The translations under genes were made by a program, and so were the position numbers. 64,000 nt of DNA from Pisolithus tinctorius (lineage: Eukaryota > Basidiomycota > Agaricomycetes > Boletales > Pisolithaceae). Below the pieces are notes generated by a model that did no database searches, was not told the origin of the DNA, and saw only the letters and a list, made by a program, of their open reading frames with translations. The DNA lies in the NCBI GenBank assembly GCA_024663395.1, contig JANFAH010000024.1:620001-684000 (forward strand), written 5' to 3'. Positions 1 to 64,000 of the stretch are shown piece by piece. How positions within the stretch are numbered: the stretch's first letter is position 1; each line of letters opens with the position of its first letter.

Positions 1-411
1 CATCACTACCCCTGTTCCACTCCCTGGACAAGGACCCAGCTCCCTCAGTTTGCTCATTTTGTGAGTACCCAGGCCACTGCATCCACAACTGCCAAAACCT
101 GGAGAGATCCAAGGCATTCTACTGCTCTAGGAAGACTAAGAAGGACAAGAAGGCTGCCAACACTGCAAATCAAGCATCTACCTCATCTGCTTCCTCCCCA
201 ACAATGGGACAGTGCCAACTACTCCATCATCAAGCCAGAGGCACAACCCAAGTGGTAGAATTCACTGGAAATGCAAGTCTTCGCTTCCCTGACCCCTCCA
301 CCCTTTTCTGCCCTCTACAACTCAATGCTGATGTCCATTGGATCACAAACTGGGTGCCACTGCTCATATGATGCCCCATTGCCATTGGCTGCAAAATTAC
401 AGCCCAAGATG
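1..411 (+). pseudogene. copia gag-protease fragment
   Basis: Remnant of a Ty1/copia polyprotein that enters the window already in progress. Reading from base 3 gives a CCHC zinc knuckle (CSFCEYPGHCIHNC, the CX2CX4HX4C pattern of retroelement nucleocapsid), then a Lys/Ser-rich linker. After a frameshift near base 350 comes a protease-like segment containing GATAHM, the region of the copia Asp-Ser/Thr-Gly-Ala-Thr active site; the aspartate codon itself is lost at the frameshift. Coding similarity stops at the S-family insertion at 412. Together with the RT pieces at 928-1903 this is probably one dismembered element. Family assignment rests on motif recognition. Confidence 0.6.
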
Positions 412-640
412 TGTTCAAACAACCCAAGTTTAAGGCCTTGTGCCCAGTGTCAGAGACTGAAGAGAAAATACACTGGGCACAACACAACTGCTAAGTGCGC
501 AAAAATGGTAAACAAAGGAAAACAAACAGTCACAACATACCATAACACTGTATAGTGTAGGAATGCGAAGTTAGACCATATTAGTTTAGCATATTATCTC
601 TGTTGCACCAAGGGCATTACTGTAAGCATCAATTCTTCAC
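412..640 (-). mobile_element. S-family solo-LTR-like element, copy 0 (minus)
   Basis: About 229 bp matching, in reverse, the S copies at 1224, 1524 and 1909. It starts TGTTCAAACAACCC and carries the conserved inverted pair GTGCCCAGTG / CACTGGGCAC. A candidate 5-bp duplication AGATG lies at 407-411 and 641-645. The right end does not show the usual ...AACA and its last ~60 bp diverge from the other copies, so that boundary is less certain. It splits the copia gag-protease fragment. Confidence 0.6.
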
Positions 641-645
641 AGATG

Positions 646-788
646 GCACATCCTCTCTTCATTGCATGAATTTCAGACAACAACTTGGCCTTACTGGAGA
701 GTGAGACTGTTCCCCTCACTGAGTATGCCTCTGCAGCTGCCACTCTGCCCCCAGATTTTGCACTCTGTCCTCGAGTCTCTCAGCTTCA
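646..788 (+). other. unassigned TE-derived stretch
   Basis: Low-CpG sequence between S copy 0 and the tRNA-bearing element. It is open for about 35 codons but shows no motif I recognise; presumably it is internal sequence of the dismembered copia element. Confidence 0.3.
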
Positions 789-915
789 TGTTGCAGGTGT
801 AGTACTCCAGCACTCAGCAATGCTAGTCCCTACTAGCACTTGGTGGTTAAACCACACCAAGGAAGCCAATGAGCAAATAGCTCCAGTGGTTAGAGCACCC
901 AGTCAAAACCTGGGA
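789..915 (+). mobile_element. tRNA-bearing LTR-like element, 3'-truncated copy
   Basis: Starts TGTTGCAGGTGTAGTACTCC and is colinear with the complete element at 4533-4708 (there on the minus strand). It keeps the tRNA-like A-box region (ATAGCTCCAGTGGTTAGAGC, with one extra C) and the anticodon-arm region. It breaks off after the anticodon arm at about 915, so the B box is missing. It lies just before the copia RT fragment. Confidence 0.65.
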
Positions 916-1223
916 CCTATTCTGATGCCAGCATCTACATATACTCCCAAAACAATGTCATCATCATTCTACCTGTCTTTGTTGATGATATGACTCTCAC
1001 CTTGTGCTCTGCTGAAGCCATCGACTCCTTCATCTCTAAATTAAGGCAGCACTTCAAAATCTGTGACCTGGGCCCTACCACTCAGTTCCTTGGCATCAAA
1101 ATAGAAAGAGATCACCCCAATCGCTTGATTTTCCTTTCTCAGTACCAGTACTGCTTAGATATCCCAGAGCAATTTGGAATGGCTGACTGTAAGCCTATTT
1201 TGACTCCCATGGAGCCCAATCTC

Positions 1224-1459
1224 TGTTACAGTGGTGCCTCTGCACCTCTGTTCACATTCTCATTTATTCTATTGCTATTTGCTACACTAATATGGTCTAA
1301 CTTTGCATTCCTACACTATACAATGTTATGGTATGTTGTGACTGTTTGTTTTCCTTTGTTTACCATTTTTGCGCACTTAGCAGTTGTGTGTACCCAGTGT
1401 GTTTTTCTCTTCAGTCTCTGACACTGGGCACAAGGCCTTAAGGTTGGGTTATTTGAACA
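1224..1459 (+). mobile_element. S-family solo-LTR-like element, copy 1
   Basis: 236 bp, TGTTACAGTGGTGCC...TTATTTGAACA, bounded by a perfect 5-bp target duplication ATCTC (1219-1223 and 1460-1464). TG...CA ends with a 5-bp duplication are what LTR-retrotransposon integration leaves, so this is best read as a solo LTR or a miniature LTR element. It has no coding capacity. Confidence 0.85.
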
Positions 1460-1523
1460 ATCTCCACCTATCATGCCAGCAATTGCCCCAAACACCTGAA
1501 GAAGTGGAAATGATGTGCACAAT

Positions 1524-1762
1524 TGTTCACATTAGGTGCCTGTGCACCTCAGAATTTGCATTTCACACTTTGTTATATTTCCTGTTGTCCCTACAGACTA
1601 GTATTGGACACTTGGCTTCACTCTAAGTGTCCTTGGTTTGTTTTTGTTTATTGTTTATCTTTGTTTATCATTTTTGCATACTTACTGCTGTGTGCCTGGT
1701 GAAGTTTTCCTTCAGTCTCTTACACTGGGCACTAGTGGCCTGAACTTGTGGTTAAATGAACA
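1524..1762 (+). mobile_element. S-family solo-LTR-like element, copy 2
   Basis: 239 bp, TGTTCACATTAGGTGCC...TTAAATGAACA, with perfect duplication ACAAT at 1519-1523 and 1763-1767. Contains a GGACACTTGG...CTAAGTGTCC hairpin (one mismatch) and a 3' CACTGGGCAC box. Confidence 0.88.
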
Positions 1763-1908
1763 ACAATACCCTATCTCTCTGCTGTGGGTGATCTCATGTA
1801 CCTAGCCACCACCACTTGCCCAGATATTGCCTACACTGTTGGAGTTCTGGCCAGATTCAACTCCAATCCTGGTTGGGCTCACTGGCTGGCTGTGAAGCAC
1901 CTTATGTG

Positions 1909-2199
1909 TGTTCACATTAGGTGCCTGTGCACCTCATTTTCGCATTTATTACTTTGTTATATGTCCTATTGACCATGCAGATTAGCATTGGACACTTAGC
2001 TTCGCTCTAAGTGTCCTTGGTTTGTTTCTGTTTATTGTTTATCGTTGTTTATCATTTTTGCGCACTTACTACTGTGTGCCCAGTGAAGTTTTCCTTCAGT
2101 CTCTTACACTGGGCACCAGGTATGTTATCTGTAGTATTTTGCTCAATTATAGTCTCTTACACTGGGCACCAGTGGCCTGAAGGTGTGGTTATCTGAACA
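1909..2199 (+). mobile_element. S-family solo-LTR-like element, copy 3
   Basis: 291 bp, TGTTCACATTAGGTGCC...TTATCTGAACA, with perfect duplication ATGTG at 1904-1908 and 2200-2204. Internal hairpins are the clearest here: GGACACTTAG...CTAAGTGTCC (7-nt loop) and GTGCCCAGTG...CACTGGGCAC (about 21-nt loop). Part of the 3' end, including CACTGGGCACCAG, is duplicated inside the copy (2106-2120 and 2158-2172), which explains the extra length. Confidence 0.88.
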
Positions 2200-2202
2200 A
2201 TG

Positions 2203-2296
2203 TGTTGCAATAGATGTGACCAGACAGGGGGATTGAACCCTGGACCTCCCAGGTTTTGATTGGGTGCTCTAACCACTGAGCTATTTGGTCAAGGTA
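2203..2296 (-). mobile_element. tRNA-bearing LTR-like element, truncated copy (minus)
   Basis: TGTTGCAATAGATGTGACC followed by the reverse complement of the tRNA-like module, with B box GGTTCAATCCC and A box TAGCTCAGTGGTTAGAGC on the minus strand. It matches the half of the complete copy at 4533-4708 nearest its TGTTGCAATAAATGC end and is cut off at about 2296. Its first bases overlap the ATGTG duplication of the adjoining S copy. Confidence 0.7.
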
Positions 2297-2302
2297 CATA
2301 GT

Positions 2303-2366
2303 TCAGCTCATAACTCATCATTGACAGTTGAGGCTCATTTGGGAGAGTCTATCTGTCATGATTAAC
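2303..2366 (+). mobile_element. D-family LTR fragment
   Basis: About 64 bp closely matching part of the LTR-like insertion at 15.7-16.5 kb (CTCATAACTCATCATTGACA, then CAGTTGAGGCTCATT and AGAGTCTATCTGTC). It is wedged between the truncated tRNA-bearing element and gypsy copy B'. Confidence 0.55.
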
Positions 2367-2650
2367 TCTGACCAATCATCTTGCTGATAGTTACAGTAGG
2401 TGCAGAAGTACTGCTTGAGGGTCTGATTCATGCACTCTGTTTGGCCATTGCCTTCTGGGTGGTAGCCTGATGTAAAATGAAGGCACATATCTAAGGCCTT
2501 TCTGAGGGAGTGGAAGAAGTGTGACATGGATTCTGGACCCCTGTCAGAGGTGACATGAGTGGGTACTCCATGCTTGGAAAAGATGTGGGTAAGGAAGAGC
2601 TTTGCTAGACCTTGCTGCAACCACAAGTGGTACAGGACCTGACATAGTTT

Positions 2651-2936
2651 TGTTCAGACAACCCAACTTTTAGGCCTTGTGCCCAGTGTAAGAGACTAAA
2701 ATTCAACAGTGAAATAGTGACAGTACCTTGTGCCCAGTGTAAGAGACTGAAGAGAAAATACACTGGGCACACACAACTGCTAAGTGCACAAAAATGATAA
2801 ACAAGGGAAAACAAACAGTCACAACATACCACAACACTGTAAAGTGTAGGAATGCAAACTTGGAGAGTATTAGTATCACTAGTAACAATAGAATAAATGA
2901 AAATGTGAATAGAGGTGCAGAGGCACCACTGTAACA
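2651..2936 (-). mobile_element. S-family solo-LTR-like element, copy 4 (minus)
   Basis: 286 bp, TGTTCAGACAACCC...CACTGTAACA, with target duplication AGTTT at 2646-2650 and 2937-2941. It interrupts the integrase zinc-binding region of B'; removing it restores colinearity with the intact sequence near 55,640. As in copy 3, a short piece of the 3' region (the CTTGTGCCCAGTGTAAGAGACTGAA box) is duplicated. Confidence 0.88.
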
Positions 2937-3949
2937 AGTTTTTTACATCAGTGTGGAGGTTAGGCCACATGTACTTGTGGTGAACAAGCTCTATGGTGCA
3001 GCTCTGCCCAAAGTGACCTGCAAGCAGATGGTCATGTTTAAACCAAAGCACTTGGAGGTAGAGGCCATCAATGTTGGGGACAAAGATACCAGTGGCCTTC
3101 AAGGCAGAGGAGGCCCTGGTGGTCTAATGACCAGCAGAGGTCTATCAGAGTTGGGAGATCAGAAGTGGAGACAGGGTCAGAGGGCAGTGCAGAGATGATG
3201 TTGGCATGGAGCTGCTCAACATCAAAGATCATGGTGGCTCAGAGCACAGGGGGCCAAGAGGTGGGTAGTATGGAGGGACAAAGCAAACTGTTCCTGGGTA
3301 AACATGGGGTGGAAGTTATGAGGGTTTACCTGTGCATAGTCCTTATCCCCCTCTTTTGGGTAAACATCCCAGCAGTGGGTAAGTGCATAGGGCTTGGCTC
3401 CAAAGCAGCTAGGGCAGAAGCAGATGGCTAGATTGAACTGGAAGAGGTGCTCTGACCAACAAGCCTGATGGCAGGTTAGGACCTTAGAGGTGGAGAAATA
3501 CTCCCAATTTTTATGGTTAGTCACCACATCAGCAGGGGTAGCAGAGCCTTCCAAGCAGTGTTGCCAGTGGCAGATGGCCTTGAAGATTGCCAGCAACTGA
3601 TCAAGCCAAGAACATTGTAGGGAACATTGGAGGGGCCAGGATCATTATAATTGGCATGGTCATAATGAGGGTCCTGCAGGACAAGATCTGGAACTTCTTG
3701 ACATATTCTAGCTTTGTTTGGGGTTCTAGTGAGGCCAGACCTTGATCCTTAACTGGGATGGGTTTGGTGACCATGGTAAGCTCTGAATCTCTTGGGAAGG
3801 TCTGCATACAGATTTAGTACATGGATTCTTTTGAGGTGCATGGCAAAAACTTACCTGGCAGACTTGGAGATGAGAGGAAGTGGGTAGCAGTCTTGGTAAT
3901 GTTGTTGAGTCCTTGGTAATCCACACAGAGGCAGAGTGAGCCATCTTTC

Positions 3950-4183
3950 TGTTCAAACAACCCAAGTTTAAGGCCTTGTGCCCAGTGTAAGAAACTGAAG
4001 AAAATATCACTGGGCACAGAGTGGTAAGTGCGCAAAAATGATAAACAAATGTAAATAGTAAACAAAAGCAAAGCAAGGACACTTAGAGCACAGCTAAGTG
4101 TCCACTACAAGTCTGTAGAGTGAGAAAAGCACATAATAAAAAACAAACTGCGAAATGAGGTGCACAGGCACCACATATGAACA
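3950..4183 (-). mobile_element. S-family solo-LTR-like element, copy 5 (minus)
   Basis: 234 bp, TGTTCAAACAACCC...CACATATGAACA, target duplication CTTTC at 3945-3949 and 4184-4188. Carries the perfect hairpin GGACACTTAG...CTAAGTGTCC. It interrupts the RT of B' just upstream of the DGSLCLCVDYQG block. Confidence 0.88.
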
Positions 4184-4532
4184 CTTTCTTTTTAACAAAG
4201 AGGATGGGAGTGCCATGGGCAGAGGTTGACTGTTTAATGAAACTGTAGCTGAGGTGCTCATCTATGAAGGTGTGGAGTGCCTCGAGCTAAGGCAGAGAGA
4301 GGGAGTGGACAGTGCCTAGAGGTGGAGAAGTCCCTTCTTTGAGATCTATATTTAAATCAAAGCTGTGGTGTGGAGGGAGTTCAGTAGCCTTTGCTTTACT
4401 AAAAATGCTAGTGAACTCATGATAGTTGGAGTGTACCACAGAGAGATCAGGAGGTGCAGAGGGCATCGAAGAGGCTCAGAGTTTCATATCTTCAGGGTGG
4501 AGGTGCAAGTGGAACTGTGTGGAGCCAGGAAG

Positions 4533-4708
4533 TGTTGCAATAAATGCAACCAGACAGGGGATTGAACCCTGGACCTCCCAGGTTTTGACTGGGTGCTCTA
4601 ACCACTGAGCTATTTGGTCAAGGTATCTTGGTTTACTTGGTGTGGTTTAACCACCAAGTGCTAGTAGGGACTAGCGTTGCTGAGTGCTGGAGTATTACAC
4701 TTGCAACA
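4533..4708 (-). mobile_element. complete tRNA-bearing LTR-like miniature element
   Basis: 176 bp with ends TGTTGCAA...TTGCAACA (8-bp inverted termini of TG...CA type) and a perfect 5-bp duplication GGAAG (4528-4532, 4709-4713). On the minus strand its interior contains a cloverleaf-like tRNA module: D arm GCTC...GAGC, anticodon arm CCCAG...CTGGG with a 7-nt loop, T arm CAGGG-TTCAATC-CCCTG. These carry A-box (TAGCTCAGTGG) and B-box (GGTTCAATCCC) RNA polymerase III promoter sequences. Alternatives are a tRNA-derived SINE (but those lack TG...CA ends and fixed 5-bp duplications) or a captured tRNA gene. It is inserted in the gypsy B' protease/RT linker. Confidence 0.75.
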
Positions 4709-5504
4709 GGAAGGGCACAGGCATGGACAAAGGCTGCAGCTCTGATGAGAGAGATATGTGGAGCAGTGCATGGCAAGTCAGCCATAGAGTAGGCAGCAGA
4801 GCTGATGTCAGAGGAGTGGATGGAGCAGAGGGTGTTGGTACTGAAGTGGAAGTTGTGACAGAAGGTGACAGAGGTGCCAAGGGCATTGGCATTCTTTGGA
4901 TCAGTGGTTGGAATGAGATACTGCTCAGTACCCAGTCAATTGACAGATTGTAGCAGGTGAGCCAGTTGTGTCCCAAGACCAATGAACAGGCAGAATCCAA
5001 TGGAGTTACATAACAGGAAACAGATGTGACATCACCACAGGCAAAGTGGACAGAGAAATCTACTACTTGGGAAATGGTGGTATTACTAGTACCATCAAAC
5101 AGTTGCAGAGGAATAGGCAGAGAGACACTTTTTGTTGGGATTTTGTATTTTTTTAACAAAGGTAGGGTCAATGAAACAGTGTAAAGAGCCTGAGTCAACC
5201 AGAGTGGGGAAAGTATCTACAGAGAAATCAGGAAGAGAAATGATTGGAAGAAGAGAATTAGGGTCAGAAAGGGCAGATGCATTGAGGTGGACTTCTGCAC
5301 AGATGGGATCAATGCTTCCTCCAGGATGTACAGGATCCCTGGAGGAGCAGATTGATTTTTTGGCTCTGACCTCTCTGCAGGTGGGGCAGTTGGAGTGGCA
5401 GCCTTAGCAGCATGGGCCTTGGCAGTGTGGGAAGGGGAAGTCAACTTTGGGCAATCCTTGGCAGAGTCACCAGGTCCACCCTGTTTAGTGCATTCTTGAG
5501 GCAT

Positions 5505-6209
5505 ATCAATCCTATAAATGAAATAAGAATTGAAATATGTAGTGTCTTAGTATGGATTCCACAACAGGGTCAATAAAATTGTACCCAGGAGATAAGAGGC
5601 ATTCAAAGGGGGGAGGAGTTACATAAAGCAATACAGCTATAGTAGAATTGTTGAAGTGTGCCCTTGCACTGAGTCAGAGTACCTGCCCATGACATAGAGT
5701 CACATCATCCAATGTTCCTCTGACAACACTAGCATTGCTGATATCTGTGAGACCATCAAGGGGGAGATAAGTGAGAAAAAAAGTGGTCTTTGCATGTTGC
5801 TACTGGTAGCTGCTAAGGGCAAGGTGATGATGATGAACTGTGATTCAAAGATGGAAGTGAGTGGGCAGAGGTGCAAAGTGCCTCCTGGCTGTGGTGAGAT
5901 AGGACCTGTGAGACAAGTGTTAGCTGTGGGGTGGGTGGGACACTTGTGATGGATGGTGTACATCCCTTGGGGTCACTGTCTAAGCACAGAAGCTTTGTGA
6001 GTTGAATGAGGTGGAGATTTGGTGGTTCTTGGGGCCTGAAGAATCTAGTGGTGCAGTGGGTGGGTGAAGAAAGAATGAAATGGGGCCCATGCTGAGGGCC
6101 AAGTGCTGGAGGAAAGAAAAGACAAAGCACATTGCAGCACAGCCACTCATGCAAAGACAAAATTCTATTACTCATTGTACCTCCTACATACTAGAATCAC
6201 TAATCATGC
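5505..6209. other. unassigned low-CpG spacer
   Basis: No gene, RNA or repeat structure that I can support. It has the same CpG-poor composition as the flanking TEs and is probably old TE sequence. Confidence 0.4.
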
Positions 6210-6210
6210 A

Positions 6211-6427
6211 CCTACAGTTGCTCAAAAAAGTGTCCCAATGTTGGGTGACTTTGGACAGAGTTGAGATTTATGAGGGAGCCAATAGGAATTAGTTCAAACT
6301 CCTGCAGAACCAAAATAGTAATAATGGTCGCCTTGACAACAGGGGCTTGCTTATGTAATTTGGTTGATATGTCACCAAGATATAGCCATTTTAAAATGTC
6401 ATGTCATTGGGACACTTTTTTGAGCAT
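6211..6427. mobile_element. Tc1/mariner terminal repeats or MITE
   Basis: Inverted ends: CTCAAAAAAGTGTCCCAATG near 6222-6241 and its complement CATTGGGACACTTTTTTGAG at 6406-6425, spaced about 215 bp. The left end reads TA-CAGTTGCTCAAAAAA, as expected for a Tc1-like terminus at a TA target. The right end is less clean (GAGCATGATG). This may be a stand-alone MITE or the rearranged 5' end of the Tc1 remnant that follows. Confidence 0.5.
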
Positions 6428-6574
6428 GATGTTGTCAGTCATTATTTAGTAAATAACATAAAGATTTGACAACTTCTGAGGGATTTTGTGCTTCAACCCC
6501 AACTGATTATGTAATGTACATAATCCTGAGCCATAAAAGTGGCTTGGGTCCCACTCAGCTAACCCTACTGCACC

Positions 6575-7203
6575 ATGAAATGCATTTTTGCCTCTGCTAG
6601 AGCAAATATCCATCTTCTTTCTGAATCTGGCCTTTCTGCTCATCAAATCTCCTCTACAACTGGTCAGGGGAGCTCTACTGTGGCCAGGGTCATCAAAGAA
6701 TTCCAGCTAGATCAAGGAAAACCTCAAACTAGGACATCCTTACCAGCCTTGCTCTCCTGGGAGAGGAGAATAGTCTCTAGTATGACCTCTGGAAGAGCTG
6801 AAAATGCTGTCCAGGCTACCCATATAATGTGTGTGGCCCTTTCCTCTCCTGTCACTTCCCAAACTGTTTGCAGTGTGCTCAATTCTGCATCCCTGAAGGT
6901 GATTGTCAAGCAGGAGATGCCACTCTTGTCTTGCAAGCATACACAACAGTGACTTGCCTTTGCTCTTAAGCACCAAAACTGGACTGTGGATGACTGCACT
7001 GGGGTCATCTGGTCAGTTGAGCCCAAGATCAATAGTATTGGACCAGATGGAAGGAAGTTTGTGTGGAAAATGGTAGGGAAGTGTTTGCAGGATAATTCTC
7101 CTGTGTGACTGCAGCCTTCAGGAATGCAGAATTGAGCACACTGCAAACAATTTGGGAAGTGACAGGAGAGGAAAGGGCCATACACATTATATGGGTAGCC
7201 TGG
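6575..7203 (+). pseudogene. Tc1-like transposase remnant
   Basis: The N-terminal half of a Tc1-type DDE transposase is recognisable: helix-turn-helix segment (ESGLSAHQISSTTGQGSSTVARV), then RRIVSSMTSGRAENAVQAT, SQTVCSVLNSASLK, and after a stop LAFALKHQNWTVDDCTGVIWSVEPKINSIGPDGRKFVW. In the family this last block reads W..VIWSDE.K...; the aspartate of SDE has become Val here, so the catalytic triad is broken. From about 7113 the sequence turns back on itself: 7113-7203 is an inverted copy of 6808-6898. The remnant abuts the 5'-truncated gag of element A. Confidence 0.75.
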
Positions 7204-8273
7204 ACAATGACAATGAAGAACCCCTCCCTGAAGATGATGTCAAGCCTGGTGTAACTGTGCTTGTCAACCTTGCTAAAGCTATAGAACTCCTTGCACATAA
7301 TGCCCACACTGGCTCTGAGTCCTCTTCAAGAACCAAGTTGCATGAACCAGACACCTTTGATGGGACAGACCCAAAGAAGCTGTGCACTTTTCTTATCCAA
7401 TGTGAACTCAACTTCCAGGACCAGCCCCAGGCCTTTCAAAGTGATCAAGCCAAGGTCACTTTCATGCAGTCATTCCTGAAAGGGATGGCTCTCAAGTGGT
7501 TTGAACTGGACCTACTTGGGACTGAAGACCTGGAGGACCAGCCTTATTGGATGGACTCTTGGAAAGAGTTTGTCATAGAACTTCAAACCACCTTTGGACC
7601 TCATGACCCAGTGGCTGATGCTGAAAGCCAGCTAGACCACCTTCAGATGAAAGACAATCACTGGGTCAACAAGTATGTGGTCAAGTTCAACTGGCTTGCC
7701 TCACAAGTCTGGGGATATGGTGATGATGCTCTGCACCACTTCTTCTACACTGGTCACCCCAACCATATCAAAGATGAGGTCTGCTGGGTTGGCAAACCAA
7801 GAACCCTGCATGAGCTTTGCCACTTAGCCCAGGAAATTGACATGCACTACTGGGAATGCAAAGAGGAGGTTCAGTGGTCCAGTAAGCACCAGGGGCCATC
7901 CTCTGGTAACAAGTCAACTCCCAACCCCAGTCACAACAACCAGTCTAAGCCTGGTCAAGAGAAATCCAAGGCTAGCAATAACTCTGGATATAGCAACTCC
8001 AGTAGCCAGGCCTCATCCAAGACTGCCTCAACCAGTCAGACTAGCTCTAACACACCCAAGCTGGACTCAAGCAAGTTGGGCAAAGATGGCAAGCTGACAC
8101 TGGAGGAGCACAAGCATTGCAGAGATAACAACCTTTGCATGTTCTGTGGGGGCACTGGACATTTTGCAGATAAGTGTCCTGAGAATGCCAGGAAAGCCAA
8201 AGCTCATGCTGCAGCCACCTCTGAGGCAATGCCAGCCTCAACCTTGGGCTCTGCCCCCAAGGCAAAAAAATAG
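7204..8273 (+). CDS. element A Gag (5'-truncated)
   Basis: Structural Gag protein of element A, open from the Tc1 junction to TAG at 8271. It has the Ty3/gypsy capsid-like region ([27 protein letters not shown] ... [10 protein letters not shown] ... FKVEF-like blocks), a Ser/Asn/Thr-rich linker and one CCHC knuckle [14 protein letters not shown] near the C terminus. Similarity to the C1 Gag starts only at [12 protein letters not shown], so the native N terminus (about 120 residues in C1) is lost and any Met further upstream belongs to the Tc1 remnant. No internal stop remains in the retained part. The TAG sits directly behind an A7 slippery run. Confidence 0.85.
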
Positions 8274-8311
8274 GTAGCAGCTCTCAGGACTCTGCACAGA
8301 CTGAGAGCTGC
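8264..8311 (+). promoter_or_regulatory. predicted -1 ribosomal frameshift signal, element A gag/pol
   Basis: Slippery run AAAAAAA (8264-8270, read A AAA AAA in the Gag frame), stop TAG (8271-8273), and then, after a 6-nt spacer counted from the run, an 11-bp perfect stem GCAGCTCTCAG (8277-8287) / CTGAGAGCTGC (8301-8311) with a 13-nt loop. The -1 frame is open through the stem into the protease domain, so Gag-Pol can only be made by shifting. The same layout occurs in C1 (13034-13081) and B (58185-58141). Confidence 0.8.
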
Positions 8312-9161
8312 ATTGACTCTAGCTGTGCACTCATGGAGGCTTGTCTCAATGTGTCCACTCTTTCTAACCCCAATTCATTAACTCCCTTTGTTTCTGTTGT
8401 CAGTCATGATTTATCCCAGCTTCATACACTAGTGGACTCCAGTTCCACACATAGCTTCATAGATAAAGAATTTGTTAATCAACACTCTTTTGCCCCTCAC
8501 CCCATGTCCCCTATCCAACTCTGGCTCTTTGATGGGTCATCAAGTTTTGTTATCACTCAAGCAGCAGATCTTTCAGTTCAATTTGTGACCAGCAATGTCA
8601 CCCTGGTAACCCTGTTTTTAGCCCTGTTGGATTCTGAATGTAAGATGGTCCTTGGACATGACTGGCTCACCTGCTACAATCCATTGATTGATTGGGTATT
8701 GAGCAGTCTAACTTTCTGGACATCTACAGGAGGAATGCCAACCCTGTCAACACCCCCTGCAACACCAGTCCCAACTGGTCTTCCCAATCCTGGTCTACCT
8801 GACCAACCCAACCCCAGCCCTGTGCCATCTGTACCATCTGTCAACTCACTGGTTTGCACCCCCCTGAAAGCTCCCCCTATTGCCCTGATCAATGCAGCTG
8901 CATATGTACATGCTTGCAAGCTAGAGGGATCTACCTAATTCTAACTTCATCTATGCCCACTGGACCCAGTCCTCCACCAGACCTGGCCAGTGTACCAAAG
9001 GACTACCACAACTTTGCTGATGTCTTTAGCAAAGCCAAGGCATCTACTCTCCCACCCCACTGGGAGTATGACCTTAAGATTGAACTGGAAGAGGGTACTA
9101 CACCACCCATTGGAACTATCTACTTGCTATCCCCAGTCAAGCTGCAAGCTCTCTGGGCCTT
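8274..9161 (+). pseudogene. element A pol, first part: protease and RT start
   Basis: Reached by -1 shift from gag. The retropepsin-like domain has [15 protein letters not shown] around 8430; the family motif is D-S/T-G, so the glycine has become Ser. It is followed by [20 protein letters not shown], as in fungal gypsy proteases. After a Pro-rich linker and stops near 8937, the pre-RT block VPKDYHNFADVFSKAKA... GTIYLLSPVKLQAL ends at 9161 where the B-family LTR was inserted. Coding resumes at 20831. Confidence 0.8.
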
Positions 9162-9559
9162 TGTCATGACTGTCATTCATCCTAAGTCCTCACTCACTCT
9201 GCACCCCTTTCTGCTGGTCATTCACTCACTCCACACCAACTCTGCCCACCCCCTAACATTTATGAGTCATCTCCACTCCGACTACTGTTGGACTTGTACT
9301 GCTCTCCTGCTGGACTGCACAGACCATTCTCTGAGGAGTCACATGACTACCCTTTGGACTTCTCCCTGACAGCATGCAGTCAGGTACTCTGCAGTGCATG
9401 CACCACATGGTTCAGCACCTGGACTGCTTCCTTTTTGGGATGTTCTATGTTACCTGTTTGTATGTCCTCCATCTACCCTTCATTCATCATCTAGGAAGTT
9501 TTACTTGGAAATTTATGAGTCTCCATATGTCAGTTCCAATTCCAGTTACTGTACCTCCA

Positions 9560-10039
9560 TGTCATAGTTGTATCTCAACCCTGGCCAGACTTGGCCTTGC
9601 ATTCATTCAGTCCAGCCTCAGCCTTGTCATTCCCTTATCCCCAGATGTCCTAGCATGGTGCACACTGCTTTGCAGTGTGTGTCACTTTGGTTAAGCCCTG
9701 CCTGGTCTTGTCCCTGGTCTGCCCTGTCCTGGTCTCCATTGCCTTTGTCATACATCATCTTAGCAATCTTTGTGAGACTGGCATTACTGGTCTCTGTACT
9801 ATAGTTGTCTCTGGTATATAAACTCATAGATACTTGGCCTGTACTCTGCAGTCTGAAATCAACCAAGTTACTCTGATAATCCTGCCTTGGCCTCAGACTC
9901 AGACTGCAACCCATGCAAGGGAATAGTGCTGCATCACCAGTTGCTAAGTCCAATCAGTCCACCCCTCTGTATCTCTGCTATACCTCTGACCCCAACTCTC
10001 CTCAGCCTCACACCCACTCTGGTCTCCACAAACTTGACA
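9560..10039 (+). repeat. element C1 5' LTR
   Basis: 480 bp, TGTCATAGTTGTATC...AACTTGACA. TATA-like TATATAAA at 9815-9822 fits a Pol II promoter. Starts directly after target duplication CTCCA. Confidence 0.9.
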
Positions 10040-10078
10040 GTATTTCAGACTCACTACTTGTCTGGGTCTAGCACATCA

Positions 10079-13043
10079 TGGCAACCAAGACTCATTTCCA
10101 ACCTCCCCATGGCCACTCTGCCACCAACCCCAACTCTGCTTCAGCCAGTGGAACTGGCCATGAGACAGCACTAGCTGCCTTGGGCACCACTAGGCACTCC
10201 CCAGATCCCATCAGTCCTTTTAGGGGCTTTTCAGCCCAGACATCCAATACTCCTACTCCATGTCACCCCATTGCCCCCATCCCCAGTGGTGATCCTGGGG
10301 ATGAAGGGCCAGACAATGATGACAATAATAACCCTGATGATGATGACCCCAGCAATGGTCCCAGTGATGATGGGCCCAGCAATGATAATCTGGATGAGAA
10401 TGACCTGGAGGACAAACTGGACTTCCCAGACCCGGACACTGAACCCACAGTTACAGTCTTTGACAGTCTCACAAAAGCCATCAAGCTGCTGGCCTGCAAC
10501 ACTTGCACTGGTCCTGAGTCCTTGAGCAGGACCAAGCTGCATGAGCCCAACACCTTTGATGGTACCGACCCCAAGAAGCTCTGTGCCTTCTTCATCCAGT
10601 GTGAGCTTAACTTTCAAGACTGACCCCAGGCTTTTAGGACTGACCATGCAAAGGTCATCTTTGCCCAGTCTTACCTTAAGGGCATGGCCCTAGAGTGGTT
10701 TGAGCCAGACTTGCTCAGACTTGACAAGCCTGATGACCAGCCTCTCTGGATGGACTCCTGGAGGGAGTTTGTCCTAGAGTTACAAACTACCTTCAGCCCT
10801 CACAACCCAGTTGCTGATGCCAAGAGCCAGCTCGACCACTTACATATGAAAGATAGTCAGCACATCAACAAATATATAGTGGCCTTCAATCAGCTTGCCT
10901 TGCAGGTCCAAGGCTATGGTGATGGTGTCCTGTGCCACCACTTCTACTCCAGACTCCCAGACTGGATTAAGGATGAAGTCTGTCGAGTTGGCAAACCCTG
11001 GACTCTTCATGAGCTTTGCCACCCTGCCCAGGAAATACAGTGGCTCAAAAAACTGACTGCATGTTTGTATGTTTTATATTAGTTATGACTAAACACAATA
11101 ACCCCTAACCCTAGCCCTAAACCATGAGTGTATGAAATAGGGTACTTACTCTTGGCTTTCTATTGGTCCATGAATCAAGTGTTTTGGATAGGAATTGATA
11201 GAATAGCAGCCATTTGAAAATGACATGTCATGTGGTCAGCTTTTTGACTTTAAGTTTTGATTCCATAGTTTTGAGTTTAACAAAGTTGAAAATGCTGTGA
11301 GGTACTTACTAATGCTTATATGGTATATCACATGGTCTATTTGATGATTTGTCATCATACAAACAATGCCAAACAATGAATTGGGACCATCAAGGCTCCC
11401 TCTTCTACCCCAACTCATGAAACCATCCTCCTGGTCCATCTGGGCCATTTTCTCAGAGTAATCCCCATAAATATTGGTGACCACTACAGTAATGTCATCA
11501 GGGTATATGTCCAACACAATCAAACCCTTAAACAATCTGCTTTTGGTCATCCCTGTGCTGTTTCCCCCACTCATACCTGATATGTTCTGCAACTAATCAG
11601 TACTGAGAATGCTGAAAAAGCCATGATGGTTAATCTGGCACTCTAAAACATGACCAACAATCCAATCACCTCTTATCTGGTGGGTTTCCACCTCAAGGGT
11701 GCTGGGTTGAGGGCTAGGGTGAGCTGAAAACCTTCATTCCAGGTGCCCTGGGGGGGATAGTCCACTGAACTGCTAGGAAGGAGATTCCATCAATCCATCT
11801 AGGCCTGGGTATTACCTATGGTCTTATATGACCAAATCACCCATTCCCAGTCATTCACAGTCAGCTGAGAGCACAGTCTAGCTATGCTTCCCATGCCACC
11901 TGAAGTGCACAGGAATGTTTTGTCTCACCCCAGCATTGAAACTAATTGTACTGTGGTGAAAATGTACTGGTTAACAGGTGTTTTGTCTGTTCATCATTTT
12001 CTGATGTGCCAGATTGACCTCCATGGCATTCCCAGCTGTCTCAGTACTGATTAGTTGCAGAACATATCAGGTATGAGTGGGGGAAACAGCACAGGGATGA
12101 CCAAAAGCAGATTGTTTAAGGGTTTGATTGTGTTGGACATATACCCTGATGACATTACTGTAGTGGTCACCAATATTTATGGGGATTACTCTGAGAAAAT
12201 GGCCCAGATGGACCAGGAGGATGGTTTCATGAGTTGGGGTAGAAGAGGGAGCCTTGATGGTCCCAATTCATTGTTTGGCATTGTTTGTATGATGACAAAT
12301 CATCAAATAGACCATGTGATATACCATATAAGCATTAGTAAGTACCTCACAGCATTTTCAACTTTGTTAAACTCAAAACTATGGAATCAAAACTTAAAGT
12401 CAAAAAGCTGACCACATGACATGTCATTTTCAAATGGCTGCTATTCTATCAATTCCTATCCAAAACACTTGATTCATGGACCAATAGAAAGCCAAGAGTA
12501 AGTACCCTATTTCATACACTCATGGTTTAGGGCTAGGGTTAGGGGTTATTGTGTTTAGTCATAACTAATGTAAAACATACAAACATGCAGTCAGTTTTTT
12601 GAGCCACTGTAGATGCATGCTATTGGGAGCACAAGGAGGAAATCCAATGGGCAGGTAGGCATCAGGGCTGGTCCACCTCCAACAACAACAAGTCTAGTGG
12701 CCCTGGTAGTAATAGCCAGTCCAAGACCAGCCAAGACAAGGTCAAGACCAGCAACAATAACAACTCTGGATCCTCCCCCAAGCTGGCTTCATTGAAGCCA
12801 GGCAACAATAATAACAGCAACTCATCTAAGCCTGAGCCTAGCAAACTTGGGAAGGATGGAAAGCTCACCCCAGAAGAACACAAGCATCACATTGAGGGCA
12901 ACCTCTGCATGTTCTGTGGAGGCCCTGGCCACTTTGCTGAGAAGTGCCCCAAGAAGACCAGAAAGGCCAAGGCTCATGCCATGGCCACCACTGAGGCTGC
13001 ACTGGCCTTGGGCATGGGTTCTATCCCCAAGACAAAAAAATAG
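10079..13043 (+). pseudogene. element C1 gag, interrupted
   Basis: Starts at ATG 10078-10080. Acidic Asp/Asn-rich N-terminal stretch, then the capsid-like region colinear with element A Gag ([17 protein letters not shown]...). TGA at 10621 replaces a coding triplet (CAG in the element A copy). The frame stays open on either side of the stop until TA 11036-11037, where the 1.57-kb fold-back element sits. Gag resumes at 12612 as DACYWEHKEEIQW, exactly in register, followed by a Ser/Asn-rich linker, zinc knuckle CMFCGGPGHFAEKC and TAG at 13041. Confidence 0.85.
11038..12609. mobile_element. palindromic Tc1-like fold-back element
   Basis: 1572 bp at a TA target (TA at 11036-11037 and 12610-12611). 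The left arm 11038-11608 and right arm 12039-12609 are inverted copies of 571 bp; in the parts I compared base by base I found one difference (T at 11080 against C in the other arm). Outer ends CAGTGGCTCAAAAAACTGAC resemble Tc1/mariner termini. The 430-bp centre (11609-12038) is unique. Each arm has the same 118-codon open frame (11592-11236 minus and 12055-12411 plus; ...FKGLIVLDIYPDDITVVVTN...), which I do not recognise. No transposase is visible, so the element is non-autonomous. Transcription across it would give a long hairpin RNA. Confidence 0.88.
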
Positions 13044-13081
13044 GTAGCAGCTCCTGGGACTCCACACAATCCAGGAGCTGC
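13034..13081 (+). promoter_or_regulatory. predicted -1 ribosomal frameshift signal, element C1 gag/pol
   Basis: A AAA AAA (13034-13040), TAG (13041-13043), spacer, then an 11-bp perfect stem GCAGCTCCTGG (13047-13057) / CCAGGAGCTGC (13071-13081) with a 13-nt loop. Against element A the middle of the stem differs, with matching changes on both arms, so pairing is conserved rather than sequence. Protease begins in the -1 frame. Confidence 0.82.
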
Positions 13082-14704
13082 ATTGACTCTGGTTGTGCAA
13101 ACTTGGAGGCTAGACTCAATGTGTCCACTCTTTCCAGTCCAAATGATTTAACCCCCTATGTCACATTAGAAAACCCAGAATTACCTCAGCTTCATACTCT
13201 AGTGGACTCTGGTTCCACTCATTGTTTCATAGATAATCAATTTGCTAATCAACATTTGTTTACCCCTTACTCAGTCTCCCCAATCTGACTCCAGCTTTTC
13301 GATGGAATGTCCACATTCACCATAACCCAAGCAATAGATGTCTCAATCCACTTCATGTCTGGAGATGTCACACCAGTAACCCTGTATCTTGCCCCATTAG
13401 ATTCTGAGTGTAAAGTTGGGCATAACTGGCTCACCCAATACAATCTGTTGATTGACTGGGTATTGAGCAGTATTACTTTCCAGACTCATACACAAGGAAT
13501 GCTAACCCCATCAACACCCCCTGTAAGCCCAGTTCCCACTGGTCTTCCTGACCCCAGTCCTAGTGACCAACCTGGCCTTGCACCATCTGTACTGGTCTCT
13601 GACTCCCCAGCTTGCACCACCCTGAAGGCCCCTCTTGTCTCCCTAATCAATGCAGCCACCTTTGTGTGCACCTGCAAACTAGAAGGGTCTGTCCAGTTCC
13701 AACTTCAGCTCTGCCCCTCAGACTCAGTTCAAGCCTGATCAACCTCAGCTTCCCCTCCTCCAGCCTTACCCAATGTACTGGAAGAGTACCATGACTTCAC
13801 TGATGTATTCAGCAAGGCCAAGGCCTTGGCACTCCTGCCACACCAGGAGTACAACCTGAAGATAGAGCTTGAAGAAGGAATGACCCTGCCTCTCAGCACC
13901 ATCTACTCACTGTCCCCAGTCGAGCTCCAAGCTCTCCAGACTTTCATTGACAAGAACCTCACCACCAGTTTCATTCATCTGACATCTTCCCCATATGCTG
14001 CACCAGTCCTCTTTGTCAAAAAGAAGGACAGCTCCCTCCAGCTCTGTGTAGACTTCCATGGCCTCAACAAAATCACTAAGAAAGACTGCTACCCACTCCC
14101 ACTCATCTCTGATCTCTTAGATTCACCAAGCCAAGCCAAGATCTATACAAAGATTGATCTTTGGCATGCCTACCATCTCATCCAGATTGCCCCAGGCAAT
14201 GAATGGAAGACTGCATTTCAGACTCAGTATGGTTCCTATGAGTGGTTAGTGATGCCCTTCAGCCTCACCAATGCCCCAGCTGCCTTCCAATGCTTTGTGA
14301 ACACCATCTTTGCAGATATGTTGGATCTCTGTGTGGTTGTCTACCTGGACAATATTCTAATCTACTCCAGAGATAAGGAGTCCCATAAGCAGCATGTCCA
14401 AGAGGTCCTCCACCAGCTTTGGCTTCATGGCCTTTACATGAAGCTGGAGAAATGTGAGTTCCACTCAGACTCAGTTGAGTACCTTGGTTTCCATCTCTCC
14501 CCTGCTGGCTTCATGATGTCAAAGGAAAATGTCCAGACCATCTGCGATTGGCCTGAGCCTCACAAGGTCAACAACATTCAATCTTTCCTTGGCTTCGCAA
14601 ACTTCTATTGCCAGTTTATCTTTAACTATTCAGACATCGTCATACCACTGACACAGCTTACCTGCAAGGGTGCTCCTTGGAATTTCTCTGAGGAGTGCTG
14701 CTGG

Positions 14705-16565
14705 TGTCACACACCAAAGGTGTTGTGGACATGGTTACAGCTGACTCTGCCTAACTCATTGATGAGTTGTGCACAGTGCCCATGCCATGCAGATGAAGAC
14801 TAAAGGCCTCATGCATAGAAAGACTGCTGGACATGAGCAGTCATCCTTTGCACAAGAATGAGTTGTCAGTGCTAAAGAGAAAGGAGGAAGCGAGTTAAGC
14901 ATGCATTAAAGGTTTTTAGTGCCTGTGTACAGCATTCTGGTTTTTGTTGTATCTCCACCATTTCCAAAGATATCAACTGCATTCTCACACTTGCTTCAAG
15001 TGCTCAGCCATGCAATCCTGCCTTCCAAATTTGGAGAGGATCCCCACACCCTATGCATTTCTACAGCACTCCATCCATCAGATGCTCATTTTGCTAAGTC
15101 CATCAATCATGGCCACCTCTTGATTGATTGTCTCACTTGTCTCATTTGCCAGAGACAGTGGCTACATACATCTGCCAGGCATTCCCACCAGCTTCCATCC
15201 TGAAGCCCCCTGGTTCATCCCATCATTGTCAGCCCCATCCCATCCCATCATTGTCAGCCCCATCCCATCCCATCATTGTCAGCCCCATCCCATCCCATGC
15301 AGCTTGGTCAGCATGTTCTCCTTGTCAGTATGACTTCCAGAAGGACATTCTTTGGTTGCCTCAGGTCTGTCACTCAGTTAGAGAGGTCTTATGTGGTTGT
15401 TTTGGTCTCCCCAGTTGATGAAGCATATGGATCATTCCTCCCTGCTCCCTGCACCATCTTTATTCCAATCTTGTCCATCATTCTTCCCACATTGCAACAG
15501 CTGCAGCATAGTCTACTGTTCTCCAGCCTCCCTGATTGCATCCATGATGAGTATGACATGCATCTTGCCTTCTTACTGTAAGATCCAGCAGAAGACATCC
15601 CCCCTTCTCCTCCTCCTCCTTCAGAGCCCTGTTCATGAAGCTTTTGTTAACTTCACTGAGAGGATGAAAGGGTGGGAGATGTGATCACATATGCTCCCAT
15701 TGCCCCACAGACCCCCAATGCCCTAGCCCCTTTGATGCCTGACTCATGCCCTTCAATTCTGGAGTTCATACTTCCCTATCTGGAAACACCATCCATCTGT
15801 CATGCCATCTTTGGATCTAGAGATGTCTCTGCCAAGATCTGACTTGCATTGCCACCCCCTAATGTGATATCAGTGTGCTTACTCAGTTTCTGATTCTATT
15901 TGACTCATTCTGTGATATTTTGACTATCCTTGACTTGTTTATTGCCAATACTTATCAATCTTCTTTGCTTGCTTACTTTTTATTTCTTGCTTACTCATCA
16001 TGATTACTCAGTCCTTACTCATTACTTACCAAGCATTTGTGCCTTGTTTGTCACAAGCTGTGCTCCCCCCACAGTATATAAACCCCCATGTACTTAGCTA
16101 CACCCTGAAGTGAATCAGAAGTCACTCAGCAGTCAGTTCAGCTCAGCTCAGCATAACTCATTGTCAACAGTTGAGGCTCATTCAGAAGAGTCTATCTGTC
16201 TTCATTCATTATCTGAAGCTTCATCCACACTTAGTCAGCAAGTCTGCTTAGTCATCCATCCACTCCTGCATAACTCATCATTGACTTGTGCCAGGAGCAT
16301 ATTCTATCAAAGTCCATTACTCCCAAGTACTTTCAGCTGAACACCTCCACTCTGTTCAGCATCCCCCTTCCAGTCATCACTCACTTGTCTACTCCTGTGT
16401 AACTCATTGTTGACTTGCACCAGGAGCACCTCCACTTGAAGTCCCCCCCACATTTAGGTTTTTCTGCACTCCAGGTTCCATGGAGGCAAACCACCACTTG
16501 CACATTATTTGTCTTTGGTGTTGGATTTGTTTGGTTTTCACCAGCTTTCCACACTTTGACTCACA
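14705..16565. mobile_element. D-family LTR-type insertion
   Basis: 1.86 kb between the two halves of C1 RT/RNase H, with CTGG(T) repeated at both edges (14701-14705 and 16566-16570) and TG...CA outer bases. The right part from about 15681 (TGTGATCACATATGCTCCC), preceded by a purine-rich run, looks like an LTR with a TATATAAACCC box at 16075-16085; a fragment of it recurs at 2303-2366. The left part does not match that LTR and has no recognisable protein, so it may be a rearranged or non-autonomous element. Confidence 0.65.
15214..15300. repeat. 25-bp tandem repeat
   Basis: Three and a half near-identical 25-bp units (TCATTGTCAGCCCCATCCCA core) within the D-family insertion. Confidence 0.85.
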
Positions 16566-17022
16566 CTGGTCATTCAATAACCTCAAGGCCACCTTCACCA
16601 CCACACCAGTCTTAACTCATTTCATCCCCAGGGTCCCCATCACCATCAAGACTGATGCATTGGACTATGCCATCACTGGCATTCTCTCTATCACCTGCAG
16701 CAACAGCCAGATACATCTGGTCACCTTCTACTCCTGGACTCTGATGGCCCTGGAGTTGAATTATGATACCCACAATAAGGAATTGCTTGCTATTTTCAAA
16801 ACATTCTGGACCTGGTGCCATTACCTTGAGGGTTCAGCCTCACCAGTTGATGTTGTCACTGACTACAAGAATCTTGAGTACTTCTCTACCTCTAAAGTAC
16901 TCACCTGCCACCAAGCTTGCTGGTCAGAATTCCTGTCTCAGTTCAATATGATCATCAGGTTCAGGCCCAGTAAGCTTGGGGCTAAGCCTGATGCCCTAAC
17001 TAGATGATGGGATGTCTACCCC

Positions 17023-17036
17023 AAAGAGGGGGATAG
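17023..17036 (+). promoter_or_regulatory. candidate central polypurine tract, C1
   Basis: AAAGAGGGGGATAG between RNase H and integrase coding. It shares AAGAGGGGGATA with the C1 3' polypurine tract at 19952-19964. See the equivalent in element A at 22050-22063. Confidence 0.45.
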
Positions 17037-18786
17037 TGGCTATGCCTGAGTGAACCCACTAAACCTGAGACCAGTCTTCACTCAGGAGCAGCTAGCAGTC
17101 TCCCTTTGTGCAACCTACCTTGAGTACCCAGTCTTATGAGCAGCTGCACTATGGATATAGAAAAACTTCATAATGATATCCTGACCACACTGCCAGATGA
17201 CCCAGTCTCACAGGTCCACTTGTCCAACATGTCTGATCCCCAGTGGTCAGTAGATGACACTGGTTTCCTTCAGCTTGATGGAAGGATCTACATGCCAGAC
17301 TCAAATGGTCTTCACCTTAGGGTCTTGCAGCTTAAGCATGACCACCCTCTGTCTGGCCACTTCAGCCAGAACCACACCCTAGAGCTCATCTGGCATGAAT
17401 ATACCTGGTGCAGCCTCAGGACATTTGTCAAGGACTATGTCTGGTCTTGCACAACCTGTGCTCAGGCTAAGGTTCCCTGACACTGGCCTTACGGCCTCCT
17501 CAAGCAACTCCTGCTGCTGGAGAAACCATGGAATTCCATATCTATGGATTTCATTGAGCAGCTCCTGGCCTCATCCAGCTTCATGGCCATCCTCATAGTA
17601 GTTGACTGGCTTTCCAAGCAGGCCATCTTCATCCCCACCTATGACACCATCACAGCCCCAGAACTCACCAAACTATTCCTACTCCATGTCTTTTTGAAGC
17701 ACAGAGTGCCAGCCCATGTAACCTCATACCAAGGCTTGGAGTTTGTCTTGCACTTCTTCTGGTCACTCAGTAAGGCCTTAGACATGCATCTACATTTTAC
17801 TTTGGGCTACCACCCCAAAGGTTATGGTCAGACCCCCTGGAACAATACCTCTGAGTGTACTGCAACTATCAGCAGGACAATTGGGCTGACCTACTACCTT
17901 TGGCTGAGTTTGCTTACAATAATGCCCCTAGTGCTACTACTGGTGTTTCACCCTTCTTCGCTAATAAGGGCTACCATCCTAATATCTTGGTGTACCTGGA
18001 GCGTGACCTGACCTCCACTTGGGCTCGTGACTATACAGTTGACTTAGACTCACTTCATCAATACCTATGGGAAGAAATGACCCTTGCACAACAGCACTAT
18101 CAAGGACTGGCCAATGCTAAATGCATGCCAGCCCCAGACTTCAAGGTCAGTGACCAGGTATATGTCAAAGCCAAATACTTCTGGTCAACCTGGCCTTCCA
18201 AGAAACTCTCAGAGAAGAACCTTGGACCATATCTGGTCATAGCTCAGGCTGGTACCCATTCATTCACACTGCACCTGCTGGACTCAATGTGCACAGTCCA
18301 TCCAGTCTTCCACATCTCCCAACTCAAGCTGGCCATCCCTAACACCATCCTGAACTGGACTCAGCCACCACCCCCACCAGTTGAAGTCCACAGTGAACTA
18401 GAGTTTGAGGTGGCCAAAATCCTTGACTGCAAGGTTGACCAGCATTGCTGGTGTTGGCTTCAATACTTAGTCCATTGGACTGGCTATGAGGGGACTGACA
18501 AAGAAACTACTTGGGTACTCACCACTGAGCTAGACAATGCTTCTGAACTCATACAGGAGTTCCATTCCCACTACCCCAATAAACCCAGCCCTTTCCAATG
18601 AGGACCAGCTTCAACCAGCCTCAGTTTCTGTTTCTGTTTCCTATTGGTATCTAGTTTCCCTTTGATCTCTTACTTACCTTGTTTTCCCCTTCTTGTTTCT
18701 TTTACTTTACTGTAGAACACTGGACACCAGACACCAGACATATGACATTTGCAGGAGGAAGTAGCAAGGGCACTACACTACAAACA

Positions 18787-19803
18787 CTACTTGGCCATAC
18801 CCTCATCTTCCCCTTCGGCCTCCTCCTCCTCCTCATCTTCACCATGGTTCTTCAACCAGTTGGCTTCCTCACACAACTCATCAGAGTCGAGCTCAGATGA
18901 GCCTGAGTCTGAGGGGGATACCATCATCCTGAAGCCATACAATTTGTCAAGCAGGGACTCAAGTGCATTGGCAATCTGGCCTGAAGTCTTGACTGCAGTT
19001 TCATGAAGCTCAAAGAGGCTGGCCAAGTTGTTGGCAATCAGCCCTGCTGTGTCAATAAGGCACTCGAGCTTGTCCTCCAAGCCTGAGTACCTATCTGTGC
19101 TGGACTCCCTCAGTCCACTTCCACTGGCCTCAGGTTCATTGAGGTCCAAGACCTCAATTGGCCTTGTGCTTGTCTTCACCCACTTCTGTTTGCTGGGCCC
19201 AGCCTCAGCATCCTCCTCGTCAGCCTTCTGCTTCTTCCCCTTATTGACTTTCCCAGTTTTTGGACTAGCCTCAGTGTCCTTGCCATTGCTGGGCCACTGG
19301 CACTTGCCCTTGGATTGGTTGCACCACATGCAGGCAACCTGTTTCTTGTTACCATCCATGAGAAACTCACAGATGGTTTTGGCCTGGGCACAGTGGGTGC
19401 AACTAGGAAGAAGGTTAGGAGGAATACACACAGAGTGGAAAGGTGCTCACCCAGGGTCCATCACTACTTTCTTCACCTCTCCACTGGCCTCACTACTACT
19501 GGCTCTGGCCCTGGCCTCACTACCCTTTCTGGCCTCAGCCTTGTGTCTCTCCTCCTCATGTACCCTTTTCTCCTCAGCCTCCTGCTCTGCCCTCTCAGCC
19601 TTGGCCTTCTCCCTCTCCACTCTCTCAGCCTCAAGCTGAGCCTGCTCCTCCCACCAGGCTTGTTCAGCTGCCTTTCATCTCTTCCTCTCCTTCACCTTTG
19701 CCCTCATTACCTCCTCTTCATTGTCAGTGTTGTACCTGATGTCATCATCAGGGACTTGGGCCCAATTGACAATGACTCAGCCTTCATTGGTGTTGTCAGT
19801 CAT
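18787..19803 (-). pseudogene. element C1 antisense accessory gene, coiled coil plus Zn2Cys6-like cluster
   Basis: Opposite to the element's own direction, between pol and 3' LTR. Exon 1 from ATG 19803 to 19451: an Ala/Glu/Lys/Arg-rich coiled coil with two in-frame stops (TGA near 19777, another near 19666). A 48-nt intron (19450-19403, GTGAGC...CTAG) joins it to exon 2. Exon 2 begins with CTHCAQAKTIC and continues to CMWCNQSKGKCQW, giving CX2CX6CX12CX2CX6C; then a basic region, a hydrophobic helical region, and an acidic C terminus ending at 18787. The spacing fits the fungal Zn(II)2Cys6 pattern (CX2CX6CX5-12CX2CX6-8C). Function unknown; DNA binding is inferred. Confidence 0.75.
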
Positions 19804-19951
19804 GATGATTGGCCTCAATTCAGACATGATGGATAGGATGTGGAAGAAAGATGCAAAGGGCTTAGTGGGCCACAAGTACCAATCCTTCAAACTCAGCCAA
19901 GTTTCAGACTCAGCCTACCACTCTCACAGGGGTCTCATAGGTTTGACCCCT

Positions 19952-19964
19952 AAGAGGGGGATAC
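19952..19964 (+). promoter_or_regulatory. element C1 3' polypurine tract
   Basis: AAGAGGGGGATAC immediately before the 3' LTR; the plus-strand primer site expected there. Confidence 0.8.
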
Positions 19965-20489
19965 TGTCATAGTCATATCTCAACCCTGGCTGGACTTGGC
20001 CTCACATTCATTCAGTCTGGCCTCAGCCTTGTCAATCCCTTATCCCCAGATGTCCTAGTGTGGTGAACACTGCTTTGCAGTGTGTGTCACTTCAGTTAAG
20101 CCCTGCCTGGTCTTGTCCCTGGTCCACCCTGTCCCAGTCTCCATTGCCTTTGTCATACATTACTAATACTTGTCTTACCAATCATCTTAGCAATCTTTGT
20201 GAGACTGGCATTACTGGTCTCTGTACTATAGTTGTCTCTGGTATATAAACTCATAGATACTCAGCCTGTACTCTGCAGTCTGAAATCAACCAAGTTACTC
20301 TGATAATCCTGCCTTGGCCTCAGACTCAGACTGTGACCCATGCAAGGGAATAGCACTGCATCACCAGTTGCTAAGTCCAATCAGTCCACCCCTCTGTATC
20401 TCTGCTATACCTCTGACCCTGACTCTCCTCAGCCTCATGCCTGCTCCAGTCTCTGGTCTGGCCTCAACCTGGACTTCATGAACTTGACA
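19965..20489 (+). repeat. element C1 3' LTR
   Basis: 525 bp, TGTCATAGTCATATC...AACTTGACA, with TATATAAA at 20242-20249. Longer than the 5' LTR by two small indels. Followed by target duplication CTCCA. Confidence 0.9.
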
Positions 20490-20830
20490 CTCCATAGTAG
20501 TATAAAAGCATGTATTGTACTCTGATGTTCTTCAGTACAAATACCAACTTAGTTCCTACTCCCTCTGTCTCTGTCTTCTGCCTGTTGGAGTTACCTACAA
20601 CTTTCCATCTGTGCTCTCCCTCTGAAATACAGGGGCTGAGATCATGCAAGGGGGTAGTGCACAAGCTAAACCCAATGCCCTCACTCCACTCTGCCTCTGT
20701 CTTGGCAGACTTCGTTCTTGCCAGCACTCTGCCAGTTGGAGTTCAGTTCTTTCCTGTCAGACTTGCTTTCAAACCTCTCCCCAGACCTTGTCTAGTGTCG
20801 GAGTTGGTCAGAGTAGGCCCAGACTTGACA

Positions 20831-23648
20831 GCCTTCATTGACGAAAACCTGACTACTGGTTTCATCCAGCCCACTTCTTCCCCCTATGCTGCACTGGTCC
20901 TCTTTGTAAAAAAGAAGGATGGTTCACTCCAGTTATGTGTTGACTTCCAGGGCCTTAACAAACTCATCAAGAAAGACTGATACTCCCTACCACTAATATC
21001 TGACCTACTAGACTCCCCTAGTCACACCAAAATCTACATTAAAATCAACTTGAGGCACATGTACCACCTCATCTGGATTGCACCTGGTGATGAGTGGAAA
21101 ATGGCCTTTAGAATGCACTATGGGTCCTATGAGTGGTTGGTGATGCCTTTTGGTCTTACCAATGCCCCAGCCACCTTCCAGTGGTTTGTCAATTCAATCT
21201 TTGCAGATGTGCTAGATGTCCACATTGTCATCTACCTTGACAATATCTTAATCTATTCTGGAGATGAGTCTTCACACAAGCAGCATGTCCAGTAGGTACT
21301 TTGCCAGCTCTGGTTGCATGGCCTGTATGCCAAACCAGAGAAGTGAAAATTTCACTCAGACTCTGTGGAATATCTGGGCTACCACTTGTCCCCAACTGGC
21401 CTTACCATGTCCTCAGAAAAAGTCAAAGCCATCTGTGACTGGCCTGAGCCCTGGAAGGTAAAGGACATTCAGTCCTTCCTGGGCTTTGTCAATTTCTATT
21501 GCCAGTTCATTTTTAACTACTCATACATAGTGGTACCTCTAACCCAGTTGACATGCAAAGGTGCTCCCTGGAACTTTTCTGAGGAGTGCTGCCAGTCTTT
21601 CAATGAACTCAAGCAGGCCTTCACCTCTGCCCCAGTCCTAACTCATTTTTCCCCAGATGCTCCTACTACTGTCAAGACTGATGCATCTGACTATGCAATT
21701 GCCAGTATTTTGTCCATCACCAGTGGTGATGGTCAAATCTGGCTGGTCACATTCTACTCTTGTACCCTGACAGCCCTGGAGCTAAATTATGACACTCATG
21801 ATAAGGAATTGCTCACAATCTTCAAGGGCATTGCAGACATGGCAGCACTACTTAGAAGGATCTGCAGTACTGGTTGATGTTGTCACCAATCATAAGAACC
21901 TGGAGTATTTCTCCACCTCAAAGGTACTGACCCAGTGCCAGGTGCACTGGTCTGAGTTTTTGTCACAGTTCAATATGGTTATCTGGTTCAGACCCAGTAA
22001 ATTCAGTGCTAAGCCTGATGCCCTAACTAGATGATGGGACATCTACCCCAAAGAGGGGGATAGCAACTATGCCTGGGTCAACCCACAGAACCTCAGACTG
22101 GTCTTCATACAGGAACAACTAGCCACCTCCCTGTGCACCACTTACCTTGAGTACCCAGTCCTACATGCTGTTGCACTGATGGATGTGGAGAAACTTCATA
22201 ATGATATCCTCTCAGCTCTACCCTCAGACCCAGTCACCCAAGTCCGGTTCTCAGATACATCAGATTCCCAGTGGTCAGTTGATGACACTGGCTTCCTCCA
22301 CCTAGATGGAAGAATCTATGTACCAGACTCTAACAACTTTCACCTTTGTGTCTTGAGGTTCAAGCATGATCATCCCTTGTCTGGCCACTTTGGCCAAAGT
22401 AGAACCTTGGAACTCATCTGGCATGAATACACCTGGCCTGGCCTAAGGACATTTGTCAAAGACTATGTCTGGTCTTGTACTACCTGTGCCCAGGCCAAGG
22501 TACCCTGCCACTGGCCTTACAGCCTACTCAAGCAGCTCCCTGTGCTGGAGAAGCCATGGAATTCCATCTCAATGGATTTCATAGAGCAGCTCCTGACCTC
22601 AACCAGCTTTACCACCATTCTCATTGTGGTTGATTGGCTTTCAAAGCAAGCCATCTTCATACCTACTCATGACACCATCACAGCCCCTGAGCTTGCCAAG
22701 CTCTTTCTCATGCATGTATTCTCCAAGCATGATGTACTGGCCCATGTGACCTCAGACCAGGGATCAGAATTTGTATCCCACTTCCTCTGGTCTCTTGGTA
22801 AGGCTCTAGACATGCATCTACACTTCACCTCTGGGTATCACCCAGAGGGGGATGGTCAGACAGAGCACACCAATCAGACCCTTGAACAGTATCTCCAGGT
22901 CTACTGTAACTACCAACAGGATAACTGGGCTGAGTTACTACCATTGGCTGAATTTGCTTACAACAATGCACCTAGCACTATGACTGGGGTATCACCCTTC
23001 TTTGCTAATAAGGGTTACCACCCTAATAACTTGGTCTTCCCTGAGCATGATCTCACATCCAACTAGGCTTGTGATTATGCAGTCAACTTAGATTCACTGC
23101 ACCAGTACCTACATGAAGAAATGGCTCTTGCCCAGCAATGCTACCAAGGACTGGCAGATGCTAAGCACATGCTGGCCCCAGACTTCAAAATGGGCAACAA
23201 CATCTATGTAAAAGCCAAATATTTCCAGTTGACCTGGTCCTCCAAGAAGTTGAGTGAGAAGAACCTTGGGCCTTACCCCATAATAGCCCAGGCTGGCTCT
23301 CACTCATTCACCCTGCATTTACCAGACTCCATGCACACTGTACACCCAGTCTTCCATGTATCCCAGCTCAAACTGGCCATCCCAAATACCATACCCAACC
23401 AGACTCAACCTCCACCCCCACCAGTAGATCTCAACAGCAACTTAGAATTTGAGGTAGCAGAAATACTTGATTCAAAGGTCAACCAGTGCAGGAGGTGTTG
23501 GTTGCAGTACCTAGTCTGGTGGACTGGTTATGAGGGGTCTGATGAAGAAACCACCTGGGTACTAGCAACAGAGTTAGATAATGCCTCAGAACTTGTTCAG
23601 GAATATCATGACTGGTACCTGGACAAACCTGGTCCTTTCAAGAAATAA
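20831..23648 (+). pseudogene. element A pol, second part (RT-RH-IN-chromodomain)
   Basis: Continues the RT from 9161. RT has [22 protein letters not shown], stop TGA at 20978, then [21 protein letters not shown] and a catalytic box [10 protein letters not shown] (YLDN rather than YLDD, as in C1). More stops at 21294 and 21345. RNase H (TDASDYAIASIL ... HDKELL) has a frameshift near 21835 and ends DALTR-TGA-WDIYPKEGD. Integrase 22179-23066 is the best kept part: HHCC (KHDHPLSGHFG ... CTTC) and core D, D, E all present (VVDWLS, TSDQGSEF, GQTEHTNQ). TAG at 23064 precedes the C-terminal part with chromodomain FEVAEILDSKVN... LQYLVWWTGYEGSDEETTW. Confidence 0.87.
22050..22063 (+). promoter_or_regulatory. 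candidate central polypurine tract, element A
   Basis: AAAGAGGGGGATAG in the RNase H-integrase junction; AAGAGGGGGATA is shared with the 3' tract at 24983-24995. Confidence 0.45.
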
Positions 23649-23819
23649 TCAAAAACTGGTCTCAAGTTTTCTCTTCTCTGTCTTCACTTGTCCCATAGTT
23701 ACCATGTCTTGATTTCTCTACTTTTCTCTTATTTGTTTTCTTTCATACCTTAGAACCAGAACCAGGCATTGGCATTCACAAGCATGCAGGAAAAACAACA
23801 CTATTCTATGTGTGCAACT

Positions 23820-24864
23820 TCAGGCTTGGGACCCAGCAGAACCAGCACCAGTCTGGTCAGCTGACTCAGACTGGGACCAGCTTTCCTCTTCTTCCTCCCT
23901 CAGCCCTGCCAGCTCTTCATTGAGCCCCTCAACATCCCTGTCCTCCTCATCAGTGGTGTCCCAGTCTGAAGGCATGTCCAGCACCAGGAATTCAAAGTGC
24001 TCTTTGACATAGGTTTTGTAGGACCAGGTGAACCAGTAAAAGTTCCTTGAGGCCTCCCTTTGGGCCACTGCTAGGCTGACCATGTTGTCAGCCACACACT
24101 CCACCACCTTGATCAGGTGCTCCATCTGATCACTGGTGACAGGACTGGCCCCAACCTCTTCCCTGGTCTTCTTCATTGATGGCCCCTTGCCCACATCTTC
24201 TTCCTTGTCACCTGCACCCTCAAGTACCTTGGCAGATGGGTGCCTTGACCTCTTCTTCTTCTCTCCAGTGCAAGGGGAGGTCATGTCTACCTTCCTCCTT
24301 CCCTTGTCCACAGCCAGACTGGCACCTGGACCGGTTTTACCTTTGACCAGCCACTGGCAATGCACCTTGACCTTGTTGCACTGGTTACAGGCCAAGCACT
24401 TCTTCTTGCCATTGGTGTTGCACAGGCAGGTCATGTTTGTCTGGGCACAATGAAGACACCTGGGAAGGTATCAGCCAGTTTCCTACCAGTCATTTGGTTG
24501 TTACTCACCAGGGGTTCATCACCTCCACATTTGACCTTGCCCTGGTCAAGCTACCCATCAGGATGTTTGCCTGCCAGCTCTCAGCCACCTTCCTGGCTTC
24601 TTCAGCCTTGTGCACAGCCTCTGCTCTCTGTGCCTCTGCCTCCGCATGTGCCCTCTCTTCTTCAAGCTGGGCTTGCTCTTGCCTTTCAGCTTCCAACCAG
24701 GCTTCCTCTTGTGCCTTTGCCTTGCACCTCCTGTGTTCAGCCAGTTTTCCCCAGATGACCTGCTCATTGTTGTCACTGCCTACCTGCAGCTCAACACTTG
24801 TCACCCAGGTCAGGTCAGGCAGGAGGTCTTGGTTGTATGGTGTTTGGGACCAGTGAATAGACAT
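23820..24864 (-). CDS. element A antisense accessory gene, coiled coil plus Zn2Cys6-like cluster
   Basis: Best preserved of three antisense genes. Exon 1: first ATG at 24864 to 24509; a long Ala/Glu/Gln/Arg-rich heptad-like stretch (KAQEEAWLEAERQEQAQLEE...), predicted coiled coil. Intron 24508-24460 (49 nt, GTGAGT...CCCAG). Exon 2 24459-23820: CLHCAQTNMTC, then CNQCNKVKVHCQW, giving CX2CX6CX12CX2CX6C, identical in spacing to C1; a Lys-rich region, a helical region (HLIKVVECVADNMVSLAVAQREAS) and an acidic tail. No stop interrupts the spliced frame from this ATG (about 330 residues). A further upstream exon is possible. The domain pattern suggests DNA binding; role in the element unknown. Confidence 0.72.
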
Positions 24865-24995
24865 GTCAAAGTGAGGAATCAAACCTGAGGTGGACTGGTC
24901 TTAAGTCCACTGGTTTTCAAGGTCAGACACCAAAATTTCATTCTCAGCATTGTCCTCATTGGAGCCTTGTGTGCTTGGCTCCAAGAGGGGGATAC

Positions 24996-25559
24996 TGTCA
25001 TGACCATGTCTAGACCACCCTAGGCCAGCTCTACCCTGGTCTCAACCAGTCTCATCCAACCCATGCCCTGGTCCTGGCCTTAACCCTTCAACCCAGAAAC
25101 ATGTTAGCTCATGAGGCACTGCAAGGCAGTGCCCAATTGAGTTGTCTGCTCAGTTGGTACCAGGCCAGTGTAACACCTGGCCCAGCCACAAGTCCTGCCC
25201 CAGTTCCTGGTAATCCTTTGTTCATAGTCTTGCTTGATAATATTCTTTGTAACATTACTTACCAATCAGTTTACCAACCATCACTGTACCAGTGCTACAT
25301 TACACTTACTATACCCTTAGTATTTAAGCCATAGGATAATCTGTTTTAGCCTCAGTCTGAAATCAATCTAGTCTCATCTAACCCAGTCTCTCTGATCTCT
25401 GTCTTCTGCCTCTCAACTGGACTACAGCCCATGCAAGGGAATAGTGCTGCGTCTTCAGTCACTAAGTCCAACAGTCCAATCCTCTAGTATCCTGTCTACC
25501 CTCTGACCCCTGACCAGACTCTGGACCAGCTTTGGACTGGTGATGAACTGGACTTAACA
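24996..25559 (+). repeat. element A 3' LTR
   Basis: 564 bp, TGTCATGACCATG...TGGACTTAACA, directly preceded by polypurine tract AAGAGGGGGATAC (24983-24995). No 5' partner in the window. Confidence 0.8.
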
Positions 25560-25574
25560 GAGTCATGGATATGA
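25560..25574 (-). repeat. terminal remnant of an R1-family LTR
   Basis: GAGTCATGGATATGACA spans this position (15 bases after the A LTR), identical to the outer end of the R1 solo LTR at 47,434. Element A probably inserted into an R1 LTR; the other part is not in the window or was lost with the 5' end of A. Confidence 0.5.
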
Positions 25575-26101
25575 CACATGTCAGGGGTTATCAAAGGGCA
25601 AGGGAGGCCATGCTCAGGTTGGATCCTGAAGCTAGGATTCAGGAAAAATATAGGGAAATAAGACCCCAGGACTTGGCAGTCAGCAAGGAAGTGACAGAGG
25701 AGAATAGGTTTGGACAGGGTAGCAGTAAACTGGCTTGGTTTTGGACCCTGGACACTCAGTTGAACATGGAGGATGGTGGGTTGATGGAAGAATGTAAGTC
25801 ATTGTCATTGTTGCACCAACACATGTCACCAATTGATTTTTGGACAGTCTACAGGATCAACTGGCTCAAAGCCAGCACCAGAAGGAATAGATGGATGGAA
25901 GACATGTCATTGGTGAAGCATGAGATGATGTTTTGGACCATTTTGTGGTTCAAAAATCAGAGGAATACCTGGGAGGCAAGGGCCCTGAATTCTGAGGAAC
26001 CAGGACAAATGGCTTATGCCAAAAAGCAGGTTGGGCTGTGGAGTGAATTTGTGCAGAAGGCCAAGTTGATGTTCCAAGGCATGCAGATGGATTGTACTTA
26101 G
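25575..26101 (+). pseudogene. KDZ transposase C-terminal remnant
   Basis: Open frame of about 175 codons whose blocks resemble the C-terminal part of Kyakuja-Dileera-Zisupton transposases of mushrooms: AREAMLRLDPEARIQEKYREI, NRFGQGSSKLAWFWTLD, INWLKASTRRNRWMEDMSLVKHEM, then QVGLWSEFVQKAKLMF. The catalytic domain is absent. Assignment is from recalled family pattern; a profile search would settle it. Confidence 0.6.
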
Positions 26102-26885
26102 ATGACTGATGCATGCATCAGTCAGTAGGAATGCACCATGGAAGAGGTCCTGTTTTGGTTTGAGGGGAATGCAAAATTGGCCAAAACAATGGTATGAAGA
26201 TGGCAGGTTTGATAAGGGAAGACAGCCACCAGAGATAGCTGAAGTATTCAACAACCTGCCTTATATAGGAAGGTCAGAAAATTTTCACCTTGCCACTGAC
26301 CACCATCTGCATCTCTCCAGCTGTTATTTGCCCAATTGTGATTGGATTCTGCCATGTCTGACTGGGCCACCCCATACTCTGATATATTGGCTTTGTATGC
26401 AGGAGAATACAGGGAGGCTATGGGAATACCTGACCTTTGAGGAGAAATCTTAGCTGAGGTGAAGGCCCAGATTCATCAGAGGGCATTGGAGGAAACTGCT
26501 GAATTTCCCCAGAATTTGAGAGTGATATGGAATACTTCGTCCATCTAGTAGGACATATCCGAAGTATATCTAAGCAATCAGACAGGCATTCTTGCCAGAG
26601 CTTAACCCTGAAGACCAGGATGATGAACTGGCCATCATCAACCACATCCTGGCTGCATCTGAGAAGGGGAACAGAAAGGGCTGGTGAGGAGGATGACAGG
26701 GAAGAAAGGGCTAGACCTACCAGGGCTGGGGACTACAGGAAGGCATTTGTTGATTTTACTACAGCCCAGAGGCTCTTCAAAGAGGACTTGGATGTCTATG
26801 ATAGGCAGAGGAGGGACACCAAGGGCCCTAAGACCATAGGGCAGAGGACCCAGATCATTCAGGATCAGTGGGGGTCTTTGTCTGA
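26102..26885. other. unidentified decayed coding-like region
   Basis: Several broken plus-strand frames (for example RARPTRAGDYRKAFVDFTTAQ near 26,720). The frame ending GSLSE at 26885 continues across the R1 insertion as DNKAEAGMAANK at 32,728, showing that the LTR landed in what was then one sequence. No family recognised. Confidence 0.35.
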
Positions 26886-27530
26886 TGTCAAGTATGGGTT
26901 TACCCTTGGGTGATCAGGCTTCAAGTCTGGGTGACAGGGCCTAAGTCTGGTGGACCAGAGTGAAGGCCAGGGGCCAAGTCTGGGGTCCAGAGTCAAGGCC
27001 AGGAGCATGGGAACAAGTCCAGTAGCATGGGAAAGTGACTGGTCTCAGAGCATGCACAGGGGGAAGCCAGTCTGGGGTTGGATCTACTTCCCTTGGTCTC
27101 AGCTTATGTGCTGTACCCTTATGCAAGCCAGGGAGAGGTCTGGGACAGGGGTAGAGGATAGCTTAAGGCTTGGCCTTAGCTATTGAGTAGACTTGGAGGG
27201 TAGTACAGAGTTGAGGGTAATACTGAGTTGATATTCTGACTGGAGTGATACAAAGCATGTACAGGGATTATATACACAAGGCTGGTCCAGAGTATTGAAC
27301 ATAGAGCCAGACTTGTTGGTAAGCTATTAGGAAGATGATTAGCAAGGGGTGGACAGCCACAGAGGCTGTGCCAAGACCAATAGTGGGAATTCTCAGTAGC
27401 AGAGATACATAGCATGCTGAGAATATAGTCTAGGTGTGGGAAGCAAGGTGGCATTACCTCTCTTGCTCCTGCCACTCACCTCACTCCCTGAGCAGTCTCA
27501 GTCCACTCACTCTCAGCCTTTGTTTTCGCA

Positions 27531-28420
27531 ATGCCAGACCTTGCACAGAACCCTCACCTAGCTATCCACCCAGATTTCACATCCAAAAGCTACTGTCTAG
27601 CAAGAGACTGTCTGGTAAACAAGACAATTGACCACAACACAGCAGCATGCCAACTGGAGCTCCTCTGGACTGTCAACAATGACCTAGAAAGACAAGAATG
27701 GGACTGGCAGCTCTTAGAGGAGCAACAGGCAGCTGCAGAAAAAGAGAGACTGGCCAGAGAAGAACAAGAACAACTACAGCAGGAACAGGAGAGGGAATGC
27801 GAACTTGCTCTACAAGAGGACAAGAAGTAAAACTGCCACAAGCACACACCATTACCACAAGACACCATGATACCAACAGAGCCCATCATCGTCCCAGCAC
27901 CCATCACCACTCACAAACTCTGCAAAGGAGATTACTGCAAACTCTATTTCTTCACCAACAAGGGGCTCAAAGATGCAGAGCTCACCCCACGATCCACAGA
28001 TAATGATGCCATGGCCCTCCTACAGTCAGGAGATGGCTTACACTCCTTTGTCCCAATAGCAGCTGCATGCACCAAAGGCAATGTCACCAGGGATGAAGAC
28101 CTCTCCTGGGAAGAATTCACCAAGGCAGCTCACCACCTAGTTTCAGCCATGTCAGATTCTGGCTGGTGCTAGAAAATCACCCTTGGAGACATGGTAGCTG
28201 CAACATCAGTAAGAAGGCACTCCTAGCATATCAGGCAAGTGTACACCACAGATGGCACAACACCCTTTCAATCCCCCAGTCTTTCAACATTGCCCTCATC
28301 AACAACATGCTCCTTACTCAAATATGGGATGAACTGGTCCATTCAGTGCAGGTGGTGGAACTCAACTCTCTTAGACAGGTCAGTTTTTCTCACCAAGCAG
28401 CATTGGACAGAACAAGCTAA
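27531..28420 (+). pseudogene. DIRS-like element gag-type ORF
   Basis: Starts at ATG 27531. A 99-codon frame with a Glu/Gln-rich coiled coil (LEEQQAAAEKERLAREEQEQ), stop TAA at 27828, then in the same frame a second block (KLCKGDYCKLYFFTNKGLKDAE) to a stop at 28170, followed by a shifted frame to about 28,420. This arrangement resembles the first ORF of mushroom DIRS-like elements. A degenerate cysteine-rich segment (CTICLSREHHKGLVIKC) follows at about 28,900. Confidence 0.6.
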
Positions 28421-29098
28421 TGAATAAATACCCTCTAACACCCTGGTACATTTCCTAACCCCTCACTTCCCACCTCCTCCCTTTTCCCCTCTTACGCACA
28501 CAACATGGGCACATCTGGTTCACACACTGACCTTGCTGGGTCCTGGTTATGATGCTGAACATGACCTGACTATTCAGGCTTACATGCCTAATCCCCCCCC
28601 CCCCACCCCTACCATCATGCCTTACATGGCTCCCACACCCCACTATGCCTAACACAGCCTGAATGCCTAACATGGCTATGCACCCCCACACTTGGAACCA
28701 ACCCACATGGATGCACCACACCATTAATTTGCCCACACAGATAGCACCTAAGTACTCCCACAGTGCAACTACTCAAACAGCCTCATCAAGGTTCAAATGC
28801 CCCCCCTCACCACATTTCTCCCCCTCAGACCATGGGAAATCGAGGCCTTTTTGGACAGACATGTCACACCCTGACTCCAGCCCACTCCCAGTGTGCACCA
28901 TTTGCCTCAGCAGGGAGCACCACAAAGGCCTGGTCATCAAATGCCAAGTGGAACACACCTGGGACAGCTGTCATAGCACCAGCTCAGAATGAATTAACAG
29001 AAGCCTATTTTCTAAGGGAGGACAAAGATTATGCATGAAGTGGCAAAGAGAGGAAGGATGCACAGAGAGACACAACCCAAGACATCTATGTTCAGGAT

Positions 29099-30196
29099 AT
29101 GGACTCCCCACACATGGAGCCAGCCACTGCCCTAGAGTACAGAAAGTGTCACCTGCCAACCCCTTATAAAGCAGATGTATGGGAATGTGAGCTCAGCACA
29201 GCAGGAGTAGCCCACATTTTCACACCCATGATATCAGGCCTCCACAACAGTTTTGTAATAGATTTCCCCCCAATAACACATACACAATCACCCCCTAATA
29301 AAGACGTGATATATACCATTCTAAGTTCATGGAAATAATAAACAAGGAAACATCTAAAGGAAGATACATAGGGCCTCTGCCCCTCACAACAATAGAACAG
29401 CTAATTGGACCTTATCAATCCTCGCTGCTTTTGCTCATTCCCAAACCAGGGAAACCAGGAAAATTTAGACTCATACAAAACTTCTCTTTCCTTCTATTGC
29501 TGTCACCATCATACCCTAACCCCTCTATTAATTCATTCATCTCAGCAGGGGATTTTCCCACTACATGGGGTAAATTTGCCATAGTTTACCTACTCACATC
29601 CTGACTCCCCCCAGGGTCGGAGATAGCCACATGCAATGTTGCAGAAGCATACAGAACCATCCCCATCCATCCATCACAATGGCCAGCAGCAGTATTATGT
29701 ACCTCGCCATCCCACACCTGCATTGACACATGCCTCACCTTCAGAGCCACACCTTCAGCTGGAGTCTATGGCCAAGTAGGCGATGCAGGAAACAGTGATA
29801 TTTTGGGCCAGAGGCATAGGCCCTCTAGACAAGTGGGTTGACAACCATGTTTTCATCAGGATAAAGCTATGCTACCTAGAATCATACAACACTTCAAGAC
29901 AAAGGTGGCACAAACAGATTACTGAACATGACATTCAAAGAGTTGGGGGCAGAACTTGGTTCAAAGGATGGACATGAGAAGATGGCACAACTGATGAGTA
30001 CAATGAAGATTGTTCATGCCCAATCCTGAACCTCTCCAAAGCTTCACCCAGATCAAACCATGATGCCAAGTTCACATACAATTTTGCAGACATTGACCAC
30101 CTCTCCCATGACCTAGGAATCCCATGGGAAACAGAGAAAGATCAACCATTTGCACACTCAACAATCTACATAGGCTTCCTGTGGAACCTCAAGGAT
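29099..30196 (+). pseudogene. DIRS-like element reverse transcriptase, decayed
   Basis: RT N-terminal region TPYKADVWECELSTAGVAHIF near 29,160, then KGRYIGPLPL, PKPGKPGKFRLIQNFSF, a block EIATCNVAEAYRTIPIHPSQWP at about 29,625 where the first catalytic Asp appears replaced by Asn, and ARGIGPLDKWVDNHVF at about 29,840 where DIRS-type RTs have VDDH. Two catalytic carboxylates therefore appear changed to amides. Frames shift and stops are frequent up to 30,190. Confidence 0.65.
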
Positions 30197-32188
30197 ATGA
30201 CAGTATCACTGAGTGAAGGAAAGGTGGAAAAATACCTGCAAGCCATCCATACCTGGCATAAGAGACCAACCCACACACTACAAGATGTACAAGAACTATA
30301 TGGCAAGCTATTACATGCATCCACCATCATCCCCAAAGGCTGTGCATACCTCACCAGCCTCAAGTGCATGGCAGCCATATGCACACCAAAGCTGTTCATG
30401 CCCCACCAGCCCAACAAACAGGTACAAACAGATTTGGAATGGTGGATGAACATTTTACAAACAGGCAGAGTCATCCAACCCATCACCCCTCCCCCCATGC
30501 TCACAGACCTCAGAGCTTTCTCTGATGCTAGCTCTAGTTTCAGCATCACAATCATCATTGGCACACAATGGAGCACTTGGAGGATCAACCCAGGCTGGCA
30601 GTCAGAAGGAGGGAAATGCCAAGACATCAGATGGGCAGAAGCCATCAGTTTTGAGTTGCTTATTCACACAATCAGCTCTATACTCCATACTCCATCCCAC
30701 ATCCTTGCTCATGGAGACAACTCAGGAGTCATCGAGGGCTGGTGGATCAGCAGACATTGGAACAAAGAAATAAATGAAGTCTTTAAATGCATCCATGACT
30801 TCACTTCTGATAACTGCTCTAGCATCCTTGGTGTCCACACAAGATATGTACCAAGCAGAGAGAACCCAGCAGACCACCCTTCGAGAGGAGTATACAACTC
30901 TTACTCCCTCCTCCTCCATCCGATCCCCCTCCCTATCAAACTTAAACATATCATTTTCAACTTTGATGCCCCTTTGTCCGAGAGCAACATCACCAAATTT
31001 AACACACCCATTGACATTTCAGACCCAAATGCAACCCAAAGACCAAAGCCCTACTGTCCCCACCTTACCCCTGCCATCTCACTCCTCCAGCCCCACTGCC
31101 TAGCCAAAGAAAGACTCACCCTGTGGCACCCTGCACACCTCCCACCACATCTGACAGCACCTTCTCCCCTACCACAATCCACAGTGGACAGGATAACCAG
31201 CATAATTGGTGCTTCATGGACAGACTCCACTAAGGAACTATACAGAACTAGCCTTTTAGTATTCCACATTTTCTGTGATCTAAACAATATCCCAGATAAG
31301 AGCAGATGTCCAATATCCTCAAACACACTTGCCACTTTCCTAGTGAGCTGTACCAGTGCTCACTCTGGCTCCACCCTAGCTAACTATGCAGCTGGAATCA
31401 GAGCCTGGCACATTGTACATGGCTGCAGCTGGGACATAAATGAAGCCAAATACAAGGCGATACTGGAAGGCACCACAAGGCTAGCTCCAAACACATCCAA
31501 ACACCCTCGAAGAGCCCCATTCACAGTCGACATTCTAGCAGTATTCCACAGTCTGTTCGACCACAATGACCCATGTGATGCAGCCATCTTTGCCTGTTTA
31601 GTAGTGGCCTTCTACTGCATAGCCAGGTTGGGAGAATTGATGGTTCCCTCCATATGGAGTTTCAAGCCTGCCAAACACATCACCTGGGCAGGATTCAAGC
31701 ACACACACAACCATGATGGTCTACCTGTACTAGTATTCCACCTCCCAGCTACAAAATGTGATCCCAAAGGAGAAACAGTCCAATGCACACTGCACCAGGT
31801 CTCATCAGTAACAGACTCCTTACATGCCCTAGAGAACCACTTCCATCTGAACCCAGCCAAGGAGCATGACCACTTATTTGCCTGGCACCACCCAACAATG
31901 GGCATACACCCACTCTCCAAAACTGAAGTATCCAAGAAAATCACAGCAATCACCAAAGCCCACAAAGAAATCCCATCTCTGAAAGGACACAGCCTACAGA
32001 TTGGAGGAACCCTATTTTACCTGCTCAAGGGAGTCCCCTTCAATGTTGTTAAAACCATGGGAAGGTGGACTGGAGATTCCTTTGCACTCTACCTCCACCA
32101 CCATGCCCTGATACTAGCCCCATTCCTCCAAACAGAACCAGCAATACTAGACAAATTCGAACACTACATGCTCCCCCCAGTACATTGA
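30197..32188 (+). CDS. DIRS-like RNase H and tyrosine recombinase ORF
   Basis: 663 codons open. Residues about 100-260: RNase H-like domain (DLRAFSDASSSFSI ... RWAEAISFELL ... HGDNSGVIEGW ... RYVPSRENPADHPSRG). Residues about 330-650: phage-integrase-like tyrosine recombinase with N-terminal core-binding helices (LYRTSLLVFHIFC ... LANYAAGIRAWH), first Arg in CIARLGELMVP, box II HSLQIGGTLFYLLKGVPFNVVKTMGRW and Tyr in SFALYLHHHA. The family box II is H-x-x-R; here it is H-S-L-Q, codon CAG, one G-to-A step from CGG. The ORF reads through but the recombinase is probably inactive. The start shown follows a stop-rich RT, so it is the open part rather than a native N terminus. Confidence 0.78.
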   Translation: MTVSLSEGKVEKYLQAIHTWHKRPTHTLQDVQELYGKLLHASTIIPKGCAYLTSLKCMAAICTPKLFMPHQPNKQVQTDLEWWMNILQTGRVIQPITPPPMLTDLRAFSDASSSFSITIIIGTQWSTWRINPGWQSEGGKCQDIRWAEAISFELLIHTISSILHTPSHILAHGDNSGVIEGWWISRHWNKEINEVFKCIHDFTSDNCSSILGVHTRYVPSRENPADHPSRGVYNSYSLLLHPIPLPIKLKHIIFNFDAPLSESNITKFNTPIDISDPNATQRPKPYCPHLTPAISLLQPHCLAKERLTLWHPAHLPPHLTAPSPLPQSTVDRITSIIGASWTDSTKELYRTSLLVFHIFCDLNNIPDKSRCPISSNTLATFLVSCTSAHSGSTLANYAAGIRAWHIVHGCSWDINEAKYKAILEGTTRLAPNTSKHPRRAPFTVDILAVFHSLFDHNDPCDAAIFACLVVAFYCIARLGELMVPSIWSFKPAKHITWAGFKHTHNHDGLPVLVFHLPATKCDPKGETVQCTLHQVSSVTDSLHALENHFHLNPAKEHDHLFAWHHPTMGIHPLSKTEVSKKITAITKAHKEIPSLKGHSLQIGGTLFYLLKGVPFNVVKTMGRWTGDSFALYLHHHALILAPFLQTEPAILDKFEHYMLPPVH

Positions 32189-32727
32189 ACAGTAAGTATC
32201 TTAGCTCCTTCCCCCTTGGGCCCCAAGCTTTGCTGGATGCATTGCTAACTCCTACCCTTTGGGAACCACAGCTCAGCTCAAGGACATCTTTGGGTCACTG
32301 CTTAGGGCCAGAAAAACCTCCAGTTTTTTGCCCAGATCCTTTCCCTTCAGTTTTTCATTCATAGAGACATTTAGTACAACACCTACACTACATGTTTAAC
32401 TGTTGAGCAGTAATGTGTAGATCAAAGTCTGGGTGACTGGGATAACAGAGTTGGACACAGGTTTCATACAGTAAGCAGAGATCAGACAAGAGGACTAGAC
32501 TAAATATAGCACAAACATTGGAAAACAGGCCAGAGTTATGTCCAGGTGACCCAGACATGGACCTGGGAGGACTGGGGTGGAGCAGCACAAGGCCAAGGCC
32601 AGAGTGGACCAGAGATAGGGGTAAAGTTCCAGACTTGAGTTATCTAGGCCAGAGTAGGTCCAGACTTGACTGGAGATAGGGGCTAGGGATCCAGCTTGAG
32701 TCTGAGGGTCATGTATGTGACATCTGA

Positions 32728-34690
32728 GGACAATAAGGCTGAAGCTGGGATGGCAGCCAACAAATAGAATTGGTTGGGTGCTCTGAAGGAGACTCATGCC
32801 ACATAGGTGCTCCATTCCTTAGCAAGTCCCAAACTCACTGTGACAACCTCAGGTACTGGAGAAAATTTTCACTTCCATGGAAAATCAGTTCATGGAAACT
32901 GTCTGAAGGACCATGGGGTGTCATGTGGTGATGTTTGCCACTCATAGGACTGGGGATGGTGAATTTAAGATGGCAATGTGAGGGGTTTCACTGAACTTGG
33001 ATCATGCACCACTGAAAATGAGACCTAGCTTCAAAACAATTCCAGTTGATGAGAGGAAGATTTTCACCCATTCCTCTGAGCCAATCAAGGACTGGGTGAT
33101 GAAGGGAAAGCAACTCATGTCTGAGTATCTTCTGACTGAGCCAGGTAGGTGATGATCTATGAATATGTACAAGCAAACAGATCCAGTCCTCAGTGGAAGA
33201 TGAGAGGGAGGAGAAGACCAAATTGGAGGTGGAAGTAGATGATGAAGGAAACCCTCAAATGCCAACATTTGCTGGTCAGAAGCTCAAAATGCAACAGAAC
33301 CTTGCATGAGCAGTGTTTCAAGCTGCCTATGGTAGGATTTTCTTGGTGGAGTCATGCTCATGAGCTGATAGATGATCAAACACTGCCAAGTTTACTTGAA
33401 AGCCAAAGGCCAAGCTTCCCTGGGGCCTTCTGATCAAGTCCCCTGCTAAATATCTGCATGAAGGATCAATATCTGAGGGACTCCAGATGATGTCTGGTTG
33501 CTCTGGAATCATTGGCAAGGACTGGAACAGGAGGGGAAGGTGATTCCCTCATCAAATGCAAAAAGGAGGATGCACCATTGGGGTTGCACTTTAATACAAA
33601 AAGGCAAGTCCAAAAAGAGTGTTTGGGTGGACCCTGGCCTTGACAGTGAAGCTGGGGTGGATCCCATTGGTGGAAAAGCTGGTTCTGTCCCAGATTGGTT
33701 GCAGGTCCCCAAGCAGCCCCCAAGGAACCCCTAAAAGTGGCATCCACCAATGAGAATGGGTTCCATGTGTCTAGTCCTGCTTGGCATGTAGACAAAGACC
33801 AAATTCAATTCTTAAAGTCCCTGTCTCTCATGCCCAGGACTGTAAGTGACAAACAGTAGTGTGGGTGTGGGGCTCATAAACAAATTCTGCAGGAGCCTAA
33901 GAAGACCAAACAAGACTTGCCCAGCTGAGCATCCTGGACCTGGAGTACCCAGTACCTGCCCCCTGAAATTCATGGGAGTGGTGGTGCCTTTTGGAAGGCA
34001 TCAGAGCAATTTCAAAAGGCAGACTTTGCCTCATCTTCAAAAGGTGTTCTTGTTATACTTGGACTGGGTCTTTTGCTGGGGGAGTGTGCTTGGGCTCAAG
34101 AAGTGGAAGAAGATGACCCAGAAGTGGCTGACTTGAATTTCTTGACAAAGCTGGGGGTGGAGAGGGGAGAAGATGTCATGGATGTGGTGGGGCTGGTTTT
34201 TGTTTGAACATGTGTCCCCTATGTTTATTTGTTTACAGTGTACAAGCTTATGTAATAATTCTTTGCACTTAGGCAGTTAGTTTTTCCTTGTGCACCTCAG
34301 TCTTCTTACCACAGAAGCCTGAGGTCTTCTTTTAGTCTTAATTTCAGCCTCCTCTTAAGAGTTTTGGCCAGGTTACAGCAAAGTTCAGATGGCAAAGGTG
34401 CAGGAGGGGACAAAGCAGATGATGGCCAGGAAGGGGAGAAGAACTGAACTGAGTAGCTGGAGGCCCATCCCAAAGAAGTTCCAGCAGGCCCAACTCAGAG
34501 AAAGAGGAAATGCAATGGCAGTACCCAGCAAAGCAGAAAGGTGAGGAAGGAGGAAAATGAGAAGGGTGCTGAGAGAAGATCTGGCAGAACCAGGAAGCAG
34601 ACACAGAAGACTTGGCCTGTAAATACATAGAAATATGTATGCAGACTATCACTGAGTCAGGAAAGAGTGGTCCAAATGATTATTGCACCA
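32728..34690. other. unidentified low-CpG region
   Basis: Continuation of the sequence interrupted at 26885. Short plus-strand frames (33,180-33,300; 33,500-33,780; 34,010-34,135) could be one badly decayed gene, but no motif is recognisable. No RNA gene or repeat seen. Confidence 0.35.
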
Positions 34691-34717
34691 AGTTGTGACT
34701 GGGTTAGGGTTGATTGA

Positions 34718-35550
34718 TGGGCTGGCACAGGCTAGGTTGGCCAACACCATTTCCAGGGAGCTCCCTCATCATGAGGTGAGGTTAGTGGTCAGCTGACACC
34801 ACTTACCAGGAGCTCAGTCATGATTAGGTGAGGTCAGCCAATACCACTTCCAGGCAGCTCCCTCATGGTTAGGTGAGGTTAGCTGAAACCACCTCCAGGG
34901 GGCTGGCACATGCTGAGGCTAGGTCAGCTGAAACCACTTTCAGGGAGCTCACTCATGATTAGGCTAGGTTGGCCAAAACCACTTGCAGGGGCTGGTACAT
35001 GCTGAGGCTAGGCCAGCTGACACCACTTCCAGGGAGCTCACTCATAGTTAGTAGGTTGGCCAACACCACTTCCAGGCAGCTCCCTCATGGTTAGGTGAGG
35101 TTGGCCAAAACCACTTCCAGGGGACTGGCACATGCTGAGGCTAGGTCAGCCAACACCACTTCCAGGGGAATGGCACATGCTGAGGCTAGGTCAGCCAACA
35201 CCACTTCCAGGGAGCTCACTCATGGTTAGGTGAGGTCAACCAAAACCACTTGTAGGGGGCTGGCACATGCTGAGGCTAGGGCCAGCTGAAACCACTTCCA
35301 GGTAGCTTACTCATGGTTAGGTGAGGTTGGCCAATACCACTTCCAGGCAGCTCACTCATCATTAGGCTAGGTCAGCCAAAACCACTTGCAGGGGGCTGGC
35401 ACATGCTGAGGCTAGGCTGGCTGAAACCACTTCCAGGTAGCTCACTCATGGTCAGGTGAGGTCAGCCCACACCACTTCCAGGCAGCTCCCTCATGGATAG
35501 GTGAGGTTGGCCAATACCACTTCCAGGGGGCAGGCACATGCTTAGGGACA
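34718..35550. repeat. 45-bp minisatellite
   Basis: About 18 tandem copies of a 45-bp unit around the core CCAACACCACTTCCAGG. Spacing of the ACCACTT motif is 45 bp at 34798, 34843, 34888, 34933 and 34978, and stays close to that afterwards. Two sub-variants recur, one with CTCATGGTTAGGTGAGG and one with GGCACATGCTGAGGCTAGG. It lies between TE debris and the host gene island. Confidence 0.9.
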
Positions 35551-35669
35551 GTTGGGCAATACAAGTCATGTACATCACTCCTGGCACTGCCTGGCTCCAT
35601 CTATATCTCTCCTCTTCCTGTTCCTTGCCTCAATCATTCTGAGCCTGAGTTGGCTCTACAAAGGGAGGG

Positions 35670-35997
35670 TGTTAGGCACATGAGCCCCCATCAGGTGCTT
35701 ATACTGAGGCTACTACAACCTCTTGCTTCACATATCACATGTCTGCTCACCACTGAAGTATATAGCTTGTGTAGGTTTCACATGTAAATTACTCTTTTTT
35801 CCTTCACTGTGGAAACCACACTCTGGTCATGTTCACTGGTGATACTGAAAGAGTCCTACAACCTTACACTTCCCCTTGTGCAAACTCTCAGACCAGTCAC
35901 TTTCCTATGCTACCAGACTTGTTCCCACACTCCCAGCCTTGACTCCAAACCCCCAGACTTGGGGCCTGGTCACTTGAGGATGAACCTGTTCTTAACA
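35670..35997 (+). mobile_element. LTR-like sequence
   Basis: 328 bp with inverted ends TGTTA...TAACA, preceded by a purine run AAAGGGAGGG as a 3' LTR would be. Its last 110 bp resemble part of the R1 LTR in reverse orientation (CACTTTCCTATGCTACCAG, CTTGTTCCCACACTCCCAGCC). No partner LTR or target duplication was found. Confidence 0.45.
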
Positions 35998-36276
35998 CCT
36001 TCCCAGATCAGGACAGAATTCCACCTGGAAACAGATGCCTCACAATGCACACATGACTGAGATCTTGTATAGATTTTCTTGAACACTATTTCCTCAGTAT
36101 GAATATTAACTAAGTTTCTGACAGTGTCCCACATCTGTCTGGAAAGGTCCCACCAGCCCCATGGAATGTCCCATTCACTACTTGGCATACACTAGCTACT
36201 GCTATGGCAGAGGGCTAAACACATCCATGTGATCTAGCCTTGGTAAGGTGACTTCAAACCTTACAAGCATAGAATG
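35998..36276. other. boundary spacer
   Basis: No gene seen. Low-CpG TE-type composition; the host gene stop lies at its right edge. Confidence 0.4.
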
Positions 36277-39200
36277 TCAGTTGCCTGAGACAGCTGCACC
36301 AACTCCATCAGCCCCTCTAAGCAACCTCCCAATGCTCCCTCTCACCCTCCACACACCCCATATGCCAACCATAATACCCATGTCCAAGGCCCCCATCCCC
36401 AAAATAGTAAACATATATCTGGGTGCAAAAACCTTCCACACCATTAAATGTCGCCGTAGCCCCCCAGCAAACACTGCACTCCCCAGCAATAGTATGTTGA
36501 AGTAAGTTGCGAGACCTAGGCATGATCTCAGGACTGACAGTACCATATTTTTCTGATGGTTAACAGGTAGAGCAGGAGAAGAAGGCGGGAGAGGTGGGAG
36601 ATTCCACACCACCAGAAGCGGGGCCGCAGTACCAGCGAGGAAATAAGGACCAAGAGTATTCAAGATCACCGTAATCTGGGAATATGGAAACCAGACACTA
36701 GAAACCAGCACGAATGCAGTTTTCCATTGCAGAGAAGGGATGGTGGGTTGGTGTCCTGTCCCGTAGAAGGCATGTGTAGCCAACAATGCGAGGGGGATGA
36801 TCTCCGAAAATTGGACTTCCCTCTTGTACGTGAGCGCGACGGAAGGCGTGCCAACAGCGGACACAAACCCTTTAGACAACGCCTCGTTCAATCCACGGAC
36901 ATCTCGAACACTGTCAACGACCTCCAAATAAGCAAGTAGTGCCACGGTAAATAGGCCGAGCACGACCTGTCCAGTGAGTTGCATGCAGAGCCATACAACA
37001 CTCAGGAAGATCGACCATAATATGATATAGGGCGAACCGAAGGCGTTAGCAAATCCCAAGACTGTGACTGTGACTTGCGCGTCCGAATCCGGGTTCTCGG
37101 AATAAGACGGTTTAACCCTGACGTCAGGAGGTGCTTCGTTGGTCTCTGGTGCAATGCTCGCAACCATCTTCGCCGGCCACTCACTTCTCTGAATATCCAA
37201 ACACACCGGGGTGACATTCCAAAGCACGACGCCTCCAAAAATCATAAGCACCACCGTCGCCCTCGCCACCATCGTTCTCCCATTCCTGAGCCACACATTC
37301 CCTGCATCTCCAACCCATTCCATCGAATGAATCCACTCAACAATCCAAAACGTTGTTCCGGCGAGCAACGCCGCCGTTATCGTCCACGGCAAAAACACAC
37401 CTGCGATCCCGTTATCGGATTTGGAAATCGCCAACACGCGACGTATGATACGGGGTATCGACACTGCCATAACGGGTGCGAGAACCAACGCAAGGGCAGG
37501 GGGAGCAGAAGAAGTCGAGGACGCGTAGAATGTGACAACACAGTAGGGATATTGTTCTTCTCTGCAAACAGTACTTAACATCATGAGACGAACGCATATA
37601 GCAAATAGTGTGGAAAACCCGAGGATGCGGTTGCGAAGGCGCGAAGTGGGAGCTGTGAATCCAATAAGAACGCTTGGTGCCAAGGACGAGAGACACAAGA
37701 ACGGGACAATATGATCTTCCCAGATTGTAAAGGAGTTGGACGCGAAGCATAGAGTGTGGAGGGTGAGGAGGATCGGCGTGGACTTCAGCATTTCAAAAGT
37801 GGGTCGTGGTTTGCAGGTAAGAACAAGCGTCACTGATGAGGCGAGCGCACCGCCGAAGAGTATGAGATGGTCGGCGTGAACCCCGTCCAGATACTTCCGA
37901 ACAAGTAGATGCGCGAGACCGCCGACGATCGAACCCAGGACACCGACCCTGAAAGCGCTGAGCAAGTTCTTTTCTAGTCTTTGTGCTCGATCCTCTCCTG
38001 AGCTCCCAAGAATGATATATATTGCGTAGGAAGCGACGATACTTGTGAGTATCACTACGAGGCCAGCACCCATGAGCGTTAAGCTGAATTGTGCCCAGAG
38101 TGAACGACACATCGATAGCGCGAGGCGATTAAATGCAAATAGGGCGGAGACTCGACTCTTGGGTGGCGCGTCGCCTGCTTCCAACCAAGCATCAACCAAG
38201 GTGGACCAGACACTATCCAGTTCGCTACCAGATTCACTTGCTCGATAGACGTCCAAGTATCGTTTAACCTGGTGTACATTCATCTCCAGGGCTTCTCCCA
38301 CGCTCGAGTCCCCTCGGTCGAATAGTTCGGGGATTATGTTGCCGAGGTTATTAAATGGAATAGGAAGACCGAGGAGGAGTGAAATTGTTGGGACGAGATC
38401 GATTTGTTGGATGAAACGATGGGGGACGCTTTCCCCCGGAAACGTTGTTTTAGGTAGAATTTCAGGTGGTGAGGTCACAAAAGACGACGAAAGAGGTGCG
38501 CCCTTGCTGTATATCCAAACCGCGGAAGAAGTCTCGAGGATGCTGTCGCCACCGTGATTACCCGTATGATCCATGCCGTGATCACCAAGTAAAACCAGTA
38601 GCGTATCTTCGTCGATGATACGGACGAGTTCACCCAAGAATGCATTCATTTGTTCGAGCTTGGCTTTCATGGCGGGGTGGTCGGGTCCGACGCGATGTCC
38701 TACGTGGTCGACCCCGAGACCATGACCGATAGCAAGTGTCCATGGTTCTGAGCTCTGCTGTATGATGGGGGGTAAATGGGAGATGACACCTGAGTCGACT
38801 GTGTGGAGGTCTTCGACGTCAAACGAGTCAAACGGGTACGAGAGGTTGTGGTCAAGAAAACTCGGAAAGAGCGCAAGCCAAGTATTATCGCCCACAAATG
38901 CAACCTAATCGGTGTACACGCAGTGCATAAAATGAGTATTAACAAAGTGATTACGAACGGGATATTCCGTGAACTGACCTTGCGTCCTGAGATGTCTAGT
39001 TGGTGAAGCAGAGAGTCCTCATGTATGACCGACCCTGAAAAGCTTTCCCCGATGTCAACAATGGTGGGTAGAGAGCCTGTGGTAAGACCTTTGATGCGTT
39101 GGAGCGTCGTCGTGGGTGGGTCTGCATATGCATTGAAGATGAAGGAATGGTGCGGATGCGCTGCAGTGAGTTCTCGAGGGAGGGTAAGGATATTGTGGTG

Positions 39201-39428
39201 GTTCGGCGAGGGAGGGTCCGGTGGGTGGGCCGACACGAAATCAAATCGTAGGGCGTCGATGACAAGAAGGACAGCGCGTTTGTGCGTCGCGAACCGGTTC
39301 CATTGTGCTTGCTCTTCTTGAGATTTGTTGGGAAGTGCCAGTCGACTGAGAAGAAATCCTCTTGAGAAAAGGTAGATGCCAGTAATGTGGACGAAAACGA
39401 GCCAGCAAAGTAGCCGTGCCACAATCAT
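36277..39428 (-). CDS. GPI13: GPI ethanolamine phosphate transferase 3 (GPI13/PIG-O-like)
   Basis: ER membrane enzyme that adds ethanolamine phosphate to the third mannose of the GPI anchor precursor, the group later joined to protein. Two exons: 39428-38979 and 38904-36277, intron 74 nt (GTCAGT...ATTAG), total 1025 residues; yeast Gpi13 is about 1017. Residues 1-33 form a signal-anchor segment. The alkaline-phosphatase-superfamily domain has VLLVIDALRFDF (Asp58), NAYADPPTTTLQRIKGLTTGS (100-119; this form is typical of PIG-O rather than PIG-N or PIG-G), FVGDNTW, GHGLGVDHVGH (210-220) and LLGDHGMDHTGNHGG (256-269). From about residue 420 on there are many hydrophobic segments, as in the family. 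A splice acceptor CTTTCTTTCCAG just upstream of the ATG suggests a 5'-UTR intron. Normal CpG content. Confidence 0.93.
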
Positions 39429-40839
39429 CGAACGTGGTCTGGAAAGAAAGTTTATATGTGATCAACGCCAACGATCGACACTCGTAAATACGCGAATTTC
39501 CTGCGAGTCTGGGATACACCTTGCGTTTACCAACCAACCAATCTATTGGCTCATTTCATCGATGTAAATAAAAAATAAAAAAGCAAGCAGATGGCTGTCG
39601 TACATAAAAAGTCGGGCTTAGTTGAGCTTTACCTGCGCCTAGCAGTGGGTATTACATAAGCGAGTAACGGATTCGGCCAGCTTATCTCGTTTCCTGCCTC
39701 CTAGTTCCCCCCCACATCGCCAGGTCTTCGATAAACTCAATCCAGCCGCCGCTCAACAACACAAGTTCTTCGGACACAGCCCTGGTAATTTATTTTCCTT
39801 GCCGCTCTCCGAGGCGGACTCACGATGTCATCCTACGCAGGACGCCCCACCCCCTGACGAGGATGTTCGTTAGGCGTGATCGCTCCCAGTAGTAAAATAT
39901 TTACGTGCGCTGGTATGTCTCGGTCTCTAAAACTGCCTTGGTTAGAACGAAAATCGTGCATCTGATATTCTTTGATCACCACTTCTTTCCTGTGACCAAG
40001 ATAATTGTCTAATCTGACTTCTGATCTTCCGTTCGGGGTAGAGCCCATAGCATTGCTGCACTCAGAAATGTCCATGTCCACAAGTGACACCTGTTGTTTA
40101 TGGCAGGTTCCAAGACTTAGTGCTTCCGATTCCGCCCAGTATAATAATTTGTGGTGCACCCGGCTTCTGTGATCTCCGACTTTTTCAAGGAACGAGTCGG
40201 GACAACGAACCCCCGATGCGCACCGTCGACAACCCTATACCAACTGGCCGGAGTTCTAAAGCAGCGCGGTGCAGCGCGATTCGCCCCTTCCACCGCGCTG
40301 CTTTAGAACTCTATCCATCAAAATATATAATCCCTGATTTGGAGGTGGTTGTCATCAACCAAGTTGATTTTCTACTACAAGGATGACTGGGTAGGTTAGG
40401 AGAGATGTTGAACTTGGCAGACGTCGTCACCCCATGCTAGCATCGGAGCTGTGTTCTTTGATGCTGGGCCGGTCATCTCGTAGAAACTGATAATCATCAA
40501 TTGACAAGAGGTAACTTCCCAAAGACGTTCTGATCGTCGAGACATGCCCAGCTGCTCTGTGTGCGATGTCACTATTGATTTACTTCAAGACAAGGTCAGC
40601 CTAGTTGACACTTGATTCGTAGCGAGCGCACGATTTATTACGTCGTTCTCTCAGAATACAGCACGTTCAACTTCTTGTCATTCATTCCCGACGCATGCTC
40701 GTGCCATGTTCAGAGCAGTAGGTTTCCATGACCGCAATGATATGCTTGCTTTTTTCTTATACCCTTCGTTTCCCAACATGCGATGGGCTCGCAATGACAT
40801 CCATGTGATAAAGCAAATCTCGCGGTCACATCTACCAAG
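39429..40839. other. intergenic region GPI13-SEC63
   Basis: CpG-containing, unique-looking sequence upstream of GPI13 and downstream of SEC63, both minus strand. It holds the GPI13 promoter and the SEC63 terminator region. A 108-codon frame (40159-39833, minus) has no recognisable features and is left out. The only structure seen is the inverted repeat at 40251-40311. Confidence 0.5.
40251..40311. repeat. 19-bp perfect inverted repeat
   Basis: GAGTTCTAAAGCAGCGCGG (40251-40269) and its exact complement CCGCGCTGCTTTAGAACTC (40293-40311), 23-nt loop. GC-rich near the loop. It could form a strong RNA or DNA hairpin, or be a tiny MITE; no poly-T follows, so it is not an obvious Pol III terminator. 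Confidence 0.9.
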
Positions 40840-43271
40840 CTAGTCACTATCAGAACTATCGTCCTCATCACCATCATCAGTTAAGCTATCATCACTATCC
40901 TCCTCCGCCACTGGCACCTTCTTCACTGGTCCCCCCCGCATGGCTGCCATTTGACCAGCCAGTGTGTCCTCCTCCGGATCAGAGATTTCGTCCTCCAAGT
41001 GCTGTTCCTCAGCATTCAGCGCAGAGACGTCATCAATCTTAAGCTAACGGCCAGTCAACTAACTTTGCCGGACTCTCATTTGTGTAGACACCTACCACAA
41101 TATCCCTACAGGATTCTCCACCGATGAACGTGTCGCTCACGAAGTACACTTTCCAGGTGAATAGGCCTACGTTAGGGGGCGCCTGAAATTGAAGTTTGTA
41201 GCAGCGATAGTTGCGTTCCTTCGAGGGGTCCGACAGAGGAACATCCATTATTTTCAAGGGCGGCACCACAATCCTGTTGGATTTGTCATCTGCGAGGATA
41301 AGCCACCAGCCAGGTTTGCGCAGCTGAGTGAAAATCAGACAGAATGTTGACAAGGCGTTTGTGAATACAACATACCCCAGGCCAATAAGGAGCGTGCGCG
41401 ACTCCCGTGTCTCCAACCTCAATTTCCTCTGCATCCCGCCGACTGTGCAAAAATTTCTCATCGATCTCATTATTACTGGGCGAATCCTCAGGTTCCGCAA
41501 CTTCGCTCTTTGTGCCATCGATGGGCAATGTGGATAAATCCTTTAATCGGAGTTTCACCAACAAAAACACAATCGAGGAGGGAGTTACAACGCGTTCACC
41601 GATGACTAGGGCTAAGATGAAGTCCCGATCAACACGAACTGATGAAAACGCACCTTTGAAGCGCATGTCGACAATCTCCAGAGAGCCCAAGCCTGTGAAG
41701 GCCTTCTGCGCTTCCTCGGCCCGTTCATCGCCACCTTCTCGTAGCTGTCGCACGACATCAGAGAGATCGTCCACTTCGTCGGCAGGAGCATCAGGCGCAA
41801 AACCGGGGAGCTGTGCTTGTAGACTACGTCTTCCTGGAACGATAGCCTGGGCGATGTAAGCGTGTAATCGCATGACAGCAAGCGTCGGAGACAACCAGCT
41901 TCGCGCCGACGCAATACTAAGGTAGGCATTTAACAGTAGAGGGGTTTGAAGTAACAAAGATTTCTGCTCTGTTGGCCAAGTGAGTCCAGGGTATCCGCGA
42001 GTGTTCCATTGTTACATGACATACCTTCCAACAGCGCCTTGGAGCCAAGTTCTAATCGCAGAAAATGGGCATAGAGTAACACGAGAGCCCTGGTAGATGC
42101 TTCATCCGCCGGTGAACTCTTCAACTCAGACCAATCCTTCCCCAGTCGCTTTTCTATCTCCCCCTCTACCTTGCGCAGATCACCGCCCACCTTGGTGACT
42201 CTCTCATGCTGGAATGCGTTCACGAATACCTTGCCAACTTCAGTTATCCCACTCGTCTCCGCTAGTCCTTTCCAAAATCCCTCTGCAGTTTTCGCGCTCA
42301 CGCCCTCCTTAGTGCGACCTCTGTTCCCGAACCACCATTTCCCCACCATTCCCGGCAGGACGCCACCAACCAGTATTCCATAGACCCCAAGAACCCAGAC
42401 GTTGTTCTTACCCTCCACGATCCAAGAAGGAATTGCAATGCCCATGGACAATTCTTGCCTGCCATCAGGGTGACCGTATAATTCATAATTACGACGAATG
42501 GTCTCATCGGTGAGCCTTTGTATGCATCTGTCAGTTGAAGTGTAGCGCGAAACACGACGGCTCGAGCACGTACGCCTTGTAGGCCTTTGTAATATCTACG
42601 AATCGCTTCTCTATCTCATCGATCGTCTGATTCAAGGTCGCTTTCACTTTGTCGGGGTGGCTGATGCAAGTCGTGAGTTGCCATGCGAAGAAGTAGGGAC
42701 ACGAGACATACTAGAGTTTTGAAAGTTTCTTAAAGTGTGATTTGATCTCCTTCTCTGAAGTTCCCTGCAGTTTCAGAGTCTTATGAACCAGGATGAGGTT
42801 AAATTACGTTGAGGTCGTACAGCTGCTATCCCCAAAATATCGAATGGGTTGTAGACCTTGTTTTCGTCCTGTGCATTTGCGACTTTGTATGCTAGGAATC
42901 CAACGAGAGACCACCCCAACAGGACAGAGAACATTCTAATGACGGGGAAGTCAGCAAATATGCGGAGGGAAAGTGCAATAAACGAAACGCACCTCTTGGT
43001 CAAAATCATCTTGAGCGGTGACCCCTTTGTTCGCGCCAAAATTTGTCTTCTCCGTTCTACGCACAACTTACACTGACATCCCTTGGGATCCTTAGGACGC
43101 CCTGTACTTAATAGTCAGCTCGCCGGACTCATGGACATAACGGAGCGCACGCGCACCTGCAGCAAAGCGAGTGACTGTGGAGAGCGTCACGGGGACTAAT
43201 ATTATAGCGAGGACGGATATCAAAAAGTACGCAGCCATGTTCCCGGCCTCATCATAGTGGTAGTTGGCCAT
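40840..43271 (-). CDS. SEC63: SEC63-like ER translocon J-domain protein
   Basis: Subunit of the Sec62/63 post-translational translocon; recruits BiP to the ER lumenal side. Ten exons give one continuous frame of 653 residues (yeast Sec63: 663): 43271-43157, 43101-42993, 42935-42821, 42779-42712, 42660-42574, 42515-42025, 41968-41654, 41605-41376, 41323-41096, 41043-40840. Introns 39-69 nt, all GT-AG. Starts MANYHYDEAGN, the conserved Sec63 N terminus; TM1 at about 13-33; cytosolic GCQC motif; TM2 in exon 3; J domain (NPFDILGIA ... YHPDKV, HPD intact across the exon 4/5 junction); TM3 NNVWVLGVYGILVGGVLPGMV; Brl/Sec63 domain ending SDTFIGGESCRDIV. Acidic Ser/Asp tail EEDSDDSLTDDGDEDDSSD, the CK2-type Sec62-binding end in the family. 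Confidence 0.94.
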
Positions 43272-44040
43272 GGCTGCTCACGACAGCGAGCGAATGAAAG
43301 GAAAGACGAACAACAGCTGGTCAGTACAAAGCTAACGCGAACGTGGCAGCGCGCAGGGAATTACATAAACGCCGTGAGAAAGTCGACGCAACGCCTAGCC
43401 TGCCACTTCACTTGACCGACAGGACAACTACAGCACACCACACTTCAATCCAAGCCACATAGTTGTATATAGGGCATGATATACTATAGACCTAGGGAGA
43501 TGTATACTTTTTTAATAAAAAAACTACGCCTGTGGACGAGGAGAAATCTTGGGTCCTTTTCAGAATAAGTTGAGATCGAATCACGTCAGAAAATCACGCA
43601 AAGCTATCTGGGAACTCTTAAGACATTTCCCTGCTTCCTGAAAACAAATTGAGACCAACAGAGGGACCCTTCGACTGTAATATGGTGGAAGGGTCAAGAC
43701 GTTCAGCCACGGTCGACGAATGTCAACTTGGAGTACAGCGCGTCGGAGTTACAATGTAAGGTGTGACATTGTGTGACAGCCCTCAGTTTCACTAGGATTT
43801 GCAACTCTATCATTTTGTGTCCAAAAACCGGCATCTCTCTGGCATCTTCCACATGATACATATCATCTTCATCTCTATCAGAAATTTCTATGTACGTATT
43901 CTTCTATGTGCCCATGTATTTTTTTATTGTAATTACTATTACTGATGTGATTGTGTAGTTCTGAAGTCATGTTTTTGGATGCTGCAACACCGGTCAGGTG
44001 ATAGTAATTGTGACAATTCCCTTCCTTACATCTTACAGAC
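43272..44040. other. SEC63 upstream region
   Basis: Promoter side of SEC63. CpG-containing until about 43,850, then AT-rich; no other gene or repeat recognised. Confidence 0.5.
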
Positions 44041-44162
44041 TTAGAGCTAGTTCAGAAACCTCAGGTAAGTCACAATTAGTTCCTTCAATGCTTGTACATG
44101 TTTTTCCACTGGGGCAGTTTGCATAGTGAGTTTGAATTGAGTTTGAAACATTTCCTCCTGTA

Positions 44163-45600
44163 CATGAGATGGATGATGTCAATATTGGTGGTGATCATGA
44201 GGAGATTCACTGCCAATGCTTGCTGCACCATATTGCTCTTGTCATCAATATCATCCTCTGCATGATCAGTCGTACTGAAGCACAATCTATGCCAATCCAA
44301 AGGATTCCGGAGCCTTACCACACATCAGCACTAACCAGTGAGGAATGGCTTATCAAGCTCCTTGCAGGTCATCCAGAATGAATCTGATGTGAACTTGGTG
44401 TTCACACTGATGTCTTTGCATGACTTGTGGAGGAGCTTTGCCAGATTGGTCATGGCAACTCTTGATTTGTTTCACTTGAAGAACAACTAGCTATTTTCCT
44501 CTATATGAGTGTGACAGGTCTGACTATCAGGCACATTGGTGAACATTCTCAACAGTCAAATGAGACCATATCTTGGTATGTCATCACCCTTAGTTTTCTG
44601 ATACTTTTCTAACCTCCTTGATCAGGTACTTTCACAAGATACTCTTCATCCTATCATCATCACCCTTCTATTCCACATACATCAAGATGCCTGGTGCTGA
44701 TGATATTCAGCCAAAGATTAGGGGAGATAAAAGATTTTGGCTGTATTTCAAGGATGCAATTGGTGCATTGGACAGGAGCCATATCCATGCCACTCCAGCA
44801 TTGGAGGACTGGGCAGTGTACTGAAACCACAAAGGCTCCATATCACAGAACTGCTTGTTTGCTTGTGATTTCCAGCTGATGTTTACATACTCATTGACTG
44901 GTTGGGAGGGTTTGGCTACCAATGCACATGTATACCAGGATGCACATACAAAAGGGCTTGTCATCCCAACAGGAAAGTTTCTCCTTGTGGATGCTGGATT
45001 CCCCCTGCACCCAGAAATTCTAGTCCCATACTGGGTGACTTGCTACCACCTCGCAGAGTGGTGCTGAGCACATTTAAGGTAATTTTCTTTGAATTATCCA
45101 TCTTATTGTCCTGCTGAACTGACAAGACCCAGGAACAAAGAAGAGTTGTTCAACCTCCAGCACTCATCTGTGCACAACATCATTGAGTGAATATTTGGTG
45201 TCCTCAAGTGTCATTTTCACATCTTACTACTAAGCCCTGAGTACAACATTGATATCCAAGGCCAAATCCCCTCAGCACTCTGTGCACTGCACAACTTCAT
45301 CCATACTCATGATGCTGAAGAAGGTCCAATGCCAGGACAGGATGTCCACATAGATGAGCAAGGTGCAGGAGGGCCTGGGGGATCAGCAGATGAGGGTGGA
45401 GCTGACAAAGATAATCCCAATGTAGGTCAGCTTGAAGCAGCATGCACTTTCTGTGACCAGATTGCTCAACATATGTGGGACAATTATCAGGAAATCATTC
45501 GATTGTGGGATCTCAGGCAATTGCCCTCAGGTAGTGACAACTATAGCTCTGATGACTCCATGAACACTGGTAGTGGTATGAGCAATATATCAATGTTGTA
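44163..45600 (+). pseudogene. PIF/Harbinger (HARBI1-like) transposase
   Basis: Colinear with DDE_Tnp_4 transposases: EPYHTSALTSEEWLIKLLAGHPE, LVEEL..GH, LEEQLAIFLYMSVTGLTIRHIGE, then a 48-nt intron (44576-44623, GTATGT...GATCAG), YFHKIL, DAIGALDRSHIHATP (first Asp), FLLVDAGFPLHPEILVPY (second Asp), HNIIE-stop-IFGVLK (Glu) and ALCALHNFIH; acidic Ser-rich tail to TAG at 45599. All three catalytic positions remain but TGA stops break the frame, at 44821 (before NHKG) and 45187 (after the catalytic Glu), both where CGA is expected. Confidence 0.87.
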
Positions 45601-45903
45601 GACATGTAATTCATTTGTTCCCATACCATGCAATATATGTACACTTTTGGATCTCTCATGTGTGATGAAGAAAAAAAAGATAGATTGCAATAAAGAAAAA
45701 AAAAGATTGCAATACAGTGATAGCAGGTATGGAGGTACAGCAAACATCAAATCTACCTATAGTATTTTCTACTGTGTACCAGTCTGAGAACTACCAACCC
45801 TGAGTTTCATCTGATACTCCAGTTCAGCAAGTGCCAAACAATCTTCCTTCTTTGCCATCCTCAAGTATACATCAGCAAAGCCAAGATTCTGTGCAATCAA
45901 CAA

Positions 45904-48152
45904 TCAGATGAATGCTTTGATGGGACTGGGGAAATCTTGGTCTTGATCATCCAGTAAATGAATTGCTTGTGCCCTCATTGTTGACACTTTATTGATGGCA
46001 GATGTCATCAATGTGTTGATCAATGAAGTGAGGAAGTTGATCAAGCCTTGTAGGCCTACCATGATAGGGTTTGATATCGCAAGTGAAGGCAGAGGTGGAG
46101 GATTGTGAGAATGACAGGAATGGGAGCTTTTTGCATAGTCCAAGGCAGCAGAGAGGTTGGCATGTTTGTTGGAGGCAGGAGCAGTAGCAGAAATGTCACT
46201 TGCATTGGCATATGGGAAAATGGACATGGTAGTCAAAACCTTGTCATCACCAAGCATCTTGGTGTGAGACCGCTTCCCACTAGATGGTGGAGCACTGGAT
46301 GGAGGGATAGAAATGTCAGACAGGTTGATGGTAGATGGTGGATTGTCAAAAAATGGGAAATGGTTGTTGTCTGACCCAGGCAAGACTAGGGGAAGCACTG
46401 GCACAGAATCAGCAGGCACTGAAGTAGATGTGGGTTCAATGGGTGTGGGAGTGGAGGAGGGTGCAGATTCAGCAGGTGCTGAAGCAGAAGTGGTTGGTTG
46501 AATGGTTGGCTGTCAAGTATGGGTTTACCCTCAGGTGACCAGGCTTCAAGACTGGGAGACAGGGGCTAAGTCCAGGTGACCAAAGTCAAGGCCAGGAAGA
46601 TAGGGGCCAAGTCTGGTTGGACTGGAGTTGAGGCTGGAGGTCAGGGGCTAAGTACAGAGGACCAGACTTAAGGCTAGGAGCACGGGAACAAGGCCAGTAG
46701 CATGGGAAACTGACTGGTCTTGGGGTGTGCACAGGGGGAAGCTGGTCTGGGGTTGGATCTACCTCCCTTGGTCTCAGCTTATGTGCTGTACCCTTATGCA
46801 AGCCAGGGAGAGGTCCAGGACAGGGGCCAGGGATAGCCTAAGGCTCAGCCTTAGCTATAGAGTAGTCTTGAGGTGTAGTACAGGAGTTGAGGGTAATACT
46901 TAATTGATATTCTGACTGAGGTGCTATGAAGTATGTACAGGGGTTAAATACATGAGGCCAGTCTGGGGTAACCAACATGAAGCTGGACTTGTGAATAAGC
47001 TATTAGTGAGATGATTAGCAAGATGAGGATAGCCACAGTGGCTATGCAGAGGCTAATAGCTAAAGTCCAGGTGACTGGCATAACCAGGGTCAGACACAGG
47101 ATTTGTACAGTAAGCAGAGTTAGACAAAAGGACAAGACTAAATATAGCACAAACAAAGGAAAACAGACCCCAGTTATGTCTGGGTGACCCAGACATGGAC
47201 CTGGGAGGACTGGGGTGGAGCAGCGCAAGGCTGGAAGGCTGGAATGGACCAGGGATAGGGGTAAAAGACTGGACTTGGATTATTTAGGCCTGAGTTGGGT
47301 TATCTGGGACTGGGGTTATGTTCTCTAGGCCAGAGTTAGGTTCTCTAGGCTGGACTAGGACCAGACTTGACCAGAGTTAGGGGCTAGGGGTCCAGACTGG
47401 ACTGGGATTGAGTCCGAGAGTCATGGATATGACATTGGCACTCCACCATCTCCATTGTCTAGGCTGTCAGTGGTGGCATTGGAACTATCCAGACTAAAGG
47501 TGTTGGCCCCATGGGCACCACCATGGGGTATGATATCTGCAATGTAGGGATATAGATCCCATCCACTCGTTTTGAACTGGTGAATGAGGGGGTGACTCTA
47601 AGAGTAATCATCAGTTCATCAAGCCACAGGGTTAAAAAATAAAAATAAAAATACCTTCACAAAATCCTCAAACACCTGCTTGACATGCTGACCCCGAATA
47701 TTAGCCCCCTTCTCATTGTCCCAGTGGGCTCCAGATGGTTGTGCTCAATAGTACTTGATATTGTGATATATCTTTTGAATCTATGACAGAAGATCAGTAA
47801 AAATCACAAGCAGTTTACAATGCTGATTTACATAGCCAGTCCACTTGTTTCTCACCACTTGATAGTTCTTAGGAGGTCCATCTGTGTGATAGTTGGTGAT
47901 ATGCAGGGTGGCGGCTTGATATGTAGCCATCTTGAAGTTCCTGTTATCGCCTGCCTCATGCTGGTTGTCATGCAGGAACCTTACAAGAGCAGCAGTTTCT
48001 TCATGGTTCCAATGAACTTGTGGAGTGGGAGTGCTAGTCTTATTAGGCATCAAGTGAGTTAGTGAATCCAGAGTGTACTGGGATATGAGGGCAACAACAG
48101 TGGCAGCCAATACCCAGGCAAGCCTAAGGTGATCCAGATCATTGTAATCCAT
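45904..48152 (-). pseudogene. PIF/Harbinger Myb/SANT-like accessory gene
   Basis: N-terminal part 48152-47781: VHWNHEETAALVRFLHDNQHEAGD ... VVRNKWTGYVNQ, a Myb/SANT-like trihelix region (the Myb_DNA-bind_3 type) that in this superfamily helps the transposase bind DNA. An intron-like segment follows, then PSGAHWDNEKGANIRGQHVKQVFEDF near 47,700. The R1 solo LTR (46511-47434) interrupts the gene. The C-terminal part 46510-45904 is Pro/Ser-rich, then helical (ISNPIMVGLQGLINFLTSL). At least one in-frame stop. Confidence 0.75.
46511..47434 (-). mobile_element. R1-family solo LTR, reference copy
   Basis: 924 bp, TGTCAAGTATGGG...ATGGATATGACA, with perfect duplication TTGGC at 46506-46510 and 47435-47439. 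On the minus strand it begins TGTCATATCCATGACTC. No coding capacity. Other copies: 26886-32722 (split), 62500-63285 and 63286-64000. Confidence 0.93.
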
Positions 48153-48271
48153 TGCAGGACATGTTTCAAACTCAATTCAAACTCACTATGCAAACTGCCC
48201 CAGTGGAAAAACATGTACAAGCATTGAAGGAACTAATTGCAACTTACCCAAGGTTTCTGAACTAGCTCTTA

Positions 48272-49237
48272 TTCTTTGCTACACTGTAGAGGTTTCTTGG
48301 GTGTAAACTTCATCTGGTGGCTCACCTACTGTAACTTCGACTGTAGCTGGCCATCTACGATAAACATGATAAATGTACTAGACTACTTCAATTCCCGTCA
48401 TAGCTCAGCGTCGACGAGAGCATGAAATGGGAGGGCGGATAGTTAGAGTCACCTGTATTAATAAACTCAAAGAGCGATGGGCAGATTTTGACGTGGAGCG
48501 TTGAAAGCAAAAGAGAATCTCTCAAGTTACCTGCGGCCGTTAGTACTATACCGTCTCATAAAAAGTCTACAATCTGTAGTTTACTTGCTGCCAGCAGTGT
48601 GCGCAGAGTTCTGAGAATTGAGCTTTCATGAGGACACGCAATCATCCACCAAAACCATCCAAATTGAACCTGCATGCGCTGCCACGTGTACACTTCTCTC
48701 AGACTAGTTGGACGTGCCGAATATCAAGCTCGCATGCGACAGCCGCCCAAGCCTTCATCGGGCTTCGTACGAATAATGCCCGTCCGCGGATAAGGTTCTC
48801 TGAGAAAAAATCAGGGATCACTCGCCTGAAGCCGGATGTGCTATCTCGGTGATCGACTTGCGCCGAGAGTCCCATGAAAGTCATTGGCACTCTCGAGTGG
48901 ATTCGTCCGTTACGGGGGCCTGCATTGCACGAAGTCGAGGAGGGGGAACATATAACCCTCCAGAGCGAGAGGTGCTGAACAATTGATCGAGTTCTGGTTC
49001 CTTGTGTATTTGCTCCTGCGCAGACTCGTGCTCTTTATTCACAGTGGTGAAACTGACCTCCTTCGAATGTCAGGACGACCGTGGCCATCGGAAGACGAGT
49101 ATGCAGTTGTTAGCCATGGGTACTACAATTCTGGACACCTTTTTGAACCTTCCAGTTAGAGTCCAAGTCCGAACAACATCATTCGGTATCGACCGCTTAT
49201 GTAATGGTCTTCTCTTCAGTCTGCTGTTAGCCCCGAC
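48272..49237. other. upstream region of the coilin-like gene
   Basis: CpG-containing unique sequence. A 74-codon frame at 48,628-48,852 has no support. ACATATAACC near 48,948 could be a TATA-like element 290 bp before the start codon. Confidence 0.45.
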
Positions 49238-51172
49238 ATGCGTATCAAAGTCACCACTGGTCCTCCTCTTCCCCTCCTCAAGGCGTGGTTTCCCGTGCCG
49301 TCTGCTCATCCAGAGACGCCCTCAGAATTTACTGTTGCAAACCTCAAAACTCGTCTATGCAACACGCTACCCCTCCTTAGTACCGTTGCCGCCTCCTCGC
49401 TCCGTCTTTCTATCGACGGATTCGAGCTCCTGGACGATTGCGACATCGGAGTCGTAAGGGACGGTGACCTGGTATGGTGAGTCATACTTTTCTCGAACGG
49501 TCGTGCGGCGCATGCTCCCCGACCTGCATGTGGCTAACCAGAGGCAAGCATTGAGCAGGTAAATGCATCTGAAAAGGTCATAAAACCGAAGGGAAATCAG
49601 TCGGAACGAAGTGGATCTTCTCGGAAACCTACACCTCCCCTGCGGGATATACACCCCACATCCAAAAAGAGGAAACGTTCCTTCGAATCCACGTCGACAT
49701 CGGAGTCCGAGTCCACATTTGAGTCTGACACCTCTAGTTCATCTTCATCCCCGTCCTCCTCCTCCTCCTCGTCTTCTACTACCACTGACTCGGAAGCAGC
49801 CAGCACAACATCGGACTCCGAAGAATCCGAGTCAGAAACTTCAGAACCTGATTCCGGTCCATCCCTCGCCTTGACCAGGCGAACTGACTTGCAAGCGACA
49901 AAACCCAAGCCGCCTCCCTGTCGTCCATCCAACCCCCCACCAAACTCCGTGTATGTCCGTCTGTTCCTTTCTTTTTTTCTTACTCACAGTCTCAAGTCGA
50001 GGTCAACTTACTTATGTTCCACCTGGGTTCGGTAAACCACAGACCCGTGCTCGCAATAAGAGGCGACGATTGAAGAGGTTGCACGATCGTGAAGCAGTGC
50101 CACCAGCGTCTAGCCCACTTTCAGGACCAAATGCTATCGCAACGGATTCATTTGCACACACAGAGAATCATCATGATGGGAGCGGCCGTCCTCAGGAGTC
50201 GGAGAAATGCAGCAGCGAGAACACTCCTGACGTCGTTTTCCTGCCTTCGTTATCGCTTCGGAACAAGAACAAAGCCAAAAATTTCCGATCACTCATAAGC
50301 AAACCTCTACCACCCAAAATCATTTTTGCAGACGAGGAAGAAAACGGAATTTCAATCCAGATAGAGTCACTTACAGCAAACGTGCATTCTTCGTCTGTGG
50401 ATCCTTCTCAGTTAGCATCTATTTCGATGCAGACGAAGGTTGAACGACAACCACCCGCTACAATAAGCACCCCGCCGCTTGTACCACCTTCTTCTCGTCC
50501 TTCGTTACCACCCAATCTCTTTGTTACTAGTGTGGACGTGGAAGCAGGAATTCTACGGCCCAAGAAGAAGAGAAAGATGCGCGCCACCGCAGAGTACGGT
50601 TCCGCAGTCGCAGAACGTGGCTATTATGCACCAGCCCCGGCAGGTGGGGACCTCGTGGAGGGCACTGGACATGCTGAAGTGAACGTCACGCTTGATTACG
50701 GGGATAACGAGGCCGACAGTCAGCAGGAGAGAATTCCACGGGAGCAGTCTCAGGAAGAGACGGGTCCCCTAGACGTGAGTCTGAACGGACTGGAACAGTC
50801 AGCCATATCGAACTGGACACAGTTTCCAAAAATCACTCGAGAGATCCAGGTGGGTTTGAAGGTCGGGGACGTCATAGCATACAAGGTCAGTTTTACCCTG
50901 GTAGTCCTCACCTCATCCCGTAAAGTCATTGCCATGTACAGGACCTCGGTATTAACCCGACAACGTACACTCCTGAATACCTGATTACCATTGCGAGGGT
51001 CATGTCAATCGACCCAATCAAGGAAGGACAGATCGTTGTGAGGCCATTACAGCCCCGAACCGAACTGTCATTCGGCGCGAGGCTTGGTCGGGATGCCGAA
51101 GAAGTTCGCGAAGAGGAATTTGCATGGGACGATATTCTCAATGGTGATTGGAGGTTTATTATGGAGTGTTGA
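49238..51172 (+). CDS. coilin-like nuclear body protein
   Basis: Probable homologue of coilin, scaffold of Cajal bodies where snRNPs mature. Four exons: 49238-49476, 49549-49950, 49997-50885, 50942-51172 (introns 72, 46, 56 nt), 586 residues in one frame; the junctions at 49549 and 49997 were chosen to keep frame. Residues 1-80: coilin N-terminal ubiquitin-like domain (MRIKVTTGPPLPLLKAW ... LRLSIDGFELLDDCDIGVVRDGDLV). Middle: Ser/Glu-rich low complexity after the basic KKRKR (nuclear localisation-like), then PGFGKPQTRARNKRRRLKR. C terminus, about 480-586: Tudor-like region (IQVGLKVGDVIAYKDLGINPTTYTPEYLITIARV ... IKEGQIVVRPL). Domain order matches animal and plant coilin. Other introns or a different start cannot be excluded. 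Confidence 0.8.
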
Positions 51173-52123
51173 TCATCATACCCAGTTCCCTTGGGTCTTG
51201 TAAGTATACGTTCTGCTGAATTCCGGCCATTGGTCACCTATTGGCATGGGCATTCCACTTAAATGCTGTCTGTATTTTGGCTTGTGGAGGGGTTGTCAGG
51301 AAACCTTTGACGCTACAACGTCGCCAATGCAGGGGTACCATTCCCGGTCCCGAGAGGCCTGCCCGAGTTCCGCTACAATTCGTCATTGGTACCTTCCGAT
51401 GAGTGGCCCGAGATAATCTTGAATCTTACATGGCTGATCCTCTCTGCGCTACTCATTCCACGACAAGCACCTTTGGGTCAGTCATCCACTCGACGGGTTC
51501 ACACCCACTAATCCAGATGACACTCGCAGATATGATACCCCTTACGCATACTCGAATTATAGATTACATACTTCGATATACACCTGCGAGTACTCATAGG
51601 AGGGTACTATCTAAAAGTCATAGTGGGTGTACTGCATGCCCATTTCATATAACTAGTTATGTGTAAGGTTTTGGCTTGATGTTGACAGTATGTTCTCAAG
51701 TGTTATTCATTCTGTGACAGATTCAATATACTTCTCATTTATCTTTGCTGCCTTTCCTTATCCCATTCATCTGCATTGACACTTCATGCCTAGCTGCTAC
51801 AGCATAAAGGGGCCTGTAAAATGTAGTGTATGGGGACTTCTTTCCCTATAACAATTATTGACTGCAAAGTCTGGATTATGTGTAGCATGGTTTAAGAAAG
51901 TCTTGTTGTATCTGTGCTGCAAGTGTTAAAACTTCACATTGACACCACATATTTTTATCCTTTTCACACTGGTCACCTTGAACCATATCCACCCTCTCTT
52001 TCTCCTCAACCACAACCATCTTTCCCAAGTTCTCTCACATGTTGGTTTCCTTTTTCATGTCTTACTTCATCTGCCATATGCTCCCCCTGCATTCTCCATT
52101 ATGATGTTGTTTCTGCTCTGACA
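51173..52123. other. downstream spacer
   Basis: Still CpG-containing to about 51,640, then CpG-poor AT-rich sequence up to element B. Nothing recognised. Confidence 0.45.
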
Positions 52124-52128
52124 ACTGT

Positions 52129-52800
52129 TGTCAAGTCCAGGCCTACTCCAACCAACTCTGATGCTATATAGGGCCTAGAGAAGGGTTTGGAAGCAAGTCT
52201 GACACAAGGAAGCAGAACTCTGACTGGTGGAGTGTTGGCAGGAATGAAGTCTGCCAAGACAAAGGCAGAGCAGAATGAGGGCATCAGGTTTAGCTCATGT
52301 GCTACCCCCTTGCACAATCTCAGCCCTCATATTTCAGAGGGAGAGTATAGATGGAGAGTCAGAGGTAACTCCAATGGGCAGAGGTCAGAGACAGAAGGAG
52401 TAGGAACTAAGTTGATATTCATACTGAAGAACAGCAGAGTACAATACATGCTGTTATACTGTTACAGAGGTACAGTAGCTGGAATTGGAACTGACATATG
52501 GAGACTTGTAAAATTTCAAGTAAAACTTCCTGGACAATGAATGAAGGGTAAATGGAGGACATATGAATGGGTAACACAGAACACCCAGAAAAGGAAACAG
52601 TCCAGGGGCTGAACCATGTGGTGCATGTGCTGTGGAGTACCTGACTGTGCACTGTCAGGGAGAAGTCCGAAGGTAGTCACATGACTCCTCAGAGAATGGT
52701 CTGCTTGGTCTGGTAGAAGGGCAACACAAGTCTGACAGCAGTTGGAGCAGAAGAGGGTGCAGAGTGAGTAAGGACCTAGAGTGAACGCACAGTTATGACA
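52129..52800 (-). repeat. element B 3' LTR
   Basis: 672 bp. On the minus strand it begins TGTCATAACTGTGCG and ends GACTTGACA. On the plus strand there is a TATATAGG box at 52165, directed toward the antisense gene. Confidence 0.9.
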
Positions 52801-52822
52801 GTGCCCCCCCCCCCCCTTAGGG
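52801..52822 (-). promoter_or_regulatory. element B 3' polypurine tract
   Basis: Minus strand AAGG followed by an uninterrupted G run and CAC directly before the 3' LTR. Confidence 0.75.
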
Positions 52823-52998
52823 CCTGAACCCCTGAAGGCCACATGTACAGGACAAGATCAACATGAGTTGATCATTTGAAATTATTTTGATGCCTCAAGG
52901 ATGATGGCTTTAGCCATGGTGGAGCTCAGTTGGAGTTCGAAGTATTGCTTAAAAACACATGTTAGGGTACTGAACCTTCATCCTTTCCTCCCATCATC

Positions 52999-54267
52999 AT
53001 GCCTTCCCAGTGCCAGAGCAAGACCCCCCAACCAACCCATGGCCATGTCTGCAACTATTCCCAAGTTGTGGATGAAGAGCTGGTCATCCTGACTGATGAC
53101 TCCACTGACACTGAGTGAGAGAAGCCTGTGGAGAAGGCACGCTGATGAGAGGAGGCTGAGCAGAGAGAGAGAGAGCACAAGGCAGAGTGCAAGGCCAAGT
53201 GTGAGGAGGCCAAGAGGTGGAAGGTGGAGGAGGAGCAGTTGGAGGCAGAGTGGAAGAAGAGAGCAGAAGAGGAGGCTCAGAAGAGAAGGGCAATGGAGGA
53301 AGAGGAGGCTTGTAAGAAGAGGGCAGCAGAGGAAGAGGCAGAGAGGCAGAGGCAGAGAGCCTCTCAGGAGAGGGCCCAGGCCAGGTGGGATGAGGCTGCG
53401 CAGAGGTGAGTAGCAGACTACTGTGAGTCAGGCAGAGCTGACCTATATATATATATTTTGATCTTATTCTACTTCAGGCTAACTGGCACAGTGTACAATG
53501 TCAACACCACCCAGAAGGTCCCTGGGGCTTCTGTGGTGGTCACCACAACCAGGAGAGCCCCCTGCACTCACTATGTAGCAAGTCTGACAGCAGGGCAGTG
53601 CAAGCCAGGGCAAGGTAAGACCAAGGCCTGCATGCCCTGCCACAAGAAGAAGAAGACCTGCAGTTGGATGTGGGAGGAGGTGGTGGCAGGGCCTTTGCAG
53701 AAGAGAGCAGGGATGGGGAGTTCCTGAGGGGAGAAGAAGAAGAGGATGCAAGGGAAGGGAAAGGAGAGAGTGACAGAGACAGAGGAAGTGGACAACAAGT
53801 GAGAGATAGGCAGAGAAGATGAGGAGGAGCCACAGACACTGCATGAGGGACCCTCAGGGGTGGGGGTCTCCTCCTGGTGGGTGGAGTGGGAATGAGAGTG
53901 GCAGCTTCAGGCTGCAGAGAGGTATGTGGCAGTGCATGAGAAGGCTGCAACAGCCTTTGAGAGGATGGCAAGGGCAGCAGAGCAGATGGTGGAGGCTGCA
54001 GAGCAGACAGCCAACAAGTGGGGGCTGTACTGTGAGTGGGTGGAATGGGTGGAGATGAGGAGGAGGGAGGATGTGCAAGAGGCCAGGATGGCTGAGCTTG
54101 AGTGCAGAGGTGGAGGATGGAAGAGGCCTCAGTTGGAGGCAGAGGACAAGAATGAGGAAGCAGATGAAGGTGCAGAGGGGGATAACAAGGAAGAGGAAGA
54201 AGTTGGAGGAGAGAAGGAAGGGAGAGAAGAACAGGAGGGTGGTGGAGAACAAGCAATGGAAGAGTAG
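52999..54267 (+). pseudogene. element B antisense accessory gene, coiled coil plus Cys cluster
   Basis: Antisense to element B in the same slot as in A and C1. Exon 1 from ATG 52999 (VVDEELVILTDDSTDTE), stops TGA at 53118, 53145 and 53148, then a long Glu/Lys/Arg/Ala coiled coil to 53405. Intron 53406-53477 (72 nt, GTGAGT...CTTCAG, containing a TA run). Exon 2 has CTHY, C and CMPCHKKKKTCSW: five of six cluster cysteines, the second replaced by Tyr. A long region follows with one stop at 53725 and others, then helical YVAVHEKAATAFERMARAAEQ and a Glu-rich C terminus ending at 54267. Confidence 0.7.
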
Positions 54268-54459
54268 AGTTGTTTTGTTTTGTTTTTCTTTTTTTTTGTC
54301 TTTAGTTTGTATATTTTTTGTACTACTATGAGATAGACTTGTGATTTTGTTTGTGACTCTGAGAAGTGAAATGGATAAGCAGAGAAAATTCTAAAGTACT
54401 TAAGGTAGTTCAGTAAGAGGTGGAGTTGGCCCACAGAGGAGGATTATGTAGGTGGAGTA

Positions 54460-57400
54460 TTATGGCAGAGGTTGGTATGGGCCAGGTTTGTGTGGATAGC
54501 ATTCATGGAAAGTGGATACTATGTCAGAAGTGTGATCTAGCTCAGTTGCAAGCAACCAAGAGGTTTCTTCATTGGTGTTCTTGTAACCAGCCCAACAGAC
54601 TAGATACAAGAGTTGACAGTGGCAGTGATGGTGGTCCACCTTAGAGTTGAGTATCTCCAACACTTCATACTCAAGGTCACCATCAACATCCACTGGTGGA
54701 GGCAGAGGCTGATGTTGGTTTGGGAACGGGTTAGCTGCAGCGGCTTCCAGTTGTGAGACATGGAAGACTGGATGTACCAAGTGCATAGAGTCAGGGAGCT
54801 TAAGGGTGACAGAACACGTACCTGGCCTGGCTAAGATGGTGAATGGACCTAAGTACTTTTCAGAGAGTTTTTCCAAAGGACAAGTGGAGTGGAAGTACTT
54901 GGCTTTGATGTAGGCCTGTTCTCCAACCTTAAACTCAGGCAGAGGTATGCGCTTGGCATCTGCTGGACCCTGGTAGTGCTGCTGAGCAGCAGACATTTCA
55001 GAGCAGAGGAAGTTATGAAGGGCAGAGAGCTCAACGACATAGTCATGAGCCCTTGGAGAAGTGAAGTCTTGGTCAGGGACCACAGACAGGTTTGGATGGT
55101 ACCCCTTGTTAGTGAAGAAGGGAGAAACCCCAGTAGTTGCACTTGGTGCATTGTTGAAAGTGAACTCCACTAGAGGTAACAGCTCAGCCCAGTTGTCTTG
55201 TTGGTAGTTACAGTAGACATGAAGGTACTGCTCAAGGGTCTGGTTCATTCATTCAGTCTGGCCATCACCTTCTGGGTGGTAACCTGAAGTGAAGTGAAGA
55301 TGCATATCAAGGGCCTTTCCTAGAGAGTGGAAGAAGTGTGAGACAAACTCAGGACCTCTGTCGGAGGTGACATTAACTGGTACTCCATGCTTGGAGAAGA
55401 CATGGGTAAGGAAGAGCTTAGTGAGTTCAGCAGAGGTGATGGAGTCATGGGTGGGGATGAACACTGCTTGCTTTGAGAGGCAGTCCACTACCACAAGGGT
55501 GGCAGAGCAGCCATTGGAGTTGGGGAGGTGTTTGATGAAGTCCATGGAGATGGAGTTCCAAGGGCTCTCTGGGACAGGGAGTTGCTTCAGCAGACTATAA
55601 GGGCAGTGGTGCAGAGTTTTGCTCCATCCACAGGTGGTGCAAGACCTGACATATTCTTTCATGTTGGAGCAGAGGTTAGGCCACACATAGTCCCTGTGGA
55701 TGAGTTCTAGGGTGCGGTTTTGCCCAAAATGGCCTGCTAGAGGATGATCATGCTTGAACCAAAGCACTTGAAGGCAGAGGTCATCAATGTCAGGGACAAA
55801 GATGCAACCATCAAGGTGGAGTAGACCATCAGAGTCCAGGGACCACTGAGGCTTAGTCAGAGTTGGGAGATGGCTGGCAGATACAGGATTGGATGGTAGG
55901 GTGGAGATGATGTTGGAGTGCAAGCACTCAACATCGAAGACCATGGCAGCATGGAGTACAGGTGCCATGAGGGTGGTGGTACAGAGGGATGATGTGAGTT
56001 GCTCCTGTGTAAACATAGGGTGGAGATTGTGAGGGTTTACCTGCACATAGTCCCTATCCCCCCCTTTTGGGTAGATGTCCCAATGTCATGTAAGTGCATT
56101 GGGTTTGGCTCCAAGGCAGCCAGGTTGGAATCAGATGGAAAGGTTGAACTGGGAAAGGTACTCTGACCAGTGGGCCTGTCAATGAGTGAGGACCTTAGAG
56201 GTGGAGAAATACTCAAGGTTTTTGTGGTCCATCACCATGTCAACAGGTAAGGCAGAACCTTCTAGGTAATGCCACCAATGGCAGAAAGCCTTGAAGATAG
56301 CCAACAGCTCCTTGTCATGGGTATCATAGTTGAGTTCTGGTGTGGTCATGGTGCAAGAGTAGAAAGTGACTGGGTGGAGTTCACCATCGGAGCAGGTGAT
56401 CAACAAAATACCAGCAATGGCATAGTTGGAGGCATTGGTTTCAACTGTAAGCAGAGCATCAGGAACCTGATGAGTGAGAAGAGGAGTGGAGCTGAAGGCA
56501 TCCTTCAGGCAGAGGAAAGCAGAGTGGCACTCCTTGGAAAAGTTCCAAGGAGCACCCTTTTGCATGAGGTGAGTGAGTGGAACAACAATGTCAGAGTAGT
56601 TATTAATGAATCATCTGTAGAAATTTGTGAAGCTGAGGAAAGACTGGATGTCTTGCACCTTCTGCAGCTCAGGCCAGTCATGGACTGCCTGAACCTTCTC
56701 AGTGGACATGGTGAGACTGGAGGGAGAAAGAACACAACCAAGGTACTCGACAGAGTTGGAGTGGAACTCACACTTCTCTGGCTTGGCATAAAGACCATGC
56801 TTTCAGAGGTGGCAGAGTACCTCTTCTACATGTTCATGGTGCGACTCCACATTCTGTGAGTAAATTAGGATGTCATCAAGGTATACCATGACACAGACAT
56901 TGAGCATGTCTGCAAAGATGCTATTGACAAACTGCTGGAAGGCTGCAGGCATGTTAGTCAGACTGAATGGCATTACCTGCCACTCATAAGAACCATAATG
57001 AGTATGGAAAGCCATTTTCCATTCATCTCCATCTGCAATGCAGACTAGATGATAGGCATGGCAGAGGTTGATCTTGGTATAGACTTTAGTGTGGCTTGGA
57101 GAGTCGAGTAGGTTGGAGATGAGTGGCAGCAGATAGTGATCTTTTTTTGTGATTTTGTTGAGTCCTCGATAATCTACACAGAGGCAGAGTGAACCATCCT
57201 TCTTCTTTATGAAGAGGACAGGGGCACCATGAGCAGAGGTGGATTGTTTGATGAAACTGTAGCCAAGATGCTCATCAATGAAGGTGTGGAGAGCTTCAAG
57301 CTCTGGTGGAGAAAGAGAGTAGATTGTGCCAATGGGTGGAGATGCTCCTTCCTTGAGGTCGATCTTGAGATCGAATGAGCAGTGTGGCAGAAGTTCTGTG

Positions 57401-58175
57401 GCCTTGTCTTTACTAAAGATGTTGGCAAACTCATGATACTCAGGAGGAACTGAGGAGAGGTCAGGAGGCAGAGAAGAAGTGGAGGATGCACAAAGCTTCA
57501 CATCATCAGCGGAGAGCTGCAAGTGGAACTGTCTAGAGCCAGGGAGAGCACAGGCTCTGACATATGCAGCAGCATTGATGAGTGAGATGAGCAGAGTGGA
57601 GCATGGTGAGTCTGTTGGAGGTGCAGTCAGAGCTGCAAATGGAGTGGAGGGTGTCAGATCCAGAGTGGAGGTCACAGTGGAAGATGACAAAGGCACCTGG
57701 GGTGTTGGCATTCCCTGTAACAATGGTTTGAATGATATACTGCCCAGTACCCAGTCAATTGATGGATTGAAGCGGGTGAGCCAGTTGTGTCCTAATACCA
57801 GCAAACATGAAGAATCCAATGGAGTAACATAAAATGAAATGGAATTGACATCACTGGAAGGGAAGCAGAGGGAAAGATCTACTTCTTGGGAAATGACAGC
57901 ATTTGTACTACCATTGAACAAGCGGAGCAGAACTGGCAGAGAAACAGAGGAAACAGGAATGGCATATTTTTTGATTACAGACAGGTCTACAAAACAATGA
58001 GAAGAGCCAGAATTGATCAACACAGAAATGGTATCAACAGAATAGTCAAGAAGAGTTACAGACAGAAGTAAAGAATTGGGACTAGAAAGAGTGGATGCAT
58101 TGAGTTGGATGTCCAGTTGCACACAGTTGGGATCAACACTTCCTCCAGGCTGTGCATGCTCCCTGGAGGAGTGGA
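54460..58175 (-). pseudogene. element B pol (PR-RT-RH-IN-chromodomain)
   Basis: Entered by -1 shift from gag. Protease at about 58,000 reads LINSGSSHCFVD (family D-S/T-G, so Asp to Asn). Pre-RT and RT are open to 56,803 with VLFIKKKDGSLCLCVDYRGLNKITKKD and intact catalytic box VYLDDILIYS. TGA at about 56,800 and again near 56,610. RNase H (HDKELLAIF ... NLEYFSTSKVL) has stops near 56,177-56,089, then WDIYPKGGD. Integrase 56046-55249: zinc HHCC (FKHDHPLAGHFG ... CTTC), core D and D present (VVDCLS, TSDRGPEF), a TGA right after the catalytic Glu (GQTE-stop-MNQ). C-terminal part 55248-54460 with chromodomain YEVLEILNSKVD ... LYLVCWAGYKNTNEETSW. Confidence 0.88.
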
Positions 58176-58185
58176 CTAATTTTTT
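58141..58185 (-). promoter_or_regulatory. predicted -1 ribosomal frameshift signal, element B gag/pol
   Basis: Minus strand A AAA AAT (58185-58179), TAG (58178-58176), then stem TCCTCCAGG / CCTGGAGGA (9 bp, 12-14 nt loop), extended outward by 4 bp after a C-A mismatch that would pair as C-G before G-to-A decay. Pol is in the -1 frame. Confidence 0.75.
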
Positions 58186-59459
58186 GGCTCTGCCTTCTCT
58201 GCAGGCAGAGGAGGCAGAGTTCCAGCTGTAGCTGCACAGGCTTTGGCTGTGCAGGAGGTGGACTTGGGACAGTCCTTGGTGGGGTGGCCGGCCTCACCAC
58301 AGAAGAGGCAGAGGTTGTTCTTCATCCTGCGCTGGCATTCAGTGGAGGTGAGTTTGCCATCCTTGCCCAGAAGATGGGCAATATCAGACTTGGGTGCATT
58401 GGACTTGGGTGGATCTTTCTGTTTGCCCTTGCCCTTGGTGTTGGACTTTGGAGTGGAGGAGGAGGACGATGATTTAGTCTTATTGTCAGAGTTGGAAGAC
58501 TGTGACTTGTCAGAGGTGGACTTGGTGGTGCATGAGATCTCTGCTTTGTGCTCCCAGTAGTGTGCATCGATGGTCTGGGTGAGTTTGTGGAGTTGTGCGA
58601 GGGTAGAAGGCTTTCTGACACAGGCAATCTCATCCTTGATGCAGTCTGGAAGTCCACTATAGAAGCAGTGGCAGAGTGCACCGACACCATAGTCCTTGAC
58701 TTGTGAAGCCCAGCAATTGAACTCCACAATGTATTTGGTAATTTGAGAACCATCCTTCATGGTGAGGTTCTCGAGTTGTTGGACAGCATCTGCTATGGCA
58801 TCATGCAGACCAAAATTAGTTGTGAGTTCTTGTAAGAACTCATGATAGTTGTCCATCCAGAGCAGGTGGTCATAGTTGTCAGGGTTTAGCAGGTCTGGCT
58901 TGAACCAAGCCAGGGCCATACCCTTAAGATAAGATTGAGCAAAGGTAACTTTTGCTCTGCCAGAGTGGAATGCATGAGGGCAGTCTTGGAAGTTCAGCTC
59001 ACATTGTATGAGGAATTCACAGAGTTTCTTAGGGTCAGAGCCATTGAAGGTGTCAGGCTTGCAAACTTTGGTTTTTGGAGCAGAGTCCCCAGTGTGTGAA
59101 CTAGACCATGCAAGCACATGGACAGCTCTAGCAAGAGCTATGAGGGGATCCTCTGGTGGCTCAGCTGGGTCTTTGGGGACATCCCTGTCACTGCTGCCCC
59201 CACCATCAGGATCACCATCAGGATAATCAGGGTCTGGGTTGGGTCCATCATCTCGATTACAAGGAGACAGAGTGTGGAAGGTTGTTGGGTGGAGGTTGGA
59301 GCAACCAGCTTGCAAAGCACTTTCACCTTCAGTGCAAGAGCAGTGTTGAGTGGAGAAGGATTGGAACTGTTCAACAATGGAAGGGAGTCGATGCAGATTA
59401 GCTAGCACAGCAGTGAGGTTCTCAGCAACCTCTCTCTGGGATTGAGCTTGAGTTCTCAT
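58176..59459 (-). CDS. element B Gag
   Basis: Intact 427-residue Gag, the only full-length TE structural protein in the window. N terminus with a short coiled segment (QREVAENLTAVLANLHRLPSIVEQF), Asp/Pro-rich linker, capsid-like region ([25 protein letters not shown] ... YLKGMALAWFKPDLL), Ser/Lys-rich linker and one CCHC knuckle CLFCGEAGHPTKDC. Stops at TAG inside the frameshift signal. Start: first ATG of the frame, 60 bp inside the 5' LTR edge. Confidence 0.9.
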   Translation of the reverse strand: MRTQAQSQREVAENLTAVLANLHRLPSIVEQFQSFSTQHCSCTEGESALQAGCSNLHPTTFHTLSPCNRDDGPNPDPDYPDGDPDGGGSSDRDVPKDPAEPPEDPLIALARAVHVLAWSSSHTGDSAPKTKVCKPDTFNGSDPKKLCEFLIQCELNFQDCPHAFHSGRAKVTFAQSYLKGMALAWFKPDLLNPDNYDHLLWMDNYHEFLQELTTNFGLHDAIADAVQQLENLTMKDGSQITKYIVEFNCWASQVKDYGVGALCHCFYSGLPDCIKDEIACVRKPSTLAQLHKLTQTIDAHYWEHKAEISCTTKSTSDKSQSSNSDNKTKSSSSSSTPKSNTKGKGKQKDPPKSNAPKSDIAHLLGKDGKLTSTECQRRMKNNLCLFCGEAGHPTKDCPKSTSCTAKACAATAGTLPPLPAEKAEPKN

Positions 59460-59521
59460 AACAGTGTAAGTTTTTTTGGAAGACAGAAAAGGAGATTGTA
59501 CAAGTGCAAGTACAAATATAC

Positions 59522-60974
59522 TGTCAAGTCTGGGCCTACTCCGACCAACTCTGATGCTATATAAGGCCTAGAGAAGGGTTAAGAAGCAAGTCTGATACAA
59601 AGAAGCAGAATTCCAACTGGTGGAGTGTTGGCAGGAATGAAGTCTGCCAAGACAAAGGCAGAGCAGAATGAGGGTGTTGGGTTTAGCTCATGCACTACCC
59701 CCTTGCATGGTCTCAGCCCTTGTATTTCAGAGGGAGAGTATAGACAGAGAGTTGGAGGTAACTCTGACAGGCAGAGGTCAGAGACAGAAGGAGTAGGAAC
59801 TAAGTTGATATTTGTACTGAAGAACAGTGGAGTACAATACATGCTGTTATACTGTTACAGAGGTACAGTAACTGGAATTGGAACTGACATATGGAGACTC
59901 GTAAAATTTCAAGTAAAACTTCCTGGATGATGAATGAAGGGTAAACAGAGTACATACAAATGGGTAACACAGAACACCCAGAAAAGGAAACAGTCCAGGT
60001 GCTGAACCATGTGGTGCACACACTGTGGAGTACCTGACTGCGCACTGTCAGGGAGAAGTCTGAAGGTAGTCACATGACACCTCAGAGAATGGTCTGCTTG
60101 GTCTGGTAGAAGGACAACACAAGTCTGACAGCTGTCAAGTCTGGGCCTACTCCGACCAACTCAGATGCTATATAAGGTCTAGAGAAGGGTTTGGAAGCAA
60201 GTCCGACACAGAGGAACAGAACTCCAACTAGCGGAGTGGTGGCAGGAACAAAGTCCGCCGAGGTAAGGGCAGAGCAGAGTGAGGGCATCAGGTTTAGCTC
60301 ATGCGCTACCCCCTTGCATGATCTCAGCCCTTGTATTTCAGAGGGAGAGTACAAACAGAGAGTCGGAGATAACTCCGACAGGCAGAAGATGGAATCAGAG
60401 GGAGTAGGAACTAAGTTGATATTTGTACTGAAGAACAGCGGAGTACAGTACATGTTTTTATACTGCTACGGAGGTACAGTAATCGGAATCGGAACTGACA
60501 TATGGAGACTCATAAATTTTCAAGTAAAATTTCCTGGACGATGAATGAAGGGTAGATGGAGGACATATGAATGGGTAACACAGAACATCCAGAAAAGGAA
60601 ATAGTCCAGGCGCTGGACCATGCAGTGAGCGCGCTGTGGAGTACCTGACCATGAAGGTAGTCACATGACCCCTCAGAGAACGGACCGCCCGGTCTGGTAG
60701 GGGAGCAACACAAGTCCAACAGCAGTCGGAGCGGAGATGGTTCGCAACCAACAGAAGTTGGGCAGAGTTGGTGCAGAGTGAGCAAATGACCAGCGGAAAG
60801 GGTTGCAGAGTGAGCAAAGACTTATGACGAACACATGGTTATGACAACAGCAGTCAGAGCAGAGATGGTTCATAACTGACAGAAGTTGGGTGGAGTTGGT
60901 GGAGAGTGAGTGAATGACTGGCAGAAGAGGGTGCAGAGTGAGTAAGGACCTAGAGTGAATGCATGGTTATGACA
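59522..60974 (-). repeat. element B 5' LTR, split by a nested solo LTR
   Basis: Parts 59522-60131 and 60847-60974, about 735 bp when joined. Contains a sense-strand TATA-like TATAACAG region and, on the plus strand, TATATAAGG at 59558. CpG sites are mostly converted to TG/CA. Confidence 0.88.
60132..60846 (-). mobile_element. young solo LTR of family B
   Basis: 715 bp, TGTCAAGTCTGGG...TTATGACA, target duplication ACAGC at 60127-60131 and 60847-60851. Closely similar to the host LTR but with many intact CpGs (CTCCGACC, GTCCGCCGAGG, GCGCGCTG, GACCGCCCGG) at sites that read TG or CA in the other B LTRs. Best read as the most recent insertion in the window. Confidence 0.9.
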
Positions 60975-60979
60975 ACTGT

Positions 60980-62499
60980 CATGAAAATTTACTTACTTTG
61001 ACATTTGACATTTGATACTGTACTGCCTTTCACACACTTTTTTTTGGTGGACAAGATGCTAGGAAGGCAACTGACTAACTCAGCCCTTCATCCCAGAATC
61101 TGCTGCCTCTTCAAAGACCAACTCTGTCCTCCACAGGTATGTGCAGAATTGTACCATGACATGTGGTAAGAGGCATTCTTAGGTGTGGGACAGACATACA
61201 GAATTTTCATGGGCTTCAAAGTATCTGAGGCTTGCCATATGTGTATGAGTGCAGTGAAATACCCTGAGTTGCAGGGGACTTCACAATCTGACACTTCTGA
61301 TGTGCTGAAATTCTGAATTCCTGCATTTCTGGGAGTGATGTCTGTCAGTCTGATGGACTGAGATACACTAGACATCTGAAATACTGCATGACTGAGCCTT
61401 TTTCTGAGAATCTGGTGGACTGGGAGACATGGACATAGCTGAAATTCTGGCTGCCAGACCTTATGATTGATTTCCTTAGTAACTAGTACTCTGAGAATGT
61501 CTGGTGTTCTATAATGCTGACTTTAGGGAGATCTGACAGTGTGTCTGACTATTGGACTATCTGAGTTTCTCACTACTGACTGAACTGACAGTCTAATCAC
61601 TTCTGAATATCTATAAATTTTGCTGACAATCTGCAACAACCTGGGTTCATGATTTACTGACATACTGATATCAGAGAATTGCAGGAATCCATCAGGCAGT
61701 CATATTTTCTCAGGCTATCAGATAATTTCAGAATGTAAGATGTGGAATCAGAACATAAGATATGCTATCAGAATATCAGAACTTCTATCAAGTTGCTGAT
61801 GAGAGGAACATGTAGGGCATGCAGTATTCAGAGGTACAACATCAAACTAGGGAATCCAACTTGCCAGTCTGGGCAATCCCTATAGTAAACTCCTCTCTCC
61901 AGACATAATCATACATCCCATCATGAGTACAGGTGATTTCATTTTCAGTATGCTTGGTGATGACAAGAGACATCTGCTGTTTTAAAAATGAAAGTTTAGG
62001 GCCTGTAATGACAGTAAAGAGACAATGCAGTGAATTAAAGCAAGTTGAACTCAGCAAGATCCCACTGGACCATGAGGTTGATCTTAGTGATGAGGTGACT
62101 AGCCTCAGTGAGAGCATCATTCATCAATGCTACCTCCTCAGGAAGAGGGGTAGGGGCATGGTAAGGAGGTGGGGGATCCATTGGTCCTTCAGCCATATAA
62201 GGCAGAACAGGATCTAAATTGGCATTGTTGTCTCAATCAGGTAAGGTGTGCAACAAATAATGTGGAGGTGGTGGTTCAAGAAGTTGAAAGCCAAGTGTGC
62301 CCTCCATCTCCATGTATTGCCACATGACTGATATATCAATTGAGTGGAAAACAAGTAGCTTTGCTCGTGACATGCTAAAATACATCTGTCTTGCCTCATA
62401 TTATACTAACTCTGCCAAGTCCCTCTGTCAGTTTGAGGAGTTCCAGTGATGGGTTCCATACAAGGGCCTGCTTCTTGTTGTGGCCATTGTAGGTTTTGG
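60980..62499. other. unassigned low-CpG region
   Basis: No protein family recognised. 61,320-61,790 is unusually rich in short CTGA/TCTGA/TCAGAAT motifs. 61,800-62,500 has short broken frames only. Confidence 0.35.
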
Positions 62500-63285
62500 T
62501 GACGTATGGGTTTACCCTCAGGTGACTGGGCTTCAAGTCCAAGTGACAGGGGATATGTCTGGGTGACTGAGGTCAAGGCCAGGAGACAGGGGCCAAGTCT
62601 GGTTGGACCAGAGTTAAGGCCAGAGGTGTGGACTCAAGGCTGGGAGCATGAGAACAAGGCCAGTAGCATGGGAAACTGACTGGTCTCAGAGTGTACACAG
62701 AGGGAAGCTGGTCTGGGATTGGATCTACCTCCCTTGGTCTCAGCTTATGTGCTGTACCCTTATGCAAGCCAGGGAGAGGTCCAGGACAGGGGCCAGGGAT
62801 AGCTTAAGGCTTGGCCTTAGCTATTGAATAGACTTGGAGTGTAGTATGGAGATGAGGGTAATACTTAGTTGATATTCTGACTGAGGTGCTATGAAGTATG
62901 TACAGGGGTTAAATACATGAGGCTGGTCCACAGTAGTGAACATTGAGCCAGACTTGTGAATAAGCTATTAGCAAGCCAGTTAGCAAGAGAGGACAGCCAC
63001 AGAGGCTGTGCTGAGACTAATAGTCAAAGTCCAGGTGACTGGCATAACTAAAGTTGGAACAGGTTTTGTACAATAAGCAAAAGTCAGATGAGAGGACTAG
63101 ACTAAATATAGCACAAGCATTGGAAAACAGACCAGAGTTATGTCCAGGTGACCCAGACATGGACCTGGGAGGACCAGGGTGGAGCAGTGCAAGGCTGAGA
63201 GGCTGGAGTGGACTGGAGATAGGGGTAAAACACTGGACTCGAGTTATCTAGGCCAGAGCTGGGTTACTTAGGGCTGGAGTTGGGT
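62500..63285 (-). mobile_element. R1-family LTR, truncated
   Basis: Matches 46511 onward (GTATGGGTTTACCCTCAGG...) to about GGCTGGAGTTGGGT, then switches to the inverted copy that follows. The outer end is TGACG instead of TGTCAAG. Confidence 0.8.
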
Positions 63286-64000
63286 ATCACATCCATGACT
63301 CTTGGACTCAAGCCCAGTCCAGTTTGGTGTTGGAAATATATTCTCCCCTGTGTGCTGCTTACTTTGGTGCGATGTTTGGCTGATTACATAAGCCATTAGA
63401 GCGCACTTACTACACAGTCATTACACTGTTCCCTCAGTAGATTGTTCACTACTGAGGGTAAGATTACCATTCATTAGCAGTATTCTACTTACTGACTCCC
63501 TGTAATTGCCTACAGGTATATCTAATATATTAGTAGATTGTTCACTACTGAGGTTGCCTACAGCACCCTTTTTCTATATCTGGACTCCTAGCCCCTATCT
63601 CCAGTCAAGTCTAGTCCTAGTCTGACCTAGAAAACCCAACTCCAGTCCTAGAAAACCCAACCCCAGCCTAGATAACTCAAGTCCAGTGTTTTACCCCTAT
63701 CTCTGGTCCACTTTGGCCTCCCAGCCTTGTGCTGCTCCACCCTGGTCCTCCCAGGTCCATGTCTGGGTCACCTGGACATAACTCTGGTCTGTTTTCCATT
63801 GTTTGTGCTATATTTAGTCTAGTCCTTTCATTTGACCTTTGCTTACTGTACAGAACCTGTGTCTGACTCCAGTTATGCTAGTCACCCAGACTTTGACTAT
63901 TAGTCTCAGCACAGCCTCCATGGCTGTTCACATCTTGCTAATCCTCTTGCTAATAGCTTATTAACAAGTCCAGCTTCATGTTTGTTGCCCTGGATGGCCT
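63286..64000 (+). mobile_element. R1-family LTR, opposite orientation, runs off the window
   Basis: TATCACATCCATGACTC start, R1 similarity to about 63,320, resumes at about 63,573 (TCTGGACTCCTAGCCCC) and continues to the window end. The gap is a separate insertion. Confidence 0.8.
63328..63572. mobile_element. LTR-like insertion in R1
   Basis: About 245 bp foreign to R1, starting TGTTGGAAATATATTCTCCC. Contains a direct repeat TAGTAGATTGTTCACTACTGAGG-like motif (about 63,437 and 63,533). Right end and target duplication unclear. Confidence 0.5.

Follow-up and report, generated by a model that had tools for sequence, protein, structure and literature searches.

A selected antisense gene with a probable Zn2Cys6-like cysteine cluster in chromodomain Ty3/gypsy elements of Pisolithus tinctorius

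Antisense open reading frames between pol and the 3′ LTR (aORF-3R) are described for maize Grande (gene23), rice RIRE2 and Silene Retand (ORF4), which bears out the remark of a first-pass annotation that such frames are known in plant LTR elements, and DNA binding was predicted or proposed for the antisense TRP28 proteins of Retand (PMC7264820, PMC11963269). Compared by description, these plant genes share slot, strand and presence in most copies of a lineage with the Pisolithus gene analysed here, and for some of them transcription of their own is reported; they differ in belonging to plant elements, Retand being a non-chromovirus, and the passages that describe them mention no Zn2Cys6-like cluster. 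In Botrytis cinerea, brtn is the antisense additional gene of Boty-like gypsy elements (PMC7264820, PMC8365987). By its description brtn resembles the Pisolithus gene as an antisense additional gene of a fungal gypsy element and differs in being from an ascomycete. The source paper on brtn is reportedly Zhao et al. (2011, Virology). For basidiomycete LTR elements, the relevant passage of a rotifer study mentions a dUTPase and not an antisense zinc-cluster gene (PMC5408684). In retroviruses, HBZ of HTLV-1 and the APH proteins come from a spliced antisense transcript from the 3′ LTR, and the protein acts on LTR transcription (PMC3185765). HBZ was used as a working model by analogy only, with no relationship implied: it is a bZIP factor of a retrovirus, and no bZIP family was among the Pfam matches shown for the Pisolithus gene. 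The function of antisense accessory genes in plant and fungal LTR retrotransposons is described as an open question (PMC7264820). A gene in the antisense slot is thus of a kind already known from plants and Boty, and its Zn2Cys6-like form is new; a literature search, in which most subscription papers lay outside the scope, found no Zn2Cys6-like antisense gene of an LTR element.

The window, meaning the whole 64,000-nucleotide stretch of P. tinctorius DNA that was analysed, holds three copies of such a gene (in elements A, C1 and B; Table 1), each in a chromodomain Ty3/gypsy element, in the slot from pol to the 3′ LTR and on the strand opposite to gag-pol. This placement had been proposed in the first-pass annotation and was confirmed for all three copies, with the frame open in A and broken in C1 and B. 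The gene is laid out, from N- to C-terminus, as a predicted coiled coil, a six-cysteine cluster, a helical segment and an acidic tail, and has a predicted intron. Pfam searches placed plus-strand integrase, SH3_Tf2-1 and chromodomain directly before the gene of A, and found gag, protease, RT and RNase H domains in the surrounding elements. The start and stop codons first assigned to A (24864-23820, minus strand) were both found, and its predicted spliced product equals the P. tinctorius protein P0001 of NCBI at 329/331 residues. The pol frame ends 172 bp past the stop of the antisense gene in A and 186 bp past it in C1, and the LTR starts 132 bp upstream of the ATG in A and 138 bp upstream in C1. 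A full partner of the 3′ LTR of A was looked for by blastn within the window and not found, so A appears 5′-truncated. For C1, the start first placed at 19803 is a second ATG; relatives begin at the position matching 19827. The B gene (52999-54267, plus strand) is a genuine relative with stops in both exons. Three LTR-like copies with 86-91% identity lie beside element B (52129-52739, 59522-60132 and 60133-60649), two of them head to tail, which suggests nested or recombined insertions.

Table 1. Positions in the window of the antisense gene copies and of the element parts next to them.
Feature	Position	Strand	State or evidence
A antisense gene	24864-23820	-	ATG at 24864; stop at 23820; frame open
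A exon 1, N-terminal part and predicted coiled coil	24509..24864	-	open frame; GT donor 24508
A predicted intron GTGAGT...CCCAG, 49 nt, GT-AG	24460..24508	-	donor and acceptor visible in sequence
A exon 2	23820..24459	-	cluster, basic linker, helical segment, acidic tail, stop
A cysteine cluster CX2CX6CX12CX2CX6C	24357..24458	-	sequence
A integrase (H2C2, rve)	22179..23066	+	Pfam PF17921 E 1.6e-15; PF00665 E 2e-7, slightly below cut-off
A integrase C-terminus, SH3_Tf2-1 and chromodomain	23121..23648	+	PF24626 E 4.5e-15; PF00385 E 4.6e-9
A purine-rich tract and 3′ LTR start (TGTCA at 24996)	24978..25001	+	C1 has the same junction
C1 exon 1, two in-frame stops	19451..19827	-	broken
C1 exon 2, open; cysteine cluster 19401-19300	18787..19402	-	aligns with A at 25%
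C1 SH3_Tf2-1 and chromodomain end of integrase	17855..18601	+	Pfam E 4.3e-12, 3.7e-9
C1 3′ LTR	19965..20437	+	pairs with 9560-10010, 90% identity (blastn within window)
B exon 1, in-frame stops	52999..53405	+	broken
B exon 2, in-frame stops; cluster 53563-53661 with five of six Cys	53478..54267	+	broken
B integrase with SH3_Tf2-1 and chromodomain, two adjoining ORFs	54460..56046	-	Chromo E 0.0043, below cut-off

The genome (92.5 Mb), whose proteins match P. tinctorius at 99%, was searched with three queries, the second exons of A and C1 and 82 residues of B, which gave 464, 492 and 356 first-look candidates and at least 151, 150 and 150 scored matches, respectively. Scored matches are not independent insertions (some are pieces of one copy and some contigs resemble second haplotypes), and the rows found with A include some C1-type copies. 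Hundreds of gene-bearing retrotransposon copies are present in the genome, many of them decayed. Loci found via the gene have a chromodomain next to it on the other strand in 29/30 A-type, 30/30 C1-type and 7/8 B-type cases; the exceptions are L027 (A-type), with only a partial same-strand chromodomain match, and L100 (B-type), with none within the flank. From the integrase side, where 107 of the 151 listed A matches and all 150 of the C1 matches were used, an A/C1-type gene follows downstream at 65 of the best 150 PF24626 (SH3_Tf2-1) places, always on the opposite strand and at 0 places on the same strand; the distance from the integrase is 451-482 bp at 63 of these places and 2.3-2.9 kb at two. 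Among the best 150, places with an open frame of at least 1200 codons carry an A/C1-type gene in 36 cases out of 51, and a B-type match lies about 2.8 kb away at 2/82 further integrase places. Eight long-frame places with no listed partner were fetched; L074 carries an intact C1-type gene, and the other seven had no match of A, B or C1 type within 2.2 kb. The gene therefore marks certain chromovirus lineages and not all, and the expectation that related elements would hold it in the same slot stood for the 65 places and for most long-frame ones, and failed at the seven fetched places. Antisense to gag-pol in most copies of its lineage, and between pol and the 3′ LTR, it answers to the definition of an aORF-3R. 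At five of these seven (L069-L072 and L076), which represent other chromovirus families, a sense frame of 440-530 aa stands downstream of the chromodomain in place of the antisense gene; it perhaps encodes a gag-like protein, ending in a weak CCHC zinc-knuckle match at L072 (E 0.0065) and giving no Pfam match at L076.

At the protein level, exon 2 of A had 60 matches, 57 from P. tinctorius, one from P. orientalis and two from Melanogaster broomeanus (also Boletales), and a Melanogaster query returned 43 proteins of M. broomeanus and two unnamed metagenome proteins; since the search requires exact shared words, a wider spread is possible. A profile search reported 289 relatives, of which the 120 listed are all from Pisolithus. 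The relatives from M. broomeanus retain the layout, and more than 100 relatives have NCBI gene models. By eye count, 37 among the 120 listed bear a UniProt name of the form 'Zn(2)-C6 fungal-type...', a label that is silent on the retrotransposon, the antisense slot and selection. Many of the more than 100 Pisolithus relatives named 'hypothetical' or 'Zn(2)-C6' may thus belong to retrotransposons, and tallies of transcription factors in fungi would then be too high.

The reading preferred here, with a probability of about 0.5, is that the gene encodes an element-borne, DNA-binding transcription regulator that is under selection, paired through its coil, Zn2Cys6-like and probably active on the element's own LTR. 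Coil, cluster, acidic tail, antisense strand, splice signals and a start beside the 3′ LTR make up the layout of an element-made transcription regulator; intron, coiled coil and zinc-cluster fold are predicted. Antisense transcription would start in or beside the 3′ LTR, whose edge and the ATG are 132-199 bp apart in A, C1 and B. The predicted coiled coil would pair protein chains, the basic half of the cluster would touch DNA and the acidic tail would contact the transcription machinery, with the element's LTR as the binding target, so that transcription of the element would be regulated, much as HBZ is proposed here to serve as the functional analogue. Being antisense, the intron would stay unspliced in genomic sense RNA and so can outlast reverse transcription. 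An element-encoded, selected, antisense accessory gene with most likely a Zn2Cys6-like fold, as first proposed, is supported; for the added suggestion that the protein acts with the chromodomain integrase, nothing was found for or against. The regulator idea becomes testable in this lineage, since its cluster is recognisably of a DNA-binding type, copies are numerous, CpG-rich ones have near-identical LTRs and purifying selection has been measured.

As to the LTR as target, CGG/CCG triplets are enriched in 8 LTRs (z 2.5-5.0), also in pol (z 2.8-4.2), and not in 10 host segments. Pairs of the form CGG...CCG within 12 nt reach z 2.9-5.6 against shuffles in the 8 LTRs and 0.9-2.6 in pol; for CCG...CGG pairs the values are 2.3-7.8 in LTRs vs 1.2-2.9 in pol, and only 5 triplets are invariant across nine LTRs. 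The enrichment of triplet pairs is a weak hint at best of LTR binding, and LTR-specific CGG triplets were rejected as a demonstrated binding target because pol is enriched too and hexamers are enriched element-wide. Hexamers of the CCGGTC and AGGCCG type are found throughout A/C1-type elements (L046, L061, L047, L056 and L031), mostly at 5-18 vs a dinucleotide expectation of 0.2-1.5.

Somewhat unlikely, and the strongest of the competing explanations, is a selected protein that is not a transcription regulator, one that binds nucleic acid to steer integration, or that acts in the replication cycle as an RNA/cDNA chaperone or counters silencing there. The same sequence evidence fits such roles and nothing found separates them from DNA regulation, but the cluster finds its fold matches among transcription factors of fungi and in a kinetochore complex that binds DNA, and a coil with an acidic tail is a usual transcription-factor layout. 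Some plant antisense proteins, for their part, are nuclear with no role assigned (PMC7264820).

The cluster spacing CX2CX6CX12CX2CX6C, claimed for both A and C1, was confirmed in both. The further claim that B keeps five of the six cysteines holds for the window copy and the near-identical L099 (Tyr at one position), but the relatives L100-L105 have all six, and these six share a B-type spacing of CX2CX8CX9CX2CX6C. All six cysteines are invariant in 9 diverged sequences with 27-36% identity between them, and each is at least 90% conserved in 103 proteins. The pattern CX2CX6CX5-12CX2CX6-8C, which we take to be that of Zn2Cys6 domains, occurs in 90/103 proteins, all 90 with a linker of 12. Several Pfam searches never reached the Zn_clus gathering score of 21 bits (best 14.5 bits), and for this reason the cluster is called Zn2Cys6-like and is not filed as a Zn_clus member. 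A structure model of a relative has a helix at 35-121, with pLDDT 95-98 over 41-110, and short helices after both CX2C pairs. When the full-length model was compared with PDB folds by Foldseek, all five matches with E up to 10 were zinc-cluster proteins, though weak ones (E 0.21-9.2), namely Pho7, Leu3 three times and one chain of CBF3, which presumably bears a zinc cluster; a second structural comparison gave 1.6 Å over 33 residues for 1cld and 2.9 Å over 38 for HAP1. The isolated 54-residue cluster model had no structural match at all, and a viral fold library returned 13 matches, the best at E 1.6. When only the C-terminal half was searched against PDB sequences, 7 matches (thanatin and RET) and nothing useful came back, an NCBIfam search likewise yielded nothing useful, and a PDB profile search with exon 2 gave 9 matches at E 0.41-4.6 with histone H2B on top, in which only the Leu3 row concerns the cluster. 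Structure prediction, which might have spoken against a zinc cluster, did not exclude one, given the five matches of the full-length model and none of the isolated domain. A Zn2Cys6-like identity is likely on these models; the Zn2Cys6 domain first proposed was upheld in the spacing of A and C1, and with the Pfam Zn_clus cut-off out of reach the label is unsettled.

That the six-cysteine region is another zinc finger, for instance a GATA- or treble-clef-like one that came to the Zn2Cys6 spacing by convergence, is improbable. We take CX2C-X19-CX2C to fall within the GATA range, and GATA (PF00320) is as close as Zn_clus for the N-terminal half of one A-type protein (E 0.065 vs 0.092) and reaches E 0.12 for 1/56 members; the best half peptide, however, scored 13.3 bits vs the GATA cut-off of 26.8, cysteines 3 and 6 are conserved as much as the other four, no GATA structure is among the five Foldseek matches, and profile comparison pairs both halves with Zn2Cys6 halves. 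With fungal Zn2Cys6 transcription factors (GAL4, Leu3, PUT3 and Pho7) the Pisolithus protein shares CX2CX6CX12CX2CX6C, KxK/R in one half, a predicted coiled coil and an acidic region, besides weak fold matches. Those factors usually have the coiled coil after the cluster, whereas the Pisolithus gene has it before; besides the unmet Zn_clus cut-off, it also differs in that its cluster halves look swapped in most comparisons.

Zn_clus domains have the basic half first and the PC..C half second. In the Pisolithus cluster, the N-terminal half weakly matches the later part of the Zn_clus profile (within positions 16-38; two peptides and four proteins, one of the peptides having been cut from a protein of this set) and also the second half of PUT3. 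The C-terminal half weakly matches the first half of Leu3 (E 1.9) and of Zn_clus (profile 1-15; B-type L103, E 0.42). With 13 reference domains, 7 from the genome and 6 others (leave-one-out, 25/26 halves right), the C-terminal half was the more first-half-like in 85/85 distinct half pairs, and with the 7 genome domains alone in 59/85. By hhalign against 12 references, two off-diagonal alignments were obtained (E 5e-5 and 2e-4 for a single comparison); the order was swapped also with the five references from outside the genome and for C1-type and A-type sequences alone, but straight when the 7 genome domains served as references and when Melanogaster was taken alone. Controls with shuffled columns (five) scored 14.4-19.0 (four straight, one swapped), the real pair 21.2 and 18.8. 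On these sequence comparisons a reversed order of the halves is somewhat favoured. It might have arisen from a tandem Zn_clus pair that lost its outer halves, as could be imagined for a protein like that at L004. This locus (G000:C6:1594958-1595053) has tandem Zn_clus domains with a junction of second half, 13-residue linker and first half. The most far-reaching version, that a large group of Boletales chromoviruses encodes an antisense, spliced and circularly permuted Zn2Cys6 coiled-coil factor which would bind LTRs and balance sense and antisense transcription as an independent counterpart of HTLV-1 HBZ, is doubtful as a whole.

Divergence with kept position had been offered as an argument for selection; CpG decay confounds it, and as proof it was rejected. 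Element-rich 2-kb blocks of the window have a CpG o/e of 0.00-0.10 (one 0.25) vs 0.81-1.10 in six others, and the A gene's 'extra' cysteines are arginine in less decayed copies, and arginine positions of such copies read Cys, His, Trp or Gln in decayed ones; much of the divergence among the window copies is decay. Copies were therefore sorted by CpG, and transversions were also counted alone, since deamination makes none; exon 2 copies with an internal stop (8/30 A-type, 4/31 C1-type) and identical copies were excluded before counting. In 13 C1-type copies with an exon CpG o/e of at least 0.8, pN/pS in the gene frame of exon 2 is 0.20, not about 1 (transversions 0.21), and selection on the gene is thereby borne out. 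The five other frames of the same copies give 1.35, 2.08, 1.32, 0.31 and 2.56, the 0.31 frame (pol-sense frame 1; transversions 0.59) being the one whose wobble positions coincide with those of the gene. With every open copy included, C1-type (25 copies) gives 0.24 (transversions 0.24) and A-type (20 copies) 0.31 (transversions 0.19), and exon 1 gives 0.24 (9/13 loci, those with the start placed). By region, C1 values are 0.21 for the cluster, 0.30 for the basic linker (transversions 0.67), 0.14 for the helical segment and 0.11 for the acidic tail. At the same 11 loci, pN/pS is 0.18 for the gene vs 0.09 for the integrase C-terminus, the gene being constrained about twice as loosely but still on a scale comparable with other element proteins, as in aORF-3R genes, and L031, the least decayed A copy, is 90-92% identical to four C1 copies in the integrase end and 34-38% in the exon 2 protein. 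The accessory protein evolves fast yet is constrained, and the gene is kept by frame-specific purifying selection.

An antisense RNA that matters through dsRNA control, with the protein frame incidental, is very improbable. The gene overlaps the 3′ end region of the genomic sense RNA, with which antisense transcripts would pair, and for antisense ORFs of plants a role through dsRNA has been proposed (PMC7264820), but what selection preserves is the protein sequence read in the gene frame, and the splice signals persist; frame-specific selection in exon 2 and exon 1 largely refutes a noncoding-only gene. A chance ORF, or a shadow of the sense gene held open by decay bias, is refuted by frame-specific selection, the invariant cysteines and the Melanogaster relatives: the window copies are CpG-decayed and pol-sense frame 1 also lies below 1, but the gene frame is lower in CpG-rich copies, more than 100 relatives have gene models and those in M. 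broomeanus have the same layout. With many genome matches, a fixed orientation and this selection, the gene goes beyond chance.

At 15/15 loci the first cysteine codon is preceded by a GTGAGT/C donor at a distance of 49-52 nt and, directly, by an AG acceptor; at the 13 loci of the exon 1 analysis the donor distance reaches 55 nt. Exon 2 is preceded by the LTR boundary at a distance of 542-604 nt at 14/14 loci. Two CpG-rich C1-type elements have nearly identical LTRs, one pair showing 0 mismatches over 534 columns (one gap) and the other 5 over 529, and matching 5-bp flanks (target-site repeats) were read by eye at both elements; from these near-identical pairs and repeats, the lineage has moved recently with the gene in place. 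A third pair (L056/L097) has only a 55-bp match in the fetched stretch. L031 and L046 are 79-87% identical in pol but fall to 44-57% across the gene and the LTR. An exchange of the 3′ module by recombination of A with C1 was considered and rejected, as pol pS is already 0.69 and plain divergence can therefore account for the drop; nesting of A within C1 in an integrase tree, where C1 needs 2 changes, was rejected as well, because decayed rows may attract.

Blocks of 2 kb with normal CpG lie at 36-44 kb and 48-52 kb, making a sharp two-state landscape across the window (1-64000), which fits methylation-driven CpG decay of repeats. At 34786-35591, repeats overlapping at 45-bp steps form an imperfect tandem array. 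Two tRNA-Phe-like genes (anticodon AAA; 2216-2290 and 4546-4619) lie inside a 99% repeat, 2.3 kb apart.
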